Assembly (NCBI GenBank): GCA_003577145.1
Contig: QEUP01000001.1
Coordinates: 186,001 to 250,000, forward strand
DNA from: Acidobacteriota bacterium
GTDB lineage: Bacteria > Actinomycetota > Acidimicrobiia > Acidimicrobiales > Microtrichaceae
Direction of reading: 5' to 3'
Length of the DNA: 64,000 nucleotides
In this document: positions 1-64,000 of the stretch, one piece after another
Layout of the letters: each line of letters starts with the position of its first letter
Numbering within the stretch: the first letter of the stretch is position 1
Translations under genes and position numbers: made by a program
Notes under the pieces: model-generated
Database searches by the model: none
What the model was told of the DNA's origin: nothing
What the model saw: only the letters and a program-made list of their open reading frames with translations

Positions 1-601
1 GGAGAGCGACCTCGCTGCCGGTGAGCCGTCGGCGCGACTCGTCACATCGGGGATGATCGACCCGGGTGTGCTGCGCTGGGGACAGCGCCGGTCCCGGTAC
101 GCCAAGCGGTCCTGGGTCGCTCCCCGACTGAGCCTGGCGTCGCTGGAGGCGGACCCCGCGCTGGCCCGTTGGACGAAGGATCGGCTGGTGCCGAAGGTGC
201 TGGTCGCGACCCAGACGAAGGTGCTGGAGGCCGTCGTGGACCTCGATGGCGACTGCGTTCCCGTCACCCCGGTGATCAGCGTCGAAGCCGCGGTCGCGGA
301 TCTCTGGCTGGTCCTCGCTGTCCTCCTGGCCCCGCCGATCTCGGCCTGGGCGATGCGGCACTACTCGGGGGCCGCGCTCACCAGCCAGGCCATAAAGCTC
401 TCGGCCCGCCAGGTGCTCGACATACCCACCCCGCGCGACCGCCACAGATGGGAGGAGGCCGCTGCGCTGTTGGCCTCCCGCAGGGGATTGCTCGACCTCG
501 ATGACCGGGAGTGCTTCGGTTCCATGATGAGCGCTGCCTACGGGATAGCCGATGGCCAGGAGCTGATCGGCTGGTGGAGCAGGCGCTGGCCGCAACGCTG
601 A
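1..601 (+). CDS. N6-adenine DNA methylase-like protein, C-terminal part (partial)
   Basis: The reading frame is open at the left edge of the window, so only about the last 200 residues are present. They include a TSGMIDPGVLRWG-type segment, an R-Y-A-K-R motif and a segment with VATQTKVLEAVVD. These resemble the C-terminal region of actinobacterial N6-DNA methylase-like proteins of the Eco57I/TaqI type, where this part binds DNA. The SAM-binding and NPPY catalytic motifs would lie upstream and cannot be seen. The ATG at 53 is internal to the frame and is not the true start. The family call rests on remembered similarity of short motifs; a decayed or solitary methylase is equally possible. Confidence 0.5.
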   Translation, partial: ESDLAAGEPSARLVTSGMIDPGVLRWGQRRSRYAKRSWVAPRLSLASLEADPALARWTKDRLVPKVLVATQTKVLEAVVDLDGDCVPVTPVISVEAAVADLWLVLAVLLAPPISAWAMRHYSGAALTSQAIKLSARQVLDIPTPRDRHRWEEAAALLASRRGLLDLDDRECFGSMMSAAYGIADGQELIGWWSRRWPQR

Positions 602-710
602 TGGCGATCTGGGACAGCCGAACAGCGCCAGGCACACCAGAAGCGACCTGTCGACCCCGGGAAGAAGTGGGCTTGGCTGTTTGACTGCGCGCAGCCGACG
701 TGGTCTGCTG

Positions 711-796
711 GTGAGCACATCAGGAGCGGCCCGAGAGGGTCCGGCAACCTGGGACGGACACCCAAGGTGCTATCCCGTCGCCAAGCGGGGATGTGG
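711..796 (+). promoter_or_regulatory. SAM riboswitch (SAM-I/SAM-IV clan) upstream of metX
   Basis: The core signature CCGGCAACC (about 752-760) is followed by AAGGTGCTA (about 774-782), the conserved SAM-binding core of the S-box clan. P1 pairs CACATC (716-721) with GATGTG (790-795). A short P2 can form between GGCCC and GGGTC. P3 is TGGG/CCCA around a 7-nt loop, and P4 is CCCG/CGGG. The element is compact, lacking the long kink-turn P2 of classical SAM-I, so a SAM-I/IV variant is likely. It lies 116 nt ahead of the metX start, so S-adenosylmethionine probably represses the two methionine genes downstream. No obvious intrinsic terminator follows, which suggests translational control. Confidence 0.85.
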
Positions 797-911
797 TTCC
801 TGGAGCAGCGCAGCTGCCGGGCACAACGAAATGTCCGAGCGTCACCCCCAGGGGAGCGGGATCGGCGCACGGCGCCGAAGGTGTCCTCCACCGAGAACGG
901 AGGAGTTGGAC

Positions 912-2270
912 ATGGCGCCGAGGAGAAGCCACCGATCGCCGGCTTCACGCGCCCTGTTCGCGCATCGCGATGCCGAGGAGTCGTCGCCCCACAGTCCGCG
1001 GGATTTCGGCATGACTTCCGGCTCGGTGGCGCCCGAGCACCGCTCCGCTGCGGGGAATCGCCCCGGGGAGGGACTCGACTCCAGCGTGGCGGCCGAGCCG
1101 GCAGAGGAGCCTTTGCCGGTTACCGGTGCGTGGCAGCCGGGGGACCCGGTGGGCCGGCGCCAGTTCCTCCCAACAGCCACCGAACGGCCCTTCCACCTCG
1201 AAGGTGGCGGATCCCTACGCGACGTGACAGTCGCCTACGAGACGTGGGGCGAACTGGACGCCGCGGCCTCCAACGCCGTGCTGGTCTGCCATGCTCTCAC
1301 CGGCGACTCGCACGCGGCCGGCCGCCTCGGCGAAGGGCACCCGACCCCTGGCTGGTGGGGGGATCTCATCGGTCCCGGGCTGGCTGTCGACACGGATCGC
1401 TACTTCGTGGTGTGCGCCAACGTGCTCGGAGGGTGTCAGGGCAGCACCGGCCCGGCGTCGGTGGATCCTGGCACCGGTCGCCCGTACGGCTCGCGCTTCC
1501 CGGTGGTGAGCATTCGCGACATGGTGAGGGCTCAGGGGCTGCTTGCCAACCACCTGGGTGTGCGACGCTGGCTCACAGTTCTCGGCGGCTCCATGGGGGG
1601 AATGCAGGTCCTCGAGTGGGCGGTGATGTACCCGCACCGCGTGCGCTCCATCATCCCCATCGCCACCTGTACGGCGGCCAGCGCGCAACAGATCGCGTGG
1701 AGCTACATGGGCCGCCGGGCGGTGCACACCGACCCCAACTTCTGTGACGGCGACTACTACGACAATCCACCCGGGCAGGGCCCACACCGCGGCCTGGCGG
1801 TGGCACGGGGGATCGCGCAGATCACCTACCGCAGCGAGGGCGTGTTCGCCGAGCGCTTCGGGCGAAACCTCCTCGACCCTCTCGACGAGTTCACGCTGTG
1901 GCAGCGCTTCGATGTCGAGGGCTACCTCGACTACCACGGGGACAAGCTCGTCCGGCGCTTCGATGCCAACACCTACCTCGTGTTGAACAAGTCGATGGAC
2001 CTGCACGATCTGGGCCGCGGCCGGGGAGGGGTGGCCAAGGCGCTGCGCCGTATCGTCGTTCCCACCTACGTCATGAGCATCAACTCCGACGCCCTCTACC
2101 CGAACTACCAGCAGCGCGAGCTGTACGCCGAGCTGCTCTCCTCGGGCACCCCGACCCGCTACTTCGAGATCGACAGCCCCCATGGCCACGACGCCTTCCT
2201 GCTGGAGACCCAGCAGGTGACTCCCCCCATAGCCGAGTTCCTCGACGACGTTCACAGCTCCCGCATCTGA
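912..2270 (+). CDS. metX: homoserine O-acetyltransferase
   Basis: This cytoplasmic alpha/beta-hydrolase-fold enzyme acylates homoserine as the first committed step to methionine. The nucleophile elbow GGSMGG places Ser227. The acid appears in NSDALYP and the histidine in SPHGHDAF near the C-terminus, completing the triad. A YETWG motif and the CHALTGD and NVLGGCQGSTGP segments are typical of MetX. The ATG at 912 is chosen because GGAGGAG sits 6 nt upstream and because earlier in-frame starts would run through the riboswitch. This gives 452 residues, about 70-80 more than usual, as a low-complexity N-terminal extension; a start near 1011 would give a more standard length. A related gene follows after 3 nt. 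Some family members use succinyl-CoA, which cannot be excluded here. Confidence 0.93.
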   Translation: MAPRRSHRSPASRALFAHRDAEESSPHSPRDFGMTSGSVAPEHRSAAGNRPGEGLDSSVAAEPAEEPLPVTGAWQPGDPVGRRQFLPTATERPFHLEGGGSLRDVTVAYETWGELDAAASNAVLVCHALTGDSHAAGRLGEGHPTPGWWGDLIGPGLAVDTDRYFVVCANVLGGCQGSTGPASVDPGTGRPYGSRFPVVSIRDMVRAQGLLANHLGVRRWLTVLGGSMGGMQVLEWAVMYPHRVRSIIPIATCTAASAQQIAWSYMGRRAVHTDPNFCDGDYYDNPPGQGPHRGLAVARGIAQITYRSEGVFAERFGRNLLDPLDEFTLWQRFDVEGYLDYHGDKLVRRFDANTYLVLNKSMDLHDLGRGRGGVAKALRRIVVPTYVMSINSDALYPNYQQRELYAELLSSGTPTRYFEIDSPHGHDAFLLETQQVTPPIAEFLDDVHSSRI

Positions 2271-2273
2271 GGT

Positions 2274-3476
2274 ATGACGATGAGCGAAGACCACGAGTCC
2301 CCAGAGCCACTCGAAGGGCTTCGTCCCGACACCAAGGCGGTCCGTGCCGGCAGAGAGGGCAACGACACCGCGCTGGCTCCGATCATCTGGACCTCGACCA
2401 CCTATGTCACCCCGTCGGTGCAGGAGGGTCGGGAGATGGCTTCGGCGGTGGGGCCAAGCCACTTCTACACCCGCTACGGAAACCCCAGCATCAAGGCGTT
2501 CGAGGACGCAGTAGCCGCTCTGGAGGGGGCGGAGGCGGCGCGAGCGTTCGGCTCGGGCATGGGTGCGGTGAGTGGTGTAGTGCTCGGCCTGTGCTCGTCG
2601 GGCGACCACGTCGTCACCCAGCAACAGCTCTATGCCGGGACCCAGATGCTGTTCCAATCGGTGTGCCCCAGGTTCGACATCGAGGTGAGCTTCGTCGACG
2701 GGAGAGTGCCCGGAGCATTCGCGGCCGCAGTGAAACCGGGCAAGACAGTGCTCGTCTTCGCCGAGACCCCGGCCAACCCGCGCCTCGACATCGTCGACCT
2801 CGACGAGATCGGATCCATCAGCGGGCCGGTGACCGCGGTGGACTCCACTTTCGCGCCGCCGCTGATCCAGCGACCGCTCACTCATGGGGTGGACCTCTCA
2901 CTTCATTCGGCCACCAAGATCATCGGTGGACACAACGACGCCACCCTGGGTGTCGTGTCCGGCAGCCGTGAACTGCTGGACTGGATCTGGGGCTACGCCG
3001 TCCTTCAGGGGGCCAACGCCTCGCCCTACGACGCGACCAATGGCTTGCGTGGCATCCGCACGCTCGGTCCTCGTCTCCGGCAGCAAAGCGACAGCGCGCT
3101 ACGGCTCGCCGAGGCGCTGGCCGAGCACCCGGCAATCGAGGAGATGTGCTATCCCGGCCTGCCGTCTCATCGGGGCTTCGAGTTGGCCAAGCGGCAGATG
3201 GATCTGCCCGGTGGCCTGCTGACCTTTGACGTGGCCGGGGGTCTGGAGGGCGGGTGTCGCTTCGTCGAGTCGGTTCGAGTGGCCCAGCTCGCCCCCTCCC
3301 TCGGTGGCCCCGAGACGCTGGTGACACACCCCGCATCGACCACTCACATAAGCCTGCTCCCCGAGGAACTGGAGGCCGCGGGGATCAAGCCCGGTACGGT
3401 TCGTGTGTCGGTGGGCCTGGAGGACCCCGCCGACATCATCGCCGACTTCCTTCAGGCACTCGAGCACGTCGGCTAG
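2274..3476 (+). CDS. PLP-dependent Cys/Met metabolism enzyme (O-acylhomoserine sulfhydrylase / cystathionine gamma-synthase family)
   Basis: This 400-residue fold-type I PLP enzyme has the Schiff-base lysine in SATKIIGGHND (about Lys215), the YTRYGNPS segment, the AFGSGMGA loop and the HPASTTH motif near the C-terminus. All are typical of the Cys/Met metabolism transferase family. It starts 3 nt after metX stops, so the two are co-transcribed under the SAM riboswitch. It should take the acylhomoserine made by MetX and condense it with sulfide or cysteine. Sequence alone does not separate sulfhydrylase from cystathionine gamma-synthase or lyase. ATGs at 2274 and 2280 both fit. Confidence 0.88.
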   Translation: MTMSEDHESPEPLEGLRPDTKAVRAGREGNDTALAPIIWTSTTYVTPSVQEGREMASAVGPSHFYTRYGNPSIKAFEDAVAALEGAEAARAFGSGMGAVSGVVLGLCSSGDHVVTQQQLYAGTQMLFQSVCPRFDIEVSFVDGRVPGAFAAAVKPGKTVLVFAETPANPRLDIVDLDEIGSISGPVTAVDSTFAPPLIQRPLTHGVDLSLHSATKIIGGHNDATLGVVSGSRELLDWIWGYAVLQGANASPYDATNGLRGIRTLGPRLRQQSDSALRLAEALAEHPAIEEMCYPGLPSHRGFELAKRQMDLPGGLLTFDVAGGLEGGCRFVESVRVAQLAPSLGGPETLVTHPASTTHISLLPEELEAAGIKPGTVRVSVGLEDPADIIADFLQALEHVG

Positions 3477-3678
3477 CCAACTCACGGGGCGGATCGGCGG
3501 CACAGCGCCTTGGCAGCGTACGATCGGGGGCGGACAACCTATCAGCGGCCCTGATCACGAGCAGTGGGCACCAGGCCTGATGCCGTGTCGGGCATGCTCA
3601 CCCTGTACGATCTTCGACTTGGCGCGGTAATCCCCGGACGGTGGTTCCCGCCGGGTCGCAGATCGCAACCGACCAGAC

Positions 3679-4512
3679 ATGCAGCGCAGGCGGCAATCAC
3701 CGCGGACGAGGGGCGTCATGCACGCCGTCATGGTCGGTGCTGCCTCGCTTCTGGTGGCCGCCACGGTGCCAAGCGCCGGCGCGGGTGTCCCGGACTCATC
3801 GTCCACGATTGCTCCACCGCCGTCGGATCCGCCCAGTACAACCAGCGTCTACCAGCCGCCGAGCACCACTGCCTACCAGGCGCCGATCACCACCACCACC
3901 TACTACTCCCCGCCCACGAGCGGGTCCTACCAGGGTTCGGATTCGGCTACCACGTCGCCGCCGGATACGAGCGGGGCCGAAACCGAGGAGCCGACCACCA
4001 CCTCGCGGCCACCGAGCACGACGAGCCCGACCATCGCGCCGGCCAGTGGGGAGACCGAGGTGGATGTCGTCGACGGGCAGGACATCAGCGACACCAACGA
4101 CACCGCGCAGCGGACCATCACCTACGTGATCGCCGGTCTCATAGGCCTGGCGCTGGTGATCGGGTTCCTGACGTTCCTCTACTGGCGGATGACGAGACCG
4201 GCCCCCTTGATCGCCGGCGACGACACCGAGCCGGGTGACGACGGCGACGATGCTGCGCCGGCGGATACCTCTCTGGCAATCCGGCCGGTGCCTGACGCGA
4301 GGCCTTCCGAGGAGGTCTCCGTGGGGGCCACAGCCGACACGGCCCCGGTGCCGGTACCCGGTCGAAACGGCGGCGACGCCGATGGCGGCTCCTCGTTCCC
4401 GGAGAGCGAGATCGGTGCAGAGGCTGCGAACTCCGAGGAGGGCTACCCGCCCTCCGAAGGGAACACCTCGCCTGTCGATGAGCCAACGCAGGCCGTGGAG
4501 ACCATCGACTGA
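3679..4512 (+). CDS. secreted Thr/Ser/Pro-rich membrane-anchored protein, function unknown
   Basis: A basic N-terminus and hydrophobic core ending VPSAGAG look like a Sec signal peptide. A Thr/Ser/Pro/Tyr-rich extracellular stretch of about 100 residues follows. A single transmembrane helix lies near residues 148-170 (TYVIAGLIGLALVIGFLTFLYW), followed by a basic RMTR stop-transfer and an acidic cytoplasmic tail of about 100 residues. The layout is that of a cell-surface stalk anchored by one helix. No catalytic motif is visible. An alternative ATG at 3718, with GAGGGG just upstream, would shorten the signal peptide. No family is recognised. Confidence 0.65.
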   Translation: MQRRRQSPRTRGVMHAVMVGAASLLVAATVPSAGAGVPDSSSTIAPPPSDPPSTTSVYQPPSTTAYQAPITTTTYYSPPTSGSYQGSDSATTSPPDTSGAETEEPTTTSRPPSTTSPTIAPASGETEVDVVDGQDISDTNDTAQRTITYVIAGLIGLALVIGFLTFLYWRMTRPAPLIAGDDTEPGDDGDDAAPADTSLAIRPVPDARPSEEVSVGATADTAPVPVPGRNGGDADGGSSFPESEIGAEAANSEEGYPPSEGNTSPVDEPTQAVETID

Positions 4513-4570
4513 CGCTGTCGGCGGGCAACCACACGCGTCATCGACCGGTGCGGTCGTATACCGTTGGGTG

Positions 4571-4810
4571 ATGGCAGAGGGTCTCGATGCCGAGGCGATG
4601 ATCGAACGCTTCCGCGATCGGGCGGCAGCGGTGAAACGCCGCACGCTGCCCCCCGTCGGTGGTGAGGAGCGTTCCCTCTTCATCCGCCAAGCCGAGACCG
4701 ACTTCCAGGATTTCGCCATCATCGGGGATGCGGAAGCCTCGATCGAAGGCGGCTTCCTGATCCTGCGGATCGATCTTCGGTCACCCGACGAGAAGCAGGA
4801 TCGCGACTGA
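4571..4810 (+). CDS. small conserved hypothetical protein
   Basis: This 79-residue soluble protein begins MAEGLDAEAMIERFRDRAAAVKRR and has a central RQAETDFQDFAIIGDAE segment. It ends in a short beta-rich LILRIDL stretch and an acidic tail. The ATG at 4571 gives a compact protein; longer in-frame extensions overlap the previous gene in another frame. It ends one base before the TTG start of the DUF4202 gene, so the two are probably translated together. I recall close relatives in Acidimicrobiia-type genomes but know of no function. Confidence 0.6.
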   Translation: MAEGLDAEAMIERFRDRAAAVKRRTLPPVGGEERSLFIRQAETDFQDFAIIGDAEASIEGGFLILRIDLRSPDEKQDRD

Positions 4811-4811
4811 G

Positions 4812-5405
4812 TTGGATCGCTTCGCGGCCGCCGTCGACGCGATCGACGCGGCGAACGCCGACGATCCGAACACGATCATCGTCGATGGGCGAGCGCGGGC
4901 CAAGGAGCAAGCGCACGCCGAGATGATGACCGCCTGGGTCAAGCGTCTCGACCCGGTTGCGGACGAGTTGCAGTTGCTTGCGGCGCGGGCGCACCATCTG
5001 CGTCGGTGGTCGATCCCGAGAGACTCGTATCCCGAGGGCAGGGCCGGCTATCTCAGGTGGCGGGCCGCCCTCAAGCGACAGCACAGCAACGACGTCGGCG
5101 GCATCCTCAACGCGGTTGGCTACGACGACGACGAGATCGACCGTGTCGGGCGGATCATCCGCAAGGAGGGACTGGTCACTGATCCAGCAGTGCAGACCCA
5201 CGAAGACGCCTTGTGCCTTGTTTTCCTCCAGACCCAGCTGGGGGATCTTTGTGAACGGTTGGGCGACGCCAAGGCGATCGACGTGCTGGCGAAGACCTTG
5301 CCGAAGATGAGCCGAGGCGCCAAAGAGCACGCCCTTGGCCTGGATCTCGACGGCCACAGCCGGTCACTGCTCCTCGAAGCTGTGGGCCTTGCCGAAGGGC
5401 CGTGA
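4812..5405 (+). CDS. DUF4202 domain-containing protein
   Basis: This 197-residue soluble protein matches the DUF4202 pattern: an N-terminal AVDAIDAANADDPN segment, KEQAHAEMMTAWVKRLDP, an HHLRRWSIPRDSYPEGRAGYLRWR block and a C-terminal HEDALCLVFLQTQ helix. The conserved His, Arg and Tyr residues hint at a hydrolase-like helical fold, but the family is uncharacterised. TTG is the only sensible start and falls directly after the upstream small gene, implying coupled translation. Confidence 0.8.
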   Translation: MDRFAAAVDAIDAANADDPNTIIVDGRARAKEQAHAEMMTAWVKRLDPVADELQLLAARAHHLRRWSIPRDSYPEGRAGYLRWRAALKRQHSNDVGGILNAVGYDDDEIDRVGRIIRKEGLVTDPAVQTHEDALCLVFLQTQLGDLCERLGDAKAIDVLAKTLPKMSRGAKEHALGLDLDGHSRSLLLEAVGLAEGP

Positions 5406-5642
5406 GCGGCGGTGCCCCATCGGCCTGTGGGGTCCCCCCAATGGGCGAGCCGAGGCGAGGACCCGATGTGACCGCGCCTTGTCGAGCCGAGCGCAGCTTG
5501 GCGTGGCGAGATCTCTCGACCCGATCAGCTTGCGCTATCCGCGGAGCATCTAAGGTTGCGTACGCTGATCGCTGACCGGTCGGAGTGGCCGGGTTGAAGA
5601 CGCCGCCGGATCGACGGCGCCGCGGAACAGGAGTTGAGGCCG

Positions 5643-6470
5643 ATGCCAGTGAAGTGTCCCCAGTGCGACTCCGCGAACAACGACGAGGCGAAGTTCTGCT
5701 TCAGCTGCGGCAGGTCATTGACGGACGTTCCGAGAGCCGGAGAGGTTGCTGAGCCTCCCGGGTCGCCAAAGGCGTCTCCTCCGCCCATGACCCCGCCAGG
5801 TGCTGCTCCGGCGCCGCCTCCTCCGGGTCCGCCGGCTGCGCCCCCGCCTGCTGCTCCGGCGCCGCCTCCTCCGGGTCCGCCGGCACCGCCTCCTCCTGCA
5901 GCCCCGGCGCCGCCTCCTCCCGGTCCGCCTGCTGCTCCGGCGCCGCCTCCTCCCGGTCCGCCGGCTGCACCTCCACCCCACGCTGCCCCACCGCCTTATG
6001 CTCCGCCGCCGGGGGCCCCGGGTGCACCGATGGGAGCCCAGCCGCCGTACGCCCCCCAGGCTCAGCCCGCCGCTCCGCTCGGTCCCCCCGATCCGAACGG
6101 CTACGGTGCCGCCATCATGCGCCTTGCCGGTGCCTCACGGAAGAACGCCAAAGTGGCGATCGGCATCGCCAACGTGCTCCTCGACGAGGGTGAGATAGTG
6201 GCTGTAGCCGTGGCCGGCAAGGTGCTCGGTCACGCGGCTGTCGCTGCCTACACCAACAAGCGGCTGCTCATCGTCAACGACCGCGAGTGGCAACCCCTTG
6301 TCGAGGAGATGGAGATCAAGCCGGACCTGCAGGTTCAGGGCTGGCAGGACGATCGCCATGCCTCTCTGACGTTCCAGGCGGGCGATCGCACGATTGCCGT
6401 CGAGCAGATCCGCGACCGGCAACTGGCCCAGGAACTGGCGCAGCGGCTGCGCGCCGACACCGGCACCTAG
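5643..6470 (+). CDS. zinc-ribbon, proline-repeat protein with C-terminal PH-like domain
   Basis: The N-terminus carries a zinc ribbon with two CxxC pairs (CPQC and CFSC within residues 4-21). A proline/alanine repeat region of about 85 residues follows, then a folded C-terminal domain of about 120 residues (GYGAAIMRL onward) with alternating beta strands. That domain resembles bacterial PH-like domains that read out as INDREWQPL and AGDRTIAVEQI. AGGAG lies 10 nt upstream of the ATG at 5643, which decides the start. There is no membrane segment. A second zinc-ribbon/proline protein occurs at 26519. Its role is unknown; scaffolding or stress sensing is a guess. Confidence 0.65.
   Translation: MPVKCPQCDSANNDEAKFCFSCGRSLTDVPRAGEVAEPPGSPKASPPPMTPPGAAPAPPPPGPPAAPPPAAPAPPPPGPPAPPPPAAPAPPPPGPPAAPAPPPPGPPAAPPPHAAPPPYAPPPGAPGAPMGAQPPYAPQAQPAAPLGPPDPNGYGAAIMRLAGASRKNAKVAIGIANVLLDEGEIVAVAVAGKVLGHAAVAAYTNKRLLIVNDREWQPLVEEMEIKPDLQVQGWQDDRHASLTFQAGDRTIAVEQIRDRQLAQELAQRLRADTGT
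5808..5980 (+). repeat. proline-rich coding repeat array
   Basis: Short in-frame repeats encode variants of AAPAPPPPGPP, built from recurring GCTCCGGCGCCGCCTCCTCC units. Copy number is likely to vary between strains through slippage. Confidence 0.7.
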
Positions 6471-6558
6471 GGCTTCTCGTCCAACCCGGGGCTGCCCTAC
6501 CGGCCTCGTGAGTGGATACCAGGGCCGGCGGGTGCCGGGCTAGAGTGAGTGCTCCAAC

Positions 6559-6634
6559 GCGGACGTAGCTCAGCTGGTAGAGCATCACCTTGCCAAGGTG
6601 AGGGTCGCGAGTTCGAATCTCGTCGTCCGCTCCA
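6559..6634 (+). tRNA. tRNA-Gly(GCC)
   Basis: A full cloverleaf can be drawn: acceptor GCGGACG/CGTCCGC, a D arm with AGCTCAGCTGGTAGAGC, anticodon loop TTGCCAA (anticodon GCC) on a TCACC/GGTGA stem, T arm GTTCGAATC, and an encoded CCA. It marks the left side of the accessory island. Confidence 0.97.
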
Positions 6635-6637
6635 CTG

Positions 6638-6664
6638 AAACCCCTGGCTTGACCAGGGGTTTTG
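6638..6664 (+). terminator. intrinsic terminator after tRNA-Gly
   Basis: A perfect 10-bp hairpin, AAACCCCTGG / CCAGGGGTTT around a 5-nt loop, starts 4 nt after the tRNA CCA and runs into a short T tract. Confidence 0.85.
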
Positions 6665-7081
6665 TGCTTCTGACCTGCGGGTTCGCGTTCACGTGGGGAC
6701 CTCGTCGCTCTGCCGCGCCGTCCCAGGTGATCGACCCCTGTGACGGCCCGTACCACCTGATTTTGTGCCCGAATTGTGCCCGGCACAACATGAGCGCTCC
6801 CGCGGGGCCCTGCGACGGACGAGTGACTCCGTTCAACTCGGCGGATCGCGACGAGGGGGCACAGAGGCGGTTGACACCAGGCTGTGCTGGAGAAATGAAC
6901 TCGCACTTCCGAGTTCTGTGACTTCCGAGGCGCGTAGCCCTCCCGCCTGTCGTCCTGCGCTCTTGAGATTGAGCATTGCGCCGCTGACCGGTCGTATGGC
7001 CGCGCCAGGGGCGGGACTTACAACGAGTATGCCGCTGAGGAAAGCGAGTTCTCGGATGGTTGCCAGGCCCCGCCAACGAGG
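6665..7081. other. gene-free stretch at the left edge of the island
   Basis: I see no convincing gene here. A short near-repeat, TTTTGTGCCCG followed by AATTGTGCCCG at about 6762-6782, is of the kind seen near integrase ends and attachment sites, but no integrase coding can be read. The stretch is probably decayed island DNA next to the tRNA-Gly 3' end. Confidence 0.3.
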
Positions 7082-7264
7082 ATGCTGACGCTCACGCGAA
7101 TCTTCCCGGAGCTGCTCACTGAGATTCCCCACCCTGTGGGATCCGCGAATGAGGCGTGGGGCTTCTCTCTGCTGGATGTCGACGAGACAGTTCCGGCGGC
7201 GAGAGAGCTTGAGTTCAGTAGTGTGGTCCCTGGCCGGTATCTGACCGAGGTAGGCGTCGCATGA
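7082..7264 (+). CDS. short hypothetical protein, possibly a remnant
   Basis: This is a 60-residue ORF with the look of a beta-rich fragment (FSLLDVDETV, LEFSSVVPGRYL). Its TGA overlaps the ATG of the next ORF as ATGA, a hallmark of translational coupling, which is the main reason to take the pair seriously. There is no good ribosome binding site. It lies in the decayed region between tRNA-Gly and the insertion sequence, so it could equally be a scrap of an older gene. Confidence 0.3.
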   Translation: MLTLTRIFPELLTEIPHPVGSANEAWGFSLLDVDETVPAARELEFSSVVPGRYLTEVGVA

Positions 7265-7581
7265 GGCGCTCTCTCTGCGGCCTCGAGTATTGCCGGTTCA
7301 CCGAGCGGGGCGAGGGCTTGGTCGTGCGTGGCGGCCCCGGCGTCGTAACGAAGGACGATCGACGACGGCCATCCCTCACGAGAAACGTCTGCCAGCACGT
7401 CTTGCCTGGCATGCAGGCCGAGGTGGCGGAGACGTTTGCTGCGCTCCTCGCACGTCGGCTGGCGGGAGGTCGTGAGTGCTCCAGGGGTGGCACCTACCCG
7501 GTGTTCGGGGACGCACCTGCGTACAGGACCACGGGCCAACTCCGCGATCAGGCCATGTCTTGGCTAGACCGGGAGTTATAA
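7261..7581 (+). CDS. short hypothetical protein coupled to the previous ORF
   Basis: This 106-residue ORF overlaps the stop of the preceding ORF by 4 nt. It contains a VVRGGPGVVTKDDRRR strand-turn and an amphipathic segment around LPGMQAEVAETFAALLARR. No family is recognised. It ends about 100 bp before the IS256-type transposase. Codon use is ordinary but support is weak; it may be a fragment or two fragments fused by mutation. Confidence 0.3.
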   Translation: MRRSLCGLEYCRFTERGEGLVVRGGPGVVTKDDRRRPSLTRNVCQHVLPGMQAEVAETFAALLARRLAGGRECSRGGTYPVFGDAPAYRTTGQLRDQAMSWLDREL

Positions 7582-8479
7582 CCCGAAGTTGTGGATGCGC
7601 GATCGCTTGATGGGCGCGACGTACCCTCCCGTTTGATGAATCAACGAGTCCGCCGGGTGAGACCGGCGGGGAGGAGTACGCCAATGTTGAAACTAGTCCA
7701 TGACGCCGCCGAGCCCGCGGTGGAGGACCCCGAGACGATGGTCGTCGACTTGGACGAGCTGTGCCGGGTCGCCGCCCAGCAGATGCTGGCCACCGCGTTG
7801 CTCGCCGAGCCACGCGCCTACCTCGACGCTCACGCCGATGTCGTCGACGCGACCGGCAAGCGCATGGTGGTCGGCAACGGCTTCCACAAGGAGCGCACGA
7901 TCACGACCGGCGCAGGCCAGATCGACGTCGAGGCGCCGCGGGTCGATGATCGCCGCGAGGGCCACAAGTTCAGCTCGTCGATCCTGCCGGCGTACATGCG
8001 CAAGTCGCCGAAGGTGACCGAGGTGTTGCCGATCCTGTACCTGCGTGGCCTGTCTACCGGGGACTTCGCGCCGGCGCTGGGCGAGTTCTTCGGCTCGTCG
8101 GCGGGGTTGTCTGCGTCGACGGTGCAGCGCCTCACCGAGGCCTGGCAGGCCGAGCACGCCGAGTGGATGGCCCGGGACCTGTCCAACCTCGACTACGTGT
8201 ACTGGTGGGCCGACGGCGTGCACTTCAACATCCGCCTCGAGGAGGGCCGGCTGTGCTGTTTGGTCATCGTGGGAGTGCGCCCCGACGGCGCCAAAGAGCT
8301 CGTCGCGCTGGCTGATGGCTACCGCGAGTCGACCGAGAGCTGGGCCGAGGTGCTGCGCGGTCTGCGCGACCGCGGGCTGGCCGCCCCGGTGCTCGCTGTC
8401 GGCGACGGGGCCCTCGGGTTCTGGGGCGCGTTGCGCGACGTGTTCCCCACCACGCGAGAGCAACGTTGCTGGGTCCATT

Positions 8480-8495
8480 ATGCCGAATTCGGCAT
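8480..8495. repeat. 16-bp perfect palindrome at the transposase junction
   Basis: ATGCCGAATTCGGCAT sits exactly where the transposase changes from one frame and subgroup to the other. It may be a scar of recombination or a relic of a small element's terminus. Confidence 0.6.
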
Positions 8496-8676
8496 GACAC
8501 CCACAAGGAGCGGAACGTCATGGACCACCTGCCCGAGACCGAGCGTCCGTGGGTGCGCCGCAAGCTCCGCGCCGCCTGGGCCAACCCGAACGCCGACGAG
8601 GCCGAAGCCGCGCTCAAGGCCCTAGCGGCCCAGCTCGAGAAGGTGAACCCCGACGCGGCGGGGAGCCTGCGCGAGG

Positions 8677-8788
8677 GCTTGGCCGAGACGCTCACCGTCA
8701 CCCGCCTCGGCGTCCAATAACGCCCCCGACGGTGTCGACCACGCCGGACAGCTTGGCCGAGACGCTCACCGTCACCCGCCTCGGCGTC
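8677..8788 (+). repeat. 38-bp direct repeat pair from a 74-bp duplication
   Basis: The same 38 bases, coding GLAETLTVTRLGV, occur at 8677-8714 and 8751-8788. Removing 74 bp restores the reading frame across the site exactly, so the array arose by duplication or insertion inside an intact gene. Confidence 0.85.
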
Positions 8789-9055
8789 ACCGGGTCGCTG
8801 CTCAAGACGGTGATGGGCACCAACCCCATGGAGTCAATGATCGGGATCGTTCGTGATCACGCCCGCAACGTGAAGCGCTGGCAGCCTGGGGACATGCGCC
8901 TACGGTGGGCGGCCGCCGGCATGCTCGAGGCATCGAAGCAGTTCCGACGGGTGAAGGGCTACCGACAGCTCCCAGCGCTCACCCACGCGCTCCGTCACGC
9001 CGTCGGAGCCGACGCCGAGATTGTCAAAGCTGTCACCGCCTGACCATATGATCCA

Positions 9056-9343
9056 TCAGGAGGCCGTCACGAAGTTCCACGGCGAGCGGGTCATCCTCTT
9101 CTCATACTCAACCAACTCCTTGAATGTCGTCTGCACGATCGACTTCCGAAGTACTTGCGTCCCTCGGGTCGACGTGGCCTCGGTGCGGGCCCGCGCTTCC
9201 CCCTTCGCTATCCCGACGTTGCTAGATGCGATCCCCTCAGCCTCCCCGGTCAGCGACTTGGTCTCTGTCTCCGTGAGTTCAGTAACCAAGGCTCCGATCC
9301 GGGATGAAAGCAGGCTGTAGACCGACACCTCATCCAAGTACAC
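9056..9343 (-). pseudogene. DUF6414 family protein, truncated
   Basis: Starting at a GTG (9343), the frame reads YLDEVSVYSLLSSRIGALVTELTE and then a GSQVLRKSIVQ-like segment (TQVLRKSIVQTTFKELVEYE). From memory this matches the N-terminal region of DUF6414 proteins. Only about 95 residues remain of a family usually near 280-300. The similarity stops where the IS256 element abuts, so the insertion or a later deletion removed the C-terminus. It lies directly downstream of the AAA+ ATPase on the same strand, suggesting an old two-gene unit. Confidence 0.55.
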
Positions 9344-9395
9344 ACACTCGCGTAGAGGTGCGTCAGTTGTGTCCTTCGCTGCCTTCTCCCGTCGC

Positions 9396-10742
9396 CTACG
9401 GCGCCGCCAGCCTTGCCATCGTGAGCGAAGGCTCACGCCAGTGCACCCCCCCCGGATCGTGCGTGTTCGGCGACGCTGGCTACCGACTCGTTCGTAGCCG
9501 CCAATTGCGTCCTCGGCGACAATGACCGAGCGCTCATCCGCAACTGCCAGTAGGGCGGCCTCGCTCCATATGGCAGTCAGGTCTGCGGCGGACCATCCCT
9601 CCGTGTTTGCGGCGATGAGGGGAACAGGGATCGGGCCCTGAAGCACGAGGTGTCTTGACGAGGCTCGCAGAATCGACTCGCGGTCCTCTCGGTCTGGCAG
9701 GGGGAAGTGGATCTCCCAGTCGAAACGGCCGGGGCGTCGGAGCGCCGGGTCGATGTCATCGGGCCGGTTCGTTGCGGCGATCACGATTACGTTCGAATCT
9801 CGATCGAATCCGTCCATGGAAGCCAATAGCTGCGCGACAACCCGTTGGGAGGCCTCGTGGGAGCCCTCCCGGCTTGATGCGACACTGTCGATCTCGTCGA
9901 AGAAGACGATCGCTCGCGGTTGGTCCGCAGCGTCCGCGAAGAGCTCACGGAGGATCTGTTCGCTCTCGCCGTACCACTTGCTGAAGACCTCCGGCCCGCT
10001 GATCTCATAGAACGCTGCCTCGGCCTCACTCGCGATGACGCGCGCCAGCATCGTCTTCCCGGTACCAGGAAGACCAGTAAAGAGCACGCCTTTGATCGGC
10101 CGGGCTCCGATTTCGGATAGGCGCTCGCCGTACTTGGAGTGGTAGCTCGATAAGTTCCCTCGCCCTGGCGACTACCGGCTGCGCTCCGCCAAAGTCGTCG
10201 AAGGTCAGATTGGAGTCGTCCGAGACAAGAAACCGCCCACCAATATCTGCAACACCGGGGAAGTCCATCGCCCGTATCGGCTCCGGTGAAAGCACGCGCT
10301 GAACGCCCGAATGATCACCCGCCTCGACGGTGTTGCTCTCCTCGTAGTCAACCTCACCCGACGTGGGCACACGTCTGAGCCTCCCCCCGGACTCGATCAG
10401 GGTGATGTCGTTCAGTTTCAGCCGAACCACGCCTATCCACGGTTCGTCGGGCCAGCAGCTTGGTGGCATCTCGACAAAACTCGTGTCGCCATCCTCAGTC
10501 ACCATCACAACTACATCGCCTACTTCGAACTCGAAGGGCTCAGATCCGTCTGCGCTGCCACTCGTTCCGTTGCGGAACTCAAGAAACAGCCGTCGCCCAT
10601 CCTCCGAAATCGCACTGATCCGGGCGAGGGGGCCTGAAGGACCGATCTCCATCGAGAACAAACTATGCGTTGGGAAGGCATCGACGCCCGCCCCAAGGCA
10701 CGACAGCAGGTCGAAGGGCTGGAACTCGGCTTCATTGCTCAT
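9396..10742 (-). pseudogene. AAA+ ATPase (FtsH/Cdc48-type module) with two frameshifts
   Basis: The start at 10742 opens a beta-rich N-terminal region of about 170 residues of unknown kind. A linker (LTFDDFGGAQPVVARARELIELPL) leads into a Cdc48/FtsH-like ATPase domain. Walker A is GLPGTGKT, Walker B is IVFFDEID, the second region of homology is ATNRPDDIDPALRRPGRFD, and the helical lid follows. The frame breaks at about 10140, just before Walker A, and again in a run of eight C at 9446-9453. Restoring one base there gives a natural end at 9396. Both breaks could be sequencing errors, but the decayed surroundings favour a real pseudogene. It is probably a former partner of the DUF6414 gene. Confidence 0.75.
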
Positions 10743-10920
10743 GACCTACGAGGACTATCTCAAGGGCATCCACGAGAGGGTCGTGATCGGGAACGTCTAG
10801 TGCGAAGAACAGGCCGACCGCCCCGCCTTGCTCTGCACCCTGCGCTCCCTCTCTGAAGCGGCGAATGAACCATGGGCGCTCTGCCAGGTCTGTCGTCCGC
10901 GCCCCAGATGCGTGGGTAGG
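10732..10920 (-). pseudogene. remnant ORF upstream of the AAA+ gene
   Basis: The minus strand reads ERPWFIRRFREGAQGAEQGGAVGLFFALDVPDHDPLVDALEI-type sequence ending at 10732. It overlaps the AAA+ start by 11 nt, as a coupled upstream gene would. The upstream part turns into low-complexity sequence with no credible start, so only a C-terminal scrap seems to survive. No family is recognised. Confidence 0.3.
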
Positions 10921-10940
10921 GGCGCCGGTCCTCGTGCGAG

Positions 10941-11159
10941 TCAAGCGTGGTTGGTGTGACCAAGCAGGCGGTCGAGCTCGGTGCGCGGGACGCGGAGGGT
11001 GCGACCAATTTCGATGCAGGGGAGTCCGGTCTTGCCGCCGGTGGCACGCCACTGGCGGGCGGCTGTGTAGGCGGCGTTGCGGCTGATGCGTAGGATGGCA
11101 GCGGCTTCGTCGATGGTGAGCACCTCGGTCGAGGTGTCGATATCGGCAGTGGTGGACAT
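10941..11159 (-). CDS. excisionase-like helix-turn-helix DNA-binding protein
   Basis: This 72-residue protein has the pattern LTIDEAAAILRISRNAAYTAARQWRATGG...LPCIEIGRTLRVPRTELDRLL. That is the winged MerR/excisionase-type HTH (helix-turn-helix 17 family) used by phage and integrative-element Xis proteins to bend DNA during excision, or as small regulators. AGGAGA lies 6 nt upstream of the ATG at 11159. No partner integrase remains in the window, so it is probably a leftover of the element that built this island. Confidence 0.85.
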   Translation of the reverse strand: MSTTADIDTSTEVLTIDEAAAILRISRNAAYTAARQWRATGGKTGLPCIEIGRTLRVPRTELDRLLGHTNHA

Positions 11160-11299
11160 CTGGTTCTCCTGGCGTCGCGGGCGGTGGTCTGTCTACGTAG
11201 GCCGCCCACCAGCCCGCGACTTCGCGGAGGAGCTCAGTGCATGCAGGCTCGGCGGGGCTTCTCGGTTTGTTGCCCTCGCTACTCAGGGTCTGATCAATC

Positions 11300-11322
11300 T
11301 CACCCTTGACCGCTCAGGGTGA
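11300..11322. promoter_or_regulatory. palindromic operator-like site with -35 element
   Basis: TCACCCT (11300-11306) and AGGGTGA (11316-11322) form a 7-bp dyad with a 9-bp spacer. It overlaps TTGACC (11306-11311), a plausible -35, with TACTGT about 19 bp further on. It could control the secreted-protein genes that start at 11404, possibly through the small HTH protein encoded opposite. Confidence 0.45.
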
Positions 11323-11403
11323 TGTGTGACTACTGTGTGCTGCATGGGATCACATGGTGTAGTTGGGTATGGACAGTGACTGAAGAGGGTCGGCGTCTCG
11401 TTG

Positions 11404-12180
11404 ATGGCCGTCTGTGTTGCTTCGACTCTGCTTCCCGCGGTGGCTGGAGCGCAGGAGGGAGGCGGTGAGCGTGTCGTGTTCGATCCGGTCACGAACACCG
11501 AACTCGTCATCACCGGCGAGGGCGATTGCGCGACCGTCGACGTCACGCAGCGTTTCGGTCCCGCCGGTTCTAGCGGACAAACGGCTGTAGCTATGAACGA
11601 GGTGCGTCAGCTCGACTACGTCATCACGCCCGACTGTTACGTCGAAGTGCTGCCCGCGACGGTCTCAGTCCTGGGCGATCCGAGTGGCGGAGACGAACTT
11701 GAGTCGGAGACGGCAGTGTCAGCAGACCCGGAGGTAGCCGGCGTCGCTGGTGTGCCCGCGGTGGGGAACTACATCCACTCTTCGCAGACCATGCAAGATG
11801 TCGTCAACATCGACATCGCCAAGTTCGAATACAGCCACGACAGGGTCTGGTACTGGCTCTGGACGCATTTCAAAGGATGTTGCGGGCACATTCGTGGATC
11901 GACAAGCGTGCCGTGGAATCACCCCAACGGCGTGTTATTCGACGGTTATGACGGTTCTTGGCGAATCCTTTGGGCTTGGGGCTTCGCCCATGGGCGATTC
12001 CACACAGACTTCCTATGGTGCAACATCCCGGGGCAGCCCCAAGACTTCAATCTCATCACGGTGCTCGTTTCGTTGTTCACTGGGTCCTATGCTGCGCTCT
12101 TCGATCAGACGAAGCGCTGCGGAGGCACCCATATGAGCACCCGGTACTGGACAAGTATCTCGCCACCCTGGTGGGTGTAA
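11404..12180 (+). CDS. secreted protein of unknown function
   Basis: About 258 residues. The N-terminus MAVCVASTLLPAVAGAQ is a short hydrophobic signal peptide with a probable AGA-Q cleavage site; there is a TTG codon just before the ATG. The mature part has six or more cysteines (ITGEGDCATV, DCYVEV, KGCCGHI, WCNIPG, KRCGGTH), which suggests disulfides outside the cell. It is rich in tryptophan around WYWLWTHF and WRILWAWGF. No known domain is recognised. It overlaps the following lipoprotein by 10 nt, so the two are co-translated. It lies in the accessory island and may be a surface or secreted effector, which is a guess. Confidence 0.6.
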   Translation: MAVCVASTLLPAVAGAQEGGGERVVFDPVTNTELVITGEGDCATVDVTQRFGPAGSSGQTAVAMNEVRQLDYVITPDCYVEVLPATVSVLGDPSGGDELESETAVSADPEVAGVAGVPAVGNYIHSSQTMQDVVNIDIAKFEYSHDRVWYWLWTHFKGCCGHIRGSTSVPWNHPNGVLFDGYDGSWRILWAWGFAHGRFHTDFLWCNIPGQPQDFNLITVLVSLFTGSYAALFDQTKRCGGTHMSTRYWTSISPPWWV

Positions 12181-13103
12181 GCGCCCGGAGTGCCAGTTGC
12201 CTCCTCGTGGTCGTGATTCTCGCGGCCACGATTGGGTGCACGTCGACAACTGATTTACCATCAGACGACGCCTCAGACGCAGAGACTGAGAGCTACTGGT
12301 TCGCGACCAGCGCAGTGCCGGCTGGCCTAGAGCTCGCCGGAGCTGCGACCTTCCCAGGTTCGCATCCGTTTGACCTCGATCCTCCGATCGATCTGCATCT
12401 AGTCGAAGGCCAAGAGGGGCAGATCGGGTTCTTCATCCGTGAGAGGACACCCGAAGACGAGGACGACCATGACGCGGCCCCTAGCGGCCCCGCTGGGCCC
12501 GAGGGCCTCGAAGGCGTCACAGCGATCCAAGGTGACCAGGTTGTTGTTGGCGCCTCGCGCGACGTACCGGTCGAGAACCTGGAGCCTCTGGTCGATGAGG
12601 TCATGTCGGGCACCTCACCTGAGGGCCTCGACTCATTCTCACTCGTCACCGTCTTGAGTGAGTCCCCTGTGCCCGGCATGGGTTCACTTCCGATCCCGGC
12701 GCATACGGAAGGGAGTGCTGTCTCGTGGACCAGAGAGCCCGAAGTGGGGGGATTCCAACGATCGCTCGCCGTTGGCGCCTACGAGGGTGATGATCCGGCA
12801 GCGGTACTCGAGTGGTGGTTCGACGGAGGCGAGAGCCGAACGATCGGGGCCTACGATGGCGTCGTCTTCACGAGTCCTGCCTATGCAGTTGCTGACGAGA
12901 GCCAAGGGGTGGTTCCGGAGGCGGTCCTGTTCGTAACGACCCTCGGGGACGCGGTCGTGATGGTGCGGACGGTCGATGTCCCGGACCGGGAGTTCGATGC
13001 GGCAGTCGAAGGCCTAGAGTCGATGACTGAAGCGGACTTCCTTAGTCTTGAAGACGAGGTCGCCGGTGAGTCCGGGACCAGTCAGGGATCGTCAGGTGAC
13101 TAG
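12171..13103 (+). CDS. predicted lipoprotein of unknown function
   Basis: The GTG at 12171 gives MGVSARSASCLLVVVILAATIGC, a lipoprotein signal peptide with a slightly unusual lipobox (TIGC) and the acylated Cys near residue 23. About 285 acidic residues follow, with two similar halves: EGQEGQIGFFIRE... and a later strand-rich part containing VLEWWFDGG and VTTLGDAVVMVRTVD. No enzyme motif is visible. It overlaps the genes on both sides (10 nt upstream, 8 nt downstream), so 11404, 12171 and 13096 form a tight operon for exported or membrane products. Confidence 0.65.
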   Translation: MGVSARSASCLLVVVILAATIGCTSTTDLPSDDASDAETESYWFATSAVPAGLELAGAATFPGSHPFDLDPPIDLHLVEGQEGQIGFFIRERTPEDEDDHDAAPSGPAGPEGLEGVTAIQGDQVVVGASRDVPVENLEPLVDEVMSGTSPEGLDSFSLVTVLSESPVPGMGSLPIPAHTEGSAVSWTREPEVGGFQRSLAVGAYEGDDPAAVLEWWFDGGESRTIGAYDGVVFTSPAYAVADESQGVVPEAVLFVTTLGDAVVMVRTVDVPDREFDAAVEGLESMTEADFLSLEDEVAGESGTSQGSSGD

Positions 13104-13431
13104 AGACGAAGTCATCTCAGGTATCGGGTTCGGGTGGTCGTTCATCTGTCTGCTGATCGGCGCCGCCGCCGTTGCCTACGCTTGGCCCGAATACCTGGCA
13201 GTGGCGATTCTGGTGGCGCTCTCCCTCGTCGTTGCCGGCTTGAACGCGTATGCGAGTGTGCAGGTGCAACGTCAGAGGTACTGGCGGGGAGTGCTTGGAT
13301 TCCTGTCATCGTTCGCTCTCCCGGTTGGGTTCGCGTACATCATTCTTCTGATCCCTGTCGGCTTGGCCATTGCCTCAGGTGTTGCGGCCCGGAGAAAACC
13401 CGAGCAACACGCCGACATCAAGGGCCTGTAA
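13096..13431 (+). CDS. small membrane protein
   Basis: Starting at GTG 13096, which overlaps the lipoprotein stop, this 111-residue protein has about four hydrophobic helices in two pairs: WSFICLLIGAAAVAYAW and YLAVAILVALSLVVAGLNAY, then VLGFLSSFALPVGFAYIILL and IPVGLAIASGVAA. It ends in a basic cytoplasmic tail. It is the third gene of the exported trio. Function unknown. Confidence 0.6.
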   Translation: MTRDEVISGIGFGWSFICLLIGAAAVAYAWPEYLAVAILVALSLVVAGLNAYASVQVQRQRYWRGVLGFLSSFALPVGFAYIILLIPVGLAIASGVAARRKPEQHADIKGL

Positions 13432-13436
13432 TACCC

Positions 13437-13760
13437 GACCGCTCCTCACACCTCGTCTTTGAAGCGGGAGGGATGAACGTCTACGTCGGTGATGCCAAGT
13501 ACAAGCTCACCGACACCGCAGCGGGCGTGGACCCCGACCTCTATCAACTCCTCGCGTACACGACCTCCCTCGGCGTCCCAGAGGGTGTCTTGATCTATGC
13601 GGATGAAGGACAGCAGATACCACCAGGCAGCGTACTGGTCCGACACGCCGATAAGCGGCTCTGGGCTCAGCGGATCGACCTGAGCGGGAGTCCAGACGAT
13701 ATCCGGCGAGAGGTCCATCGGGTTTCGGAGTGGATACTTCACCGAGCGCTGACTGCATGA
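13437..13760 (+). pseudogene. mcrC: McrC-type restriction nuclease, C-terminal remnant
   Basis: The surviving 107 codons carry the McrC PD-(D/E)xK nuclease segment. VYVGDAKYKL supplies the D...K catalytic pair, followed by DPDLYQLLAYTTSLGVPEGVLIYA and the IDLSGSPDDIRREV tail, which are characteristic of 5-methylcytosine restriction component McrC. The N-terminal two thirds and any mcrB partner are absent, and there is no start codon with a binding site. It directly follows the membrane gene, so a deletion joined unrelated DNA to the mcrC 3' end. Confidence 0.75.
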
Positions 13761-13948
13761 GGGGTTGCTGCCTGAGGCCATCGAAGGGTGCGGCGGTGTC
13801 GCCGCAGCCATGCGTGGTCTCGCCTGACCATTTTGATCCACCCGAAGCTCCTGCGCCGACGTGCCTCGCGAAAGAAGCTCAAACTGACGCGAGGCAGGCC
13901 CCGGCGTTGGGGGCACCATGGCATCGCACGCCGTCCTAGGGTGAGGGT

Positions 13949-15007
13949 GTGGACGAGCGGGACTATGCCAACGCTGTCGGCGATGCGATCAGGCTGGTGG
14001 CCAGTGAACTCCGTCCGTGGATGCAGCAGCGGCTCGATGGTTGGCCACCGGATGAACGGGGTGAGGTCACACCGTACGATCCCCACTACCTCGTCAACGT
14101 GCTACTCGAGCTGTGGCTATCGCACTTCTCAGATTCGTTTGGGAGCGACGGGCATCTCCTTGTACAGGGCTTCCGCCATACGCGAAACCGTTGGGCTCAC
14201 CACGTCCCCTTCGATGAGGAGGCGGCACTTCGAGGGATCGAGGTATGCCGAGGAATGTTGGCCGCAATCGCATCGCCCCAAGAACGCGAGCTTGCCACGT
14301 CGGCAGGTCGTCTGCGCGGAAGCAGACCTCCGTCAACAAGCAAACCGACTTCGCGGCCCCAGTCCGTGCCGGGAAGCCACCGCCGGATGCGGTCCACGAA
14401 GTTCCGCGACGAGCAGTGGCGACACCGATTCGATCCTTACGTTGCTCCGGTCAACGAGCTCGTCGATCGTCTCATTGAGGAACGCGGCGGGAGCTGGATG
14501 CCCTACATCCCCGCCTACCACGGGGGAATCGAGTCCGAGATCCTGCTCTTGTACCAGGACCCCGGCAAGATGACGGCCAAGGACTTCGGAGGATCGGGCT
14601 TTCTCGGGAGCGAAAACGATGACCCCACAGCCCAAGTCCTCGCGGAGTGCCTCGATGCCGCTGACCTCGACGCGAAGCGCGTCACGCCATGGAATGCCTA
14701 TCCCTGGTTCCTATCGGATCAGGGCCGCCTGACAGACCGCATGATCAAAGAAGGCCTGAACCCCCTTCACCGGCTCCTCGAACTCATACCGACAGCCCAC
14801 ACGATCGTCACCGGAGGCGCCAAAGCCCATCACTCCTGGCGTCTGTTCTCCGAGCAGTACCGTGATGCCTCCCGCTGGCGGCACATCAAGACCTTCCACA
14901 CCTCCGGACGCGGCATAACCAACGGCGGGCGCCAGACAAAGGTAGAAGGGATCGCTCACGTTGTAGCCGCCTTTCGGGAAGCTGCCACACCTCCCGACGC
15001 GCCATGA
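13949..15007 (+). CDS. HEPN (Swt1-like) and uracil-DNA-glycosylase-like fusion protein
   Basis: This is an intact 352-residue two-domain protein. Residues about 1-110 resemble the Swt1-type HEPN domain and carry the catalytic RNase motif R79-N-R-W-A-H84 (Rx4-6H with a polar residue after Arg). After a basic, serine-rich linker, residues about 165-350 look like a uracil-DNA glycosylase superfamily domain. A YQDPGK loop stands in the water-activating position, followed by WNAYPW, VTGGAKAH and a FHTSG segment in the position of the HPS loop. It starts at a GTG and its stop overlaps the next ORF. The pairing of an RNase-type HEPN with a base-excision or sensing domain, inside a defence-like island, suggests an abortive-infection or DNA-modification sensor; that is inference. 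Confidence 0.65.
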   Translation: MDERDYANAVGDAIRLVASELRPWMQQRLDGWPPDERGEVTPYDPHYLVNVLLELWLSHFSDSFGSDGHLLVQGFRHTRNRWAHHVPFDEEAALRGIEVCRGMLAAIASPQERELATSAGRLRGSRPPSTSKPTSRPQSVPGSHRRMRSTKFRDEQWRHRFDPYVAPVNELVDRLIEERGGSWMPYIPAYHGGIESEILLLYQDPGKMTAKDFGGSGFLGSENDDPTAQVLAECLDAADLDAKRVTPWNAYPWFLSDQGRLTDRMIKEGLNPLHRLLELIPTAHTIVTGGAKAHHSWRLFSEQYRDASRWRHIKTFHTSGRGITNGGRQTKVEGIAHVVAAFREAATPPDAP

Positions 15008-15300
15008 CGGTCCCCGAGACCCACGTAGCCAGAACAAAGCGCTGGATCGACGCCCGCAACAAGAGCCTTCCCGAGCGTGCAGCTAGTGCCATTCGCTACG
15101 AGTTGGACGTCGACGCCGAGCCGTCACCCTATTCGAGTGCCGCCCACCCCGGCGTGAGGACTACGGCTCCGAGTGGACGCGGTTCCCGATCGCCCGCCTC
15201 CGCTACGCAAAGGCCAGGAAGGAGTGGTCATTCTACTGTCGTGACCGGAACCTCATGCTTGATTAGTACGACTGGCCAAGCGCATCGACGCGCCGAGCGA
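15004..15300 (+). pseudogene. DUF3024 protein, frameshifted and interrupted
   Basis: The ATG overlaps the stop of the HEPN fusion (ATGA). The first 35 codons read KRWIDARNKSLPERAASAIRYELDVD. A frameshift near 15122 is needed to continue with TLFECRPPRREDYGSEWTRFPIARLRYAKARKEWSFYCRDRNL, the DUF3024 core. A TAG at about 15264 then interrupts just before YDWPSAS. It is clearly a recently decayed gene of unknown role that was once translated together with the HEPN fusion. Confidence 0.7.
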
Positions 15301-15371
15301 CATGCGCGAACCCTCCTGTGCATTCCGGAGCTGACCGGTGTAGGCGCCTGAGAGACCCCAGCGGTGAGTGC

Positions 15372-15905
15372 TCAACCAGCGAGGTCGTCGGTCGTGCTCC
15401 ACTCCTCGGCCAGTTGGACGTCGAGGACGGCCCCTGCGAGGTTCTCGGGGAAGACAGCGAGCACGTCATCGACTCCAGTCGCCGAAGGGGCGAGGATGGC
15501 CTGGAACTGGTGCTCGTACGCGGCTTCCCCTAGCTGTTGAGTGAGCCGAAGATCGTCCCCAACGAGGTCCTTCCGCCCGACGCCAACGGCACCGAGGGTC
15601 GTGTCATCGGTGAGGTCGAGGACCGAAGTCAGCTCGGCCTCCACTCGCCAGAGTTCGCGAGGTAGCAGATCCCCTACTTCGAGGCCCTGCCGGCTTGCCT
15701 GTCGAGTCAGCTCCGCTACCACGCAGGCGCGGGTGCTGCAGAGGTAGAGAACCGGGAAGCTCCTCGGCGGGTTGAAACGCCCACCGAACCGTCGCGCACC
15801 TTCGCCGCTACGAGGGTCGTAGCCTGGCGCCTGGTTCCGCAACGCAGTGGTTGCGAGCGGCCGTCCCGGCGCGTGGGCGACCGCTCGAGGGTCAATGCCG
15901 GTCAT
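15372..15905 (-). CDS. RES-domain toxin (NAD+-degrading type)
   Basis: This 177-residue protein has RES-family landmarks: a RRFGGRFNPPRSFPVLYLC segment with the conserved Arg, an ACVVAELTRQA helix with the conserved Glu, and a LAPSATG segment with the conserved Ser. RES toxins of the Res-Xre systems consume cellular NAD+ by phosphorolysis or hydrolysis. The start at 15905 lies 1 nt after the antitoxin stop, the standard antitoxin-first arrangement. The family call is solid; the exact reaction is by analogy. Confidence 0.85.
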   Translation of the reverse strand: MTGIDPRAVAHAPGRPLATTALRNQAPGYDPRSGEGARRFGGRFNPPRSFPVLYLCSTRACVVAELTRQASRQGLEVGDLLPRELWRVEAELTSVLDLTDDTTLGAVGVGRKDLVGDDLRLTQQLGEAAYEHQFQAILAPSATGVDDVLAVFPENLAGAVLDVQLAEEWSTTDDLAG

Positions 15906-15906
15906 G

Positions 15907-16242
15907 TCAGGCTGTGACGCCCTCGGCGATCGCTAGCAAGAGGTCAATCACGCGCTGGTACTCGCCGGCAGCGACTAGATCGAGTGGCTTTTCGTAGCCG
16001 AGGTCGCGATTGGGGGATCGCATCCAGAACCGGGCTGCGTCATCGCTCATGACGCTGCGGGCGAGGTCAACGACGGCACGCAACTCGAGAAGCCGCTCCT
16101 CTGCCTCTCGCCGCGGCATCGTCTCCTGAGACCGCCATCTGGCCACGCTCCGGGGGTTTGTCTCGCTCACCCTCGCGAGGTCGACAGTATCCACGACATC
16201 TCCTTCGTAGAGGTGATCCAAGAGAGATGTGAGGGTGGTCAT
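15907..16242 (-). CDS. Xre/MbcA/ParS-type antitoxin
   Basis: This 111-residue protein has an N-terminal helix-turn-helix (VDLARVSETNPRSVARWRSQ) and a C-terminal MbcA/ParS-type toxin-binding domain (MSDDAARFWMRSPNRDLGYEKPLDLVAAGEYQRVIDLL; the PxxxLGxxxPxxLxxxGxxxxV pattern). It should bind and neutralise the RES toxin encoded 1 nt downstream and repress the operon through the dyad at 16280-16297. Confidence 0.88.
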   Translation of the reverse strand: MTTLTSLLDHLYEGDVVDTVDLARVSETNPRSVARWRSQETMPRREAEERLLELRAVVDLARSVMSDDAARFWMRSPNRDLGYEKPLDLVAAGEYQRVIDLLLAIAEGVTA

Positions 16243-16279
16243 TTGCGATCGTCCTTCTTTTGTGTAGCATTACGTCGCG

Positions 16280-16297
16280 CGTATGTCATACTATACG
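16280..16297. promoter_or_regulatory. inverted repeat between divergent genes, likely antitoxin operator
   Basis: CGTAT (16280-16284) and ATACG (16293-16297) form a dyad with an 8-bp spacer in the 80-bp gap between the toxin-antitoxin operon and the divergent gene at 16323. The gap is locally AT-rich, as expected for back-to-back promoters. Confidence 0.45.
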
Positions 16298-16322
16298 TCG
16301 AGGAGGCGTCAGGAGCAATCTA

Positions 16323-17519
16323 GTGGATCTCGAATTCGGACATGGCTTCATCCCTCGCATTGGCGAGGAAAACTACAAGGCCGTGGATCGTTGCATCGGT
16401 CCGGCAGATCTGTTCAGCGAGGATCCTTTGGAGTGCCCATGGGTCATCGTCGACGGGGCGTGGGCGGAGGGTCGGCCCGAGCTTCTCGACACCCTCAAGG
16501 CCAACGGAACCAAGCTGGTCATTGACACCTTCGGATGGCGCTATCGCTACGACGCGACAGCTGAGGTGAAGAAGCTTGTCGGGTCGAGCTGGGCACCCGC
16601 TGGTGCCCTGAGCATCGCCGACGGGCAGCAGGTGCGCGAACTGGTGGAGAGCAGCCTGAACGCCCAGGCTATTTTGGGAGCGGCGGCGTATCTGCTTCCC
16701 GGCTGGATGCCTGAGGACGACGCCGAGGATCTCCGGTCGGCCTACGAGGTGATCTTCGAGGTAGCCGCTGACTTGCGTGACGTACCTGCCCGACCCTTCG
16801 TTGCTTTCATCGGCGGACACACAAGGGGAGTCGATCAGGTCCTCGCGCTCCTCGACGAGGTGCCGCACTTCGTTTCCGCGGTCTACGTGCAGCTTTCACC
16901 CATCAACCCTGCCGCGGACAGCCCCTCGAAGCTTGAGTCGTTGGCCGACGTCTACCAGCATGCGTCCGGTCTCGGCTTCAAGGTCATCGCCGGTCACGCA
17001 GGCGCAATCACGCCCGCGATGCGAGCGCTGGGAATTGACGCCGCAGACGCAGGCCTCGCTACAAACGAAACCTTCGATCGGGCCAGAGTACGCAGGAGCC
17101 AAGGCCGGGCGAACCACGACTCATCGCAGGGCGGCGGTCGCCGTTCTCGCATGTACTTCAGTCAGCTCGGTCGGTCACTGTCTGCGGACGATGTCGAACG
17201 CCTTCTCTCAGTCCCAGCAGGAGCGGCAGAGCTGCGCGGTTGTCGGATGCCGTGCCATCGGTTCCGGAGCGATCACATCATCGAGCGCGCCCGGGAGCAT
17301 TCCCTCTGGGCGCGGGTTCAGGACGCGCAACTCGTCAGCTCGCTGCCGCCGAGCATGCGGCTCACATCTTTGTACGAACGACTTCGGACCCAGCGTTCCA
17401 CGATCTCGACTATCAACAGCGCCCTGACGCACGCGAATCTCGAACCGCTTGACATGAAGTCGATAGACAACCATCTCGCCTGGATCGCCCGAGCGCTGTC
17501 GAGCCGATCAGCGGCTTGA
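16323..17519 (+). CDS. unknown protein, possibly TIM-barrel, divergent from the RES/Xre pair
   Basis: The GTG at 16323 is preceded by CAGGAG at 7 nt, giving 398 residues; a longer frame begins at 16260 without a binding site. The sequence alternates helices and strands (WVIVDGAW, KLVIDTFGWRYR, PFVAFIGGHTRG, SAVYVQLSPINP, FKVIAGHAGAI, DAADAGLATNETFD), like a beta/alpha barrel. A basic CRMPCHRF segment with two Cys and a His near residue 315 could bind metal. I do not recognise the family. Adjacency to the toxin-antitoxin pair with a shared control region suggests a linked accessory role, which is inference. Confidence 0.6.
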   Translation: MDLEFGHGFIPRIGEENYKAVDRCIGPADLFSEDPLECPWVIVDGAWAEGRPELLDTLKANGTKLVIDTFGWRYRYDATAEVKKLVGSSWAPAGALSIADGQQVRELVESSLNAQAILGAAAYLLPGWMPEDDAEDLRSAYEVIFEVAADLRDVPARPFVAFIGGHTRGVDQVLALLDEVPHFVSAVYVQLSPINPAADSPSKLESLADVYQHASGLGFKVIAGHAGAITPAMRALGIDAADAGLATNETFDRARVRRSQGRANHDSSQGGGRRSRMYFSQLGRSLSADDVERLLSVPAGAAELRGCRMPCHRFRSDHIIERAREHSLWARVQDAQLVSSLPPSMRLTSLYERLRTQRSTISTINSALTHANLEPLDMKSIDNHLAWIARALSSRSAA

Positions 17520-17618
17520 TCGAAACTCAGCGACCGGCTCGGGAGTTAGCCGGACCTCAGACAGGTGCAGGAGGATGTCCTGATCGTTGTGGGAATTGGG
17601 TGACGGTCCCACTGTGAT

Positions 17619-17840
17619 TCAGGCTGCTGCCTGATCGTACTCGGGTGCTGTGACAGCCCCGCCGGTGTCGGCGGCGACGCGGCGGGCGACTTCGTCTCGG
17701 ACAGCGGCGACGAGGGTCGGCATGTCGTTGCAGCCCTTGATGCGACGGAAGCTGCGTTCGGCTTCGAGCATCCCAGCGCCGACCCAGCGCCTCACCATGC
17801 AGGCCGTCTTCAAACGCAGCTTCGTCCGAGCACCCGGAGG
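17619..17840 (-). pseudogene. IS256-family transposase C-terminal remnant
   Basis: About 70 codons read RRWVGAGMLEAERSFRRIKGCNDMPTLVAAVRDEV, the C-terminal end of a mutator-type transposase. It differs from the transposase at 7684-9043, so a second IS256-type element once sat here. Everything upstream of this piece is gone. Confidence 0.8.
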
Positions 17841-17891
17841 GTCGACCTAAGTCGAGCCCCACTGCCTTGTTCGCAGGCGACGGGCTTTCGG

Positions 17892-18182
17892 CTACCGGTC
17901 GAGCTTGCGCAATCTCGAGGGAGTAGCTCTGTTCTTCTCGATCCGGTTGATGAGAGCGGGGTTCTGCATGAACCGGGCTTCGAGTTGGGAGATCACGATA
18001 GCTGGGGTCAGGATCACGGTTCCGTCTGGTTGCTCGCTTGCTAGGTATCGGTCGTGGTGGCCGATCTTGCCGAGGCTGGCGCGTCTGCGGCTGTCCAGCT
18101 CGATTAGGACTTCCCCACCGGCCTGGTTTGTCTCTGCGGAGGTTGCGGGCATGGGATTGGTGGTTTCCTTGGTCTTGTTCAT
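17892..18182 (-). CDS. small antitoxin-like protein
   Basis: Reading from the ATG at 18182 gives about 96 residues (a start at 18227 would add 15). The core, VLIELDSRRRASLGKIGHHDRYLASEQPDGTVILTPAIVISQLEARF, resembles short actinobacterial proteins in which an AbrB-like beta hairpin is followed by a helical tail. Such proteins often accompany RelE-like genes. It is divergent from the gene at 18285 across a 100-bp gap. The antitoxin role is a suggestion from size, fold pattern and neighbourhood. Confidence 0.45.
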   Translation of the reverse strand: MNKTKETTNPMPATSAETNQAGGEVLIELDSRRRASLGKIGHHDRYLASEQPDGTVILTPAIVISQLEARFMQNPALINRIEKNRATPSRLRKLDR

Positions 18183-18284
18183 GTAAGTCTTCTTTCTCTT
18201 TGTACCCCATTTCCCCAGAAAAGGCAATAGGGTAGATGGGATTGTCCCTCATTCCGCACTACCCGATAGTGGTACGCTGGGCGT

Positions 18285-18590
18285 ATGGCAGCTCATTACA
18301 TTGACATCGACGCTGACCAAGCCCTCCGGTCGCTCGGTATGGACCCGAACCGCTCTCAGCTCTACAACGCCGTCAATGACGTCCTCGATCAGCTCATTGC
18401 CAACCCTGGCCAAGCCAGCGTCCGACGAATCCGATTTCAGGAAGTCGGCCTTTGGTGCATCCCCATCTACGGGTCCGGAGAGGAATGGGTTCTTTTGTGG
18501 GAGCCGTTTCGTGAGGAAGAGGTTGAGAAGGAGGAACGGGAGAAGGAGGCAGTGCTCATCCAGTACCTCGGTCCCGCGTCGTTTATCTGA
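18285..18590 (+). CDS. small RelE/ParE-like protein, possible toxin
   Basis: This 101-residue protein begins MAAHYIDIDADQALRSLGMDP, followed by a VRRIRFQEVGLWCIPIYGSGEEWVLLWEP beta sheet and a final VLIQYLGPASFI strand. The two-helix plus four-strand order matches the RelE/ParE fold. An acidic, charged insert of about 17 residues sits between the last strands. A dyad CACTAC/GTAGTG-like element lies just upstream. No catalytic residues are certain. It is probably the partner of the divergent gene at 17892. Confidence 0.45.
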   Translation: MAAHYIDIDADQALRSLGMDPNRSQLYNAVNDVLDQLIANPGQASVRRIRFQEVGLWCIPIYGSGEEWVLLWEPFREEEVEKEEREKEAVLIQYLGPASFI

Positions 18591-18795
18591 GGCCCAGCAG
18601 CGCCAGCTCGCGCCCGGCGATGTGTGCGAGGTTGTCCTGCACCGTCCACCCCGGACAGTCGGTCGGTGTCTTCCACTGCTCCTCGCCGAGCTGCTGGCCC
18701 AGCGCGTCCAATGCGGCCCACACCTGTTCGAGGACGGCGATGATGGGTTCTGGCGCGGCTGCCGCCTCTGTACCTGGTCCTGGGGACTCCATCAC
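18583..18795 (-). pseudogene. mycothiol-dependent (MDMPI/DinB-type) domain protein, 5' fragment
   Basis: The first 70 codons of an MDMPI_N/DinB-like protein remain: VWAALDALGQQLGEEQWKTPTDCPGWTVQDNLAHIAGRE, with the CPGWTVxDxxAHxxGxE pattern, of which His is a metal ligand. The frame stops at 18583 where the toxin-like gene begins, so about 180 residues are missing. This dates the right boundary of the island to near 18590 and shows that the host once carried a mycothiol-linked enzyme here. Confidence 0.75.
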
Positions 18796-19067
18796 TCACA
18801 TGATTGCCGACTCGACGGCCACTCGGGGCGGTGAGTACTGCCCCGGGGAGGGCTCGACGCCGGGCTTCGCTTGGTGGTTCGTCGGCGATCTCGTTGCGTT
18901 CTTGGCAGCGTTTCCCGCGTATAGAGGGGGTAATGCTGCCAAGAAGGCTTGGCCGCAGTGACGCACACGGCGCGCCGGTCCTCCCGGCGTGCAAGCACCG
19001 CTCCCATCGTGATCGCCACGATGATCCCGCCTGCTGCGAGCCCGGCGGCGGAGGTGCGCCGGCTCGG
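18796..19067. other. intergenic stretch without a clear gene
   Basis: No convincing gene is seen. A minus-strand hydrophobic stretch (AAGLAAGGIIVAITMGAVLARRED) at about 18985-19050 could be a scrap of a membrane protein. The only defined structure is the inverted repeat at 18899-18945. Confidence 0.3.
18899..18945. repeat. 11-bp inverted repeat
   Basis: TTCTTGGCAGC (18899-18909) and GCTGCCAAGAA (18935-18945) are perfect complements, extendable inward by three weaker pairs around an AT-containing loop. It is not followed by a T run. It may be an operator or the termini of a small lost element. Confidence 0.55.
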
Positions 19068-19769
19068 TCAGGTGTGGTCTTCGCCGGCAAGAGCCTCGAC
19101 CTCTGTGACCATGATCTGGGAGTGAAGCCGGCCGCCCTCCCTTCTTCTCGGACCCGGGATGGGCAACGCGGGGCCATGGACACGGAAGCCGACCGACTCG
19201 AAGAAGGCGATCGCGCCGGTGTTCTCCGCCAACGTCCCGAGGTGGCAGCCGGTGATGCGGTGCGCTCTCAGTCGCGCGAACCAGCAATCCATGAGCCGCC
19301 GGCCGATCCCGTGGCCACGCGCCGGGGGCAGCAGGTCGATGTGGAGGTGCGCCGGCCAGCGAGAGTCGGCGAACTCGAGCTTCCTCGGGTCGGTGCGGCC
19401 GGTGACGATGTCGGCGAGCGCGTCACCGAAGGTCCTCCAGATCATCGCGGCAGTACCGGGCCGGAAGGCGATCCCCCTCCTGAGGATGTGGCGCCCGGCA
19501 ACTGAGCCGGGGCTCCACGCGCGGTCCGAGTCGACGCAGCCCAGCAGGTAGCCGCTCACCTCACCGTCCAGTTCGGCGACGAAGGCCGATTCGGGCTCGA
19601 CGTCGGTGTAGTAGCCCGTGAACATGTCAGCGAAGCTCTCTTGGTCGCGCCACTGCCAGTCGATGGGCTCTCCCATGTAGCCGGTGAGGAAGCAGATCTC
19701 GCGCACGCGGGCGCGATCGTCAGGCGAGTAGGGGCGTACGAGGATCTGGGCAGGTGCCTGCTCGGTCAT
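19068..19769 (-). CDS. GNAT-family N-acetyltransferase
   Basis: This 233-residue protein opens with ILVRPYSPDDRARVREICF. It has the acetyl-CoA pyrophosphate-binding loop LLPPARGHGIGRRLMDCW (motif A, R/QxxGxG/A) and the C-terminal GTLAENTGAIAFFESVGFRVHG motif B. A central insert of about 50 residues (RHILRRGIAFRPGTAAMIWRTF) makes it longer than a minimal GNAT. The substrate is unknown. It stands outside the island on the right, beside a monooxygenase in the same orientation. Confidence 0.85.
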   Translation of the reverse strand: MTEQAPAQILVRPYSPDDRARVREICFLTGYMGEPIDWQWRDQESFADMFTGYYTDVEPESAFVAELDGEVSGYLLGCVDSDRAWSPGSVAGRHILRRGIAFRPGTAAMIWRTFGDALADIVTGRTDPRKLEFADSRWPAHLHIDLLPPARGHGIGRRLMDCWFARLRAHRITGCHLGTLAENTGAIAFFESVGFRVHGPALPIPGPRRREGGRLHSQIMVTEVEALAGEDHT

Positions 19770-19897
19770 GGCCCACGACGCTAGCCACTCCCCCTAGTGA
19801 GTTCAGCCAGCCGAGGAGTCCGGCGCCTACTGCGATCAGGTGCAGCGTCGCGTGCCGTGCCCGAGGGCTCCTCGAAGAGGCGAAGCCGTTCACCTGC

Positions 19898-20218
19898 TCA
19901 GTTCGACTCGGTCCAGTACGACGCCACGTCCAGCACGACGTTGTCGATCCCGTCCACGAGCGGCACGAGCCGGCGCAGCATTGCCGCGATGTGGCCGGTC
20001 TCGCTGTAGTACCGGTAGTCCCCGGGTGAGTCGTAGACCTCGATCACCAGCACGCGACCCGGCTCGATCAGGTCTGCAGCCGCCTCGTGCACGACGATAC
20101 CGTCGGCGCTATGGGACTCGTGGATGGCTTCGCGCAGCACCTCCATCACATCGGCCCGGCAATCGGACCGCGGCCACATCAAGCGGTGCACGACGATCAC
20201 GGGGACCTGCCTTTCCAT
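19898..20218 (-). CDS. antibiotic biosynthesis monooxygenase (ABM) domain protein
   Basis: This 106-residue protein has the ABM ferredoxin-like pattern: VPVIVVHRL strand, a long helix (CRADVMEVLREAIHESHSADG), a strand pair with VLVIEVYDSPGDYRYYSETGHIAAMLRRL, and an end strand. Such small dimeric proteins act as cofactor-free quinone monooxygenases or stress proteins. The conserved His of the YxxxxHxA-like motif lies in YYSETGHIAAM. No specific substrate can be assigned. Confidence 0.75.
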   Translation of the reverse strand: MERQVPVIVVHRLMWPRSDCRADVMEVLREAIHESHSADGIVVHEAAADLIEPGRVLVIEVYDSPGDYRYYSETGHIAAMLRRLVPLVDGIDNVVLDVASYWTESN

Positions 20219-20378
20219 CCGTCGTCGTCGCTTCCGGGTATCAACACGAGATATCGACAGGTGCGGTGTTGATGCTGACGCTCACAAAAGCCCTGTGCCA
20301 TCCGGCCCATCGCTCCCCTCGGCAGCACAGCCATTCAGGGGCCTCGGTCCGCCCGTGTGATCTCCTAGGATCGCCGCG

Positions 20379-22232
20379 GTGAAGGCGATCGTCCTCGTCA
20401 AGCAGGTCCCCGACCTGCGCACTGCCGATGTCGGGATCCGCGAGGACGGCACGATCGCACGGGAGGGCACGCCCGCTGTCACCAACCCGGCGGATCTGCA
20501 CGCGTTGGAGGCCGGGCTCAGGATCGCCGACGAGGTGACGGTCATCACGATGGGCCCGCCCAAAGCCGAGGAGGTCCTGCGCGATGCCGTGTCCCGGGGC
20601 GCCGGTGGCGGGGTGCTGCTCTGTGATCGGGCCCTGGCGGGTTCCGACACATGGGCCACGTCGAATGCCCTGGCCGCCGCCATCGTGCACTTGGGTGGCG
20701 CCGACCTCGTGTTGTGCGGGGCGACCGCTCTCGACGGTGAAACCGGTCAGGTCGGACCCGAGGTTGCCCAACGGCTCGGTGTTCCCCAGGCGACAGGCTG
20801 CGAGGACCTCGAAGTCGATCGTGGACGGCTCCGCGCCAGGCGCATCGTGGAGGGAGGGTACGAGACCCTGTCGCTGCCGCTTCCCGCGCTGATCACGATC
20901 GCCGAAACCAGCTTCGCGCCGCGGTACCCGACTCTGCCGGGACGGCGGAACGCCTCCAAGGCGCAGTTCCCGGTTCTCAGCGCCGCAGACCTCGGCCTTT
21001 CATCCGACGTAGTCGGGCTCGAGGCGTCGCCCACCAAGGTCGCCCGCATGGAGCCCGCCCCGCTTCCAGACCGCAAGTGCCGGATGGTCGGCTCCGACTT
21101 CACCTACGAGAACCTGGTGGACAAGCTCCGCGAGCAGGGGGCGCTTGACACCACTGGCACGCACGCGCTGAGCGGTGATCACAGCGATGACCCGCCGACC
21201 GCCGATCAGGCGAGCACCGAGCCGAAGCTCTGGGTGGTCTGCGAGCTCGACGGGGACTGCCTGAAGGGCTCGTCTGCGGAGCTGCTATCGAAGGCCGTCG
21301 AGTTGGCGCCGGAGCTCGGCGGGGGAGTGGGGGCGTTCGTCGCCGCGGCAGAGCCGACCGCAGCGCTGCCGGACGCAGCCCGCTTCGGGTCCGACGTGGC
21401 CTACCTGGCCACCAGCCCGCAGCTCTCACCGTATCGCTGCCAGCCTCACGCCCGGGTGCTCGCCGATGCGGTGCGGCGGCACCAACCGGAGGCCATCTTG
21501 TTCGCGGCGACCACGACCGGGCGGGATCTGGCGCCCAGGGTCGCGGCGATGCTCGATGCGGGCCTGGCTGCGGACTGCACCGACCTGTCCGTCGGTCCTT
21601 GGCAGCGGCGCGAGCATCGTTACGAAGCCCTGTTGCACCAGGTCCGGCCGGCGATGGCCGGCGGCGTGCTGGCGACGTGCGTGTCGCCGGTGGTCCGGCC
21701 CCAGATGGCGACGGTGAGACCCGGCGTCTTCGAAGCCACGCCGAGGCCCCGGCGGACCGAAGTCGTGCAGGTGGCAGTGGCGCTCGAGCCCGGCGATCTC
21801 GCGGTCGAGGTCTTGGATCGTGAGGTCCGGAGGTCCGACGTTCGCCTCGCCGAGGCCGACGTGATCGTCGCTGGCGGCGCTGGTTGTGATGAACGGAGCT
21901 GGCACCTCGTCGAGGAACTGGCGGCCGCCATCGGGGGGAAGGTGGCCGCGTCCCGTGGGGCGGTCACCGCCGGTCTCGCTCCCCGGGCGTTGCAGGTGGG
22001 CCAGACCGGGACGACGGTTCACCCCGATCTCTACGTCGCCTGCGGCGTTTCGGGGGCGCTGCAACACATCGTCGGGATGAGGACTGCCCGGACGGTGCTG
22101 GCGGTGAACCGCGACCCGGATGCGTTCATCTTCCATGTCGCCGACTACGGGATCGTCGGTGAGGTCGAGGAGGCCCTTCCCCGGCTCACCGAGGCGTTCC
22201 GGGGCGTCAGCAACGCCGGAGAGGACAACTGA
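20379..22232 (+). CDS. fused electron transfer flavoprotein (EtfB-EtfA)
   Basis: This single 617-residue protein joins the beta subunit (about 1-255: VLVKQVPD start, the GADLVLCGATALDGETGQVGPEVA adenine-nucleotide segment and the ITIAETSFAPRYP block) to the alpha subunit (about 285-617). The C-terminal FAD domain shows HLVEELAAAIGG, ALQVGQTGTTVHPDLYVACGVSGALQHI and the VADYGIVGEV end. ETFs carry electrons from acyl-CoA dehydrogenases to the respiratory chain, and such a dehydrogenase lies at 44965. Normally two adjacent genes encode these subunits. The usual SGR/RG segment of the alpha FAD site is changed to GAGCDE. Start is GTG. Confidence 0.88.
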   Translation: MKAIVLVKQVPDLRTADVGIREDGTIAREGTPAVTNPADLHALEAGLRIADEVTVITMGPPKAEEVLRDAVSRGAGGGVLLCDRALAGSDTWATSNALAAAIVHLGGADLVLCGATALDGETGQVGPEVAQRLGVPQATGCEDLEVDRGRLRARRIVEGGYETLSLPLPALITIAETSFAPRYPTLPGRRNASKAQFPVLSAADLGLSSDVVGLEASPTKVARMEPAPLPDRKCRMVGSDFTYENLVDKLREQGALDTTGTHALSGDHSDDPPTADQASTEPKLWVVCELDGDCLKGSSAELLSKAVELAPELGGGVGAFVAAAEPTAALPDAARFGSDVAYLATSPQLSPYRCQPHARVLADAVRRHQPEAILFAATTTGRDLAPRVAAMLDAGLAADCTDLSVGPWQRREHRYEALLHQVRPAMAGGVLATCVSPVVRPQMATVRPGVFEATPRPRRTEVVQVAVALEPGDLAVEVLDREVRRSDVRLAEADVIVAGGAGCDERSWHLVEELAAAIGGKVAASRGAVTAGLAPRALQVGQTGTTVHPDLYVACGVSGALQHIVGMRTARTVLAVNRDPDAFIFHVADYGIVGEVEEALPRLTEAFRGVSNAGEDN

Positions 22233-22294
22233 CCCTACGATCAGTAGTATTGCGTGCGCCCGGCAGGTCAGCCCGGCAAGAAGGGGGTATCCAG

Positions 22295-23365
22295 GTGGGG
22301 TGGAGACGTTCTCGGTGGAAGGTAATGGCTGGTGCAGCGTTTGCCTGCCTTGCCATGTTGGTCAACTCGGTGACCTGCGCAGCACCGCCCGCCGAGGCGG
22401 CGAGCTCAGGCCTACCAACTCCGCCGGCTGAACCGGCGCCGGGGGAGTTGGGCGGAGTCGGCCCCTGTGGTTACGACTACGAGGTTCGCGACAACCCGCG
22501 TGCGTGGCTGGGCGAGCAGGTGTGGCTCATCGAACCGACCGGCAAGGCAGCGGCTCCTACGGGGGGCAACTGCGACGACCCGCAGCGCCCGACGATCTTC
22601 TTCGCTCACGGCTACCTGCTGATGAACCCGCTGTTCTACGAGGACCTGCTCTACCACTGGGTGAGCAACGGCTGGGTGGTCGTGTACGCCAACTACAACC
22701 CGATCCCGCTCTTCAGCCTGCAATACGACATGGTCGACACCGGGTTCCGATCAGCCGCTGAGTGGTGGGACCGCATCGACACCGACGATGTCGGATTCGG
22801 GGGGCACTCCTTCGGTGGGGGCATGACCCCGTGGCTGGTCCAACAAGCCGCCCAGCGGGGATGGGGCAGCGACGCCTTGTGGTTCACGACGCTGGCCCAG
22901 GCGTTCAGCTTGAGCATCGGAAGCGGGCCCATCGCCGTGCCTGACCACGCCCGCGCACTGCTCATCGGTTTCGAAGGTGACTTCCTCGTCGACAACCGCC
23001 TGGGCATGGAGGTGTACGAAGCCCTCGAGCTACCCGACGACCAAAAGGAGTACCTCGAGGTCTTCTCGGAGTTCCGCGCGTTCAGTTTGGCCTATGCCAG
23101 CCACCTGTCACCGATGACGATATTCGGCTCGTCGGACTCGATCCGCGAGTACGGCATCTACCGACCGCTGGACGCGCTGGCCGCCTGCGCCCGCACCGGC
23201 GAGCATTGCGACACCGACATCACCTGGATGGGGGAGTGGACCGACGGGGTGGAGGCCCGCCGCTCGGTGGCGACCGACGACCCGGTGGACTTCGGGTCAC
23301 CGGCGCTGGTCGAGTGCACGCTGTTCCTCAACCCGCGGCCTTGTCTGCAGGGTCCGTCGACGTGA
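22295..23365 (+). CDS. secreted alpha/beta-hydrolase (lipase/esterase-like)
   Basis: The GTG at 22295, with AGGGGGT upstream, gives an N-terminus (MGWRRSRWKVMAGAAFACLAMLVNSV...AEAAS) that is a classic signal peptide. The mature protein of about 320 residues has FFAHGYLL (oxyanion region), the nucleophile elbow GGHSFGGG and a PLFYEDLLYHWVSNGWVVV segment typical of dienelactone hydrolase/chlorophyllase-type folds. Six or more cysteines suggest disulfides. It is probably an extracellular esterase or lipase; the substrate is unknown. Confidence 0.75.
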   Translation: MGWRRSRWKVMAGAAFACLAMLVNSVTCAAPPAEAASSGLPTPPAEPAPGELGGVGPCGYDYEVRDNPRAWLGEQVWLIEPTGKAAAPTGGNCDDPQRPTIFFAHGYLLMNPLFYEDLLYHWVSNGWVVVYANYNPIPLFSLQYDMVDTGFRSAAEWWDRIDTDDVGFGGHSFGGGMTPWLVQQAAQRGWGSDALWFTTLAQAFSLSIGSGPIAVPDHARALLIGFEGDFLVDNRLGMEVYEALELPDDQKEYLEVFSEFRAFSLAYASHLSPMTIFGSSDSIREYGIYRPLDALAACARTGEHCDTDITWMGEWTDGVEARRSVATDDPVDFGSPALVECTLFLNPRPCLQGPST

Positions 23366-23395
23366 GGCCCGGAGGCACCCCGGCAAACGGCAGGC

Positions 23396-24511
23396 TCAGC
23401 CCGCCGAGTCGATGGCGTAGGACTCGAAGAAGTCCCAGATCACGTCGGTGGCGATGATCTCGTTGGTGGAGGGCCCGGTCAGCTCCTCGACCTTGAGGCC
23501 TGTCACGGTGCCCGGCCAGGCGTGCCCCACGCCTTCCATGACGTAGAGCTCGACCTCGCCACCCTCGGGACAGCCCTCGTAGGACTGGTGCACGACGTGT
23601 TCGCTGAACCGTTGCTCGGTCAACTCCCCGGTGCAGCCGTTCGTGTGGGCCCAGCCCTCGGCGAAGTCCGGAACCGACGGGATGACGATGTCGGCGATGA
23701 GCTCCTCGGACTCGGGGCTCTGCGGGAGACCGAACGCCCCCGGTCCCAGGCCGCCTTCGAACAGCTGCCAGGTGTCGTCGCGGCTGTGGAACGCCAGCAC
23801 TGGCACCGGGCGTGCCGGATCGCAGCGCTCGGGAAGGTAGACGCCTGCCACGGTGGCCACCGCTGCGATCCGATCCGACATCTCACAAGCCAGCACCAGG
23901 CCGAGCTGTCCGCCCATCTCGTTGCCGGCCACGTAGATCCGGCGCTCGTCGACGCACAGATCCTCGACGACCTTGTCGAGCAGGCTTCCCATGAACGTCA
24001 CGTCGTCGGCCAAGCCCGGGTTGCCGGGTACGTTCCAGTAGGGGATGGCGCCGATCCCTTGGGGAGCGACCTCGATGAACCCCTCCTCCTCGGACTTGAG
24101 GTCCATCGCGCTGACCGACGAGTGGACATTGGCCGGACTGGCGTACGGATGGAGGTTCAGCACGACAGGAAGCGGGGTAGCACCGTCGTAGCCGGCCGGG
24201 ACGTGAAAGCCGACATCGCGGTCGATGGCCCCGGATCGCACGGTCATGATGTTGGGGCCGCCTACGGTCACCTCGGTGCCGGCGCCACATCCTGCCGACG
24301 CCGGTGCGGCTGTGACGGCCGAGCCGGCACTGCCGGTGGGCTCTTCGTCCGCAACATCATCGGCGGGCGGGGGTGCGATGGTGGTGGCGCCGCCGACCTC
24401 GGCGGCCGGGGTGTCCGGGCTGCCGGCGCAGGCGCCGACCAGCAGCGCCAGAGCCGGCAGGACCATCCAGCTCCGACGAGTTGCGCTGCCCGCCCTTGGC
24501 ATGGATCCCAC
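23396..24511 (-). CDS. LpqC-like lipoprotein of the PHB-depolymerase fold, nucleophile missing
   Basis: A lipoprotein signal (ALALLVGAC, Cys28) precedes an Ala/Pro/Thr linker and an alpha/beta-hydrolase domain of the LpqC/polyhydroxybutyrate depolymerase type: FHVPAGYDG, LPVVLNLHPY, YWNVPGNPG, HTNGC, then EGVGHAWPG with the expected histidine. At the nucleophile elbow the usual G-x-S-x-G reads G196-N-E-M-G200, so Glu198 replaces the catalytic serine. The protein may have become a binding protein or use another chemistry. It is convergent with the secreted hydrolase at 22295. Confidence 0.8.
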   Translation of the reverse strand: MGSMPRAGSATRRSWMVLPALALLVGACAGSPDTPAAEVGGATTIAPPPADDVADEEPTGSAGSAVTAAPASAGCGAGTEVTVGGPNIMTVRSGAIDRDVGFHVPAGYDGATPLPVVLNLHPYASPANVHSSVSAMDLKSEEEGFIEVAPQGIGAIPYWNVPGNPGLADDVTFMGSLLDKVVEDLCVDERRIYVAGNEMGGQLGLVLACEMSDRIAAVATVAGVYLPERCDPARPVPVLAFHSRDDTWQLFEGGLGPGAFGLPQSPESEELIADIVIPSVPDFAEGWAHTNGCTGELTEQRFSEHVVHQSYEGCPEGGEVELYVMEGVGHAWPGTVTGLKVEELTGPSTNEIIATDVIWDFFESYAIDSAG

Positions 24512-24657
24512 CGACCTTTCCCCCGTGAGGCCCGCCGAAGCTCGCCCAAGTCTCGTGAGGGGTCTCCTGGGGTCGAAGATAGCGCGCCGGGCGACGCGTT
24601 GCCCGGCTGAAGGCCTTCGAGTCCCGAGGCGCCTCGACGCTATCGTTGTTCGGCAGC

Positions 24658-24731
24658 GGCGGCGTGGCCGAGTGGTTAGGCAGAGGCCTGCAAAGCCTTG
24701 TACACCGGTTCGATTCCGGTCGCCGCCTCCA
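24658..24731 (+). tRNA. tRNA-Cys(GCA)
   Basis: Acceptor GGCGGCG/CGCCGCC with U discriminator and encoded CCA, anticodon loop CTGCAAA (anticodon GCA) on a GGC/GCC-containing stem, and T arm GGTTCGATTCC. U73 and the GCA anticodon are cysteine identity elements. Confidence 0.96.
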
Positions 24732-24784
24732 CGGAGGGCCGGGTGCCATGGGGCATCCGGCCCTCGGGGTCTACGGCGAAGACC

Positions 24785-25345
24785 TCATTGCCGGATGGCG
24801 GAGACCTCGAGTTCGAGGGTGACCTTCTCACTGACGAGGACTCCACCGGCCTCGAGGGCGGCGTTCCAGTTCACACCCCAGTCCTTGCGGTTGAGCACGG
24901 TCTTGCCCTCGAAGCCGATCCGCTGGTTGCCGTAAGGGTCGACAGCGGTCCCGGTGAACTCGAAGTCGACGGTGACGGGCTTGGTGACACCTTTGATCGT
25001 CAAGTCACCCGTCACCTTGTACTCGTCGTCACCGTTGGCCTCCACAGCGGTCGACACGAAGCTGATCGTCGGGTAGGTGGCCATGTCGAAGAAGTCGTTG
25101 CTGCGGAGGTGGTCGTCGCGATCGGAGTTGCGGGTGTCGATGCTGGCGGCCTCGATGGAGATCCGCAGGTACGAGGCGGCGGGGTTCTCGGCGTCGAAGT
25201 AGCCCGAACCCTCGAAGTCGTTGAACGACCCGCGGACCTTGGTGACCATGGCGTGGCGAGCCACGAAGCCGATGCGGCTGTGGCTCGGGTCGATCTCGTA
25301 GGTGCCGGTGGCGGTGCCGGTGGCGGCGCTGATGCCGGTGCTCAT
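24785..25345 (-). CDS. YceI family lipid-binding protein
   Basis: This 186-residue protein has the complete YceI pattern: YEIDPSHSRIGFVARHAMVTKVRG, a SFNDFEG segment, DDHLRSNDFFDM with TYPTISF, the GDLTIKGVTKPV repeat strand and NRKDWGVNW near the end. It forms a lipocalin-like beta barrel that binds isoprenoid-type lipids. There is no signal peptide, so it acts in the cytoplasm. It is divergent from a MarR regulator across a palindrome that both probably share. Confidence 0.93.
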   Translation of the reverse strand: MSTGISAATGTATGTYEIDPSHSRIGFVARHAMVTKVRGSFNDFEGSGYFDAENPAASYLRISIEAASIDTRNSDRDDHLRSNDFFDMATYPTISFVSTAVEANGDDEYKVTGDLTIKGVTKPVTVDFEFTGTAVDPYGNQRIGFEGKTVLNRKDWGVNWNAALEAGGVLVSEKVTLELEVSAIRQ

Positions 25346-25361
25346 CGGAAGCTCCTCCTGG

Positions 25362-25400
25362 TAGTTGACATATCTCCTAATATAGAGGACGTGTCAACTA
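25362..25400. promoter_or_regulatory. MarR-type operator between yceI-like and marR genes
   Basis: TAGTTGACA (25362-25370) and TGTCAACTA (25392-25400) are perfect 9-bp arms with a 21-bp spacer. Each arm contains a TTGACA -35 hexamer, one facing each gene, in a local AT-rich stretch, so a bound dimer would block both promoters. Confidence 0.8.
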
Positions 25401-25422
25401 TATTCAATAGTAAGGTCGGAGC

Positions 25423-25974
25423 ATGACCGGGGCCCGCTGGCTGAGCGAGACCGAGGAGCGGGCGTGGCGTGCCTTGCAGTTCATGCACATGCGTCTCGAA
25501 GGAGAGCTCGCCCGCCAGCTGAGCGTCGACTCCAACCTCTCCTACCCCGACTACCAGGTTCTGGTCGCTCTCACCGATCGCGCCGAGGGGAGGATGCGGG
25601 TCGTCGAGCTCGCCGGCGTCTTGAGCTGGGAGAAGAGCCGGCTCTCACATCACATCGCCCGCATGATGGCCCGAGGGCTGGTGCAGAAGGAGAAGTGCGA
25701 CTCAGACAGGCGGGGCGCCTTCGTGGTGGTCACCGAGCAGGGTCGCAACGAGATCGAAGCCGCTGCGCCGGGCCATGTCGGCGCCGTGAGGCGCTTGTTC
25801 GTAGACCGCCTCACGCCCCGCCAGCTCATGGCCGTCGGAGAGGCTGCCGAGGCTGTGCTCGCCGGCTTCGACGAGGCGAGCCGGGGTCCTTCGACAAGCA
25901 CCGAGGGAGGGGGATCCGGTCCTGGTCAGGCGCCCATCAACTCGCCGACGCCATCCCCGGGTCGGGGCGTTTGA
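25423..25974 (+). CDS. MarR family transcriptional regulator
   Basis: This 183-residue winged-helix protein has the MarR core: LSYPDYQVLVALTD, MRVVELAGVLSWEKSRLSHHIARMMARGLVQKEKCDSDRRGAFVVVTEQG, with the DxRG-type wing (DSDRRG). It resembles regulators of the organic-hydroperoxide or phenolic type, without an obvious sensing cysteine at the N-terminus. The last 30 residues are low-complexity. It probably represses itself and the divergent YceI gene through the dyad at 25362-25400. Confidence 0.9.
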   Translation: MTGARWLSETEERAWRALQFMHMRLEGELARQLSVDSNLSYPDYQVLVALTDRAEGRMRVVELAGVLSWEKSRLSHHIARMMARGLVQKEKCDSDRRGAFVVVTEQGRNEIEAAAPGHVGAVRRLFVDRLTPRQLMAVGEAAEAVLAGFDEASRGPSTSTEGGGSGPGQAPINSPTPSPGRGV

Positions 25975-26000
25975 AGCGAAGCCGAATCCCCCGGGCCCGT

Positions 26001-26372
26001 TCAATCCAGAGTGGCGGCCGCCCGGAACCCCACGATCGCCGAGCCCACGCCCATCGCCAACAGCCCTATCCGTGAGCGCCACGGCAGGTCGCCGAAGGTG
26101 AGGATGGTCATGGCCGCGTCCCCGAGGTCGGCCATGGCGCCGACCTGTACCCACGACGCCGCTGCCTGGTTGTTGTCGAGCGCGTCGATGGCACCGAAGC
26201 CCAGCAGCAGGTCGCGTATGCCGAGCGCACGTACGAACCACGACAGGCCGGGGCTCGGTTCGGTCCTGTCACCCAGGACGAGCCGGGCTCCGAATCGCGG
26301 CGCCAGGGCGAGCGTCGACCCCGCGACTACCCGTGCGGCGGCCTGGGTGCGTGCAAGCTGCCTTTGGTCCAT
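26001..26372 (-). CDS. small membrane protein
   Basis: From the ATG at 26372 (GAGGA 7 nt upstream) it is 123 residues with three or four hydrophobic segments and the phrase FVRALGIRDLLLGFGAIDAL. I recall that phrase from actinobacterial membrane proteins of the DUF4267-like kind. No function is known. Confidence 0.6.
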   Translation of the reverse strand: MDQRQLARTQAAARVVAGSTLALAPRFGARLVLGDRTEPSPGLSWFVRALGIRDLLLGFGAIDALDNNQAAASWVQVGAMADLGDAAMTILTFGDLPWRSRIGLLAMGVGSAIVGFRAAATLD

Positions 26373-26518
26373 CAACAGATCCTCGCGCGAACAGGCGCGG
26401 TCGGTCAGGGGGTGAGCGCGGGCGCCGGCGGTCGCCGAGTGAGGGCCAGGAGTCGAAATGATGGAATTGTCCGGCCGGAGCGGCCATTCTTTGGGCGGAT
26501 CAGTGAGGGGAGGCACCT

Positions 26519-27265
26519 GTGTCCCAAGCAACCATCTGCCAATCCTGTGGCACGGCACTGCCGCCGGGCGCCAAGTTCTGCACCACGTGCGGGGCGGCGG
26601 TAGCGGCGACTCCGGGCAGCAAAGCGGCGCCGACACCGCCGCCGGAGGGGACCGCCGCACCGCCTCACACTGCGGAGAGCGCACCTTTCGACCCGGTCGC
26701 GGGCAAGGCTTCGCCCTCGGTGCCGCCGCCCACGCCGTCGTCGTGGCAGTCTCCGGGGGTGGCCATGTCTCCCACGCAGGTCCAACCGCCGCCTGGCTAC
26801 ACCGGGGGTGCCCCGATCGGGGGCATGCCCCCTCCGCTGGCCCAAGCGGCACCGTCGCGCGCGGGCAGCTCTCGCAACACGCTTGCCGGCTTGTTGGTGC
26901 TGCTGGGAGCGGCGGTGGTCGCGGTCGGTTCGTTCCTGACCTGGGTGGAGGTCAACCGAGGCGCAGGAGTGGAGACCGGAACGGGCTGGGACACCGTCAA
27001 CGGCGAGATGGGCGACGGCCCGCTCGTCGTCGGTGTCGCTGTCATCGCCGCTGCGCTGGGCGGCGTGATGCTGAGCGGCCAGCGATCCATGGTCATCAAG
27101 CTGCTCGCGCTGGTCGCTTCTCTGGCGGCTCTCGGTATCACCATCTACGAGCTGCTCGACGTGTCACGCGCCGAGTTCCCCGCCAACGCCGGGATCGGCC
27201 TGTGGCTCATGCTCGGCGGGTCGATCGCCGCGGTCGTGGGTTCGCTGCTGGGCGAGACCCGCTGA
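26519..27265 (+). CDS. zinc-ribbon membrane protein
   Basis: The N-terminal zinc ribbon (CQSCGTALPPGAKFCTTCG, four Cys) is followed by a Pro/Ala-rich linker of about 90 residues and a C-terminal domain with four hydrophobic helices (LAGLLVLLGAAVVAVGSFLTW, LVVGVAVIAAALGGVML, VIKLLALVASLAALGITIY, IGLWLMLGGSIAAVVGSLL). It begins at a GTG with GGGGAGG 5 nt upstream. The architecture of a cytoplasmic zinc ribbon on a four-helix membrane unit is common in actinobacteria but undefined in role. Confidence 0.7.
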   Translation: MSQATICQSCGTALPPGAKFCTTCGAAVAATPGSKAAPTPPPEGTAAPPHTAESAPFDPVAGKASPSVPPPTPSSWQSPGVAMSPTQVQPPPGYTGGAPIGGMPPPLAQAAPSRAGSSRNTLAGLLVLLGAAVVAVGSFLTWVEVNRGAGVETGTGWDTVNGEMGDGPLVVGVAVIAAALGGVMLSGQRSMVIKLLALVASLAALGITIYELLDVSRAEFPANAGIGLWLMLGGSIAAVVGSLLGETR

Positions 27266-27280
27266 TACCTCGACTCAGCG

Positions 27281-28432
27281 CTAGGGGGAGAGCTCGTGTT
27301 CGAGCGCGTCGATGAACGCATCCACCTCGTCGACTTCGTTGTAGGCGTGAGGTGAGACGCGCAGGCCCCCGGCCCGAGCCGAGCAGACGAAGCCGCTTTC
27401 CTCGAGGCGATCTCTGGTAGCGGCAGGGTCACGGTCACCTATCAAGAAGGTGACGATCCCCGAGCGTCCCTCTGGTGACCGGTCTGACACGACTTCCAGG
27501 CCGATGCCGCGCAGCCGCTCCACCAGGTGATCGCAGAGCCGGCTGATGTGGTGCCAGATGCTGTCCATGCCGGCCGTCTCGAGCAGCCGGAGTGAGGCAC
27601 CGAGTCCTGCCAGGCCCAAGGCGTTGGGTGTACCACCCTCGAAACGCCTGGCGCTGTCGTCGTGGATGAGCTCGAGGTTGTCCCATTCCTTGCGGTGCAG
27701 TACCGACGCCCAGCCCGGCTCCAGTGGCCGCAGCAGATCGCGACGCTCCTGCCTCACGTAGAACAGCCCTATCCCCTCCGGCCCGAGCAGCCACTTGTGG
27801 GCGTCGGCTACGGCGAAGTCGACTCCCCACTGCTCCAACTCGGCGGGTAGGGCACCAAGGCCCTGGATGACGTCGGCGCACAACAGGGTGTTGTTGTCCC
27901 GGCACAACTCGGCCAGTGCCGCCAGATCCGTGCGCCAGCCTCGCCCGAACTGCACCCAGCTGCAAGCGACGAGGCGGGGCCGGGACGCGGCGATGGCGTC
28001 CCGGAACGAGTCGAGGGGCAGGCGGCCTTCGGGTCCGAGGGGTGCAACCCGTACGACGCGCACACCGAGGCCGTCCAGCGCCAGCCAGGGGTACAGCGTC
28101 GAGGGGAACTCGAGGTCGGGAACGACCACGACATCGCCCGGCGACCAGTCGAGGCCGTTGGCCACGAAGCCCAGCCCCTCGGTGGTGTTCTTGACGAAGG
28201 CGATGTCGGTGCTGGGGACGCCCATCAGCTTCGCCCCGAGCCCGCGAATCGTCTCGTGCTCCTCGTCTCGCTCATCGAGGCCGACGGTGCCCTTGTCGCG
28301 TGCCCGAGCGGCCTCGGCAGCGACGGCAGCGACCGTGACCGCCGGGAGTGGCGCCACCCCGGCGTGATTCAGGTACGCGTAGCGCTGCGTGACGGGGAAC
28401 TGCTCGCGGGGAATTGGTGGGGACACCTCCAC
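27281..28432 (-). CDS. class V aminotransferase (cysteine desulfurase / epimerase-like)
   Basis: This 383-residue PLP enzyme has YLNHAGVAPLP at the N-terminus, the Schiff-base lysine in VADAHKWLLGPEG, RFEGGTPNALGLAGL and a C-terminal LRVSPHAYN segment. The AHKW context and the absence of a mobile-loop cysteine point to the isopenicillin-N-epimerase-like or kynureninase-like group rather than an IscS-type desulfurase. The substrate is unknown. It converges on the zinc-ribbon gene 16 nt away. Confidence 0.85.
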   Translation of the reverse strand: MEVSPPIPREQFPVTQRYAYLNHAGVAPLPAVTVAAVAAEAARARDKGTVGLDERDEEHETIRGLGAKLMGVPSTDIAFVKNTTEGLGFVANGLDWSPGDVVVVPDLEFPSTLYPWLALDGLGVRVVRVAPLGPEGRLPLDSFRDAIAASRPRLVACSWVQFGRGWRTDLAALAELCRDNNTLLCADVIQGLGALPAELEQWGVDFAVADAHKWLLGPEGIGLFYVRQERRDLLRPLEPGWASVLHRKEWDNLELIHDDSARRFEGGTPNALGLAGLGASLRLLETAGMDSIWHHISRLCDHLVERLRGIGLEVVSDRSPEGRSGIVTFLIGDRDPAATRDRLEESGFVCSARAGGLRVSPHAYNEVDEVDAFIDALEHELSP

Positions 28433-28512
28433 ATGTTGGCCGATGAGGACGTTCTTGGCAGCGACAGCGGCGCCGGGCTCATACTGCTCACCTGCTATGT
28501 TCGGATGTCCAG

Positions 28513-28589
28513 GGGCCGTTGGCGCAGTTGGCTAGCGCACCTCCATGACGCGGAGGGGGTCACAGGTTCGAGTCCTGTACGGCCCACCA
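28513..28589 (+). tRNA. tRNA-Val(GAC)
   Basis: Acceptor GGGCCGT/ACGGCCC, A discriminator and encoded CCA. The D arm contains GGCGCAGTTGGCTAGCGC. The anticodon stem CCTCC/GGAGG carries loop ATGACGC (anticodon GAC), and the T arm is CAGGTTCGAGTCCTG. Confidence 0.96.
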
Positions 28590-28718
28590 GGACGTCTTCA
28601 CCGAAGTTCCCCGGTTGGTTCACCGAAGTGGCGGCCGTGGTCTTCGGGGCGGGCGTCTCGTATTGTCGCGTGAGGGTGGGACGGTGGCGGCCGCCGCGGG
28701 GCGCGCGCCGCCAACGGC

Positions 28719-28931
28719 TTGTGCGCTGGCTGGGGTGGGTGCCGGGGTCAGGGCGGTGATGCGGTCGAGCTGGCCGAGCTGATCGGCAAGTCCCAGTCTG
28801 CGATCTCCCAGATCGAGAGCGGTGAGATCGGGCTCTCCCTCGACGTGTTGCGCCAGATCGTCGCCCAGCTCGGCGGGGAGGTCGAGGTGACCGCTGTGTT
28901 CAAGAACCGCCGCGTCACGCTCGACGCATGA
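28719..28931 (+). pseudogene. Xre-type HTH regulator fragment
   Basis: The frame reads ELAELIGKSQSAISQIESGEIGLSLDVLRQIVAQLGGEVEVTAVF, helices 2-5 of a Cro/C1 HTH with its tail. The first helix and a proper start are replaced by low-complexity sequence. Proteins like this are often HigA-type antitoxins. The loss of the N-terminus next to a tRNA suggests remains of an integrated element. Confidence 0.6.
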
Positions 28932-29261
28932 CAGGCATCCCGGCCGGGAGGTCTTGGCGTCGTCACCCACGGTTTCAACCCGACGAGGGCCCAGGAGGGT
29001 CTCTGCGGCAAACCCGAAGGTCATCCGCCCGGAACTCACCCCGAGGTACCGGGCACCCGCGCGCTGCGCGGGTGTAGCGAACCGCGACCCCCGTTCTCGC
29101 CGTGTCGGGGCGCCGCCCCCCAGCACGGAGGTCTTCTACACTTCTCTACTCCGCGGGCTGTGATCCTGTGATCTAGATGTTGACTGACCGGTACGCCATA
29201 TCCGAAAAGTGCCTGCTCGGTGGTGCTATCGGGTTACGGATTGCGAGTAATGGGATGTGAA

Positions 29262-29312
29262 TCGTCGGCTCATGACCCGAAGGTCGCGGGTTCAATCCCG
29301 CCCCCGCCACCA
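29262..29312 (+). pseudogene. tRNA-fMet 3' half remnant
   Basis: The sequence CTCATGACCCGAAGG then GTCGCGGGTTC, AATCCCGCCCCCGC and ACCA matches the anticodon-to-CCA part of an actinobacterial initiator tRNA. One or two bases are missing in the anticodon stem and T loop. No matching 5' half precedes it. Such 3' tRNA pieces are typically left as attachment sites by integrative elements. Confidence 0.7.
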
Positions 29313-29359
29313 CCAGATCACCCGGAGCAGGTGGGAGATGGGAGCAAGCGGAGGCGCCT

Positions 29360-29926
29360 TCAGCTCCTGGGTACTCGGTACCGGCTCTGCACCAGGCCGT
29401 TGTCGAACGAGGTCGTCTCCAGGTGTTCGAGCCGCACGTCACCGGTCAGCTCCCCGAACAGCGCTATCCCGGTGCCGATGAGGACGGGAACCTTTGTGAT
29501 GGTCAGCTCATCGACGAGGCCGGCTCGCAGGAAGCTCTGGATCGTCTGGCCGCCGTCCACGTAGACGCGCTCGACACCCCGTGCGGCGAGGTCGATGAGA
29601 ACCTCTGCGGGTCCGAGCCCGGTTGGCTCGACCAGATCCGCCAATCCGGGGGGTGCCACGAAGGCCCTGCTGGTCATCACCAGCACGAGCTTGTCACCAT
29701 AGGGCCACTCGACACCTGATTCGATGACCCAGTCGAAGGTGTTGCGGCCCATGACCAAGGCGTCGACCGAGGCGAGGAAATCGGCGAAGCCGTAGTCCTC
29801 GTCGAGCGGCTCGGCGGAGTCGAGGAAGTCGACCTCGCCCGCGGGTCGGGCGATGAAGCCATCGACGGAGGTGCCGACGTAGACCGACGTGGCCAGCCGT
29901 CTCGCTTCGAGCCGGTCTTCGCTCAT
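29360..29926 (-). CDS. RibD C-terminal / dihydrofolate-reductase-like protein
   Basis: This 188-residue protein begins VYVGTSVDGFIARPAGEVDFL. It contains ALVMGRNTFDWV, KLVLVMTSRAF, GVERVYVDGGQTIQSFLRAGLVDELTI and LPVLIGTG-like KVPVLIGTGIALF, the hallmarks of the YyaP/RibD-C group of NADPH-dependent reductases. Its role in actinobacteria is mostly unassigned. A folate or flavin-precursor reductase is possible, but gene context gives no help. Confidence 0.87.
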   Translation of the reverse strand: MSEDRLEARRLATSVYVGTSVDGFIARPAGEVDFLDSAEPLDEDYGFADFLASVDALVMGRNTFDWVIESGVEWPYGDKLVLVMTSRAFVAPPGLADLVEPTGLGPAEVLIDLAARGVERVYVDGGQTIQSFLRAGLVDELTITKVPVLIGTGIALFGELTGDVRLEHLETTSFDNGLVQSRYRVPRS

Positions 29927-30151
29927 GGGGAGGCGCCAGAGCTGTAGATCAGGTGGTCGTGGGCGCCTTCAAGCGATGATCCCGTAGAGTTGGTGGGCTG
30001 CGCCTGCAACCCCGCACCAGCGCGACGCCGTTGTGCCATTGTCCAGAAGACCCCCCTTGGGAACGGCTCGCACATGATGTCTCATGGGGGCGAGGCTCTG
30101 CCACAGCGCCACGATTCCCGGCCGAGGACGAACACGCAATAGCGTCCCTCC

Positions 30152-31177
30152 ATGCCTTCCACCGAAGATCGCCCCGCCTACTGGACCTTCGTTCCGGCCC
30201 TACCGGCACCCTTCCTGAAGATGTTCGTGCAACAGGCGGAGGAGGGCGGCTTCACCGGGCTGTTCGCACCCCAGGTGCACGGTGCACCGTTCGCGACGCT
30301 GGGTGCCGCCGCGATGGCCAGCGAGTCGATGCAGGTCGCCTCCGGCATCGCCATCGCCGCGGTTCGCAGCCCGTTCGAGACCGCGATGACGGCCATGGAC
30401 CTGGATCGCATCTCGATGGGCCGCTTCAGCCTGGGGCTCGGTGCCAGCGTCCACAACTGGACCGGCGGGTTCCACGGCGTCCCCAAGCGCAAGCCCCTCA
30501 CCGATCTGCGCGAGACCGTCGCCGCCATCCGCTACATCGTGGCCAACGCCCACAAGGGCCTTGAGCCGTTCGAGGGTGAGTACTACCGGGCGGACTTCGT
30601 CGACTTCCAGCCGACGCCACCGCCTGTCCGCGAGGAGATCCCGATCTGGATCGCCGCCATGCAACGCAAGTCGGTGTCTCTGGCAGGCGAGGTGGCTGAC
30701 GGGCTGATGGGCCACCCCATGTGGTCCCGCCACTGGGCCGAGGACCGCGTACGCGAGGAGTTGGCCGACGCACTCAGGGCGTCGGGCCGCCAGAGGAGCG
30801 ACTTCACCGTCCATCTCTGGCCCTGGACGCTGATCACCGACGACCTCGCCCAGGGCATCGAGGATTCGAGGCCGAGCATCGGCTTCTACGCCGGCATCGA
30901 CCAGTACGAGCCGTACTTCGAGGAGCACGGCTTCGGCAAGGAGGCGAAGGCTTGCCAGGAGAGGATCCACGAGGCTGACCTGGCGGGCGCCGCCGAGTGT
31001 GTGACCGAGGAGATGGTGCGCACCTTCGTGCTGCTGGGTTCGGCCGAGGAGGTGCAGCGAAGGATCGAAGCGCTGTGGGATATCGCCGATGCCCTCTGTC
31101 CTGTGCCGCCTGCCTACGGGCTTCCCCCCGACCGGTTGATGACCTATTCACAGCGCATCAACGAGGTCGTCAACTGA
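30152..31177 (+). CDS. LLM-class F420/flavin-dependent oxidoreductase
   Basis: This 341-residue luciferase-like TIM barrel shows EEGGFTGLFAPQV, ASGIAIAAVRSPFETAMTAMDLDRIS, RFSLGLGASVHNWTGGFHG, PIWIAAMQRKSVSLAGEVADG and VLLGSAEEVQRRIE. These are typical of coenzyme F420-dependent oxidoreductases common in actinobacteria. The natural substrate is unknown; fatty-acid or hydroxyl oxidation has been proposed for relatives. It starts at an ATG about 225 bp after the divergent reductase-like gene. Confidence 0.87.
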   Translation: MPSTEDRPAYWTFVPALPAPFLKMFVQQAEEGGFTGLFAPQVHGAPFATLGAAAMASESMQVASGIAIAAVRSPFETAMTAMDLDRISMGRFSLGLGASVHNWTGGFHGVPKRKPLTDLRETVAAIRYIVANAHKGLEPFEGEYYRADFVDFQPTPPPVREEIPIWIAAMQRKSVSLAGEVADGLMGHPMWSRHWAEDRVREELADALRASGRQRSDFTVHLWPWTLITDDLAQGIEDSRPSIGFYAGIDQYEPYFEEHGFGKEAKACQERIHEADLAGAAECVTEEMVRTFVLLGSAEEVQRRIEALWDIADALCPVPPAYGLPPDRLMTYSQRINEVVN

Positions 31178-31206
31178 TGTCATGGTCCTGCGCCAAAGGG
31201 GCCTGG

Positions 31207-32100
31207 TCACCGGGGCGGCGGCGGTACTCCCATGGGGTTCGGGTAGGGAACGGCGCCGGCTTCGACCAACCGTGAGGTTGCCGGTCCGAGCAGCCTCATC
31301 AGCTCGGCCAGCCCGTCCGGTCCGAGCCTGGCGAGGGGCTCCTCCGCGAGGCGATCGGTTTCCCCCTCTATCCCCAGCCAGATCTCACGGCCTTGCGCGG
31401 AGAGGCCGCCTCCTTCCAGCCACCCCCGTTCACGCAAGCGATCCGTGGCGGCGATCCAGTCCTGGTCGTTCCAGCCCCGGTAGGGCTTGATCGTCTCCGG
31501 CGCCAGGCCGCTGTGGGCAATACGGCAGACGTGGGCCTCACAGGGGCCGACGCCGGCCACCGTCAGCGCCGCCACGTGTCCGTCCCCTCGGTGCTCCCTG
31601 AGCAGGGTGGCGAAGTGCCACAGAGCGAGATGAGGCTCCTCCGGCCAGGGCAAGCGAGCGTTCGCGGCATAGATCGGCCGCCCTCCGGGAGAGGAGTTCG
31701 TGATGGCTTGCCTTCCCAGAGCGGCAGCCCCTGCGAAGGCTGTGCCGTCGAGATCTTCGGCGAACAGGCGCCTGAGTGCCAGATCGACCCCGGTGAGCCG
31801 CGCTCGCAGCGCTTCGTCGGGGGTGGCTGTCGACCAGATGGCCGGGAGCGCACGCGCGACGAAATCGGGATGGAATCCGAAGAAGCAGGCGGTGACCACA
31901 CCGGGTCCCACCTCCCCCAGAGGCGCTGCTCGGCCGGCGAAGTAGCCTCGCCAGAACCCTCGCAGACCGATGGCCTCGAAGGCCTGGTGCGCCTCGGGCG
32001 CGAAATAGGTGAGCGCGTGGTACGGCTCGACCAGGCTCCAGACGAGACGTGCCCGAGAGATCATCGAGACCTTACGGGACCCACTCGTCGGCCGGCTCAT
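31207..32100 (-). CDS. SCO6745 family protein (winged-helix-like)
   Basis: This 297-residue protein reads LVWSLVEPYHALTYFAPEAHQAFEAIGLRGFWRGYFAGRAAPLG, then VVTACFFGFHPDFVARALPAIW and a C-terminal winged-helix-like part (DRLRERGWLEGGGLSAQGREIWLGIEGETDRLA). This matches the SCO6745/HTH family widespread in actinobacteria, which has no firm function. A start a few codons later (about 32064) is possible. It is convergent with the LLM gene. Confidence 0.8.
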   Translation of the reverse strand: MSRPTSGSRKVSMISRARLVWSLVEPYHALTYFAPEAHQAFEAIGLRGFWRGYFAGRAAPLGEVGPGVVTACFFGFHPDFVARALPAIWSTATPDEALRARLTGVDLALRRLFAEDLDGTAFAGAAALGRQAITNSSPGGRPIYAANARLPWPEEPHLALWHFATLLREHRGDGHVAALTVAGVGPCEAHVCRIAHSGLAPETIKPYRGWNDQDWIAATDRLRERGWLEGGGLSAQGREIWLGIEGETDRLAEEPLARLGPDGLAELMRLLGPATSRLVEAGAVPYPNPMGVPPPPR

Positions 32101-32152
32101 GATCAGCCAGTGCGAGCGGCCCCTGAACGGTCATTCGAGAATCCTCACGAGC

Positions 32153-33046
32153 TCAACCGGAGTGCTCGGGGGTGAGCGAGCTCACCTCCCAGTGTCCCTC
32201 CTCGGTGTAGGTGATCTTGCCGATGGGGGAGGGGGTCACCAGGGTGATCTTCCGGGTCTGCTTCAACGGGAGTGCAGTGTCGACTGCATACCACATCTCG
32301 AACTCCTGGCGGCCCTCCTGTCCGCTCCCGGATATCTGCTGGTGCTGCTTGAAGTGATAGGCCTCGACATCCTTCCCATCGATCCTCACGGTCTCCTTGC
32401 CGACGAAGGTGGAAGGGCCATCGGTGTGGGTCTCGCCTTCGACGTCGCTGTTGGTGCCCACGCAGTCCTGATCGAAGCTCTCGCCCTCCGAGGCAGAGGG
32501 GTCGACCAGCACCGCCGACTCGCAGGTGAAGTTCGTGGTGTTGGTGAGCTTCTCCGTGACGATGTCCCACTGCTGGAAGGTCGTCGACTTCTTCTGGACC
32601 AGCTGACCGTTCTCCACGCAGTTCAGGTCCTCTTCCCAGTGCGCCGAGTTGTACTCGAGCTTGAACGTCCAGCAGTCGCTGCCGTGGTGAATGACCTCGG
32701 CGGGCATCTCAGAGCCGTCGTCTTGGGACAGCGGAGGCACGTTGATGGATTCGCTGCCCTCGCCCTGGTAGACGTAGACGCCCTCCGCCGGCCGGAGCGC
32801 TGACGAGCCGCTGTCGCCGGAGTCGGCCGCGCTGGCCTGTTCGACCTCTTTCTCGGCGTCGCCCACCGATGCCGGTCCGGGCTTGCGCAATTCGAGCAGG
32901 AGGAAGAACACACCGCCTACGACAAGGAGGACGACGAAAGCGACCAGTGGGATGAGCCACCTCTTGCGGTGGTGCTTCTCAGCGGGCTTGTCACCTGGCC
33001 CACCGGAGCTGGTGTCCAGCCCGGCCTGGTTCAGCGTGTCGGCCAT
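32153..33046 (-). CDS. membrane-anchored protein with large extracytoplasmic domain
   Basis: The start is placed at ATG 33046, with AAGGGGA about 6 nt upstream, rather than the longer frame from 33169. The protein has a short acidic head, a basic KHHRKRW stretch and one transmembrane helix (WLIPLVAFVVLLVVGGVFFLLL, about residues 30-51). An external domain of about 240 residues follows, with three or four Cys (CWTFKLEY, LNCVENG, TCESAVL, QDCVGTN) and beta-rich sequence. The repeated theme of strand-rich thioester-free segments resembles LolA/LppX-like lipid carriers, but that is only a guess. Confidence 0.65.
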   Translation of the reverse strand: MADTLNQAGLDTSSGGPGDKPAEKHHRKRWLIPLVAFVVLLVVGGVFFLLLELRKPGPASVGDAEKEVEQASAADSGDSGSSALRPAEGVYVYQGEGSESINVPPLSQDDGSEMPAEVIHHGSDCWTFKLEYNSAHWEEDLNCVENGQLVQKKSTTFQQWDIVTEKLTNTTNFTCESAVLVDPSASEGESFDQDCVGTNSDVEGETHTDGPSTFVGKETVRIDGKDVEAYHFKQHQQISGSGQEGRQEFEMWYAVDTALPLKQTRKITLVTPSPIGKITYTEEGHWEVSSLTPEHSG

Positions 33047-33331
33047 GCTCGTCCCCTTGCCCGGTGTCTTGTTGACCAGTCGGCCGGGAAGGCCCAGGCT
33101 TGAACCCATCGCAGGGTGACCGGCGCAGGGCCGATGGGGGACACCCAGGCATGGGTCCGCTGCACCCACAGGCGTCGGGGCGGGTCAGAACCGGGCCACG
33201 CCTTTGGCCGTGCGGAAGGGCTTTCCGGCTGTTCGGCGCAGGTTTCGCGACATTTTGGCTTTTTTGTCTCCACTTCTGGTGGCTCATGGGTTATAGTGTG
33301 TTCACCACACACCAACCACCAACCACCAGCT

Positions 33332-33375
33332 GCCCCGTCACCGTGCGGTAATAGGTGACGGGGCGCACCTTTTTT
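33332..33375 (+). terminator. strong intrinsic terminator, possibly ending a small RNA
   Basis: GCCCCGTCACC (33332-33342) pairs perfectly over 11 bp with GGTGACGGGGC (33354-33364) and is followed by GCACC and six T. Only plus-strand transcription would use it, yet the genes on both sides are on the minus strand. A short plus-strand transcript must therefore begin in the 33050-33300 gap, where a TATAGT -10-like box (33292-33297) and ACCA-rich repeats lie. Confidence 0.8.
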
Positions 33376-33398
33376 GCGATGGTGCCGGGGGCAACGCC

Positions 33399-33575
33399 TC
33401 AGCGGGTCGAGGCGATGAGCCTCGCTTCGACGGGATCCATCGTTCCCTTGTCGAGCACCCAGGTGACACCGCAGTAGCCGCAAGTGGCGAGCAGCGCCTG
33501 GTCCTGGCGGCCGACCCTCTCGAAGCCGAGGCGGCTCCCGCAGTTGTCGCAGTCGGTGAGCACACGCAATGCCAT
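33399..33575 (-). CDS. small zinc-ribbon protein
   Basis: This 58-residue protein has two CxxC pairs, DCDNCG near residue 9 and TCGYCG near residue 32, forming a rubredoxin-like zinc ribbon. It ends in an acidic tail. The ATG at 33575 has AGGA about 6 nt upstream. Longer in-frame starts run into low-complexity sequence. It probably serves as a small structural or nucleic-acid-binding protein. Confidence 0.65.
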   Translation of the reverse strand: MALRVLTDCDNCGSRLGFERVGRQDQALLATCGYCGVTWVLDKGTMDPVEARLIASTR

Positions 33576-33803
33576 GCCAGTCCTGTCGGGTCCGAGGAGC
33601 GGTTGGTTGATGGGCCGATCGACTTGTTGTTCGACCCGCCCGAGTTGTCCGTGACGCTGGACGGCACCCTCGCCTGTCGTGGCGGCAGACCCGTGTGCCT
33701 GGGTCGGCATACCGCCTGGATTCGTGGCCGGAGGCCTTACCTGCCAGCATGAGTACGACCTCGTCGCGGGGCGGTGTGCCCCAGTGGCGAGCGGAGGTGT
33801 GTC

Positions 33804-34379
33804 GTGAGCGGTAGCGATTACGGCGGAACCAGCAGCCAGGACGTCCCCGGCGGTGCCGGGTTGAGCGGGGCAGGCCCGGGCCGACGGGCGGGCAACCATC
33901 TAGAGTGGGTCGACGGCGACGACGCCGACGGCTGGGTGAGCGCGAGCCCGACCCCCGGTCGACGTTCCCAGGGGGGCCGTTCCTACCGGGCGCCCTTGGT
34001 GATCCCCGAGAGCGAGATCAGCGTGAGCGGCTGGGCCGTGATCAGCGTGGTGGTGGCCGCGGTGTCGGATCTCGCCTCGATGCTCCTGGCCGTGGCAGTG
34101 CTCGCTGGGGACGACGCGACCGGCTGGTCACCCACGGGAGGCTGGACCATGACGCAAGGATGGCTCTCGGTGCTCCTGGGGGCCGCGGTGCTGTTGATCT
34201 CGGGCGGGGCGATGCTCATCGGTCGCAAGGCGCTGCGCCAGATCGGAGCCGCGCGCGGGCGAAAGCGAGGCGCCGCTTGGGTGAGAGCAGCGTACGCGCT
34301 GGCATTGCTCGCCATCATCGGCGGACTCGCCGTGCTCGGTGCCCACCTCTTGGAAAACCCACCCGAGTTGCACGAGTGA
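33804..34379 (+). CDS. membrane protein of unknown function
   Basis: The start is GTG 33804, with GGAGG upstream. A Gly/Ser-rich cytoplasmic head of about 70 residues is followed by three transmembrane helices: AVISVVVAAVSDLASMLLAVAVLAG, WLSVLLGAAVLLISGGAMLIG and ALALLAIIGGLAVLGAHLL. There is a basic loop (RKALRQIGAARGRKRGAAW) between the last two. No family is recognised. It converges on the CocE-like gene 13 nt away. Confidence 0.6.
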   Translation: MSGSDYGGTSSQDVPGGAGLSGAGPGRRAGNHLEWVDGDDADGWVSASPTPGRRSQGGRSYRAPLVIPESEISVSGWAVISVVVAAVSDLASMLLAVAVLAGDDATGWSPTGGWTMTQGWLSVLLGAAVLLISGGAMLIGRKALRQIGAARGRKRGAAWVRAAYALALLAIIGGLAVLGAHLLENPPELHE

Positions 34380-34392
34380 TGTCGGGGTTCGC

Positions 34393-36753
34393 TCACTCCG
34401 CAGGGGTGTTGGCGTACTCGACGTAATCACGACACGGCTGGCCCCGAAGGCCCGGACAGGCCGGGTACTCCGCGGGGTAGCCGCTCACCCCCGTCACAAC
34501 CGGCAGTACGACCCGGGAAGGGTACTCAGCTGAGTGGGCCACCGAGATGACGGGTGGCTCGGCGAAGTCCTGGAGCATGTAGCTCCACTCCGGCTGGTCA
34601 CCACCAGGGGTGTCCACCGAGATCCGTACTCGCGAGCCCGCCCTGAAGACGTGACCGAACGGGAAGATGAGCACTCGGGCTTGGGCCCATTCGCCGTCAG
34701 GGAGGGGTGCGACGTCGGCCTCCAGGCCGGTCTGCTTCGGGTAGAGGTCGGTGGAATCCCCCGACTCCGCCCGCATGCTGGCGCGCAGCCACCCGGCTTG
34801 GACATACACCTCCTGGCCGTCGGGGCGTACCTCGGTGAGTACGACCTCGAGGTCGGCGTCGTCGGCGGTCGACTGGATCCACAGGTCGGCCGAAGCTGTT
34901 CCCAGCATCACCAGGTCCTCGGCGAGTGGCTCGCCGACGAACACCGTCGCCCCACCCTCGGGTAGCGGTTGCCAGTTCCAGCCGTCGAGGTCACCCCAGA
35001 CGTTGTCACCCTCGTAGGTGGTGATCGCTCCCCGCGCGGGGTCGAAGGTGAATTGAGAAGCCCCGCCGTCCTCGGCGGGCGGCTCGGCACCGAGGGTCCC
35101 GTCGGGTTGGAAGTAGAGCTCCAGCGGGTCCGTCGACGGTGGTGGCCACTCGTCGAGTGCCAGCTCGAAGGTCCCGACCGGTGCCCCGGGGCTGGCGCCT
35201 GCACCGACCTCGAAGATCACCCGGATGGGCGGCTCTGCCTCGTAGGCTGCCCGGGCCTCCTCCAACGATGCGTAGTCGAGGAAGCGGAGCTCGGGCAACT
35301 GTGCGGCTCCTCCGAAGAGCCCGGCGAAGAGCAGCGGGGCCAAGGTCGGCAGGAGCGGGTCAATGGGCGTGAGCTCCTCTGCCACGTAGATGTCGAGGAA
35401 GGTCTTCCACTCGGGGAGGATTGCGGGGCCGAAGCCATCGGCGTGCAGGCCGTTGTACATCGTGAAACGGGCAACGTCGGTACCGGTGAAGTTCGGGATC
35501 ATCGTCGGCCAGTGGCCGCCTGTCTGCTCGTCCTGGTAGGCGCCTGCCATGAATACCGGAACGGTGATGTCGTCGACGAACAGCGAGGGGTTGAGCGGAT
35601 CGGCGATCTCGGGATCGTAGAAGGGGTTTTCCTTGGCCTTTTGCACGGCGTCGACGTTCTGGTAGCGCAGCTTCTGGTTCTCCGCGCATTGGGTGTCCCC
35701 GCCGTCGACCACCTCTTGCTCCCATCCCTGACCGTAGGGCTGGGCATCGTTGAGGACGTTCTCCGCCCAGGCGAGCGCGAAGCCCTCGTTGAAGATGCCA
35801 CCGGGGGCGAGGGTGGAGCGGGCAGTGTCGGCGATCACCGAGAGGGGTGTGATGGCTGCGAGGCTGGGAGGTTGGGTCTGGGCCACGAAGAGCTGGGATA
35901 TCCCCGGATAGGACAGCCCCACCATCCCGACCTTGTTGTGGCGCACCCAGTCCTGGGCCGCCACCGTCTCGACGATGTCATAGCCATCGGTCAGTTGCAG
36001 AGGCTCGAAGAAGTCGTAGGCGCCGCCGGAGCAGCCGGTGCCTCGCATGTTGACACCGACCACTGCGTAGCCCAGGAAGCTGGCGAGCATCGAGGCAGGC
36101 TGAGCAGGCACCTCACAGAGCGCTTCGGAGATCGCACAGATCGACTCGGGGTCGATACCCAAAGCGCTCAGGTCTACGTCGTCACCGAGGAGTTGGAGGA
36201 TGTCGCCGCTGGGTTGGGACGGGTTGTAACCGGAGTACTCGATGACCGTTGGGTAAGGGCCCTCTTCGATCGGGCCGGGGAGCACTACGTTTGCCGACAG
36301 CGTCGTACCGTCCCTCGTCTCGATGTACTGGAAGCCCTCGACGAGCTGCTGGTCGTCGTAGAACTGCTGGTCCGGCGTGCTCCCCTCGACTGCCCGAACC
36401 TCCAACGCCGCGGTCGTCTCGGGCTGGTCCACGTCGACCTCTTGGAGCACGTAGTCGTTACCCGCTTCGAGCTCACGGAAGATGAGGCTTCCCTGCTCGT
36501 CGGTCGTACCACTCTGGATTGACTCCCCTCCATGGAACAGCGCCAGGGTCGTACCCGGTGTGGCGTCGGTGACGTGGAGTTGCTCGAGGGACTCGCGCAC
36601 CGAGAAGGTGGCCGTGGAGGTGTCCTCGCGAACGAGTACCGTCCCAGCCACCTCGGGGTCAGCGCTGTCGTCTCCGCTGCTCGTGCAGCCCAGCAGGCCG
36701 GGCAGAGCCAGACCGAGCGCGACAACCACCCAGATGCGTAGTCTGCTTGCCAT
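34393..36753 (-). CDS. CocE/NonD family hydrolase, lipoprotein
   Basis: This 786-residue exported lipoprotein has lipobox GLLGC (Cys23). A carboxypeptidase-regulatory-like beta sandwich of about 85 residues comes first. The alpha/beta-hydrolase domain follows with VIEYSGYNPSQ, VGVNMRGTGCSGGAYDFF and nucleophile elbow GLSYPG (Ser). A helical cap and a C-terminal jelly-roll domain (X-Pro dipeptidyl-peptidase S15 C-terminal type, with LIFPFGHVFRAGSRVRISVDTPGG) complete it. Such enzymes cleave esters or Xaa-Pro dipeptides at the cell surface. The triad His is near the end of the catalytic domain (GLHADG). The S15-type call is firm, the substrate unknown. Confidence 0.9.
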   Translation of the reverse strand: MASRLRIWVVVALGLALPGLLGCTSSGDDSADPEVAGTVLVREDTSTATFSVRESLEQLHVTDATPGTTLALFHGGESIQSGTTDEQGSLIFRELEAGNDYVLQEVDVDQPETTAALEVRAVEGSTPDQQFYDDQQLVEGFQYIETRDGTTLSANVVLPGPIEEGPYPTVIEYSGYNPSQPSGDILQLLGDDVDLSALGIDPESICAISEALCEVPAQPASMLASFLGYAVVGVNMRGTGCSGGAYDFFEPLQLTDGYDIVETVAAQDWVRHNKVGMVGLSYPGISQLFVAQTQPPSLAAITPLSVIADTARSTLAPGGIFNEGFALAWAENVLNDAQPYGQGWEQEVVDGGDTQCAENQKLRYQNVDAVQKAKENPFYDPEIADPLNPSLFVDDITVPVFMAGAYQDEQTGGHWPTMIPNFTGTDVARFTMYNGLHADGFGPAILPEWKTFLDIYVAEELTPIDPLLPTLAPLLFAGLFGGAAQLPELRFLDYASLEEARAAYEAEPPIRVIFEVGAGASPGAPVGTFELALDEWPPPSTDPLELYFQPDGTLGAEPPAEDGGASQFTFDPARGAITTYEGDNVWGDLDGWNWQPLPEGGATVFVGEPLAEDLVMLGTASADLWIQSTADDADLEVVLTEVRPDGQEVYVQAGWLRASMRAESGDSTDLYPKQTGLEADVAPLPDGEWAQARVLIFPFGHVFRAGSRVRISVDTPGGDQPEWSYMLQDFAEPPVISVAHSAEYPSRVVLPVVTGVSGYPAEYPACPGLRGQPCRDYVEYANTPAE

Positions 36754-37173
36754 TCCGCGAGAACCCCCGAACGCATTGTGGTGGGCCTCGTGACAGCCCA
36801 GTCACCCTGCTAAACAAATTATTGGACTTCAGCCGTCAGTACAAACCGGCTGATTTGTAACGAGCCACCTGGCCGGCTCTCGCAGAGGGTGGTCTCCGGG
36901 TCCAGCGAGGTCGACGCTCGGTGAGTACGGGACAGACTCGTCCTCCTCGTCGGGGTGCGCGCCAGGAGTCCGGTTCGAACGGAGCTGACGCTCAGCGAAG
37001 GCGGCAGGGCACGACGAGTACGGCAGGGGACCGCAGGGGGATAGGTGCCGTTACATGGAGCTGTGGGCTCGCAGGACTGCCTCGTTTCGAGGCACCTGAA
37101 GGCCGTGACCGCCTGAGGCTTCGGGCCCTACTGTCAATAATGTGGGCTGCACAGGAACGACTCAGGAGAGCCG
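36754..37173. other. control region between the CocE lipoprotein and a divergent hydrolase
   Basis: There is no gene. The left half (36810-36860) is AT-rich, with nested inverted repeats: ACAAAT/ATTTGT (36814/36853) around TCAGCCG/CGGCTGA (36829/36847). On the minus strand a TTTGTA and an AATAAT box are spaced 16 bp apart, a plausible promoter for the lipoprotein gene. The right half is featureless. Confidence 0.4.
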
Positions 37174-38091
37174 ATGGCATCAACCGACCCGACGGCGGAG
37201 GACTACTCCTACGACGAGTTCGCCTACCTGCACGAGAACTGTGAGGAATACGACCTCGAGTACGGCGAGAACCCGCCCGTCGTGTGCCGCGGAGAGCACG
37301 AGGTCGGCCCGGGCCGCTGTGTCCGCTTCCTGAAGTGGGGCAGCGACTCGCCCGAGATCGTGTTCCTCCACGGAGGCGCGCAGAACGCGCACACCTGGGA
37401 CACCGTGGCGCTGGCCCTTCGTCCGCATCCGCTGCTGGCGATCGACCTGCCGGGTCACGGCCAGTCCGACTGGCGAGACGACAAGCGCTACAACCCGCGC
37501 AGCCACGCGGAGGATGTCGCCGCGGTGATCGCGGCGCACGCGCCCGAGAACGAGCTGCTCGTCGGCATGTCGCTCGGCGGGCTGACCGCCAACGCGATCG
37601 CCGCTCACCACCCGCATTTGGTCCGGCGCCTGCTGGTTGTCGATGTCACCCCGGGTGTCAACCACGACAAGGCCAAGGAGGTCACCGACTTCATAGCCGG
37701 GCCCCAGACCTTCGCCTCCTTCGGGGAGATCTTCGATCGGACCGTCCAGTTCAACCCCACCCGAACTGCTTCGTCCCTACGTCGGGGGATCATCCACAAC
37801 GCCCGGCGCCTGGCGGACGGCTCATGGGAGTGGCGCTACGACCGAACTGGTTTCGCGACGCTCGACTCGCCCACATTCGACGATCTCTGGGAAGACATCT
37901 CCAGGATCGACGTTCCCTACTTCCTGGTCCGAGGCGGGTTGAGCCCGGTGGTCGATGACGCCGACGTGGAGGAGCTGCGTCGCCGGCAGCCCGAGGCTCA
38001 GTACGTGGTGGTCGACGAGTCGGGTCACTCCGTGCAGGGCGATCAACCACTGGCGCTCGCGCGGATCATCGAGGAGTACTTGGCCCGCTGA
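37174..38091 (+). CDS. alpha/beta-fold hydrolase
   Basis: This 305-residue soluble protein has HGG at the oxyanion hole (FLHGGAQNAHTWD), AIDLPGHGQSDW, the nucleophile elbow GMSLGGLTA (Ser), an acid in VRGGLSPVVDD and the histidine in VDESGHSVQGD. A cap region of about 70 residues sits between. The pattern is of the epoxide hydrolase / ester hydrolase / meta-cleavage hydrolase superfamily. There is no signal peptide. The substrate cannot be predicted. Confidence 0.88.
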   Translation: MASTDPTAEDYSYDEFAYLHENCEEYDLEYGENPPVVCRGEHEVGPGRCVRFLKWGSDSPEIVFLHGGAQNAHTWDTVALALRPHPLLAIDLPGHGQSDWRDDKRYNPRSHAEDVAAVIAAHAPENELLVGMSLGGLTANAIAAHHPHLVRRLLVVDVTPGVNHDKAKEVTDFIAGPQTFASFGEIFDRTVQFNPTRTASSLRRGIIHNARRLADGSWEWRYDRTGFATLDSPTFDDLWEDISRIDVPYFLVRGGLSPVVDDADVEELRRRQPEAQYVVVDESGHSVQGDQPLALARIIEEYLAR

Positions 38092-38105
38092 GTGGTGGCG
38101 CACAC

Positions 38106-39803
38106 CTAGTCCTCGTCACCGGCCGCGCGGATCCAGTCCTCGACGAGCTGGCGCAGGATCGGGAGGGTCACACCGCCAGAGGCGAGGACGACGTCGTGAA
38201 AGCGCTTGATCGAGAAGCGCTCACCGAGCTGCTCCCGCGCCAGCTCACGGAGCCGGAAGATCTCCTGCTGTCCGATCTTGTACGACAGTGCCTGGGCCGG
38301 CATGGCTATGTAGCGGTCCGTCTCCTGGAGGATCGTCTCGTGAGGCACGGGCGAGTTGTCGTCGAGGTAGTCGATCGCCTCCTGTCGCGACCAGCCCATC
38401 GCGTGGAGTCCGGTGTCGACCACCAGCCTCCCGGCGCGCCACGAGTCGGCCGAGAGCATGCCCAAACGGTCGATGTCGGAGGAATAGAGGCCCATCTCGT
38501 CGGCAAGGCGCTCGGCGTACAGGCCCCAGCCCTCGACATAGGCCGTGGTGAAGGAATGGCGCTGGAAGTCAGGGAGGCCCTCCAGTTCCGAGGCGATGGC
38601 GATCTGCAGGTGATGGCCGGGAATCGCCTCGTGGAAGCCGATCGATTCGGCTTCGAAGAGGTTCTGGTTCTCGGGTTCGTGGGTGTTGACGAAGTAGGTG
38701 CCGGGTCGGCTCCGGTCGTCGGCAGGCGGGAAGTAGTAGGCGGGAGGAGCGTCGGCCGCGAGGAAGTCGGGTACCTCCTGGATGGTGCAGTCGGCTTCGG
38801 GGAGGATGCCGAACCAGTCGCCGATGGCTGCCCGGGCGCGCTGCAGGGTCGCCTCCGCCTTGGTCCTGATCTGGCCGGCGTCGCGGTAACGCAGACCCGG
38901 GTCGGATCTCAGGCGATCGAAGATCGGACCGAGCTCGTCGATGCCGAGGGCGCGCTCGGCGACCGTCGCGTATTCCGACGGCAGCCGCTTCTCGATCTCG
39001 TCCCTTCCGCGCCGGTGGATCTCGGCGGCAGTCAACGGGAGGGAGGTGTGTATCCGGATGAGGGTCGAGTAGATCTCGTCTCCACCGTCGATCCAGCACA
39101 GTCCGGCTCTGTCCTCGGGGCGCGCCTGAGGCAGGACCTGGTCGTGCAATGCGTTGCGATACCGCAGGAATGCCGGCCGGATCACCTCCGCTATCACCGA
39201 GGTGGCGTGGGACCGCCAGCGGGCCTCGCCGTCCCAACCGGAAGGAAGCTGGACCGCGAGGAACAGGTCTGAGTCGACCGGCGACGCAAGGTAGCCGTCG
39301 AGTTGGCTGATGGAGCGCTCCACGGCGCACGCCGCGGGGTTGCGTCCCGCAGCAGAGCCCTCTTGGAACCTCGCCAGCGCTTGGTCGAGGAACTCACCCA
39401 CCTTGCGGTAGCGCTCGAGGATCGCCTCGGCGTGCTCGGGCTCGGGGAGGGTGAGCTGAGGGATGACCTGGAGCAGCTCGGCATGGGGTCCGGTCATCTG
39501 GTCACAGGAGATCTCCACGATCCGGGTGTCGATGCGATCGATGGCACTCCCTATCTCCGCGAGGAGCATCGCCTTGCTCACACGCTCGGTACGGGCGAGA
39601 TCGGCGGTGTGGACGGCCTCCACCTGCCGGCGGAGCGCGACCAGGCGGGTTCGAAGAGCAGCCTCCGCTTCTGCGGAGAGGTCCTCGATGCGGTCGTCGT
39701 AGCGGTGATCGCCCAGGAGGGTGGCGAGGGTTGGTGCGGTCTCCAGCGTCAGCTGCCAGTACTCGTCCGCCAGGTCCCGTAAGCGGCTCATCTCGTCGTC
39801 CAA
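38106..39803 (-). CDS. DUF885 family metallopeptidase-like protein
   Basis: This 565-residue protein has the DUF885 signature [18 protein letters not shown] (HEx4-5H zinc-type motif), preceded by [29 protein letters not shown]. It is followed by [19 protein letters not shown] and a C-terminal [33 protein letters not shown] segment. It is a cytoplasmic, all-helical M32/M3-like fold. Members are thought to be carboxypeptidases or aminopeptidases, but the chemistry is not settled. There is no signal sequence. Confidence 0.9.
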
Positions 39804-39965
39804 GTGCCCGCCCTTGCTCGTCGGTCGGGGCCGAGCCTACCCGGGAAGACATCGCGCCTCCTTCTCCGGTGGGCTGCTGTCGTTCGCGTTGGCAACGTCG
39901 CGCCTGGCGGTGAGCGGTCGTGGGCGGCCGCGCCGTCGTGGGGCGCCAGCGAATAGTCTCGACGC

Positions 39966-42692
39966 ATGTCAGGACGGGAGGGCGCCGCGGAGCCGACGCC
40001 GTTCACTGCGCAGGGGTCGCCGACCGGGGGGACCCCCGACGACCGACCCTTTCCGTCCCACTGGGAGAGCGATGTCGTGTTGAAGGACGGAGGGACGGTC
40101 CATCTCAGGCCGATCGTCCCCACTGACGCCGATCTCCTCGGCGCCTTTCACGAGCGGCAGTCACCCCAGAGCGTCTACTACCGCTTCTTCAGCCCGCGGC
40201 CACGCCTGTCGCGGCGGGACCTCGAGGAGATGACGACGGTCGACTACCGCGACCGGATGGCCTTCATCGCCCTGCTCGGCGATGAGATGGTCGGCGTCGC
40301 CCGCTACAGCCGCTGGCGCGCTCGCAACGAAGCCGAGGTCGCCTTCTTCGTCGACGACGAGCACGGGCACCGGGGTTTGGCCACGCTCCTGCTGGAGCAC
40401 CTCGCAGCAGTTGCCAGGGACAACGGGCTGCGAGCGTTCACCGCGCAGGTCCTTCCCGAGAACCGCAAGATGCTCTCGGTGTTCGAAGCCGCCGGGTTCG
40501 AGACGGCGTCGAAGTTCGAGGACGGAGTCATCGAGGTGCGCCTCGACCTCTTGCCGACCGACAAGACGCTCGCGGCGGTGCACGAGCGCGAGCTCCAGAG
40601 CGAGGCCGCCTCGGTCCAGCGGATCCTCAGCCCGACGAGCATCGCGGTGGTAGGGGCGGGACGGTCAGCGGGCACGATCGGTCACGATGTCTTCCGCAAC
40701 CTCATCGACAACGACTTCAACGGACCGGTGTTCCCGGTGAATCCCAACGCCTCGCACGTGGCGAGCGTTCCGACACACCCGTCCCTGCTGGACGTGCCCG
40801 CCGATGTCGACTTGGCGGTTATTGCCGTTCCGGCCGATTCGGTCCTCGAGGTCGTCGAGCAGTGCGCCCGTAAGCGCGTCGAGGGCCTGATAGTGCTGTC
40901 GGCCGGGTTCGGGGAGTCGACCGGTGAGGGGGCCGCTCGTCAACGTGAGCTCGTCGAGACTGCCCGGCGTCACGGGATGCGCCTGATCGGACCCAACTGC
41001 CTTGGCGTGATCAACACCCACCCGGCGGTGAGGATGCACGCCATCCCCAGTCGGGTCGACACGCGGCGGGGACCCATCGGTTTCGTCAGCCAGTCGGGTT
41101 CGCTCGGAACCGCAGTGCTCGAATATGCCGAAGGGCTCGGACTCGGGCTCTCCACCTTCGTGGCTGTCGGAAACCGGGCCGACGTGAGTGTCAACGATCT
41201 CCTCCAGTACTGGGAGATCGATTCGGCCACCGAGGTCATCCTGCTCTACATCGAGTCGTTCGGGAACTTGCGGAAGTTCACCCGGATAGCGCCTCGCGTG
41301 GCGCGGAGGAAGCCGGTGGTCGTGGTCAAGAGCGCCCGTTTCGTGAGCACCGGTGAGCCGAACAGGTCGGAGAACCTGCAGGGACAGATGGCCGAGGCGC
41401 TGTTCCGCAAGACCGGTTTGATCAGGGTCGACTCCATCGAAGAGCTCTTCGACGTGGCCCGGATCGCAGCTGATCAGCCGATCCCCCGAGGCACCAGAGT
41501 GGCGATCGTGGGCAACTCGACTGGCGCCGGGCTGCTTGCAGCGGATGCCTGTGTCGGCGCCGGCCTGACGCTGCCTGAGCTCTCTGATGGGACTCGGGCT
41601 GCATTGGCGGACCTCGACCTCGACGTCGTGGCCCGCAATCCCATCGACCTGTCCCATCGCGCTCGTGGGGACCAATACGGGTCGGTCCTGACAGCGGTGC
41701 TGGCGGACCAGATCATCGACGCGGCGATAGTTGTGTATGCCCCGCCCCTGCAGCACGACGACGAAGTCGCCCGTGCCGTGATGAAGGCTGCAGGAACGTC
41801 GGACAAGACCGTGATCGCGACCTACCTCGGGGCTGAGCCGTCGAGGAGTCTTGTCGGAGAGCGGAACATCCCTGTGTTCTCCTTTCCCGAGAACGCCTCC
41901 CGTGCACTCGCCGGGCTCGCCCGTTACGGCGCTTGGCGTGAGCAGGACCCGGGCCGGAGCGTGTCCTTCGATGACTTCGACGCGGAGCGGGCACGGTCGG
42001 TGGTGATCAACGGCCTCGACCATGCTGAGCGCCCGGCAGGACTCGGGGACGCGGCGCTCGACGAGTTGCTGGCCGCGATCGGTGTGCGCCTGGCCGAGCG
42101 TCGCTACGCTGCCAACGCGACCGAGGCCGTCGAGGCAGCCGACGCCCTGGGCTACCCCGTGGTTCTGAAGGCCGCCGACCGCGATCCGGGGACTCGTACT
42201 GAAGGAGAAGGGTTGTCCCTCGACATCTTCGGTGCCGAGGAGCTCAGTGAGAAGTTCCGCCGCATGGCCGAGGGCGGCACGCTGGACATGGACCATGCAG
42301 TCGTTCAGCGGATGACGAGCTGGGGAGCCGATGTTCGGGTCCACCTCATGCAGGACCCGAGGCTCGGCTCGGCGATCGCTGTAGGGCTGGGGGGCATCGC
42401 TTCTTCGGCGGATGAGGCGGCCCTGGCGGTGCTTCCGTTGACCGATTGCGACGCGGAGGATCTGCTCCGTCGCTCCAGTGTGGCCGGACTCATGAGTGGG
42501 GACGGCCACGCGGCGATGAGGGACCTGCTGTTGCGAGTAGCCCAATGCGCCGACTCCGTGCCGGAGCTCGCGGAACTGGAGCTCAACCCGGTGATCGTCT
42601 GGGAGGACTCTGCAGTCGTGGTCGACGCGCGGGCGACCGTGGCGCCGTGGCGCTACGAGGCTATGGCCCAGGTGCGGCGGCTCGATGCGTGA
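39966..42692 (+). CDS. GNAT-acyl-CoA-synthetase-like protein (protein acetyltransferase Pat type)
   Basis: This 908-residue protein has an N-terminal GNAT domain (about 45-195; VFFV...HRGLATLLLEHL motif A; VLPENRKMLSVFEAAGFE). An NDP-forming acyl-CoA synthetase-like region follows: CoA-binding (SPTSIAVVGAGRSAGTIG), ligase (FVSQSGSLGTAVLEYA, VGNRADVSVNDLLQYW) and ATP-grasp domains. In true synthetases a His in an ASSHTG motif is phosphorylated. Here that place reads STGEPNRSEN with no His, so it is probably a CoA or acetyl-CoA sensor as in PatA/PatZ acetyltransferases. It would acetylate lysines of metabolic enzymes such as acyl-CoA synthetases. Confidence 0.88.
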   Translation: MSGREGAAEPTPFTAQGSPTGGTPDDRPFPSHWESDVVLKDGGTVHLRPIVPTDADLLGAFHERQSPQSVYYRFFSPRPRLSRRDLEEMTTVDYRDRMAFIALLGDEMVGVARYSRWRARNEAEVAFFVDDEHGHRGLATLLLEHLAAVARDNGLRAFTAQVLPENRKMLSVFEAAGFETASKFEDGVIEVRLDLLPTDKTLAAVHERELQSEAASVQRILSPTSIAVVGAGRSAGTIGHDVFRNLIDNDFNGPVFPVNPNASHVASVPTHPSLLDVPADVDLAVIAVPADSVLEVVEQCARKRVEGLIVLSAGFGESTGEGAARQRELVETARRHGMRLIGPNCLGVINTHPAVRMHAIPSRVDTRRGPIGFVSQSGSLGTAVLEYAEGLGLGLSTFVAVGNRADVSVNDLLQYWEIDSATEVILLYIESFGNLRKFTRIAPRVARRKPVVVVKSARFVSTGEPNRSENLQGQMAEALFRKTGLIRVDSIEELFDVARIAADQPIPRGTRVAIVGNSTGAGLLAADACVGAGLTLPELSDGTRAALADLDLDVVARNPIDLSHRARGDQYGSVLTAVLADQIIDAAIVVYAPPLQHDDEVARAVMKAAGTSDKTVIATYLGAEPSRSLVGERNIPVFSFPENASRALAGLARYGAWREQDPGRSVSFDDFDAERARSVVINGLDHAERPAGLGDAALDELLAAIGVRLAERRYAANATEAVEAADALGYPVVLKAADRDPGTRTEGEGLSLDIFGAEELSEKFRRMAEGGTLDMDHAVVQRMTSWGADVRVHLMQDPRLGSAIAVGLGGIASSADEAALAVLPLTDCDAEDLLRRSSVAGLMSGDGHAAMRDLLLRVAQCADSVPELAELELNPVIVWEDSAVVVDARATVAPWRYEAMAQVRRLDA

Positions 42693-42707
42693 GCGGGCCA
42701 GGTGGGG

Positions 42708-44876
42708 TCAAGCCGTCAGCGGCCGGGGTTCGAGGATCAGCTCCTCCAAGAGGGAGTCGATCGAGCTGGGTGCCTGGGGTCGGGCGAACAGGAAGCCTTG
42801 AGCCAGCCGGCATCCGAGCTCGCTGAGCTTGCGGCGCTGGGGCTCGGTCTCCACGCCCTCGGCGACCACGGTCCTGCCGAGCGCCGCTGCCATGGTGATG
42901 AGGGTCCGGACGATCGTCTCGTCCACGTGGCTGGATGTGATGCGATGCATGAAGCTGCGATCGAGCTTGAGCACCTCGAAGTCCAGTTGCTGCATGTGGG
43001 TCAGCGACGAGTAGCCGGTGCCGAAATCGTCGAGTGCCAGTTGGATGCCCAGGCGCCTGAGGCTGCTGATGGTGCCCAGCACGCTGTCGAAGTCGTCGAG
43101 CAGCACGCTCTCGGTCAGTTCCAGCTGGACGCGGTCGGTCGGGACCCCTGTGTCCTCGAGAATCGCCGCGAACGACTCGACGACGTCGGGATGGGTCAAC
43201 TGCCGGCCCGAGACGTTGACCGACATCGTCAAGTCCGCGTCGGGCCAGCGCCCCCGCCATTCGTTGAGCTGCTCACAGGAGTTCTGCAGCACCCAGCTCC
43301 CTAGGGGCACGATGACACCGTTGCGCTCGGCAACCGGAATGAACTGCTCGGGAGGAATTTCGCCGACCCCCGGCCAGTTCCAGCGGAGCAGTGCTTCGCA
43401 TCCGACCGCTCGCCCTGTGCGCAGGTCGACGACGGGCTGGTAGTGAACCGACAGCTCATCGCCGCCGAGCGCCTTCCTCAGGGCCGTGTCGGTCTCCTGG
43501 CGGTCGGCGATCCGTGCCCTCATCACCTCGTCGAAGACCTGGAATCGGCAACGACCCCCGTCTTTCGCCTGGTACATGGCGACATCCGCGTTGGCTATGA
43601 GATCCTCCGGGTCGAGGCCCCCGCCGGGGTCCTCGGCGATACCGGTGCTCGCAGAGACGAACAGCTCCTGACCGCACACGACGAAGGGCACAGACATGTG
43701 CTCGGTCACGCGGTGAGCCAGGGCGAGGATCTCATGGACCGAATCGAGACCGGAGACGAGCACCGCGAACTCGTCACCACCCATCCTGCACACCAGGTCG
43801 CTCTCGCGGACGAGTGACCGGAGCCGCTGGGCGGCCAGCTTCAACAGCTCGTCACCCGTGCGGTGGCCGAAGCTGTCGTTCACCAGCTTGAACTCGTCGA
43901 GATCGACCAGCAACAAGGTGACGGATCCTGGATGGTGACGCGCCCTGAGCTCGTTGATGCGGTCGACCAGCATTCGCCGATTGGGCAGTGACGTGAGCTG
44001 GTCGTGGCTCACCTGGAACTCGAGGCGCTTCTCGCCTGCGCGGAGCGACTCGACCAGCTCCTGCTGTTCGCTGATGTCGAGGATCTGGCTGATCACGTAC
44101 AGCGGACAGCCGTCGGGGGCCCGTGGGGCGGTGAGGGCCAGCTCCACCCAGATGTCGTGGCCGTCCTTGTGGACGTAACGCAGCTGCATCCGGTGAGCAG
44201 TAGCATCTCCCGAGCGGATCCGGTCCAGGACCAGGCGGAAACCGGCGAGGTCGCCGACGTGGGTGATGGAGTCCGGCGTTGCGAGCTCGAAGAGCTCGCC
44301 GGCCGAGTAGCCGACTATGTCGCAGAAGGCGCTGTTCACCTGTAGTAGCACTCCGTCCAGGTCGGTGAGGGCCATGCCGACCGGCGCCGCCTCGAACGCC
44401 GAGCGGAAGCGCTGCCGGCTCTCGGCGAGCGCCTGTTCGGCGAAGACCTCAGCAGAGATGTCGACTGCCTGTGCCACGAAGAACTCCGGTTCGCCGGTAG
44501 CGTCACGAATCAGTGAGGAAGTGATGTGGACCCAGGCCTGCTCGCCGGAGGCGGTGACGACGCGGGTGCGCAGGTCGAGCGTGGCGTCGGGGTCCTCCAG
44601 GCATCGCTCGATGGCCGCCATGTCGCGCTGCTCCAACTCGGGAGGGATGAGGTCGGGGACCGTACGAGTCAACAGCTCACCCCGGCGATAGCCCGTCAGA
44701 TCACAAAACGGCGCGTTGACATCGAGGAACTCACCGCGTGGCGAGATGACCGCCGCGGCCACGCCACCGACGGTGAAGGCCCGCTCGAAGGGGTAATCAC
44801 CGTGCCGGCCGGCTCGAGCTGGTTCCCTTCCGGTTCCCGTGCGGCTCACGCGTCGCCTCCCGTTGGGCGCTCCCAT
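42708..44876 (-). CDS. PAS-PAS-GGDEF-EAL cyclic-di-GMP signalling protein
   Basis: This 722-residue cytoplasmic protein has two PAS domains (about 30-150 with CDLTGYRRGELL, and 160-285 with CDIVGYSAGELF), each followed by a PAC segment. A GGDEF domain (about 290-450) has the intact RMGGDEFAVLV active site. An EAL domain (about 460-715) has the intact CEALLRW and DDFGTGYSSL motifs plus EGVET. Both catalytic sites look functional, so it may make and degrade c-di-GMP under control of its sensors. No membrane segment is visible. The upstream gap contains a CCCGATTCGGGG-type dyad (44878-44903). Confidence 0.93.
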   Translation of the reverse strand: MGAPNGRRRVSRTGTGREPARAGRHGDYPFERAFTVGGVAAAVISPRGEFLDVNAPFCDLTGYRRGELLTRTVPDLIPPELEQRDMAAIERCLEDPDATLDLRTRVVTASGEQAWVHITSSLIRDATGEPEFFVAQAVDISAEVFAEQALAESRQRFRSAFEAAPVGMALTDLDGVLLQVNSAFCDIVGYSAGELFELATPDSITHVGDLAGFRLVLDRIRSGDATAHRMQLRYVHKDGHDIWVELALTAPRAPDGCPLYVISQILDISEQQELVESLRAGEKRLEFQVSHDQLTSLPNRRMLVDRINELRARHHPGSVTLLLVDLDEFKLVNDSFGHRTGDELLKLAAQRLRSLVRESDLVCRMGGDEFAVLVSGLDSVHEILALAHRVTEHMSVPFVVCGQELFVSASTGIAEDPGGGLDPEDLIANADVAMYQAKDGGRCRFQVFDEVMRARIADRQETDTALRKALGGDELSVHYQPVVDLRTGRAVGCEALLRWNWPGVGEIPPEQFIPVAERNGVIVPLGSWVLQNSCEQLNEWRGRWPDADLTMSVNVSGRQLTHPDVVESFAAILEDTGVPTDRVQLELTESVLLDDFDSVLGTISSLRRLGIQLALDDFGTGYSSLTHMQQLDFEVLKLDRSFMHRITSSHVDETIVRTLITMAAALGRTVVAEGVETEPQRRKLSELGCRLAQGFLFARPQAPSSIDSLLEELILEPRPLTA

Positions 44877-44964
44877 GATCCCGAATCGGGGTAACCCCGA
44901 TTCCTAAACGCGTTCTGTGGTTAGGCGACAGCATATAGATGTATTGGCCCGGTGGGTAGTGGAG

Positions 44965-46071
44965 CTAGCGCGGCTCGCGCGGCAGCGCCAACGAGCGCTC
45001 GCCGAGGACGTTGCGCAGGATCTGGGTCGTGCCGCCCATGATCGTGTATGCCGGGGCGTAGCAGATGTTGCGCGAGACCCGGTTCCACAGCGTGGCCCGG
45101 GGACCGGCGACGCGCGCGCAGAAGTTCGCTACCCGCTGCTCGAACTCGGTGCAGAACGTCTTGGTCGCAGCCGAGAAACCACTGGGGGCCTGATGGAGGG
45201 CCTCACGGAGTACCAGCAGTCGCCCGATGCGGTAGCCGGTCTCGAGCTCGGCGATCTCCTGGCGGGTCAATGCATCGTCGCGGTCGGCAGCCTCGAGAGC
45301 ATCTTGGTAGAGACGCCGGTTGCTCACCAGGCGGTCGATCCCGCCCCTTTCGTGCTCCATCTGGCGCATCAGCTGCTTGAAGCTGCCGTTCTCACGGCCC
45401 ACCAGGTTGGCTGCGGGAACCCTGACCTCGTCGAAGTTGACCTCGCAGAAATGGCCGTTCGAGGTCATGTCCAGGATCGGGCGCACCGTCACTCCCGGGC
45501 AGGACATGTCCACGAGGAGCTCTGACAGACCCTGGTGCCTGGGGGCCTCGGGGTCGGTCCGGGCGATGAGGTAGCACCAGTCGGCGTGGGCCGCCCCGCT
45601 GGTCCACACCTTCTGGCCGGTCACGACCCACTCGTCGCCGTCACGGGTGGCGCTCGTGCGTAGCGAGGCCACGTCTGATCCGGCGTCCGGCTCGCTCATC
45701 CCGATGCACCAGGCCGAGGTACCTGCCACTATCTCGGGCAAGAAGCGTGCCTGCTGGGCGTCGGTGCCGTACTGCAGGAGGGTGGGCCCGATCTGGCGAT
45801 CGGCGAACCACGAGGTGGCGATCGGCGCGCCGGTCGAGATGAGCGCCTCCCAGACGATGAAGCGTTCGAGATCGGAGCGACCCTGGCCGCCGACATGGGT
45901 CGGCCAGGTCATCCCCAGCCAGCCCCGCTCGGCCAGCTCGATGGAGAACTCACGTGAGTTGCCGATGATCCAGTTGTCCTCGAGGACGTCACAGGATGCC
46001 GCTGCACGGCGGCCTACCTCGATGGCTTCCACGTGGAGCTCCTCCAAGGATGTGGGGAGAGCGAAATCCAT
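44965..46071 (-). CDS. acyl-CoA dehydrogenase
   Basis: This 368-residue flavoprotein has RGWLGMTWPTHVGGQG, WCIGMSEPDAGSDVASLRT (FAD/substrate site), WVVTGQKVWTSGAAHADWCYLIARTD, FDEVRVPAANLVG and a C-terminal IMGGTTQILRNVLGERSLALPR. The catalytic base Glu is not evident at the standard position, and the N-terminus is short (about 20 residues before the first helix), as in the actinobacterial FadE heterodimer partners. It likely passes electrons to an ETF such as the fusion at 20379. It probably acts in fatty-acid or sterol side-chain oxidation. Confidence 0.88.
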   Translation of the reverse strand: MDFALPTSLEELHVEAIEVGRRAAASCDVLEDNWIIGNSREFSIELAERGWLGMTWPTHVGGQGRSDLERFIVWEALISTGAPIATSWFADRQIGPTLLQYGTDAQQARFLPEIVAGTSAWCIGMSEPDAGSDVASLRTSATRDGDEWVVTGQKVWTSGAAHADWCYLIARTDPEAPRHQGLSELLVDMSCPGVTVRPILDMTSNGHFCEVNFDEVRVPAANLVGRENGSFKQLMRQMEHERGGIDRLVSNRRLYQDALEAADRDDALTRQEIAELETGYRIGRLLVLREALHQAPSGFSAATKTFCTEFEQRVANFCARVAGPRATLWNRVSRNICYAPAYTIMGGTTQILRNVLGERSLALPREPR

Positions 46072-46198
46072 GGGGTGAATCGTTGCATTCGGGAGGCCGG
46101 GTGAGCGAAGCGACCCGCCAACCGTCGACCGGCGTTACCCGCGAACCGCTAACCCTGATCTCACGGATTTCACAGGGCGAAGCGTCACAATCGAGGTC

Positions 46199-47323
46199 GT
46201 GGTCAACGGAGTCGGTCTCCTCTTCGGTCCGCTGCTCACCATCGCCCTCACGGCTGCTGCGTGCTCCAGTGCGACCAGTCAGGAGCAGGTGGCGGCCGAT
46301 CACGCATCGGAGGAGGAGGCCGGCTCGACCACCGTTGCGCCCGGGGACTCAAACGACGACCAGGGCTCGACCGCGGCTGACACCTTCGATGAGGACTACC
46401 TCATGCTCAACGGCGGCGCTGGAACTGCGATCGACGACCCGGCGTTCATCCCCGCCGACGAGGTGAGCTGGCTTGACGACGACGACGTGGTGCTCGGTTG
46501 GGTGAGCGACGACGGTGGCGCCTACGCCTTTCCCGTCATGCAGATGGCGTACCACCACATCGCTCAGGGCGACATCTCAGGCGAGCCCTACCTCGTCACC
46601 TATTGAGTGGTCTGCTCCTCCGGGGTCGGTTTCGATCCCGTCGTCGATGGGACCCGGTACCGGTTCGACAACGCCGGGTTGTACAACGGCCTGTTCGTCA
46701 TGGCCGACCGGACCACGGGATCGGTCTGGACCCACTATGACGGCACAGTGCTGCAGGGCCCCCTCGCCGAAGCAGGCGCGCGACTGGAGATCGTCCCGCT
46801 GGTGCATCTGACCTGGGAGGACTGGAAGGCGGAGTACCCCGACAGCCGTGTGATGGATTGGATCGACGAGTTCGCCCAGCGCTATCGCGAGGTGGATCCG
46901 GGCCGGCCAGGCTTGTCCGAGACGTTCACGGAGACCATCCAGAACTTCGATGACCGGCTGGCGCAGAACGAGCTCGTGCTCGGGGTCGGCGTGAGCGGCG
47001 AGTACCGTGCCTACGTGCTTGCCGACCAGCCGGCGGAGCTGACCGTGGTGCACGACATCCTCGGCGGGGAGCCGATAGCGGTGTTCATCGATCCGTCGAG
47101 CAGCTTCGGCATCGCCTACTCGACGCGGCTGGATGGTGAGACCCTCGAGCTCTTTGTTTCCGATGGCGAGGTGGTGGACGCGTCGGGGAGCGTGTGGAAC
47201 AGCAGCGGCAGGGCGGTCAGCGGACCCCGCGCAGGGTCTCAGCTCACCTTCGTGACGAGCTTCGTCACCGAGTGGTACGGCTGGGTCGCCTACCACCCCG
47301 AGACGAGCATCTACGGCGAGTGA
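46199..47323 (+). CDS. DUF3179 lipoprotein with in-frame TGA (candidate selenoprotein)
   Basis: The two halves are collinear in one frame, separated only by TGA at 46604-46606 (codon 136). The N-terminus has a lipobox (ALTAAAC). The domain before the TGA reads VLGWVSDDGGAYAFPVMQMAYHHI and EPYLVTY; after it come VVCSSGVGFDP, NAGLYNGLFVMADRTTGSVW and LTWEDW. This is the DUF3179 order, where the family has a CxxC after VTY. Here the first Cys is replaced by TGA (U-V-V-C139). A 7-bp hairpin with a GG-starting loop lies 21 nt downstream. The product would be a 374-residue exported redox-type protein. Ordinary stop read-through or a nonsense mutation is the alternative. Confidence 0.8.
46604..46640 (+). 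promoter_or_regulatory. candidate bacterial SECIS element
   Basis: The TGA codon (46604-46606) is followed by the stem CGGGGTC (46621-46627) and GATCCCG (46634-46640), 7 bp including one wobble. The apical loop GGTTTC begins with two G and a U, as in bacterial SECIS hairpins that bind SelB. The distance from TGA to the loop is 21 nt, within the usual range. The stem encodes ordinary DUF3179 residues. Confidence 0.7.
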
Positions 47324-47353
47324 CCCCAGGCCCGGGATGAGCCACAGCTCACA

Positions 47354-48625
47354 TCATTGGCGCTCGCCGATTGGCACGTAGTCGCGCGGCGGATTTCCCA
47401 CGTAGAGCTGACGGGGCCGGGCGATCCTGGCGTCCTGTTCGAGGAGCTCGACCCAGTTGGCCAACCATCCCGCCACGCGGGGTATGGCGAACAGAACCGG
47501 GAACATCTCGATCGGGAAGCCCATTGCTTGATAGATGAGCCCCGAGTAGAAGTCGACGTTGGGGTACAGCTCGCGGCTGATGAAGTAGTCATCCCCCAGA
47601 GCGACCTCTTCGAGCTTCAGCGCGATGTCGAGTAGCGGGTTCTTGCCCGTTATCTCGAAGACGTCATGCGCGGTCTCCTTGATGATGGCCGCCCTGGGGT
47701 CGTAGCTCCGGTACACGCGGTGGCCGAAGCCCTGCAGCCTGGTCTCACCCCTCTTGACCGCCGCGATGTAAGAGTCGACGTTCTCCAGCTCTGCTATCTC
47801 GTTGAGCATCCGGATGACCGCCTCGTTGGCGCCGCCGTGACGGGGTCCGTAGAGCGCCGCACAAGCTGCTGCGGTAGCCGTGTAGGGGTCGGCGTGAGCG
47901 CTGCCGACCACCCGCATCGCTGTGGTGGAGCAGTTCTGCTCGTGATCGGCGTGGAGAATGAACAACACGTCGAGGGCCCTGGCGAGCACCGGGTTGGCGT
48001 CGAACCTCGGCTCAGCGGTCTTCCACATCATCGCCAGGAAGTTGGCTGCGAAGTCGAGGCTGTTGTCGGGGTATACGAACGGCATGCCCACGCTGAAGCG
48101 GTGGCAGCCCGCGGCGATGGTTGGCATCTTGGCGATCAGTCGGATTATCTGCTTCTGGCGCACCGCCGGGTCGTGGATGTTCTTGGCCTCCGGATAGAAG
48201 GTCGACAGGGCGGCAATCGCCGAGACCAGCATCCCCATGGGGTGGGCGTCATGGTGGAAGCCCTCCATGAAGCGCTTGCGCACGTTCTCGTGGATGAAGG
48301 TGTGGTGGGTGATCTCGTAACGCCAGTCCTCGAACTGCGCCGGACTGGGCAGCTCGCCGTGGGTGATCAGGTAAGCGACCTCCAGATAGCTCGAGCTCTG
48401 GGCCAGCTGCTCGATCGGGTAGCCGCGGTAGCGCAGGATGCCCCGCTCCCCGTCGAGTTCGGTGATGGCGCTGGCCGCGGCGGCTGTCGCTCCGAAAGCC
48501 GGGTCGAAGAACCAGATGCCCGGGAGGAGCTTGGTCCATTGCTGCGCGTCGATGCCACCGTCGGCTATGGGGATCTCGAGACACTCACCCGTGCGGTTGT
48601 CGGTGATGGTGATGCTGTTGGCCAC
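47354..48625 (-). CDS. gltA: citrate synthase
   Basis: This 423-residue enzyme condenses oxaloacetate and acetyl-CoA in the TCA cycle. It shows the active-site histidines and acid in HADHEQNCSTTAMRVVGSAHADPY, ALYGPRHGGANE, GFGHRVYRSYDPRA and the PNVDFYSGLIYQAMGFP segment with the Asp. An N-terminal beta-domain (RTGECLEIPIADGGID...FDPAFG) indicates the type II form typical of hexameric bacterial enzymes. It is transcribed away from the FGGY kinase gene. Aconitase lies at 56532 but not in the same operon. Confidence 0.97.
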   Translation of the reverse strand: MANSITITDNRTGECLEIPIADGGIDAQQWTKLLPGIWFFDPAFGATAAAASAITELDGERGILRYRGYPIEQLAQSSSYLEVAYLITHGELPSPAQFEDWRYEITHHTFIHENVRKRFMEGFHHDAHPMGMLVSAIAALSTFYPEAKNIHDPAVRQKQIIRLIAKMPTIAAGCHRFSVGMPFVYPDNSLDFAANFLAMMWKTAEPRFDANPVLARALDVLFILHADHEQNCSTTAMRVVGSAHADPYTATAAACAALYGPRHGGANEAVIRMLNEIAELENVDSYIAAVKRGETRLQGFGHRVYRSYDPRAAIIKETAHDVFEITGKNPLLDIALKLEEVALGDDYFISRELYPNVDFYSGLIYQAMGFPIEMFPVLFAIPRVAGWLANWVELLEQDARIARPRQLYVGNPPRDYVPIGERQ

Positions 48626-48829
48626 GGTTTGATCCTATGGCGATCGGAGAGGCTCCCGAAACCTCAGGCGCTTGCGGAAAAGAGCGGTGGCGAAGTGCCG
48701 GCGATGCCGCAGGCTCCGGCATCGCCGGGGTCCCTGCCGGGATGGGGCAGCCCGGTCGCAGGCCCTGCGTCGGGGGCGCAGCCCCGAGCGTCCAGCGCCG
48801 GATCGGCCCGGTCCCTCGGGCTTGCGCCG
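48626..48829. other. gap between citrate synthase and FGGY kinase
   Basis: About 200 bp without a convincing gene. The frame leading into the kinase is open through here, but its residues are low-complexity (Pro/Gly/Ala/Ser). It probably holds promoters for both divergent genes; no clear boxes are seen. Confidence 0.35.
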
Positions 48830-50419
48830 GTGTCCCGGTTCGCTGTACGGATTCCATCCATCAGTTCAGCGAACTCCGACCGATTCGCCGTTGGCATCGA
48901 CCTGGGAACCAGCGGGCTCAAGGTGGCCTTGTGCCGTGCGGACGGCGGTATCGTCTCGCGGGCGACGAGGGCAATCGAGACGCGACTGGTCGCCGGAGGC
49001 GGAGCCGAGCAGGATGCCGACGAGATCTGGACCAAGACGAGAGCGGCCGTGCGCGAGGCGGTCCGGGCTGCCGAGGTGGAACCCGCTGCGATCGTCGCGG
49101 TGCGGTGCGTGAGCCAATACTCATCGGTTCTGCCGGTCGATCCGAAGTGCACCCCGATCGGGCCTCTCATCACGTGGATGGATGTTCGGGGAGCGGAGCA
49201 CAACATGGCCATCTACGCACGCCACCCCGAGGCGTTCGAGACCTGGCTCGAGGTTCACGGCATCATCCCGTTGCCCTCAGGGAACGACTCACTTGCGCAC
49301 ATGTTGCACGTGAAGATGAGCAGCCCGGACACCTACGACAAGGCGGCGGCGTTCCTGGAGCCCATGGACTTCCTCAACGGGAAGCTGACGGGTCGTCTGG
49401 CGGCCAACGTCTGCTCGGCGTTCATGTTCCTTCTCACCGACAACCGGGACCTGACGTCCCTGGAATACCATCCCGATCTGCTCGCAATGGCCGGTATCGA
49501 GCCGACCAAGCTGCCGGAGCTGATTCCGCTCGGATCTCCGGTGGCTCGATTGCTCCCTGAGGTCTCCGAGGACCTCGGCCTGAGCGCCGACACCATGGTG
49601 TATCCAGGATTCAACGACACCCAGGCCGGTGCATTGGCCGCGGGAGTGGTCGACTGCGAGCACGGTGCGCTCGACATAGGGACGACCAGCGTCCTGATCG
49701 CGCGCATGGATCGCAAGGACACCGATGCCGAGAACCAGATCGTCTCGATGCCGTCCCCGATCGAGGGACGCTACCTGGTCATGGCTGAGAACGGCTTGGG
49801 GGGCAAGACGCTGGAGCACTTCCTTCGCAATGTCGTACACACACGCGATGCTCTGGGCGATCACCGCGTCGAAGACCTCTTCCACGGCGTGGAGGCAGTG
49901 ATGGGGGAGACGAACCCCGGGGCCGGCGGGGTCGTCTTCTTGCCGTGGCTCAACGGGTCGTTCGCGCCGAGGGACAATCCCCGGATGCGCGGGGGCTTCC
50001 TGAACGTCTCGCTCGAGACGCAGCGGGCCCAGCTGCTGCGAGCAGTACTCGAAGGCGTCGGCTACAGCGTGCGGTGGCTGTTCGAGCCGGTGGAGTCGTT
50101 CTGCGGTCACGACATAGATCATCTGGTGTTCGGAGGTGGTGCAGCTGCTTCGGACTCGTGGTCCCAGATCCTGGCCGACATCCTGGGTCGACCTGTTCAC
50201 CAGCTGGAGGACGCCGGCTTCGCCAACTGCCGCGCCGCGGCACTGCTGGCACTCAGCGACGCAGGGGTCGTATCCCGTGATGACCTGAACGCGCTCGTCG
50301 CCGTGCGAGCCGTCTACCAGCCAAACCTTTCGAACCAGTCCCTCTACGACGAGCTCTTCAACCAGTTCGTCGCCAGCTACGAACGTACCCAGCCCCTCTT
50401 CGAAGCCCTGAACCCGTAA
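48830..50419 (+). CDS. FGGY-family carbohydrate kinase (xylulokinase-like)
   Basis: About 529 residues from the GTG at 48830; a start at 48704 is possible but adds low-complexity residues, and neither has a clear binding site. The first phosphate motif is FAVGIDLGTSGLKVAL. Later come FMFLLTDNRDLTS, ALDIGTTSVLIARMD, GVVFLPWLNGSFAPRDNP, and the second FGGY signature with HLVFGGGAAASDSWSQILADILGRPV. It phosphorylates a sugar, polyol or similar hydroxyl compound using ATP. A gene for a sphingosine-phosphate-lyase-like enzyme follows after 16 bp with an ideal AGGAGG site, so the two work together. The substrate is unknown. Confidence 0.9.
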   Translation: MSRFAVRIPSISSANSDRFAVGIDLGTSGLKVALCRADGGIVSRATRAIETRLVAGGGAEQDADEIWTKTRAAVREAVRAAEVEPAAIVAVRCVSQYSSVLPVDPKCTPIGPLITWMDVRGAEHNMAIYARHPEAFETWLEVHGIIPLPSGNDSLAHMLHVKMSSPDTYDKAAAFLEPMDFLNGKLTGRLAANVCSAFMFLLTDNRDLTSLEYHPDLLAMAGIEPTKLPELIPLGSPVARLLPEVSEDLGLSADTMVYPGFNDTQAGALAAGVVDCEHGALDIGTTSVLIARMDRKDTDAENQIVSMPSPIEGRYLVMAENGLGGKTLEHFLRNVVHTRDALGDHRVEDLFHGVEAVMGETNPGAGGVVFLPWLNGSFAPRDNPRMRGGFLNVSLETQRAQLLRAVLEGVGYSVRWLFEPVESFCGHDIDHLVFGGGAAASDSWSQILADILGRPVHQLEDAGFANCRAAALLALSDAGVVSRDDLNALVAVRAVYQPNLSNQSLYDELFNQFVASYERTQPLFEALNP

Positions 50420-50435
50420 CCCAGCAGGAGGACCC

Positions 50436-51860
50436 ATGGCGTCGGACAGCGAATCCAGCCCGGTGGGCAAGGACTTCCCCTATGCGGAGCGTTACGGAGT
50501 GCTGCGCGCCATCCCCGAGGAGGGACTCGAACGCGCCGCGATCCTCTCGCAGATCGCCGAGATGGCCCGAGGCGAGGATGCCTTCTGGGAGACCGGCAAA
50601 TGCAGCGGAACCATGTACAGGGGCGACCTCGACCACTACGAGTTCCTCGCCGAGTGCTTCGCCCCTTTCGCGCACGTGAACGCGCTACAGCGGGACATGT
50701 GCCCGTCGGCGACACGCTTCGAGGGCGAGATCATCGCCATGGCCCTCGACCTGATGCACGCCGCAGCCGTTGCCGGCCACCATCCCGCCGACGAACCGTG
50801 TGGATCGGTGACAGGGGGTGGGACCGACAGCATCGTCACCGCGTTGCTGGCCTACCGGAACAGCGCACGATCCGAGCGCGGGATCGAGGTGCCCAACATC
50901 GTCCTTCCTCGAACCGCTCATCCGGCATTCCACAAGGGCTGTCACATGTTCGGTATCGAGGTGGTGAATGCACCGGTCGGTGCGGACATCACCAAGGTCG
51001 ACGTGGACTTCGTCGCCGACAACATCGACGACAACACGATCGCGGTGGTCGGATCCGCGGGGAACTACCCGTACGGCACGATCGATCCCATCGATCAGCT
51101 CGCCGAGATCGCCGAGCAGCGAGGAGTGGGGCTGCACGTGGACGGTTGCCTCGGCGGGTTCATCCTCCCTTGGGGCGAGGAGTTGGGCTACGACGTACCG
51201 ATCTTCGATTTCCGTCTGCCGGGAGTGACCACGATCAGCGCAGACACCCACAAGTACGGCTACGGCTTCAAGGGAACCTCCACGTTGCTGTTCCGCAGCA
51301 AGGAGCTTCGCAAGCACCAGTACTTCCTGATGACCGACTGGCCCGGCGGGAAGTACTTCTCTCCGGGGCTGGCGGGCAGCCGCTCCGGTGGGTTGCTGGC
51401 CGCGACGTGGGCTTCGATGGCGAGCCTCGGCAGGAACGGTTACCGGGAGATCGCCAGGCAGATATTCGAGACGGCGTTCGCCATGCAGGAGATAGTCCGC
51501 GGGCATCGCGAGCTGCGCATCCTCGGCGACCCGACGTTCTGCTTCTCGTTCAACTCGGATGAGTTCGACATCTACCACGTGAACGACTTCATGCGTCAGC
51601 GAGGCTGGCGGTTCAACGGCCAGCAGTATCCGAATGCCATCCACATGTGCGTCACCGGCCCCCAGACCCAACCGGGTGTGGTCGAGGCCTTCGCATCCGA
51701 CCTCGCCGAAGCGGTCGGGTATGCGAAGGACCCACCGAGTCCCGAACCCTTCTCGGGCGCGGTGTACGGCGGTGTGCCGGGTGGGCCGACACCCGAGGCA
51801 GATGATTTCATCCGCGACGTGATGGTCGGCCTGCTCGACAAGATGCAGTCGGTGCCCTGA
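50436..51860 (+). CDS. PLP-dependent lyase, sphingosine-1-phosphate-lyase-like
   Basis: This 474-residue fold-type I PLP protein of the group II decarboxylase/S1P lyase branch has GSVTGGGTDSIVTALLAYRNSARSE, HPAFHKGCHMFG, GSAGNYPYGTIDPI, HVDGCLGGFILPWGE, and the Schiff-base lysine in SADTHKYGYGFKG (Lys273) followed by TSTLLFRSKE. There is no N-terminal membrane anchor. S1P lyases split phosphorylated amino alcohols into phosphoethanolamine and an aldehyde, which fits the adjacent kinase as a kinase-then-lyase pair. A decarboxylase reaction cannot be excluded. Confidence 0.88.
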   Translation: MASDSESSPVGKDFPYAERYGVLRAIPEEGLERAAILSQIAEMARGEDAFWETGKCSGTMYRGDLDHYEFLAECFAPFAHVNALQRDMCPSATRFEGEIIAMALDLMHAAAVAGHHPADEPCGSVTGGGTDSIVTALLAYRNSARSERGIEVPNIVLPRTAHPAFHKGCHMFGIEVVNAPVGADITKVDVDFVADNIDDNTIAVVGSAGNYPYGTIDPIDQLAEIAEQRGVGLHVDGCLGGFILPWGEELGYDVPIFDFRLPGVTTISADTHKYGYGFKGTSTLLFRSKELRKHQYFLMTDWPGGKYFSPGLAGSRSGGLLAATWASMASLGRNGYREIARQIFETAFAMQEIVRGHRELRILGDPTFCFSFNSDEFDIYHVNDFMRQRGWRFNGQQYPNAIHMCVTGPQTQPGVVEAFASDLAEAVGYAKDPPSPEPFSGAVYGGVPGGPTPEADDFIRDVMVGLLDKMQSVP

Positions 51861-51897
51861 CCCGGAGCGCCGTCTCCTGGTGCGCCTCTCGTCACCC

Positions 51898-53247
51898 TCA
51901 GAGCGGGGAGTTGTCATGGCGACGCGGTCGCAGCCTTTCGCGCTTGGTGGCCAGCATCGCCAAGGCCTCGGCGATCTCGGACCTGGTGTCGCTCGGCTCG
52001 ATCACCCGGTCGACTGACCCTCGGGCAGCGGCGACGTAGGGGTTCAGCAGCCGCTCCTCGTAGGAGCTCTCCAGGGCCGTTCGCTCTTCTGGGGTGGCAC
52101 CGCGGTGAAGGATCTCGATGGCGCCCCGTGCTCCCATGACCGCGATCTCGGCCGTGGGCCAGGCGAGCATCACATCGTTGCCCATGTGCTTGGAATCCAT
52201 CACGATGTAGGCCCCGCCGTAGGACTTGCGAAGCGTCACTGCAACACGCGGCACGGTTGCCCTGGCATAGGCGAAGGCCAGTTGGGCTCCTTGGCGGATC
52301 ATCCCCCTCCACTCCAGGTCCTTTCCGGGATAGAAACCCGGTGTGTCGATGAAGGTGATCAGCGGGAGGTTGAAGGCGTCGCACAGGGAGACGAAGCCCG
52401 CACCCTTCTGGCTGGATTTGATGTCCAGGGTCCCGGCTATCGACGTCGGCTGGTTGGCGACGAGTCCCACAGGGTGGCCGTCGACAGTCGCGAGGGCGGT
52501 GACCAGATTGGTCGCCCAGTTCGGTTTGAGCTCCAGGAGATAGCCATCGTCGACGACCCGTTCGAGAACGTCACGGATGTCGTAGCTGCCGGTTGCAGCA
52601 GTGGGGATGATCTCCTCCAGTCCGGGGCAGCTGCGGTGCGGGGGGTCGGCAGTGTCCCAGCGCGGTGGCTCCTGGTCGACATGGGAGGGGAGAAGGGCCA
52701 ACAGGTCGCCCACGGCGTCGAGAGCTTCCTCGCGGTCACCGACGACCAAGGAGGCGCACCCGTTCGAGGCGGTGGCCGGTCCCGCACCTCCCAGCGCTTC
52801 CTTGGCTATCTCCACCCCTGTGTAGTCACGGATCATCTGCGGGCCGCTCACGAAGGCGTAGGCGGTGTCGGTCATGACTACGACGTCGCTCAACCCGAGA
52901 AGAAGTGCCGGACCTGACAACGCGGGTCCGCAGACGATGGCCACGATCGGGACTGTGCCGGAGCAGCGCACGAACTCGCGCGCCGCCGAGCCCCAGCCGT
53001 GCAGTGCGGCTACACCCTCGTTGACGTCGGCGCCGCTGGAGGCGATGGCTATCACGAGCGGGATCTCGGCTGCCAGCGCCGCGCGTGCTGCGTCGGCGAG
53101 GGTGTCGCCGTCTCGTTGGCGGATGGCGCCGCGGCGGCGTCTGGTGTCGAACTCGACCAGCATCGCCGGACGCCCACCGAGCTCAGTTGTGCGCGCCGAG
53201 ACGGAACCTTTGGTCTTGGCTCGGCGAGGCAGCTCGGCAACGACCAT
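51898..53247 (-). CDS. acyl-CoA carboxylase carboxyltransferase (AccD-like)
   Basis: This 449-residue crotonase-fold protein of the propionyl/acetyl-CoA carboxyltransferase family shows VCGPALSGPALLLGLSDVVVMTD, YAFVSGPQMI, a second-half KSSQKGAGFVSLCDAFNLPLITFIDTPGFYPGKDLEWRGMIRQGAQLAFAYA and VTLRKSYGGAYIVMDSKHMG. It is about 60 residues shorter than typical PccB-type subunits, missing part of the N-terminus. No biotin carboxylase subunit is nearby. It would transfer carboxyl from carboxybiotin to an acyl-CoA for lipid synthesis. Confidence 0.88.
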   Translation of the reverse strand: MVVAELPRRAKTKGSVSARTTELGGRPAMLVEFDTRRRRGAIRQRDGDTLADAARAALAAEIPLVIAIASSGADVNEGVAALHGWGSAAREFVRCSGTVPIVAIVCGPALSGPALLLGLSDVVVMTDTAYAFVSGPQMIRDYTGVEIAKEALGGAGPATASNGCASLVVGDREEALDAVGDLLALLPSHVDQEPPRWDTADPPHRSCPGLEEIIPTAATGSYDIRDVLERVVDDGYLLELKPNWATNLVTALATVDGHPVGLVANQPTSIAGTLDIKSSQKGAGFVSLCDAFNLPLITFIDTPGFYPGKDLEWRGMIRQGAQLAFAYARATVPRVAVTLRKSYGGAYIVMDSKHMGNDVMLAWPTAEIAVMGARGAIEILHRGATPEERTALESSYEERLLNPYVAAARGSVDRVIEPSDTRSEIAEALAMLATKRERLRPRRHDNSPL

Positions 53248-53320
53248 CAGTGGGTGGACCTCCAGGTAGTCCTACAGGTTACGCGAGTGCCTGAGCGAAC
53301 CCGCCGCAGTGCCCGCGGAT

Positions 53321-53449
53321 CCTCGACCACGACTGCACCGAACCGAGCCGGCAGGACTCGGCGGCGGGCCCTCGACCACGACCGCACCGAACCGAGCCGG
53401 CAGGACTCGGCGGCGGGCCCTCGACCACGACCGCACCGAACCGAGCCGA
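53321..53449. repeat. 49-bp tandem repeat, about 2.6 copies
   Basis: The unit begins CCTCGACCACGACCGCACCG and recurs at 53321, 53370 and 53419 (the last partial), with only a C/T difference. It lies downstream of LysR and upstream of the carboxyltransferase gene. It is a slippage-type tandem array, not CRISPR, as there are no spacers. Confidence 0.85.
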
Positions 53450-53481
53450 CGGCTGTCGCCACAGGGGTGCTCGGGATCGGC

Positions 53482-54396
53482 TCAGCCGGCCACCGGATAG
53501 ATGCCCGGCTGTTCGGGCGCCTGCTCCCGGACGACGGCCTGGAGGGTGTCGCGGAGAGCCCGTTCGGCTGCCGAGGGAAGCCCGCGCCGACGGTGGGCCA
53601 ACCCCACGGACCTACCGGGGAGCCCAGGGACGGGAATCCGCTTCCAGTCCCCGCCCACCCAGCCCGGAGTGGCGCTGGCCGGCAGGATCGCCGCGCCGAA
53701 ACCCGAGAAGGCCAGCGAAGCGAGCAGCCTCATGCCGTCGACCTCGGCCTTGGTGGCGAGCTTCACGCCGGCCTCGGCGGCGAAGCGGTCGAGTTCCTCC
53801 CGGAACGCCGTTCCCGAGGCCGGTAGCAACAGCTCGTGATTGGCCAACTCCTCGAAGCTCACCTCATCACGTTCCTGAAGCGGATGGCCCGCCGGGACGA
53901 CGAGGAGGCGGTCCTCGTCGAAGAGCGGCGCCACCTCCACCTCCGGGTCATCGAGGGGCGTGTTGACGACGGCGAGGTCGATCTGGCCGTTGGACAGCTG
54001 GGGCAACAGCGAGGTCGTGGTGGCGTCCAGGATCACCAGCCGTACGTCGGGGTACGAGGCCGCCATGGCTTCGAGAAGTGGCGGCGAGAGCCAGCGGGCG
54101 GTCGTGCCGATGATGCCGGCTCGAACAGTCCCGGAGATCTCGTCATGCACCGCGGCCACGTCTGATACCAAAGCCTCGAGCTCGGACTGCACTCGACGAG
54201 CGCGCTCGACGACCACGCGCCCTTCCTCTGTCAGCTCACCGGCGGAGCGGTCCACCAGGGTGACACCCAGTTCGCGCTCGAGGTGCGCCACATGGGTGGA
54301 TACGTTGGATTGCACGGTGTGAAGGGCGCGAGCCGCCGCAGAGAAGCTCCGATGCTCGGCTACTGCCACCAGAGCGGCCAGCTGTTTGAGATCCAT
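53482..54396 (-). CDS. LysR-type transcriptional regulator
   Basis: Starting at the ATG 54396 (MDLKQLAALVAVAEHRSFSAAAR), this 304-residue protein has the N-terminal winged HTH (VQSNVSTHVAHLERELGVTLVDRSAGELTEEG) and a periplasmic-binding-like effector domain. Low-complexity residues precede the shorter start. It is divergent from the 6C RNA and the HAD-acyltransferase gene, which are candidate targets. The effector is unknown. Confidence 0.9.
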   Translation of the reverse strand: MDLKQLAALVAVAEHRSFSAAARALHTVQSNVSTHVAHLERELGVTLVDRSAGELTEEGRVVVERARRVQSELEALVSDVAAVHDEISGTVRAGIIGTTARWLSPPLLEAMAASYPDVRLVILDATTTSLLPQLSNGQIDLAVVNTPLDDPEVEVAPLFDEDRLLVVPAGHPLQERDEVSFEELANHELLLPASGTAFREELDRFAAEAGVKLATKAEVDGMRLLASLAFSGFGAAILPASATPGWVGGDWKRIPVPGLPGRSVGLAHRRRGLPSAAERALRDTLQAVVREQAPEQPGIYPVAG

Positions 54397-54510
54397 CGTT
54401 CTCCATGATGGCACGTATCAAGTAGAACTGTTGGACAGATTCGAGTTTGGGGGTGACAATGGTGGAAACGCCGAGGAGAGCCGTTCCCCCCGCGGCCCCT
54501 CGAGCCCAAA

Positions 54511-54585
54511 GGGTCACAGGTCGTCCCCCCTGACCTGGAAGACCTCGAGAAGGACTGGCACGCCCCCCTGGCCAGTCCTTCTTTT
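54511..54585 (+). ncRNA. 6C small RNA
   Basis: Two hairpins each carry a run of six C in the loop. AGGTC-GTCCCCCCT-GACCT spans about 54521-54540. GAAGGACTGGC (54549-54559) pairs with GCCAGTCCTTC (54571-54581) around ACGCCCCCCTG, followed by TTTT. This is the defining layout of the actinobacterial 6C RNA (B11 in mycobacteria), with the second hairpin acting as terminator. The 5' end is not certain. It lies in the gap between LysR and the HAD-acyltransferase gene. The loops of C probably base-pair with G-rich mRNAs. Confidence 0.92.
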
Positions 54586-54638
54586 GTTCCCGGTGGCGAA
54601 CCGTTCCGGGCGCTGCGGCGAGGCGGTACGTTCATGCC

Positions 54639-56075
54639 ATGGCCAAAGGAGCAGCTTTCTTCGACCTCGACCGCACGATCCTGAGAGGCGCGAGCGGCCC
54701 GACGTTGGGTGACGCCTTGCGGGAGGTGGGCCTCATCAGCGGACAGCCCTTGCCCGGTCAAGGGCTGATGTTCAAGTTCTTCGACCTGTTCGGCGAGACG
54801 CGACCGAGCATGTGGATCACCCGACAGGGCGCACGACTCGCCAAGGGCTGGGACCGCGGTCAGGTCGAGAAGGCGGGTCAACTCGCCGCGCCGCGCCTCG
54901 CCGAGGCGGTGCTCCCCTACGCCAAGGTCCTCATCACCGAGCACCGCGAGGCGGGCCGACCGGTCGTCCTCACGACGACCACGCCCTATGACCTGATCCG
55001 CCCCTTCGTCGACGAGATGGGTCTCGATGACGTCGTCGCCACCCGCTACGGCGTGGAGGAGGGTCGTTACGACGGCACGATCGACGGCGAGTTCGTCTGG
55101 GGGCGAGGCAAGCTGAGGGCGGTGAGGGAATGGGCCGATGGCCGGCAGGTCGACCTGCGCCAGAGCTACGCCTACTCCGACAGCTACTACGACCGGCCCC
55201 TGCTGAGCGCGGTCGGACACCCGACGGCGGTCAACGCCGATCCGCGGCTGATGGCTATGGCCGCGGCGCGACGCTGGCCGTCGATCCATCTCGATGTGCC
55301 GCCGGGTGTCCCGAAGTTCGCCGGCCTCGAGCCGCAACAGGTCCTGATGATCCTCGCCCGACCGGAGCTGTTCCCTTTTGTGCGGTTCCGGCTGTTCGGG
55401 GCGCAGAACATCCCCCAGCAGGGTCCGGCCATCATCGTCGCCAACCATCGTTCCTACTTCGACCCCCTCGCAGTGGGAATGGCACTGGCCCAGCGCGGCC
55501 GTCCCGTTCGCGGGCTGGGCAAGAAGGAGGTCTTCGATGCGCCCGTGGTCGGCGAGATGGCCAAGGCCCTCGGTGGCATCCGCGTCGATCGGGCGACAGG
55601 ATCGGAGGAGCCGCTGGTTCACGCCAAGGAGGCGCTGGACGCAGGCGAGCTGGTGATGATCATGCCCCAGGGCACGATCCCGAGGGGGCGGGAGTTCTTC
55701 AGTCCCGAGCTGAAGGGCCGGTGGGGCGCGGCGCGCCTGGCTGAGGCTGCCAGGGTTCCGGTCATTCCCATGGGCATGTGGGGAACCGAGAAGGTGTGGC
55801 CCCGTAGCTCGCGACTGCCCTACCTGTGGAACGTGACCAACCCACCGGTCGTGACGGTCCGCGTGGGCCAACCGGTGCATCTCGAGTACACCGATGTCGA
55901 CGAGGACACCAAGCACATCATGGCGGCTATAGGCGGCTTGCTACCGCCGGAGGCCCACGCCGGACACGAACCGACCCCCGAGGAGCTGGCGCGCACCTAC
56001 CCACCCGGCCACTCGCCGGAGGACTCGACGGCTGAAGCCGAGCACGAATCCGATCGTCGCCCGGGAACCGATTGA
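54639..56075 (+). CDS. HAD-IB phosphatase fused to 1-acylglycerol-3-phosphate acyltransferase
   Basis: This 478-residue protein has residues about 1-215 forming a HAD-IB (SerB-like) domain with FFDLDRTI motif I and TTTTPYD motif II. After it comes a PlsC-type acyltransferase domain with the NHRSYFDP catalytic motif (Nx4D-like variant; usual NHxxxxD), the GGIRVDR block and MPQGTIPRG. The fusion is well known in actinobacteria, where the phosphatase acts near a lipid precursor. A start at ATG 54639 fits. It lies just downstream of the 6C terminator. Confidence 0.9.
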   Translation: MAKGAAFFDLDRTILRGASGPTLGDALREVGLISGQPLPGQGLMFKFFDLFGETRPSMWITRQGARLAKGWDRGQVEKAGQLAAPRLAEAVLPYAKVLITEHREAGRPVVLTTTTPYDLIRPFVDEMGLDDVVATRYGVEEGRYDGTIDGEFVWGRGKLRAVREWADGRQVDLRQSYAYSDSYYDRPLLSAVGHPTAVNADPRLMAMAAARRWPSIHLDVPPGVPKFAGLEPQQVLMILARPELFPFVRFRLFGAQNIPQQGPAIIVANHRSYFDPLAVGMALAQRGRPVRGLGKKEVFDAPVVGEMAKALGGIRVDRATGSEEPLVHAKEALDAGELVMIMPQGTIPRGREFFSPELKGRWGAARLAEAARVPVIPMGMWGTEKVWPRSSRLPYLWNVTNPPVVTVRVGQPVHLEYTDVDEDTKHIMAAIGGLLPPEAHAGHEPTPEELARTYPPGHSPEDSTAEAEHESDRRPGTD

Positions 56076-56174
56076 TCATGTGGGGCCGCGCCGTTGAGCA
56101 CCCCGCGCGGGAGCGTGCTCGGCGAGCCGAATGCTGCTGAGCCCCGGGCTCCCATGCGAAGCCCCTCAGCGCGC

Positions 56175-56351
56175 TCAGAAGCTGTGCAGCATCACCTGCC
56201 AGCAGACGAACACCATCACGCACACCGCGATCACCGCTGCGGTTATGACATAGGTCGCCACCGTGCCGTCTCGTTGTGCCGCGTCCTTGGCCAGGAGCTC
56301 GCTCACATACCGGTCGTCGTCGAATGCCGGGTGTCGCAGGTGAGTTGCCAC
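56175..56351 (-). CDS. small membrane protein
   Basis: From GTG 56351, with AAGGGGA close upstream, it is 58 residues: a cytoplasmic acidic head (HPAFDDDRYVSELLAKDAAQRDG) and one transmembrane helix (TYVITAAVIAVCVMVFVCWQVML). It resembles conserved small single-helix proteins next to aconitase or lipid genes. Function is unknown. Confidence 0.5.
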   Translation of the reverse strand: MATHLRHPAFDDDRYVSELLAKDAAQRDGTVATYVITAAVIAVCVMVFVCWQVMLHSF

Positions 56352-56531
56352 GTAGTCCCCTTTGCCGCTTCCCTTCCTGGGGATTGATCGGCGCCGAGGG
56401 GTCGCTCCTGAGCAAATCCTTCGAAAATGGGCTGAGCGGCCCATCCGGGGTGGCGGACACATCGTGTCGCGGCCTGCCGCCGCAACGACGGGCGAGTGGA
56501 AGATCGGTGTCTGTGGGCCTCTGGATCGCTC

Positions 56532-58808
56532 TCAACTCTGGGTGCGCCGGCGGATGATGTTGAGCGCGCTCCCGGCGCGGAACCACTCGATCTGGTCCGC
56601 TGACATGGTGTGGGTGCTCTCGAAGTCGATCGAGGAGCCGTCGGGCTTGTGGATCTTGCAGCTGAGCGGCCTGCCGGGCTCTAGAGCAGCGAGGCCGGTG
56701 ACGCTGACCCGGTCGTCTTCGCCGATCTTGTCATAGACCGCCGGATCGGCGAACGTGAGCGGCAACACGCCCTGCTTCTTCAGGTTGGTCTCGTGGATGC
56801 GGGCGAAGGAGCGAACGATGACCACCACCGCCCCCCGGTACCGCGGCTCCATCGCGGCGTGCTCGCGGGAGGATCCCTCGCCGTAGTTCTCGTCACCGAT
56901 CACCACCCAGCGCTGGCCCACCTCGCTGTAGTGCTTGGCGATCTCCGGGAACGGCTTCGTGCGGCCGTCCAACTGGTCACGGCCCTCGCCGGTCGAGCCG
57001 GTGAAGGCGTTGACCGCGCCGAGGAAGAGATTGCCCGAGATGTTCTCGAGATGGCCGCGATAGCGGAGCCAGGGCCCGGCCATCGAGATGTGATCGGTGG
57101 TGCACTTCCCCAGCGCCTTGACGAGGATCGGCAGCTCCTGGAGATCGCGGCCGTCCCACGGTGGGAAGGGCTCGAGGAGCTGGAGTCGCTCGCTGTGCGG
57201 GTCGACTGCGACCGCGACCCGGGAGCCGTCCGCAGGCGGCGCGACGAAGCCGCTGACACCGGGCTCGAACCCCTCGGCAGGTAGTTCCTCACCCGTCGGC
57301 ACGACCAGGTGCACCTGCTCTCCTTCGGCGTTGGTGAGGTAGCCGTTCACCGGATCGAAGTCGAGGCTGCCCGCCAGAGCCAGCCCGACGACCGTCTCGG
57401 GCGAGGTGACGAAGGCGAGCGTCGAGCTGAAGCCGTCGTTGCGCTTCGGGAAGTTCCGGTTGTAGGACGTGACTATGGAGTTGGGCTCACCTTCGGACAC
57501 GTCGCTGCGGGCCCACTGGCCGATGCAGGGGCCGCAGGCGTTCGCCAGGACGGTCGCGCCGATGCGTTCGAAGTCGCCGAGCAGGCCGTCACGCTCGATC
57601 GTGGCCCGGATCTGCTCGGAGCCAGGCGTGATCATCAGCGGCGCCTGACACCGTAGACCGTGCTCGGCGGCGTGCCGGGCGACGCTGGCAGCCCGGGTGA
57701 TGTCCTCGTAGGAGGAGTTCGTGCACGATCCGACGAGTGCGTAGCTCAGGTCCGTCGGCCATCCCTCCCGCCTGGCCTCCTCGCCGAGGGCCGAGACCGG
57801 CCGCGACCTGTCGGGCGTGTGCGGGCCGTTGATGCGAGGCTGCAGGGTCGTCAGGTCGATGTCGATGACCTCGTCGAAGTAGCGGTCCGGATCTTCCTCC
57901 ACCGCGCGGTCGGCTCTCAGGTCAACAGCATGCGCGGCTGCCAGCTCAGCGGCTGCCTCGCGGCCAGTAGCTCGCAGGTAGCGGTCGGTGGCTGCGTCGT
58001 ACGGGAAGAGCGAGGTGGTCGCACCGACCTCAGCGCCCATGTTGCAGATCGTCGCCTTGCCGGTGGCGCTGATGGCAGCGGTACCCGGTCCCAGGTATTC
58101 GACTATGGCCCCCGTGCCGCCCTTCACGGTGAGGATGTCGGCCAGCTCGAGGATCACGTCCTTGGCCGAAGCCCAACCGTTGAGCCGCCCGGTCAGGCGA
58201 ACCCCGATCAGCTTGGGCCAACGGATGTTGAAGGGGAATCCGGTCATGACGTCCACCGCGTCGGCCCCGCCGACTCCGATGGCGATCATGCCGAGACCAC
58301 CGGCGTTGGGGGTGTGGCTGTCAGTGCCGATCATCATCCCGCCGGGGAAGGCGTAGGCCTCGAGTACCACCTGATGGATGATGCCCGAGCCAGGCCTCCA
58401 GAAGCCGATGCCGTAGCGGGCCGAGACCGACTCCAGGAAGTCGTAGACCTCCCGGTTCTCGTCCAGAGCGCTCAGCAGGTCGGCCTCGCCGTTCTCGCGG
58501 GCGCGGATGAGGTGGTCGCAGTGGACGGTGGTCGGTGCGGCCACCCGAGCGAGCCCTGCGGTGATGAACTGCAGCAGCGCCATCTGGGCTGTGGCGTCCT
58601 GCATGGCCACCCGGTCCGGCCGAAGGTCGGCGTAGGAGACGCCCCGCTCGACGGCTTGGCCGAGGGGGTCGTCGAGGTGGTTGAACAGGATCTTCTCGGC
58701 GAGGGTGAGGGGTCGGCCGAGCCGATCGCGGGCGATCTCCATCCGTTCGGGAAGGGTCGAGTAGACGCCGCGGATCACCTCGGAGGGCGTGGTGGCGCTT
58801 GCTGTCAT
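56532..58808 (-). CDS. aconitate hydratase (mitochondrial-type)
   Basis: This 758-residue enzyme interconverts citrate and isocitrate in the TCA cycle. The three [4Fe-4S] ligand Cys lie in GSCTNSS (one) and [10 protein letters not shown] (two). Other marks are [21 protein letters not shown], the [12 protein letters not shown] block with catalytic Arg residues, and the C-terminal swivel domain with [16 protein letters not shown]. The length and absence of the AcnA insert match the mitochondrial-type branch. It is divergent from a GntR regulator whose promoter region it shares. Confidence 0.96.
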
Positions 58809-58899
58809 GTCTGAGCTCCTGGGCCGTCTCGTGAACGCTGATCCGGTCGTTCTTCGCCGATGTTTGCACGAACCGGCGTTTAATACAAGTATAGGACAA

Positions 58900-59706
58900 G
58901 TGAGGACGATCAGATACCAGGTGATCGCCGAGGAGCTGAGGGGTCGGCTGGCAGCAGGGGAGTTCGCCGCGGGCCGTGTGCTCCCGTCGGAAGCGGAGCT
59001 GTCGCGGTCCTACCAGGCCAGCAGGGTGACGATCCGCCGGGCCCTGGAATCGCTGCGCGCCGAGGGACTGGTCGACTCCCGGCAGGGGTTCGGCTGGTTC
59101 GTCGCGGCCCATCCGTTGCGCCAAAGCCTCGCTCGACTCGGGACCATCGAGGCGCAGCTTGAGGCCTCGGGGCGGCGCAGCGAGCGACGCATCCTCGGAT
59201 TCGGGTTCGTCCCAGCACCGCCGCGTGCCCGTGAGGTGTTGGGCGACGACACGGTGCTGGAGGTGCGCCGGCTCAACTTGGCAGACGGGGAGCCTTTTGC
59301 CCGCGTGACGGTGTGGTGCTCGGAGGCGCTCGGCGCCGAGCTGTCCCGGTCCGACATCGAGAGAGCCTCCTTCCTGGAGCAGCTGCCCGTCGAGCTGGGT
59401 GGCGCCAGCCAGACGATCGGTGCCGCCGGTTGCGAGGCAGTTGACGCCGGGTTGCTGGGCATCCCGGTCGGCTCACCTGTCCTGGTGGTCCTGCGCATCA
59501 CCCACCGCTCCTCGGGCGAGCCGGTACTTGTGTCCGAGCATGTGTTTCCCGGTCACCTCACCGAGTTCGCAGTCGAGCTCGACCAGGTCGACGATTCGCT
59601 GACTCCGCGCGGGCTGCGACTGCTCGAGGCCGAGGCAGGTGCCGAGGAGACTCGTCGTTTCGCGGGATCCGCCGGCGATTGCCCGCGGAGGCGTCCAGGT
59701 GGGTAG
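58900..59706 (+). CDS. GntR/UTRA family transcriptional regulator
   Basis: From GTG 58900 it is 268 residues. The N-terminal winged HTH reads [64 protein letters not shown], and a UTRA effector domain (about 95-240) follows. A TATAGG -10-like box and the direct repeat ACAAGT (58885 and 58896) lie immediately upstream. It probably controls itself and the divergent aconitase. The effector could be a TCA or sugar metabolite. A longer frame from 58789 lacks a binding site. Confidence 0.87.
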
Positions 59707-59812
59707 CTTTGACCGGGCTGGGCCCGTCGGTGGTGGCGGCCCGGACCTTCGGTCAATGGAAGCGGATCCGCGTAGGCATTTCGGCGGCGGCACCAGCGGG
59801 GAGTTGAGACAG

Positions 59813-60094
59813 TTGTCGAAGCCGGTGATCATCGCAGCTCTCAGCGTGGGAGTGCTGGTCGCCGGCTGTTCAGGTGTGCCCAGCGAGGAGGAGTTCGTCT
59901 CCAACCAGACCTCGCTCGGTCTCTATACCGAGGCGCAGGCGGAGTGCATGTACGCGTATCTCCTGGAGCGCGACGAGATCGGTGCCATCGAGTTCGGCGC
60001 CGAGGAGGACCAGCGCAAGGCCCAGGAGAACGCCGAGCCGGCCGACAAGAAGGCGCTCGGGGATTCCTTCGACGCCTGTATGGATGTCGAATGA
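59813..60094 (+). CDS. small lipoprotein
   Basis: TTG 59813, with GGGGAG upstream, gives MSKPVIIAALSVGVLVAGC, a clean lipoprotein signal with lipobox VAGC. The mature part of about 75 residues is acidic, with two cysteines (AECMYAYLLERDE, FDACMDVE). An alternative start at 59756 adds a non-signal-like head. Its stop overlaps the next gene as ATGA. It looks like a paralogue of the following lipoprotein. Confidence 0.6.
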   Translation: MSKPVIIAALSVGVLVAGCSGVPSEEEFVSNQTSLGLYTEAQAECMYAYLLERDEIGAIEFGAEEDQRKAQENAEPADKKALGDSFDACMDVE

Positions 60095-60468
60095 AGTTGC
60101 CGAGCGTCCTGGTGTGCTGCACGGATGCCGGTATCGGGGGCGGCACGGGTGGGGGCAGACTCTACCTTGCCGGTTGGCTGGTTGCCGTCGTGGGGCTGGC
60201 CGGCTGCTCGGACCGGGTGCCCGACCAGCAGGAGTGGGGCGCAGCGCTGGGCCGAGGCGGCGAGCTGAGCGCAGCCGAAGCCGCGTGCGTGTACGACCGC
60301 CTGGAGGGCGACCCCCCGGCGCTCGCAGCAGGGATGGGGTTGGCCGGCCAGGAAGGCTACGAGGGCGACACGTCCGATGAGGCGGCCGTGGAGCGATTCG
60401 TCAGCGCCGAGTTGACCTGCGTGGGCGAGAGCCTCGAGCCCACTCTCGGCGATCTGGAAGCCGACTGA
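60091..60468 (+). CDS. small lipoprotein, paralogue of the preceding one
   Basis: The ATG overlaps the previous stop. The signal segment LYLAGWLVAVVGLAGC has lipobox LAGC. The mature part of about 85 acidic residues includes AEAACVYDRLEGDP and AELTCVGESLE, echoing the Cys-containing motifs of the upstream gene. The two are probably a tandem duplication. Function unknown. Confidence 0.6.
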   Translation: MKLPSVLVCCTDAGIGGGTGGGRLYLAGWLVAVVGLAGCSDRVPDQQEWGAALGRGGELSAAEAACVYDRLEGDPPALAAGMGLAGQEGYEGDTSDEAAVERFVSAELTCVGESLEPTLGDLEAD

Positions 60469-60730
60469 GTTGCCGGTGGGGTGACGCAGGATTTCCGGCA
60501 GGGCGGCGCAGAGCCCGAGACCGGTGATCGCGGCCGGATCACATCGCCGGCTTCGTCGGCCTCCTCGAAGTGCTCTCGTGCGTCTTTCGTAATCGCTCCT
60601 TGCGAGCGGCGCGACGCCTGCCCTCCGGGTGGGGCCCCGGGAGGCAGCCGCGTACTGCAGCGACGACCGATGGCGTTACCGTGGCCGGGGTCGCATCGCC
60701 GAGCGAGGTGGGCGTCGAGAGAGGTGAGAG

Positions 60731-61114
60731 ATGAGTGAGCGGTTCGCCATCCGCTTCGGGTTCTGGAAGTGGCTGCTGGCCCTGCTCGGCATGGGTCCGG
60801 GCGTCTCGGACGTCGAGACCGGTCCACGGGAGCTGCGGGTACGGATGGGCTGGGGTTTCCGAACGACCATCCCGGCCTCGTCGGTCAGCGGCATTCATCG
60901 GGACCGGGACATGTGGTGGGGGATCGGCGTCCACGGCTGGGCCGGTCGCTGGCTGGTAAACGGCTCCGTCCGGGGGATCGTCAGGATCGAGGTGGACCCG
61001 CCCGCCAGGGCGTGGGTGATCGGAGTGCCCGTACGGCTGCGTGAGCTCTTCGTGAGCCTCGACGATCCCGACGGCTTCGTTGCGGCCCTTTCCTCTCGGG
61101 AGCAGGTCGGTTGA
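60731..61114 (+). CDS. conserved hypothetical protein
   Basis: This 127-residue protein starts MSERFAIRFGFWKWLLALLGMGPGVSDVE with GAGAGGTGAG just upstream. Its body is beta-rich (RVRMGWGFRTTIPASSVSGI, MWWGIGVHGWAGRWLVNGSVRGIVRIEVDP) and ends in REQVG. It resembles bacterial PH-like/YdbT-type domains. The role is unknown. Confidence 0.65.
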   Translation: MSERFAIRFGFWKWLLALLGMGPGVSDVETGPRELRVRMGWGFRTTIPASSVSGIHRDRDMWWGIGVHGWAGRWLVNGSVRGIVRIEVDPPARAWVIGVPVRLRELFVSLDDPDGFVAALSSREQVG

Positions 61115-61150
61115 TGCAGGCCGACGCCCGTTGAGTGTGGCGTCGTTGCA

Positions 61151-61364
61151 TCAACCGAGATCGGGCCGGCGACGCTGGGCGCCAAAGGTGGGGCGCACGC
61201 ACAAGCTGGAAGAGATGCTCGAACGAGCTGACGACAGCTCCGTGGAAACAGCGGAGGTGAACGACGATGACGAGTGCTCAGAACTACCCTTTGGTGGCTG
61301 CGACCAATCCCCGACCGCCCCTTGATCGGATACCCCCTCAACCGAGATCGGGCCAGCGACGTTG
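61151..61364. repeat. imperfect direct repeat of the acyltransferase gene end
   Basis: A 27-bp segment TCAACCGAGATCGGGCCGGC... occurs at 61151-61177 and, with two mismatches, at 61338-61364. The second copy is the stop and last codons (WPDLG) of the minus-strand acyltransferase gene. The first is a stray copy 187 bp beyond it, suggesting a local duplication. Confidence 0.7.
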
Positions 61365-62330
61365 CCGGCGGCGCCGCTTGCGGTTCCGGTCACCGAGTGC
61401 CCAGGCACGGCGCCACGACATCGCCTCTGGGCCGGTGAGGGAAGGGCTGCCCGATGCGTGGGCGCGCCGGCGTGCTTGCCACCAGTCGGTGGTTGCCTCG
61501 TCGGCCAGCGCGGCGACGACCGATTCGATGCGGGTGGCGAAACGCCGCGAGTCCTCCTCGTCGGTGGGTCGCAATGGGCCCCCGAAGGTGACCGTGACGT
61601 TGGCGAACTGCGGCAACCGCCTTCCCTTCGGCAGGATCTGGCCGGTGCCTTGCAGGTGGATGGGCACGACCGGCACCCCACAGCGCAGCGCCAGGTACGC
61701 TGCTCCCCCGCGGAAGGGTTGACCCCAGCCATCGGGGCTGCGGCCCCCCTCGGGGTAGATGAGGAAGGACCAGCCTTCGTTGATCAGTTCGGCGGCCTGG
61801 TCGGCTGAGCGGCGACTGATCCGTGTCCGCTCTATGGGGATCGCGCCGATTGCCAGTGCCGAGGCGGCCGCGGCGGTCCGGTTACCGAAGAAGTAGTCCG
61901 CAGCCGCGCCGACCACGAGCCGGTGTCGCCACGGCTCGGGGATCGCCGTCAGCAGGATCGGGGTGTCGAGGTGACTGTGGTGGTTCGCGGCGAACACCGC
62001 GGGGCCGTCGAGATCCGTGAGGCGATCCAGGCCACGAAGATCGGGGTTGGCGAAGAGCGAGGCGGTCGGCCGCATGAGGCCTTCGAGGATGCCCATTCGT
62101 GCCAACCGCGCGGGCATCCTGCGCGCCCACTCGGTCTCGTAGTCGGCTCCGAGCTTTCGTTTCGGGGGGAGCGGTTCGACCCCGGCGGGGGTGTCGGGAG
62201 CGCGTAGGGGGAACTCCAGCCTGCGTAACAGCGTGGCCAGGGAAGCCGGCCGCGGCAGTTCCGGCAACCGGGTCCTTCCGGATCTGGTTGTGCTGCTCAC
62301 TCTTCGCACCGGTTCACTGTCGGCAGCCAT
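61338..62330 (-). CDS. 1-acyl-sn-glycerol-3-phosphate acyltransferase (PlsC-like)
   Basis: This 330-residue protein has the catalytic NHxxxxD motif as NHHSHLD (AANHHSHLDTP), followed by a GAIPIERTR block, the FLIYPEGGRSPDG motif and VPIHLQGTG. A hydrophobic N-terminal segment is weak, so membrane association may be peripheral. The C-terminus is very basic (RNRKRRRRQRRWPDLG). It would acylate lysophosphatidic acid or a related lipid. It is co-oriented with the LarA-like gene 12 nt upstream. Confidence 0.88.
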   Translation of the reverse strand: MAADSEPVRRVSSTTRSGRTRLPELPRPASLATLLRRLEFPLRAPDTPAGVEPLPPKRKLGADYETEWARRMPARLARMGILEGLMRPTASLFANPDLRGLDRLTDLDGPAVFAANHHSHLDTPILLTAIPEPWRHRLVVGAAADYFFGNRTAAAASALAIGAIPIERTRISRRSADQAAELINEGWSFLIYPEGGRSPDGWGQPFRGGAAYLALRCGVPVVPIHLQGTGQILPKGRRLPQFANVTVTFGGPLRPTDEEDSRRFATRIESVVAALADEATTDWWQARRRAHASGSPSLTGPEAMSWRRAWALGDRNRKRRRRQRRWPDLG

Positions 62331-62342
62331 CGCGGTTGGCCT

Positions 62343-63935
62343 TCACGAGACGTCGGCCATCATGATCGGTGGGACCTTGAAGTAGGTGATGGTGGGCTGG
62401 CGGCCGACGATGTCCGATGCCATCTCGAGTGCATCCTGCAGCGTGGAGGCCGGCTTGAAGCCGAGACGCCGGACTGCTTTGGGGTCGCCCCCGACGACGA
62501 TGACCCCACCGAGATGCTGGAGCGCCCAACAGCCCCAGTACCACATGTAGAACGGGTGCACGCCGTGATACGCGTAGGAGGTGCGGTAGAGGTGGATGTA
62601 CCACTCGTCCTCGGCGAAGCGCCTCTCGTACTTCTTCTCCATCTCCACCGGGTCGGTCGTGTCGGCCAGGACCTGCTCGAAGAAGTCGATGTAGCTCGGA
62701 TGATGCACGGGGTGGAACTCCCACGGTGTGGGATGGCTCACGATCAGCACACCGCCCTCGCGGACGAGGGGCTTGCCTCGGTGGAGGTTGAAGAAATAGC
62801 CCAGGCCGGTGGACATGACCAGGACGGGATTCATGATCGAGTTCACGTTGTACGGACAGACATAGGGGATTCCCAGGGCCAAGATGTCGGTCTGGCCCTG
62901 TACGGCAACGAGTTGCTGGCGGTAGACGTTCTCGGTCGTGACCCTGTGCACTGCCTCGACCTCGCCTGCTTGCACCGAGGTCAGCTCGTAGGGAGCCTCC
63001 CAGGCTTGGAAGACCTTGCGGCGCAGTGAGGCAGGTGCCCGGTCGACGCCGGCCCTCATGGCGAGGAACGTGGCACGATCGCGAACGGTCCACTCCCATT
63101 CCCGCTTGGCCAGGGTCCCCATCGGACCGTTCCCGAACAGGTCGTTGTTCAAGGTCGTCTCGATCTGGAAGACCTTCACACCCGCCTTCCGGATGACCTC
63201 ACCCTGGCGCCAGTTGGACCGGTGCAGCTCGGATCTGTCCTGGTCCATGAAGGACCTGGAGTTGCGCAGGGTGCGGACGTTGTGATGATGCCGCAGCCCG
63301 CGGTAGCCGGAGAGACCGGTCGCGGTGCTCTTCCATCCTCCGTCCATGGCGACGAGATTGATGTTGACGTAGACGACCAGGTCGCTCTCGGCCGCGCGCC
63401 GATTGAGCTCGACCTCCTCGCCCTGGTCGGTGGTTCCCAGCAGCACCATCCCTTCGGGGTCCTCGGCATCGAGGTTGTAGAGCAGTCCCCTGGGGGCGAA
63501 GGCGTCGTAGACACGGTCGCCCACTGCGTGGCGTAGCTCCGCTTCGGTCATGCGGCGGTGCAGGGCCAGCGCGGCGATCAGGTGGACGTCGTCCACGCCT
63601 GCTTCGGCTGCCATGTCGAGGACCTGCTCGATCACCCGCTGGCGGATGTCAGGCCTGCGCATCTTCGGCAGCGGGAGCGAGAGGTCGTCGAAGGCGATCG
63701 TGAGCTTCATGCCCGACCAGAGGAGAGCCGGCAGGGGCTCGGAGTCGATCGGTTCCAGCAGGGCCCGGCGAATGGCGGCGTCGGGGTCGTCGAGTCCGGG
63801 GAGCGGCTCGGGCGGGTAGATGACCCGCGAACGGCCGGCGGGGAGCTTCTCGAGGCGGAAGCCTTCGCCGTGGTGGAAGAGGACGGGAGGCGTCGACCGG
63901 TCGACGTCGAGGACGTAGCCGGGGCGGGAGGTCAT
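62343..63935 (-). CDS. LarA-like (lactate racemase family, DUF2088) protein
   Basis: This 530-residue protein has the LarA N-terminal domain (TIAFDDLSLPLPKMRRPDIRQRVIEQVLDMAAEAGVDDVHLIAALALHRRMTEAELRHAVGDRVYD), with the conserved His-containing ALHRxMTxxE segment. The larger C-terminal region includes YVNINLVAMDGGWKSTATG, HHHNVRTLRN and an SHPTPWEFHPVHHPSY motif. LarA enzymes need a nickel-pincer cofactor; no LarB/C/E genes are visible here, so it may act on another 2-hydroxyacid. Its ATG overlaps the stop of an upstream gene as ATGA. Confidence 0.82.
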   Translation of the reverse strand: MTSRPGYVLDVDRSTPPVLFHHGEGFRLEKLPAGRSRVIYPPEPLPGLDDPDAAIRRALLEPIDSEPLPALLWSGMKLTIAFDDLSLPLPKMRRPDIRQRVIEQVLDMAAEAGVDDVHLIAALALHRRMTEAELRHAVGDRVYDAFAPRGLLYNLDAEDPEGMVLLGTTDQGEEVELNRRAAESDLVVYVNINLVAMDGGWKSTATGLSGYRGLRHHHNVRTLRNSRSFMDQDRSELHRSNWRQGEVIRKAGVKVFQIETTLNNDLFGNGPMGTLAKREWEWTVRDRATFLAMRAGVDRAPASLRRKVFQAWEAPYELTSVQAGEVEAVHRVTTENVYRQQLVAVQGQTDILALGIPYVCPYNVNSIMNPVLVMSTGLGYFFNLHRGKPLVREGGVLIVSHPTPWEFHPVHHPSYIDFFEQVLADTTDPVEMEKKYERRFAEDEWYIHLYRTSYAYHGVHPFYMWYWGCWALQHLGGVIVVGGDPKAVRRLGFKPASTLQDALEMASDIVGRQPTITYFKVPPIMMADVS

Positions 63936-64000
63936 CGGGTCTCCGTTTCGTCACGGTCGCGAACCGCGATAGTCGTCATGCCGACCGCCTTCTCGCGCTC
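63932..64000 (-). CDS. C-terminal end of an upstream gene (partial)
   Basis: The minus frame reads EREKAVGMTTIAVRDRDETETR and stops in an ATGA overlap with the LarA-like start. Only 22 codons are in the window, so it cannot be identified. The overlap shows it shares an operon with the LarA-like and acyltransferase genes. Confidence 0.6.
   Translation of the reverse strand, partial: EREKAVGMTTIAVRDRDETETR

Follow-up and report, generated by a model that had tools for sequence, protein, structure and literature searches.

A conserved in-frame TGA and SECIS-like hairpin point to a selenocysteine-containing DUF3179 lipoprotein in Acidimicrobiia

Our analyses support, with very little doubt left, the decoding of UGA as selenocysteine (Sec) in a DUF3179 gene of the window, i.e. 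the whole 64,000-nucleotide stretch of an Acidimicrobiia genome that was analysed here. This reading follows from a TGA located at the position of a family Cys, from the conservation of both this TGA and a hairpin behind it, and from a full Sec machinery in the genome. The gene adds a well-supported member to a family of selenoproteins that was already known. DUF3179 (PF11376) is included, with a UxxC/T motif, in review lists of prokaryotic selenoproteins (PMC9312934, PMC13188914), the latter crediting the DUF3179 selenoprotein to Zhang and Gladyshev 2007, from the Olavius algarvensis delta symbiont. The link between DUF3179 and selenoproteins that an earlier note on this DNA tentatively raised is therefore real and, because the family was already listed, the novelty is lower than that note implied. 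DUF3179 was seldom named in the literature searched, and the available portions of PMC9312934 and PMC13188914 give no function for the selenoprotein. Known DUF3179 selenoproteins share with the window protein the Pfam family and Sec at the first UxxC position, whereas the window member belongs to a group from Acidimicrobiia, Chloroflexota and Acidobacteriota. This Sec group, the covariation of its SECIS and a predicted duplicated Rieske-like fold were not found in the literature searched that names DUF3179.

Two open reading frames (46199-46606 and 46607-47323) lie in one frame on the forward strand, with a single TGA (46604-46606) between them, so that ordinary gene calling divides the gene, as had been anticipated. 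Taken as a whole, it spans 46199-47323 (+), ends at a true TGA stop (47321-47323, read from the sequence) and would encode 374 residues if UGA is Sec and a GTG start is assumed. The GTG at 46199 is the only ATG, GTG or TTG codon from the upstream in-frame stop to the lipobox Cys; its ribosome-binding site is weak and the start uncertain. When read through, the protein around the TGA is TY-U-VVC-SSGVGFDP, with Sec at residue 136 and the second residue of UxxC, Cys139 (46613-46615), invariant in the alignment. The only Pfam match of the read-through protein is DUF3179 (profile search, 181.1 bits against a gathering cut-off of 27, E 4e-53), which covers residues 77-369 and spans the TGA, bearing out the claim that family sequence resumes directly after it. 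No NCBIfam model was hit, whether by this protein or by the 38 sequences of the alignment, and no second DUF3179 gene was found in the same genome. The N-terminus is hydrophobic and is followed by a putative lipobox Cys (residue 22, LTAAAC, 46262-46264), a lipobox-like Cys being shared with relatives L025, L026, L028, L029, L030 and L032, which suggests, in agreement with the earlier note, a DUF3179 lipoprotein. Elsewhere in the window, a SAM-I/IV riboswitch aptamer (712-840, forward strand) scored above the Rfam gathering score, and three tRNA genes were located at 6559-6631, 24658-24728 and 28513-28586 (+).

Relatives were collected by scanning named bacterial and archaeal genome contigs, which yielded 19, among them 16 that cover the TGA site. 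All 16 carry TGA at exactly the same codon at 39-60% identity, and they come from Actinomycetota (Acidimicrobiia), Chloroflexota and Acidobacteriota MAGs, i.e. three phyla; L032 and L033 are apparently the same genomes as G096 and G206. More distant homologues from the same order have TGC or TGT at the aligned codon in 30 of 30 loci (a count that includes a few genes under two locus ids, independent genes being somewhat fewer), nearly all with a CPLC motif. The alignment thus substantiates the assertion that the TGA replaces the first Cys of the family CxxC, with Cys in the Cys-type forms and TGA in every nearer relative covering the site. These Cys-type proteins belong to the same family and have CxxC at the same position with a preceding His, but differ from the window protein in carrying Cys for Sec, in the lack of a conserved SECIS-like hairpin and in being only ~27-39% identical. 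The Sec form was also found in four other genomes of the order; the genomes sampled from the window's own taxonomic family carry either a Cys-type gene or nothing closely similar, and a phylum-wide sample gave no further close copies. In a tree the Sec forms cluster, possibly as a single clade, with 2 label changes compared to 12.5 in shuffles. One very divergent DUF3179 sequence, L101 (G172), sits on a long branch and has LCEAC in place of YCPLC. Four matches to the query (L040:5001-5291, L041:5001-5303, L042:10-168 and G367:C6:33481-33786) cover the C-terminal half only, and are possibly single-repeat proteins or broken genes.

A SECIS-like hairpin lies at 46621-46640 (+), its stem formed by 46621-46628 and 46633-46640. 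Counted as 8 bp, it encloses the loop GUUU (46629-46632), starting 22 nt after the TGA; counted as 7 bp, the loop is GGUUUC (46628-46633) and starts 21 nt after it, exactly the 7-bp stem and GGU-type loop previously described. Published rules for bacterial SECIS elements, as given in the available text of PMC13188914, call for a loop of 3-9 nt, a stem of 4-16 bp, a G in the first two loop positions, a distance of 16-37 nt from the UGA and an MFE at or below -7.5. With 8 bp, GUUU, 22 nt and -12.6 kcal/mol, the window hairpin falls within these rules, as the bacterial geometry claimed for it implied. In the window sequence alone it stands out only modestly, being equalled in 73 of 3000 synonymous-codon shuffles, and the case for a SECIS therefore rests on conservation. 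A hairpin is possible at the same place after the TGA in all 17 sequences (window plus relatives), although that of L030 is weak under a strict loop rule. Across these 17 sequences 93.4% of the stem cells are paired, a share that never exceeds 62.5% in slid controls. Two stem pairs show compensatory changes (A-U/G-C/G-U at columns 22-33 and C-G/U-A at columns 24-31), and synonymous-codon conservation peaks over the hairpin, codons 142-148 ranking top among 272 windows. The hairpin across the relatives is far beyond chance. Among the Cys-type homologues no consistent hairpin matching this one in position and shape was found; a few have unrelated weak hairpins, and one, L052, reaches -8.9.

The search for selA, selB, selC and selD proposed in the earlier note recovered all four in the genome. 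Together with the Cys that Cys-type homologues carry at the aligned site, both checks that the note set against its own reading thus came out in its favour. A tRNA-Sec(UCA) scores 63 bits, above the Rfam cut-off, and is also called tRNA-SeC by ARAGORN. SelA is encoded on contig C26 with SelB directly after it, one of the SelB matches being located late in its C-terminal region, and SelD (L020, C10:79776-80696, reverse strand) has an in-frame TGA of its own, with Sec at GAG-U-ACK. Of the 16 genomes carrying Sec-form DUF3179, 14 have selA over the cut-off, and the assemblies of 2 of the 16 Sec-form relatives, both MAGs, are without a full selA. Within the order, selA occurs in 5/5 genomes with the Sec form; it is common there in general (236/397 genomes), and its presence is consequently weak evidence.

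Two other readings of the TGA were considered. That it is a plain premature stop, produced by pseudogenization or assembly error and followed by a mere remnant, would agree with the two ORFs of standard annotation, but it is contradicted by the TGA at the same codon in 16 contigs from three phyla at 39-60% identity, by family sequence that is intact on either side and by synonymous constraint over the hairpin; given the conservation of the TGA in relatives, this explanation is in practice refuted. Recoded UGA tRNAs for Cys exist elsewhere, and the Cys that homologues carry at the aligned site would suit a UGA read as Cys, or as another residue, through a suppressor or recoded tRNA. Such decoding is nevertheless highly improbable here, if marginally less so than a broken gene, as the canonical Sec machinery is complete and accompanied by a Sec-type SelD, the SECIS-like hairpin is conserved, and UGA also serves as the normal stop of the same DUF3179 gene. 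By far the most probable reading is decoding as Sec, in which tRNA-Sec(UCA) and SelB insert Sec at 46604-46606 under the direction of the hairpin at 46621-46640, giving one extracytoplasmic, probably lipid-anchored DUF3179 selenoprotein.

The DUF3179 domain has a clear internal duplication, its N- and C-terminal halves matching each other with E 2.3e-24 (hhalign). The first half (approximately residues 90-217, 46466-46849, +), recognised from hhalign, AlphaFold (AF2) modelling and fold matches, bears the Sec/Cys site, and the second (approximately residues 252-370, 46952-47308, +) has no Cys or Sec. AlphaFold models reached pLDDT 86 for the whole protein and 93.9 for the N-domain alone. Among the matches listed by VIA-align, those to both halves are Rieske-fold proteins, including the cluster-less NirD, and the 50 matches listed for the N-domain model are all Rieske-fold chains or complexes containing them; among the matches listed, the best for the first half had Z 9.0 (2.5 A over 83 residues), and one mostly on the second half had Z 8.0. 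Foldseek comparison with solved structures gave weak E-values, above 0.001, a sequence search found no solved structure, and profile comparison with the Rieske domains of the order lent no support at the sequence level (probabilities of 0.2 and 12.7). The likeness is therefore taken as a structural lead and not as demonstrated homology: each half is predicted to take up a Rieske-like fold that lacks the iron-sulphur ligands, a fold not found described in the literature searched that names DUF3179. The protein would resemble Rieske-fold proteins, NirD among them, in the predicted fold of both halves, but differs in the absence of the ligands CxH...CxxH, the mature domain having only Sec136 and Cys139 and no CxH, and in a CxxC/UxxC that seems to be on another hairpin, with no sequence-profile support. 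We considered the equation of CPLC with the Rieske ligand motif CPxH and dropped it, since there is no counterpart of the first ligand pair, CxH, and the aligned ranges seem to put CxxC on an earlier hairpin. From the models, the mature protein would comprise two Rieske-like beta domains derived from duplication; that it is a tandem cluster-less Rieske-like protein whose first domain gained a new His/Cys(Sec)/Cys site on one of its beta hairpins is a proposal that we regard as evenly poised.

Nearly every member has just two Cys/Sec residues in its mature domain, at positions 136 and 139. At least one His, at 119 and/or 120 (codons 46553-46558), precedes UxxC/CxxC in every alignment row, H119 being present in 36 of 38 rows and H120 in all 16 Sec forms. 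The AlphaFold model predicts hairpin strands at 121-126 and 129-136, which should place His119/His120 beside Sec136, so that the first domain would display Sec136 and Cys139, its sole chalcogen residues, next to this His pair on a beta hairpin. Judging from motif and family, on which the redox role rests, the protein most likely works as an extracytoplasmic lipoprotein with a selenenyl-sulphide/thiol redox site, a role we hold to be slightly more probable than not. The neighbourhoods of ten Sec-form loci were compared, and no gene recurred as a partner except within closely related pairs. As the main alternative, the Sec site might be a metal site with His119/His120, Sec136 and Cys139 as ligands, in an electron carrier or metal-binding lipoprotein. 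The His before UxxC in all rows, its inferred approach to Sec136 across the hairpin strands and the resemblance of the predicted fold to Rieske electron carriers are consistent with this, but the Rieske cluster ligands are missing and the site, as inferred from aligned ranges, seems to be away from the Rieske cluster position. Sec, moreover, usually substitutes for a catalytic redox Cys, and we consider metal binding rather unlikely.

The reading of UGA as Sec implies that ordinary ORF calling would truncate the Sec-form gene in the window and in its 16 relatives, across three phyla. The Sec form singles out the CxxC of the widespread DUF3179 family as a probable site of reactivity. A concrete handle for assay is offered by the duplicated Rieske-like fold predicted here; if that fold is true, the Sec form would place a selenium-based centre, for redox chemistry or metal binding, on a scaffold resembling that of Rieske proteins. 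Our results also suggest that Acidimicrobiia, which rarely feature in the selenocysteine literature searched, use Sec in an extracytoplasmic lipoprotein.
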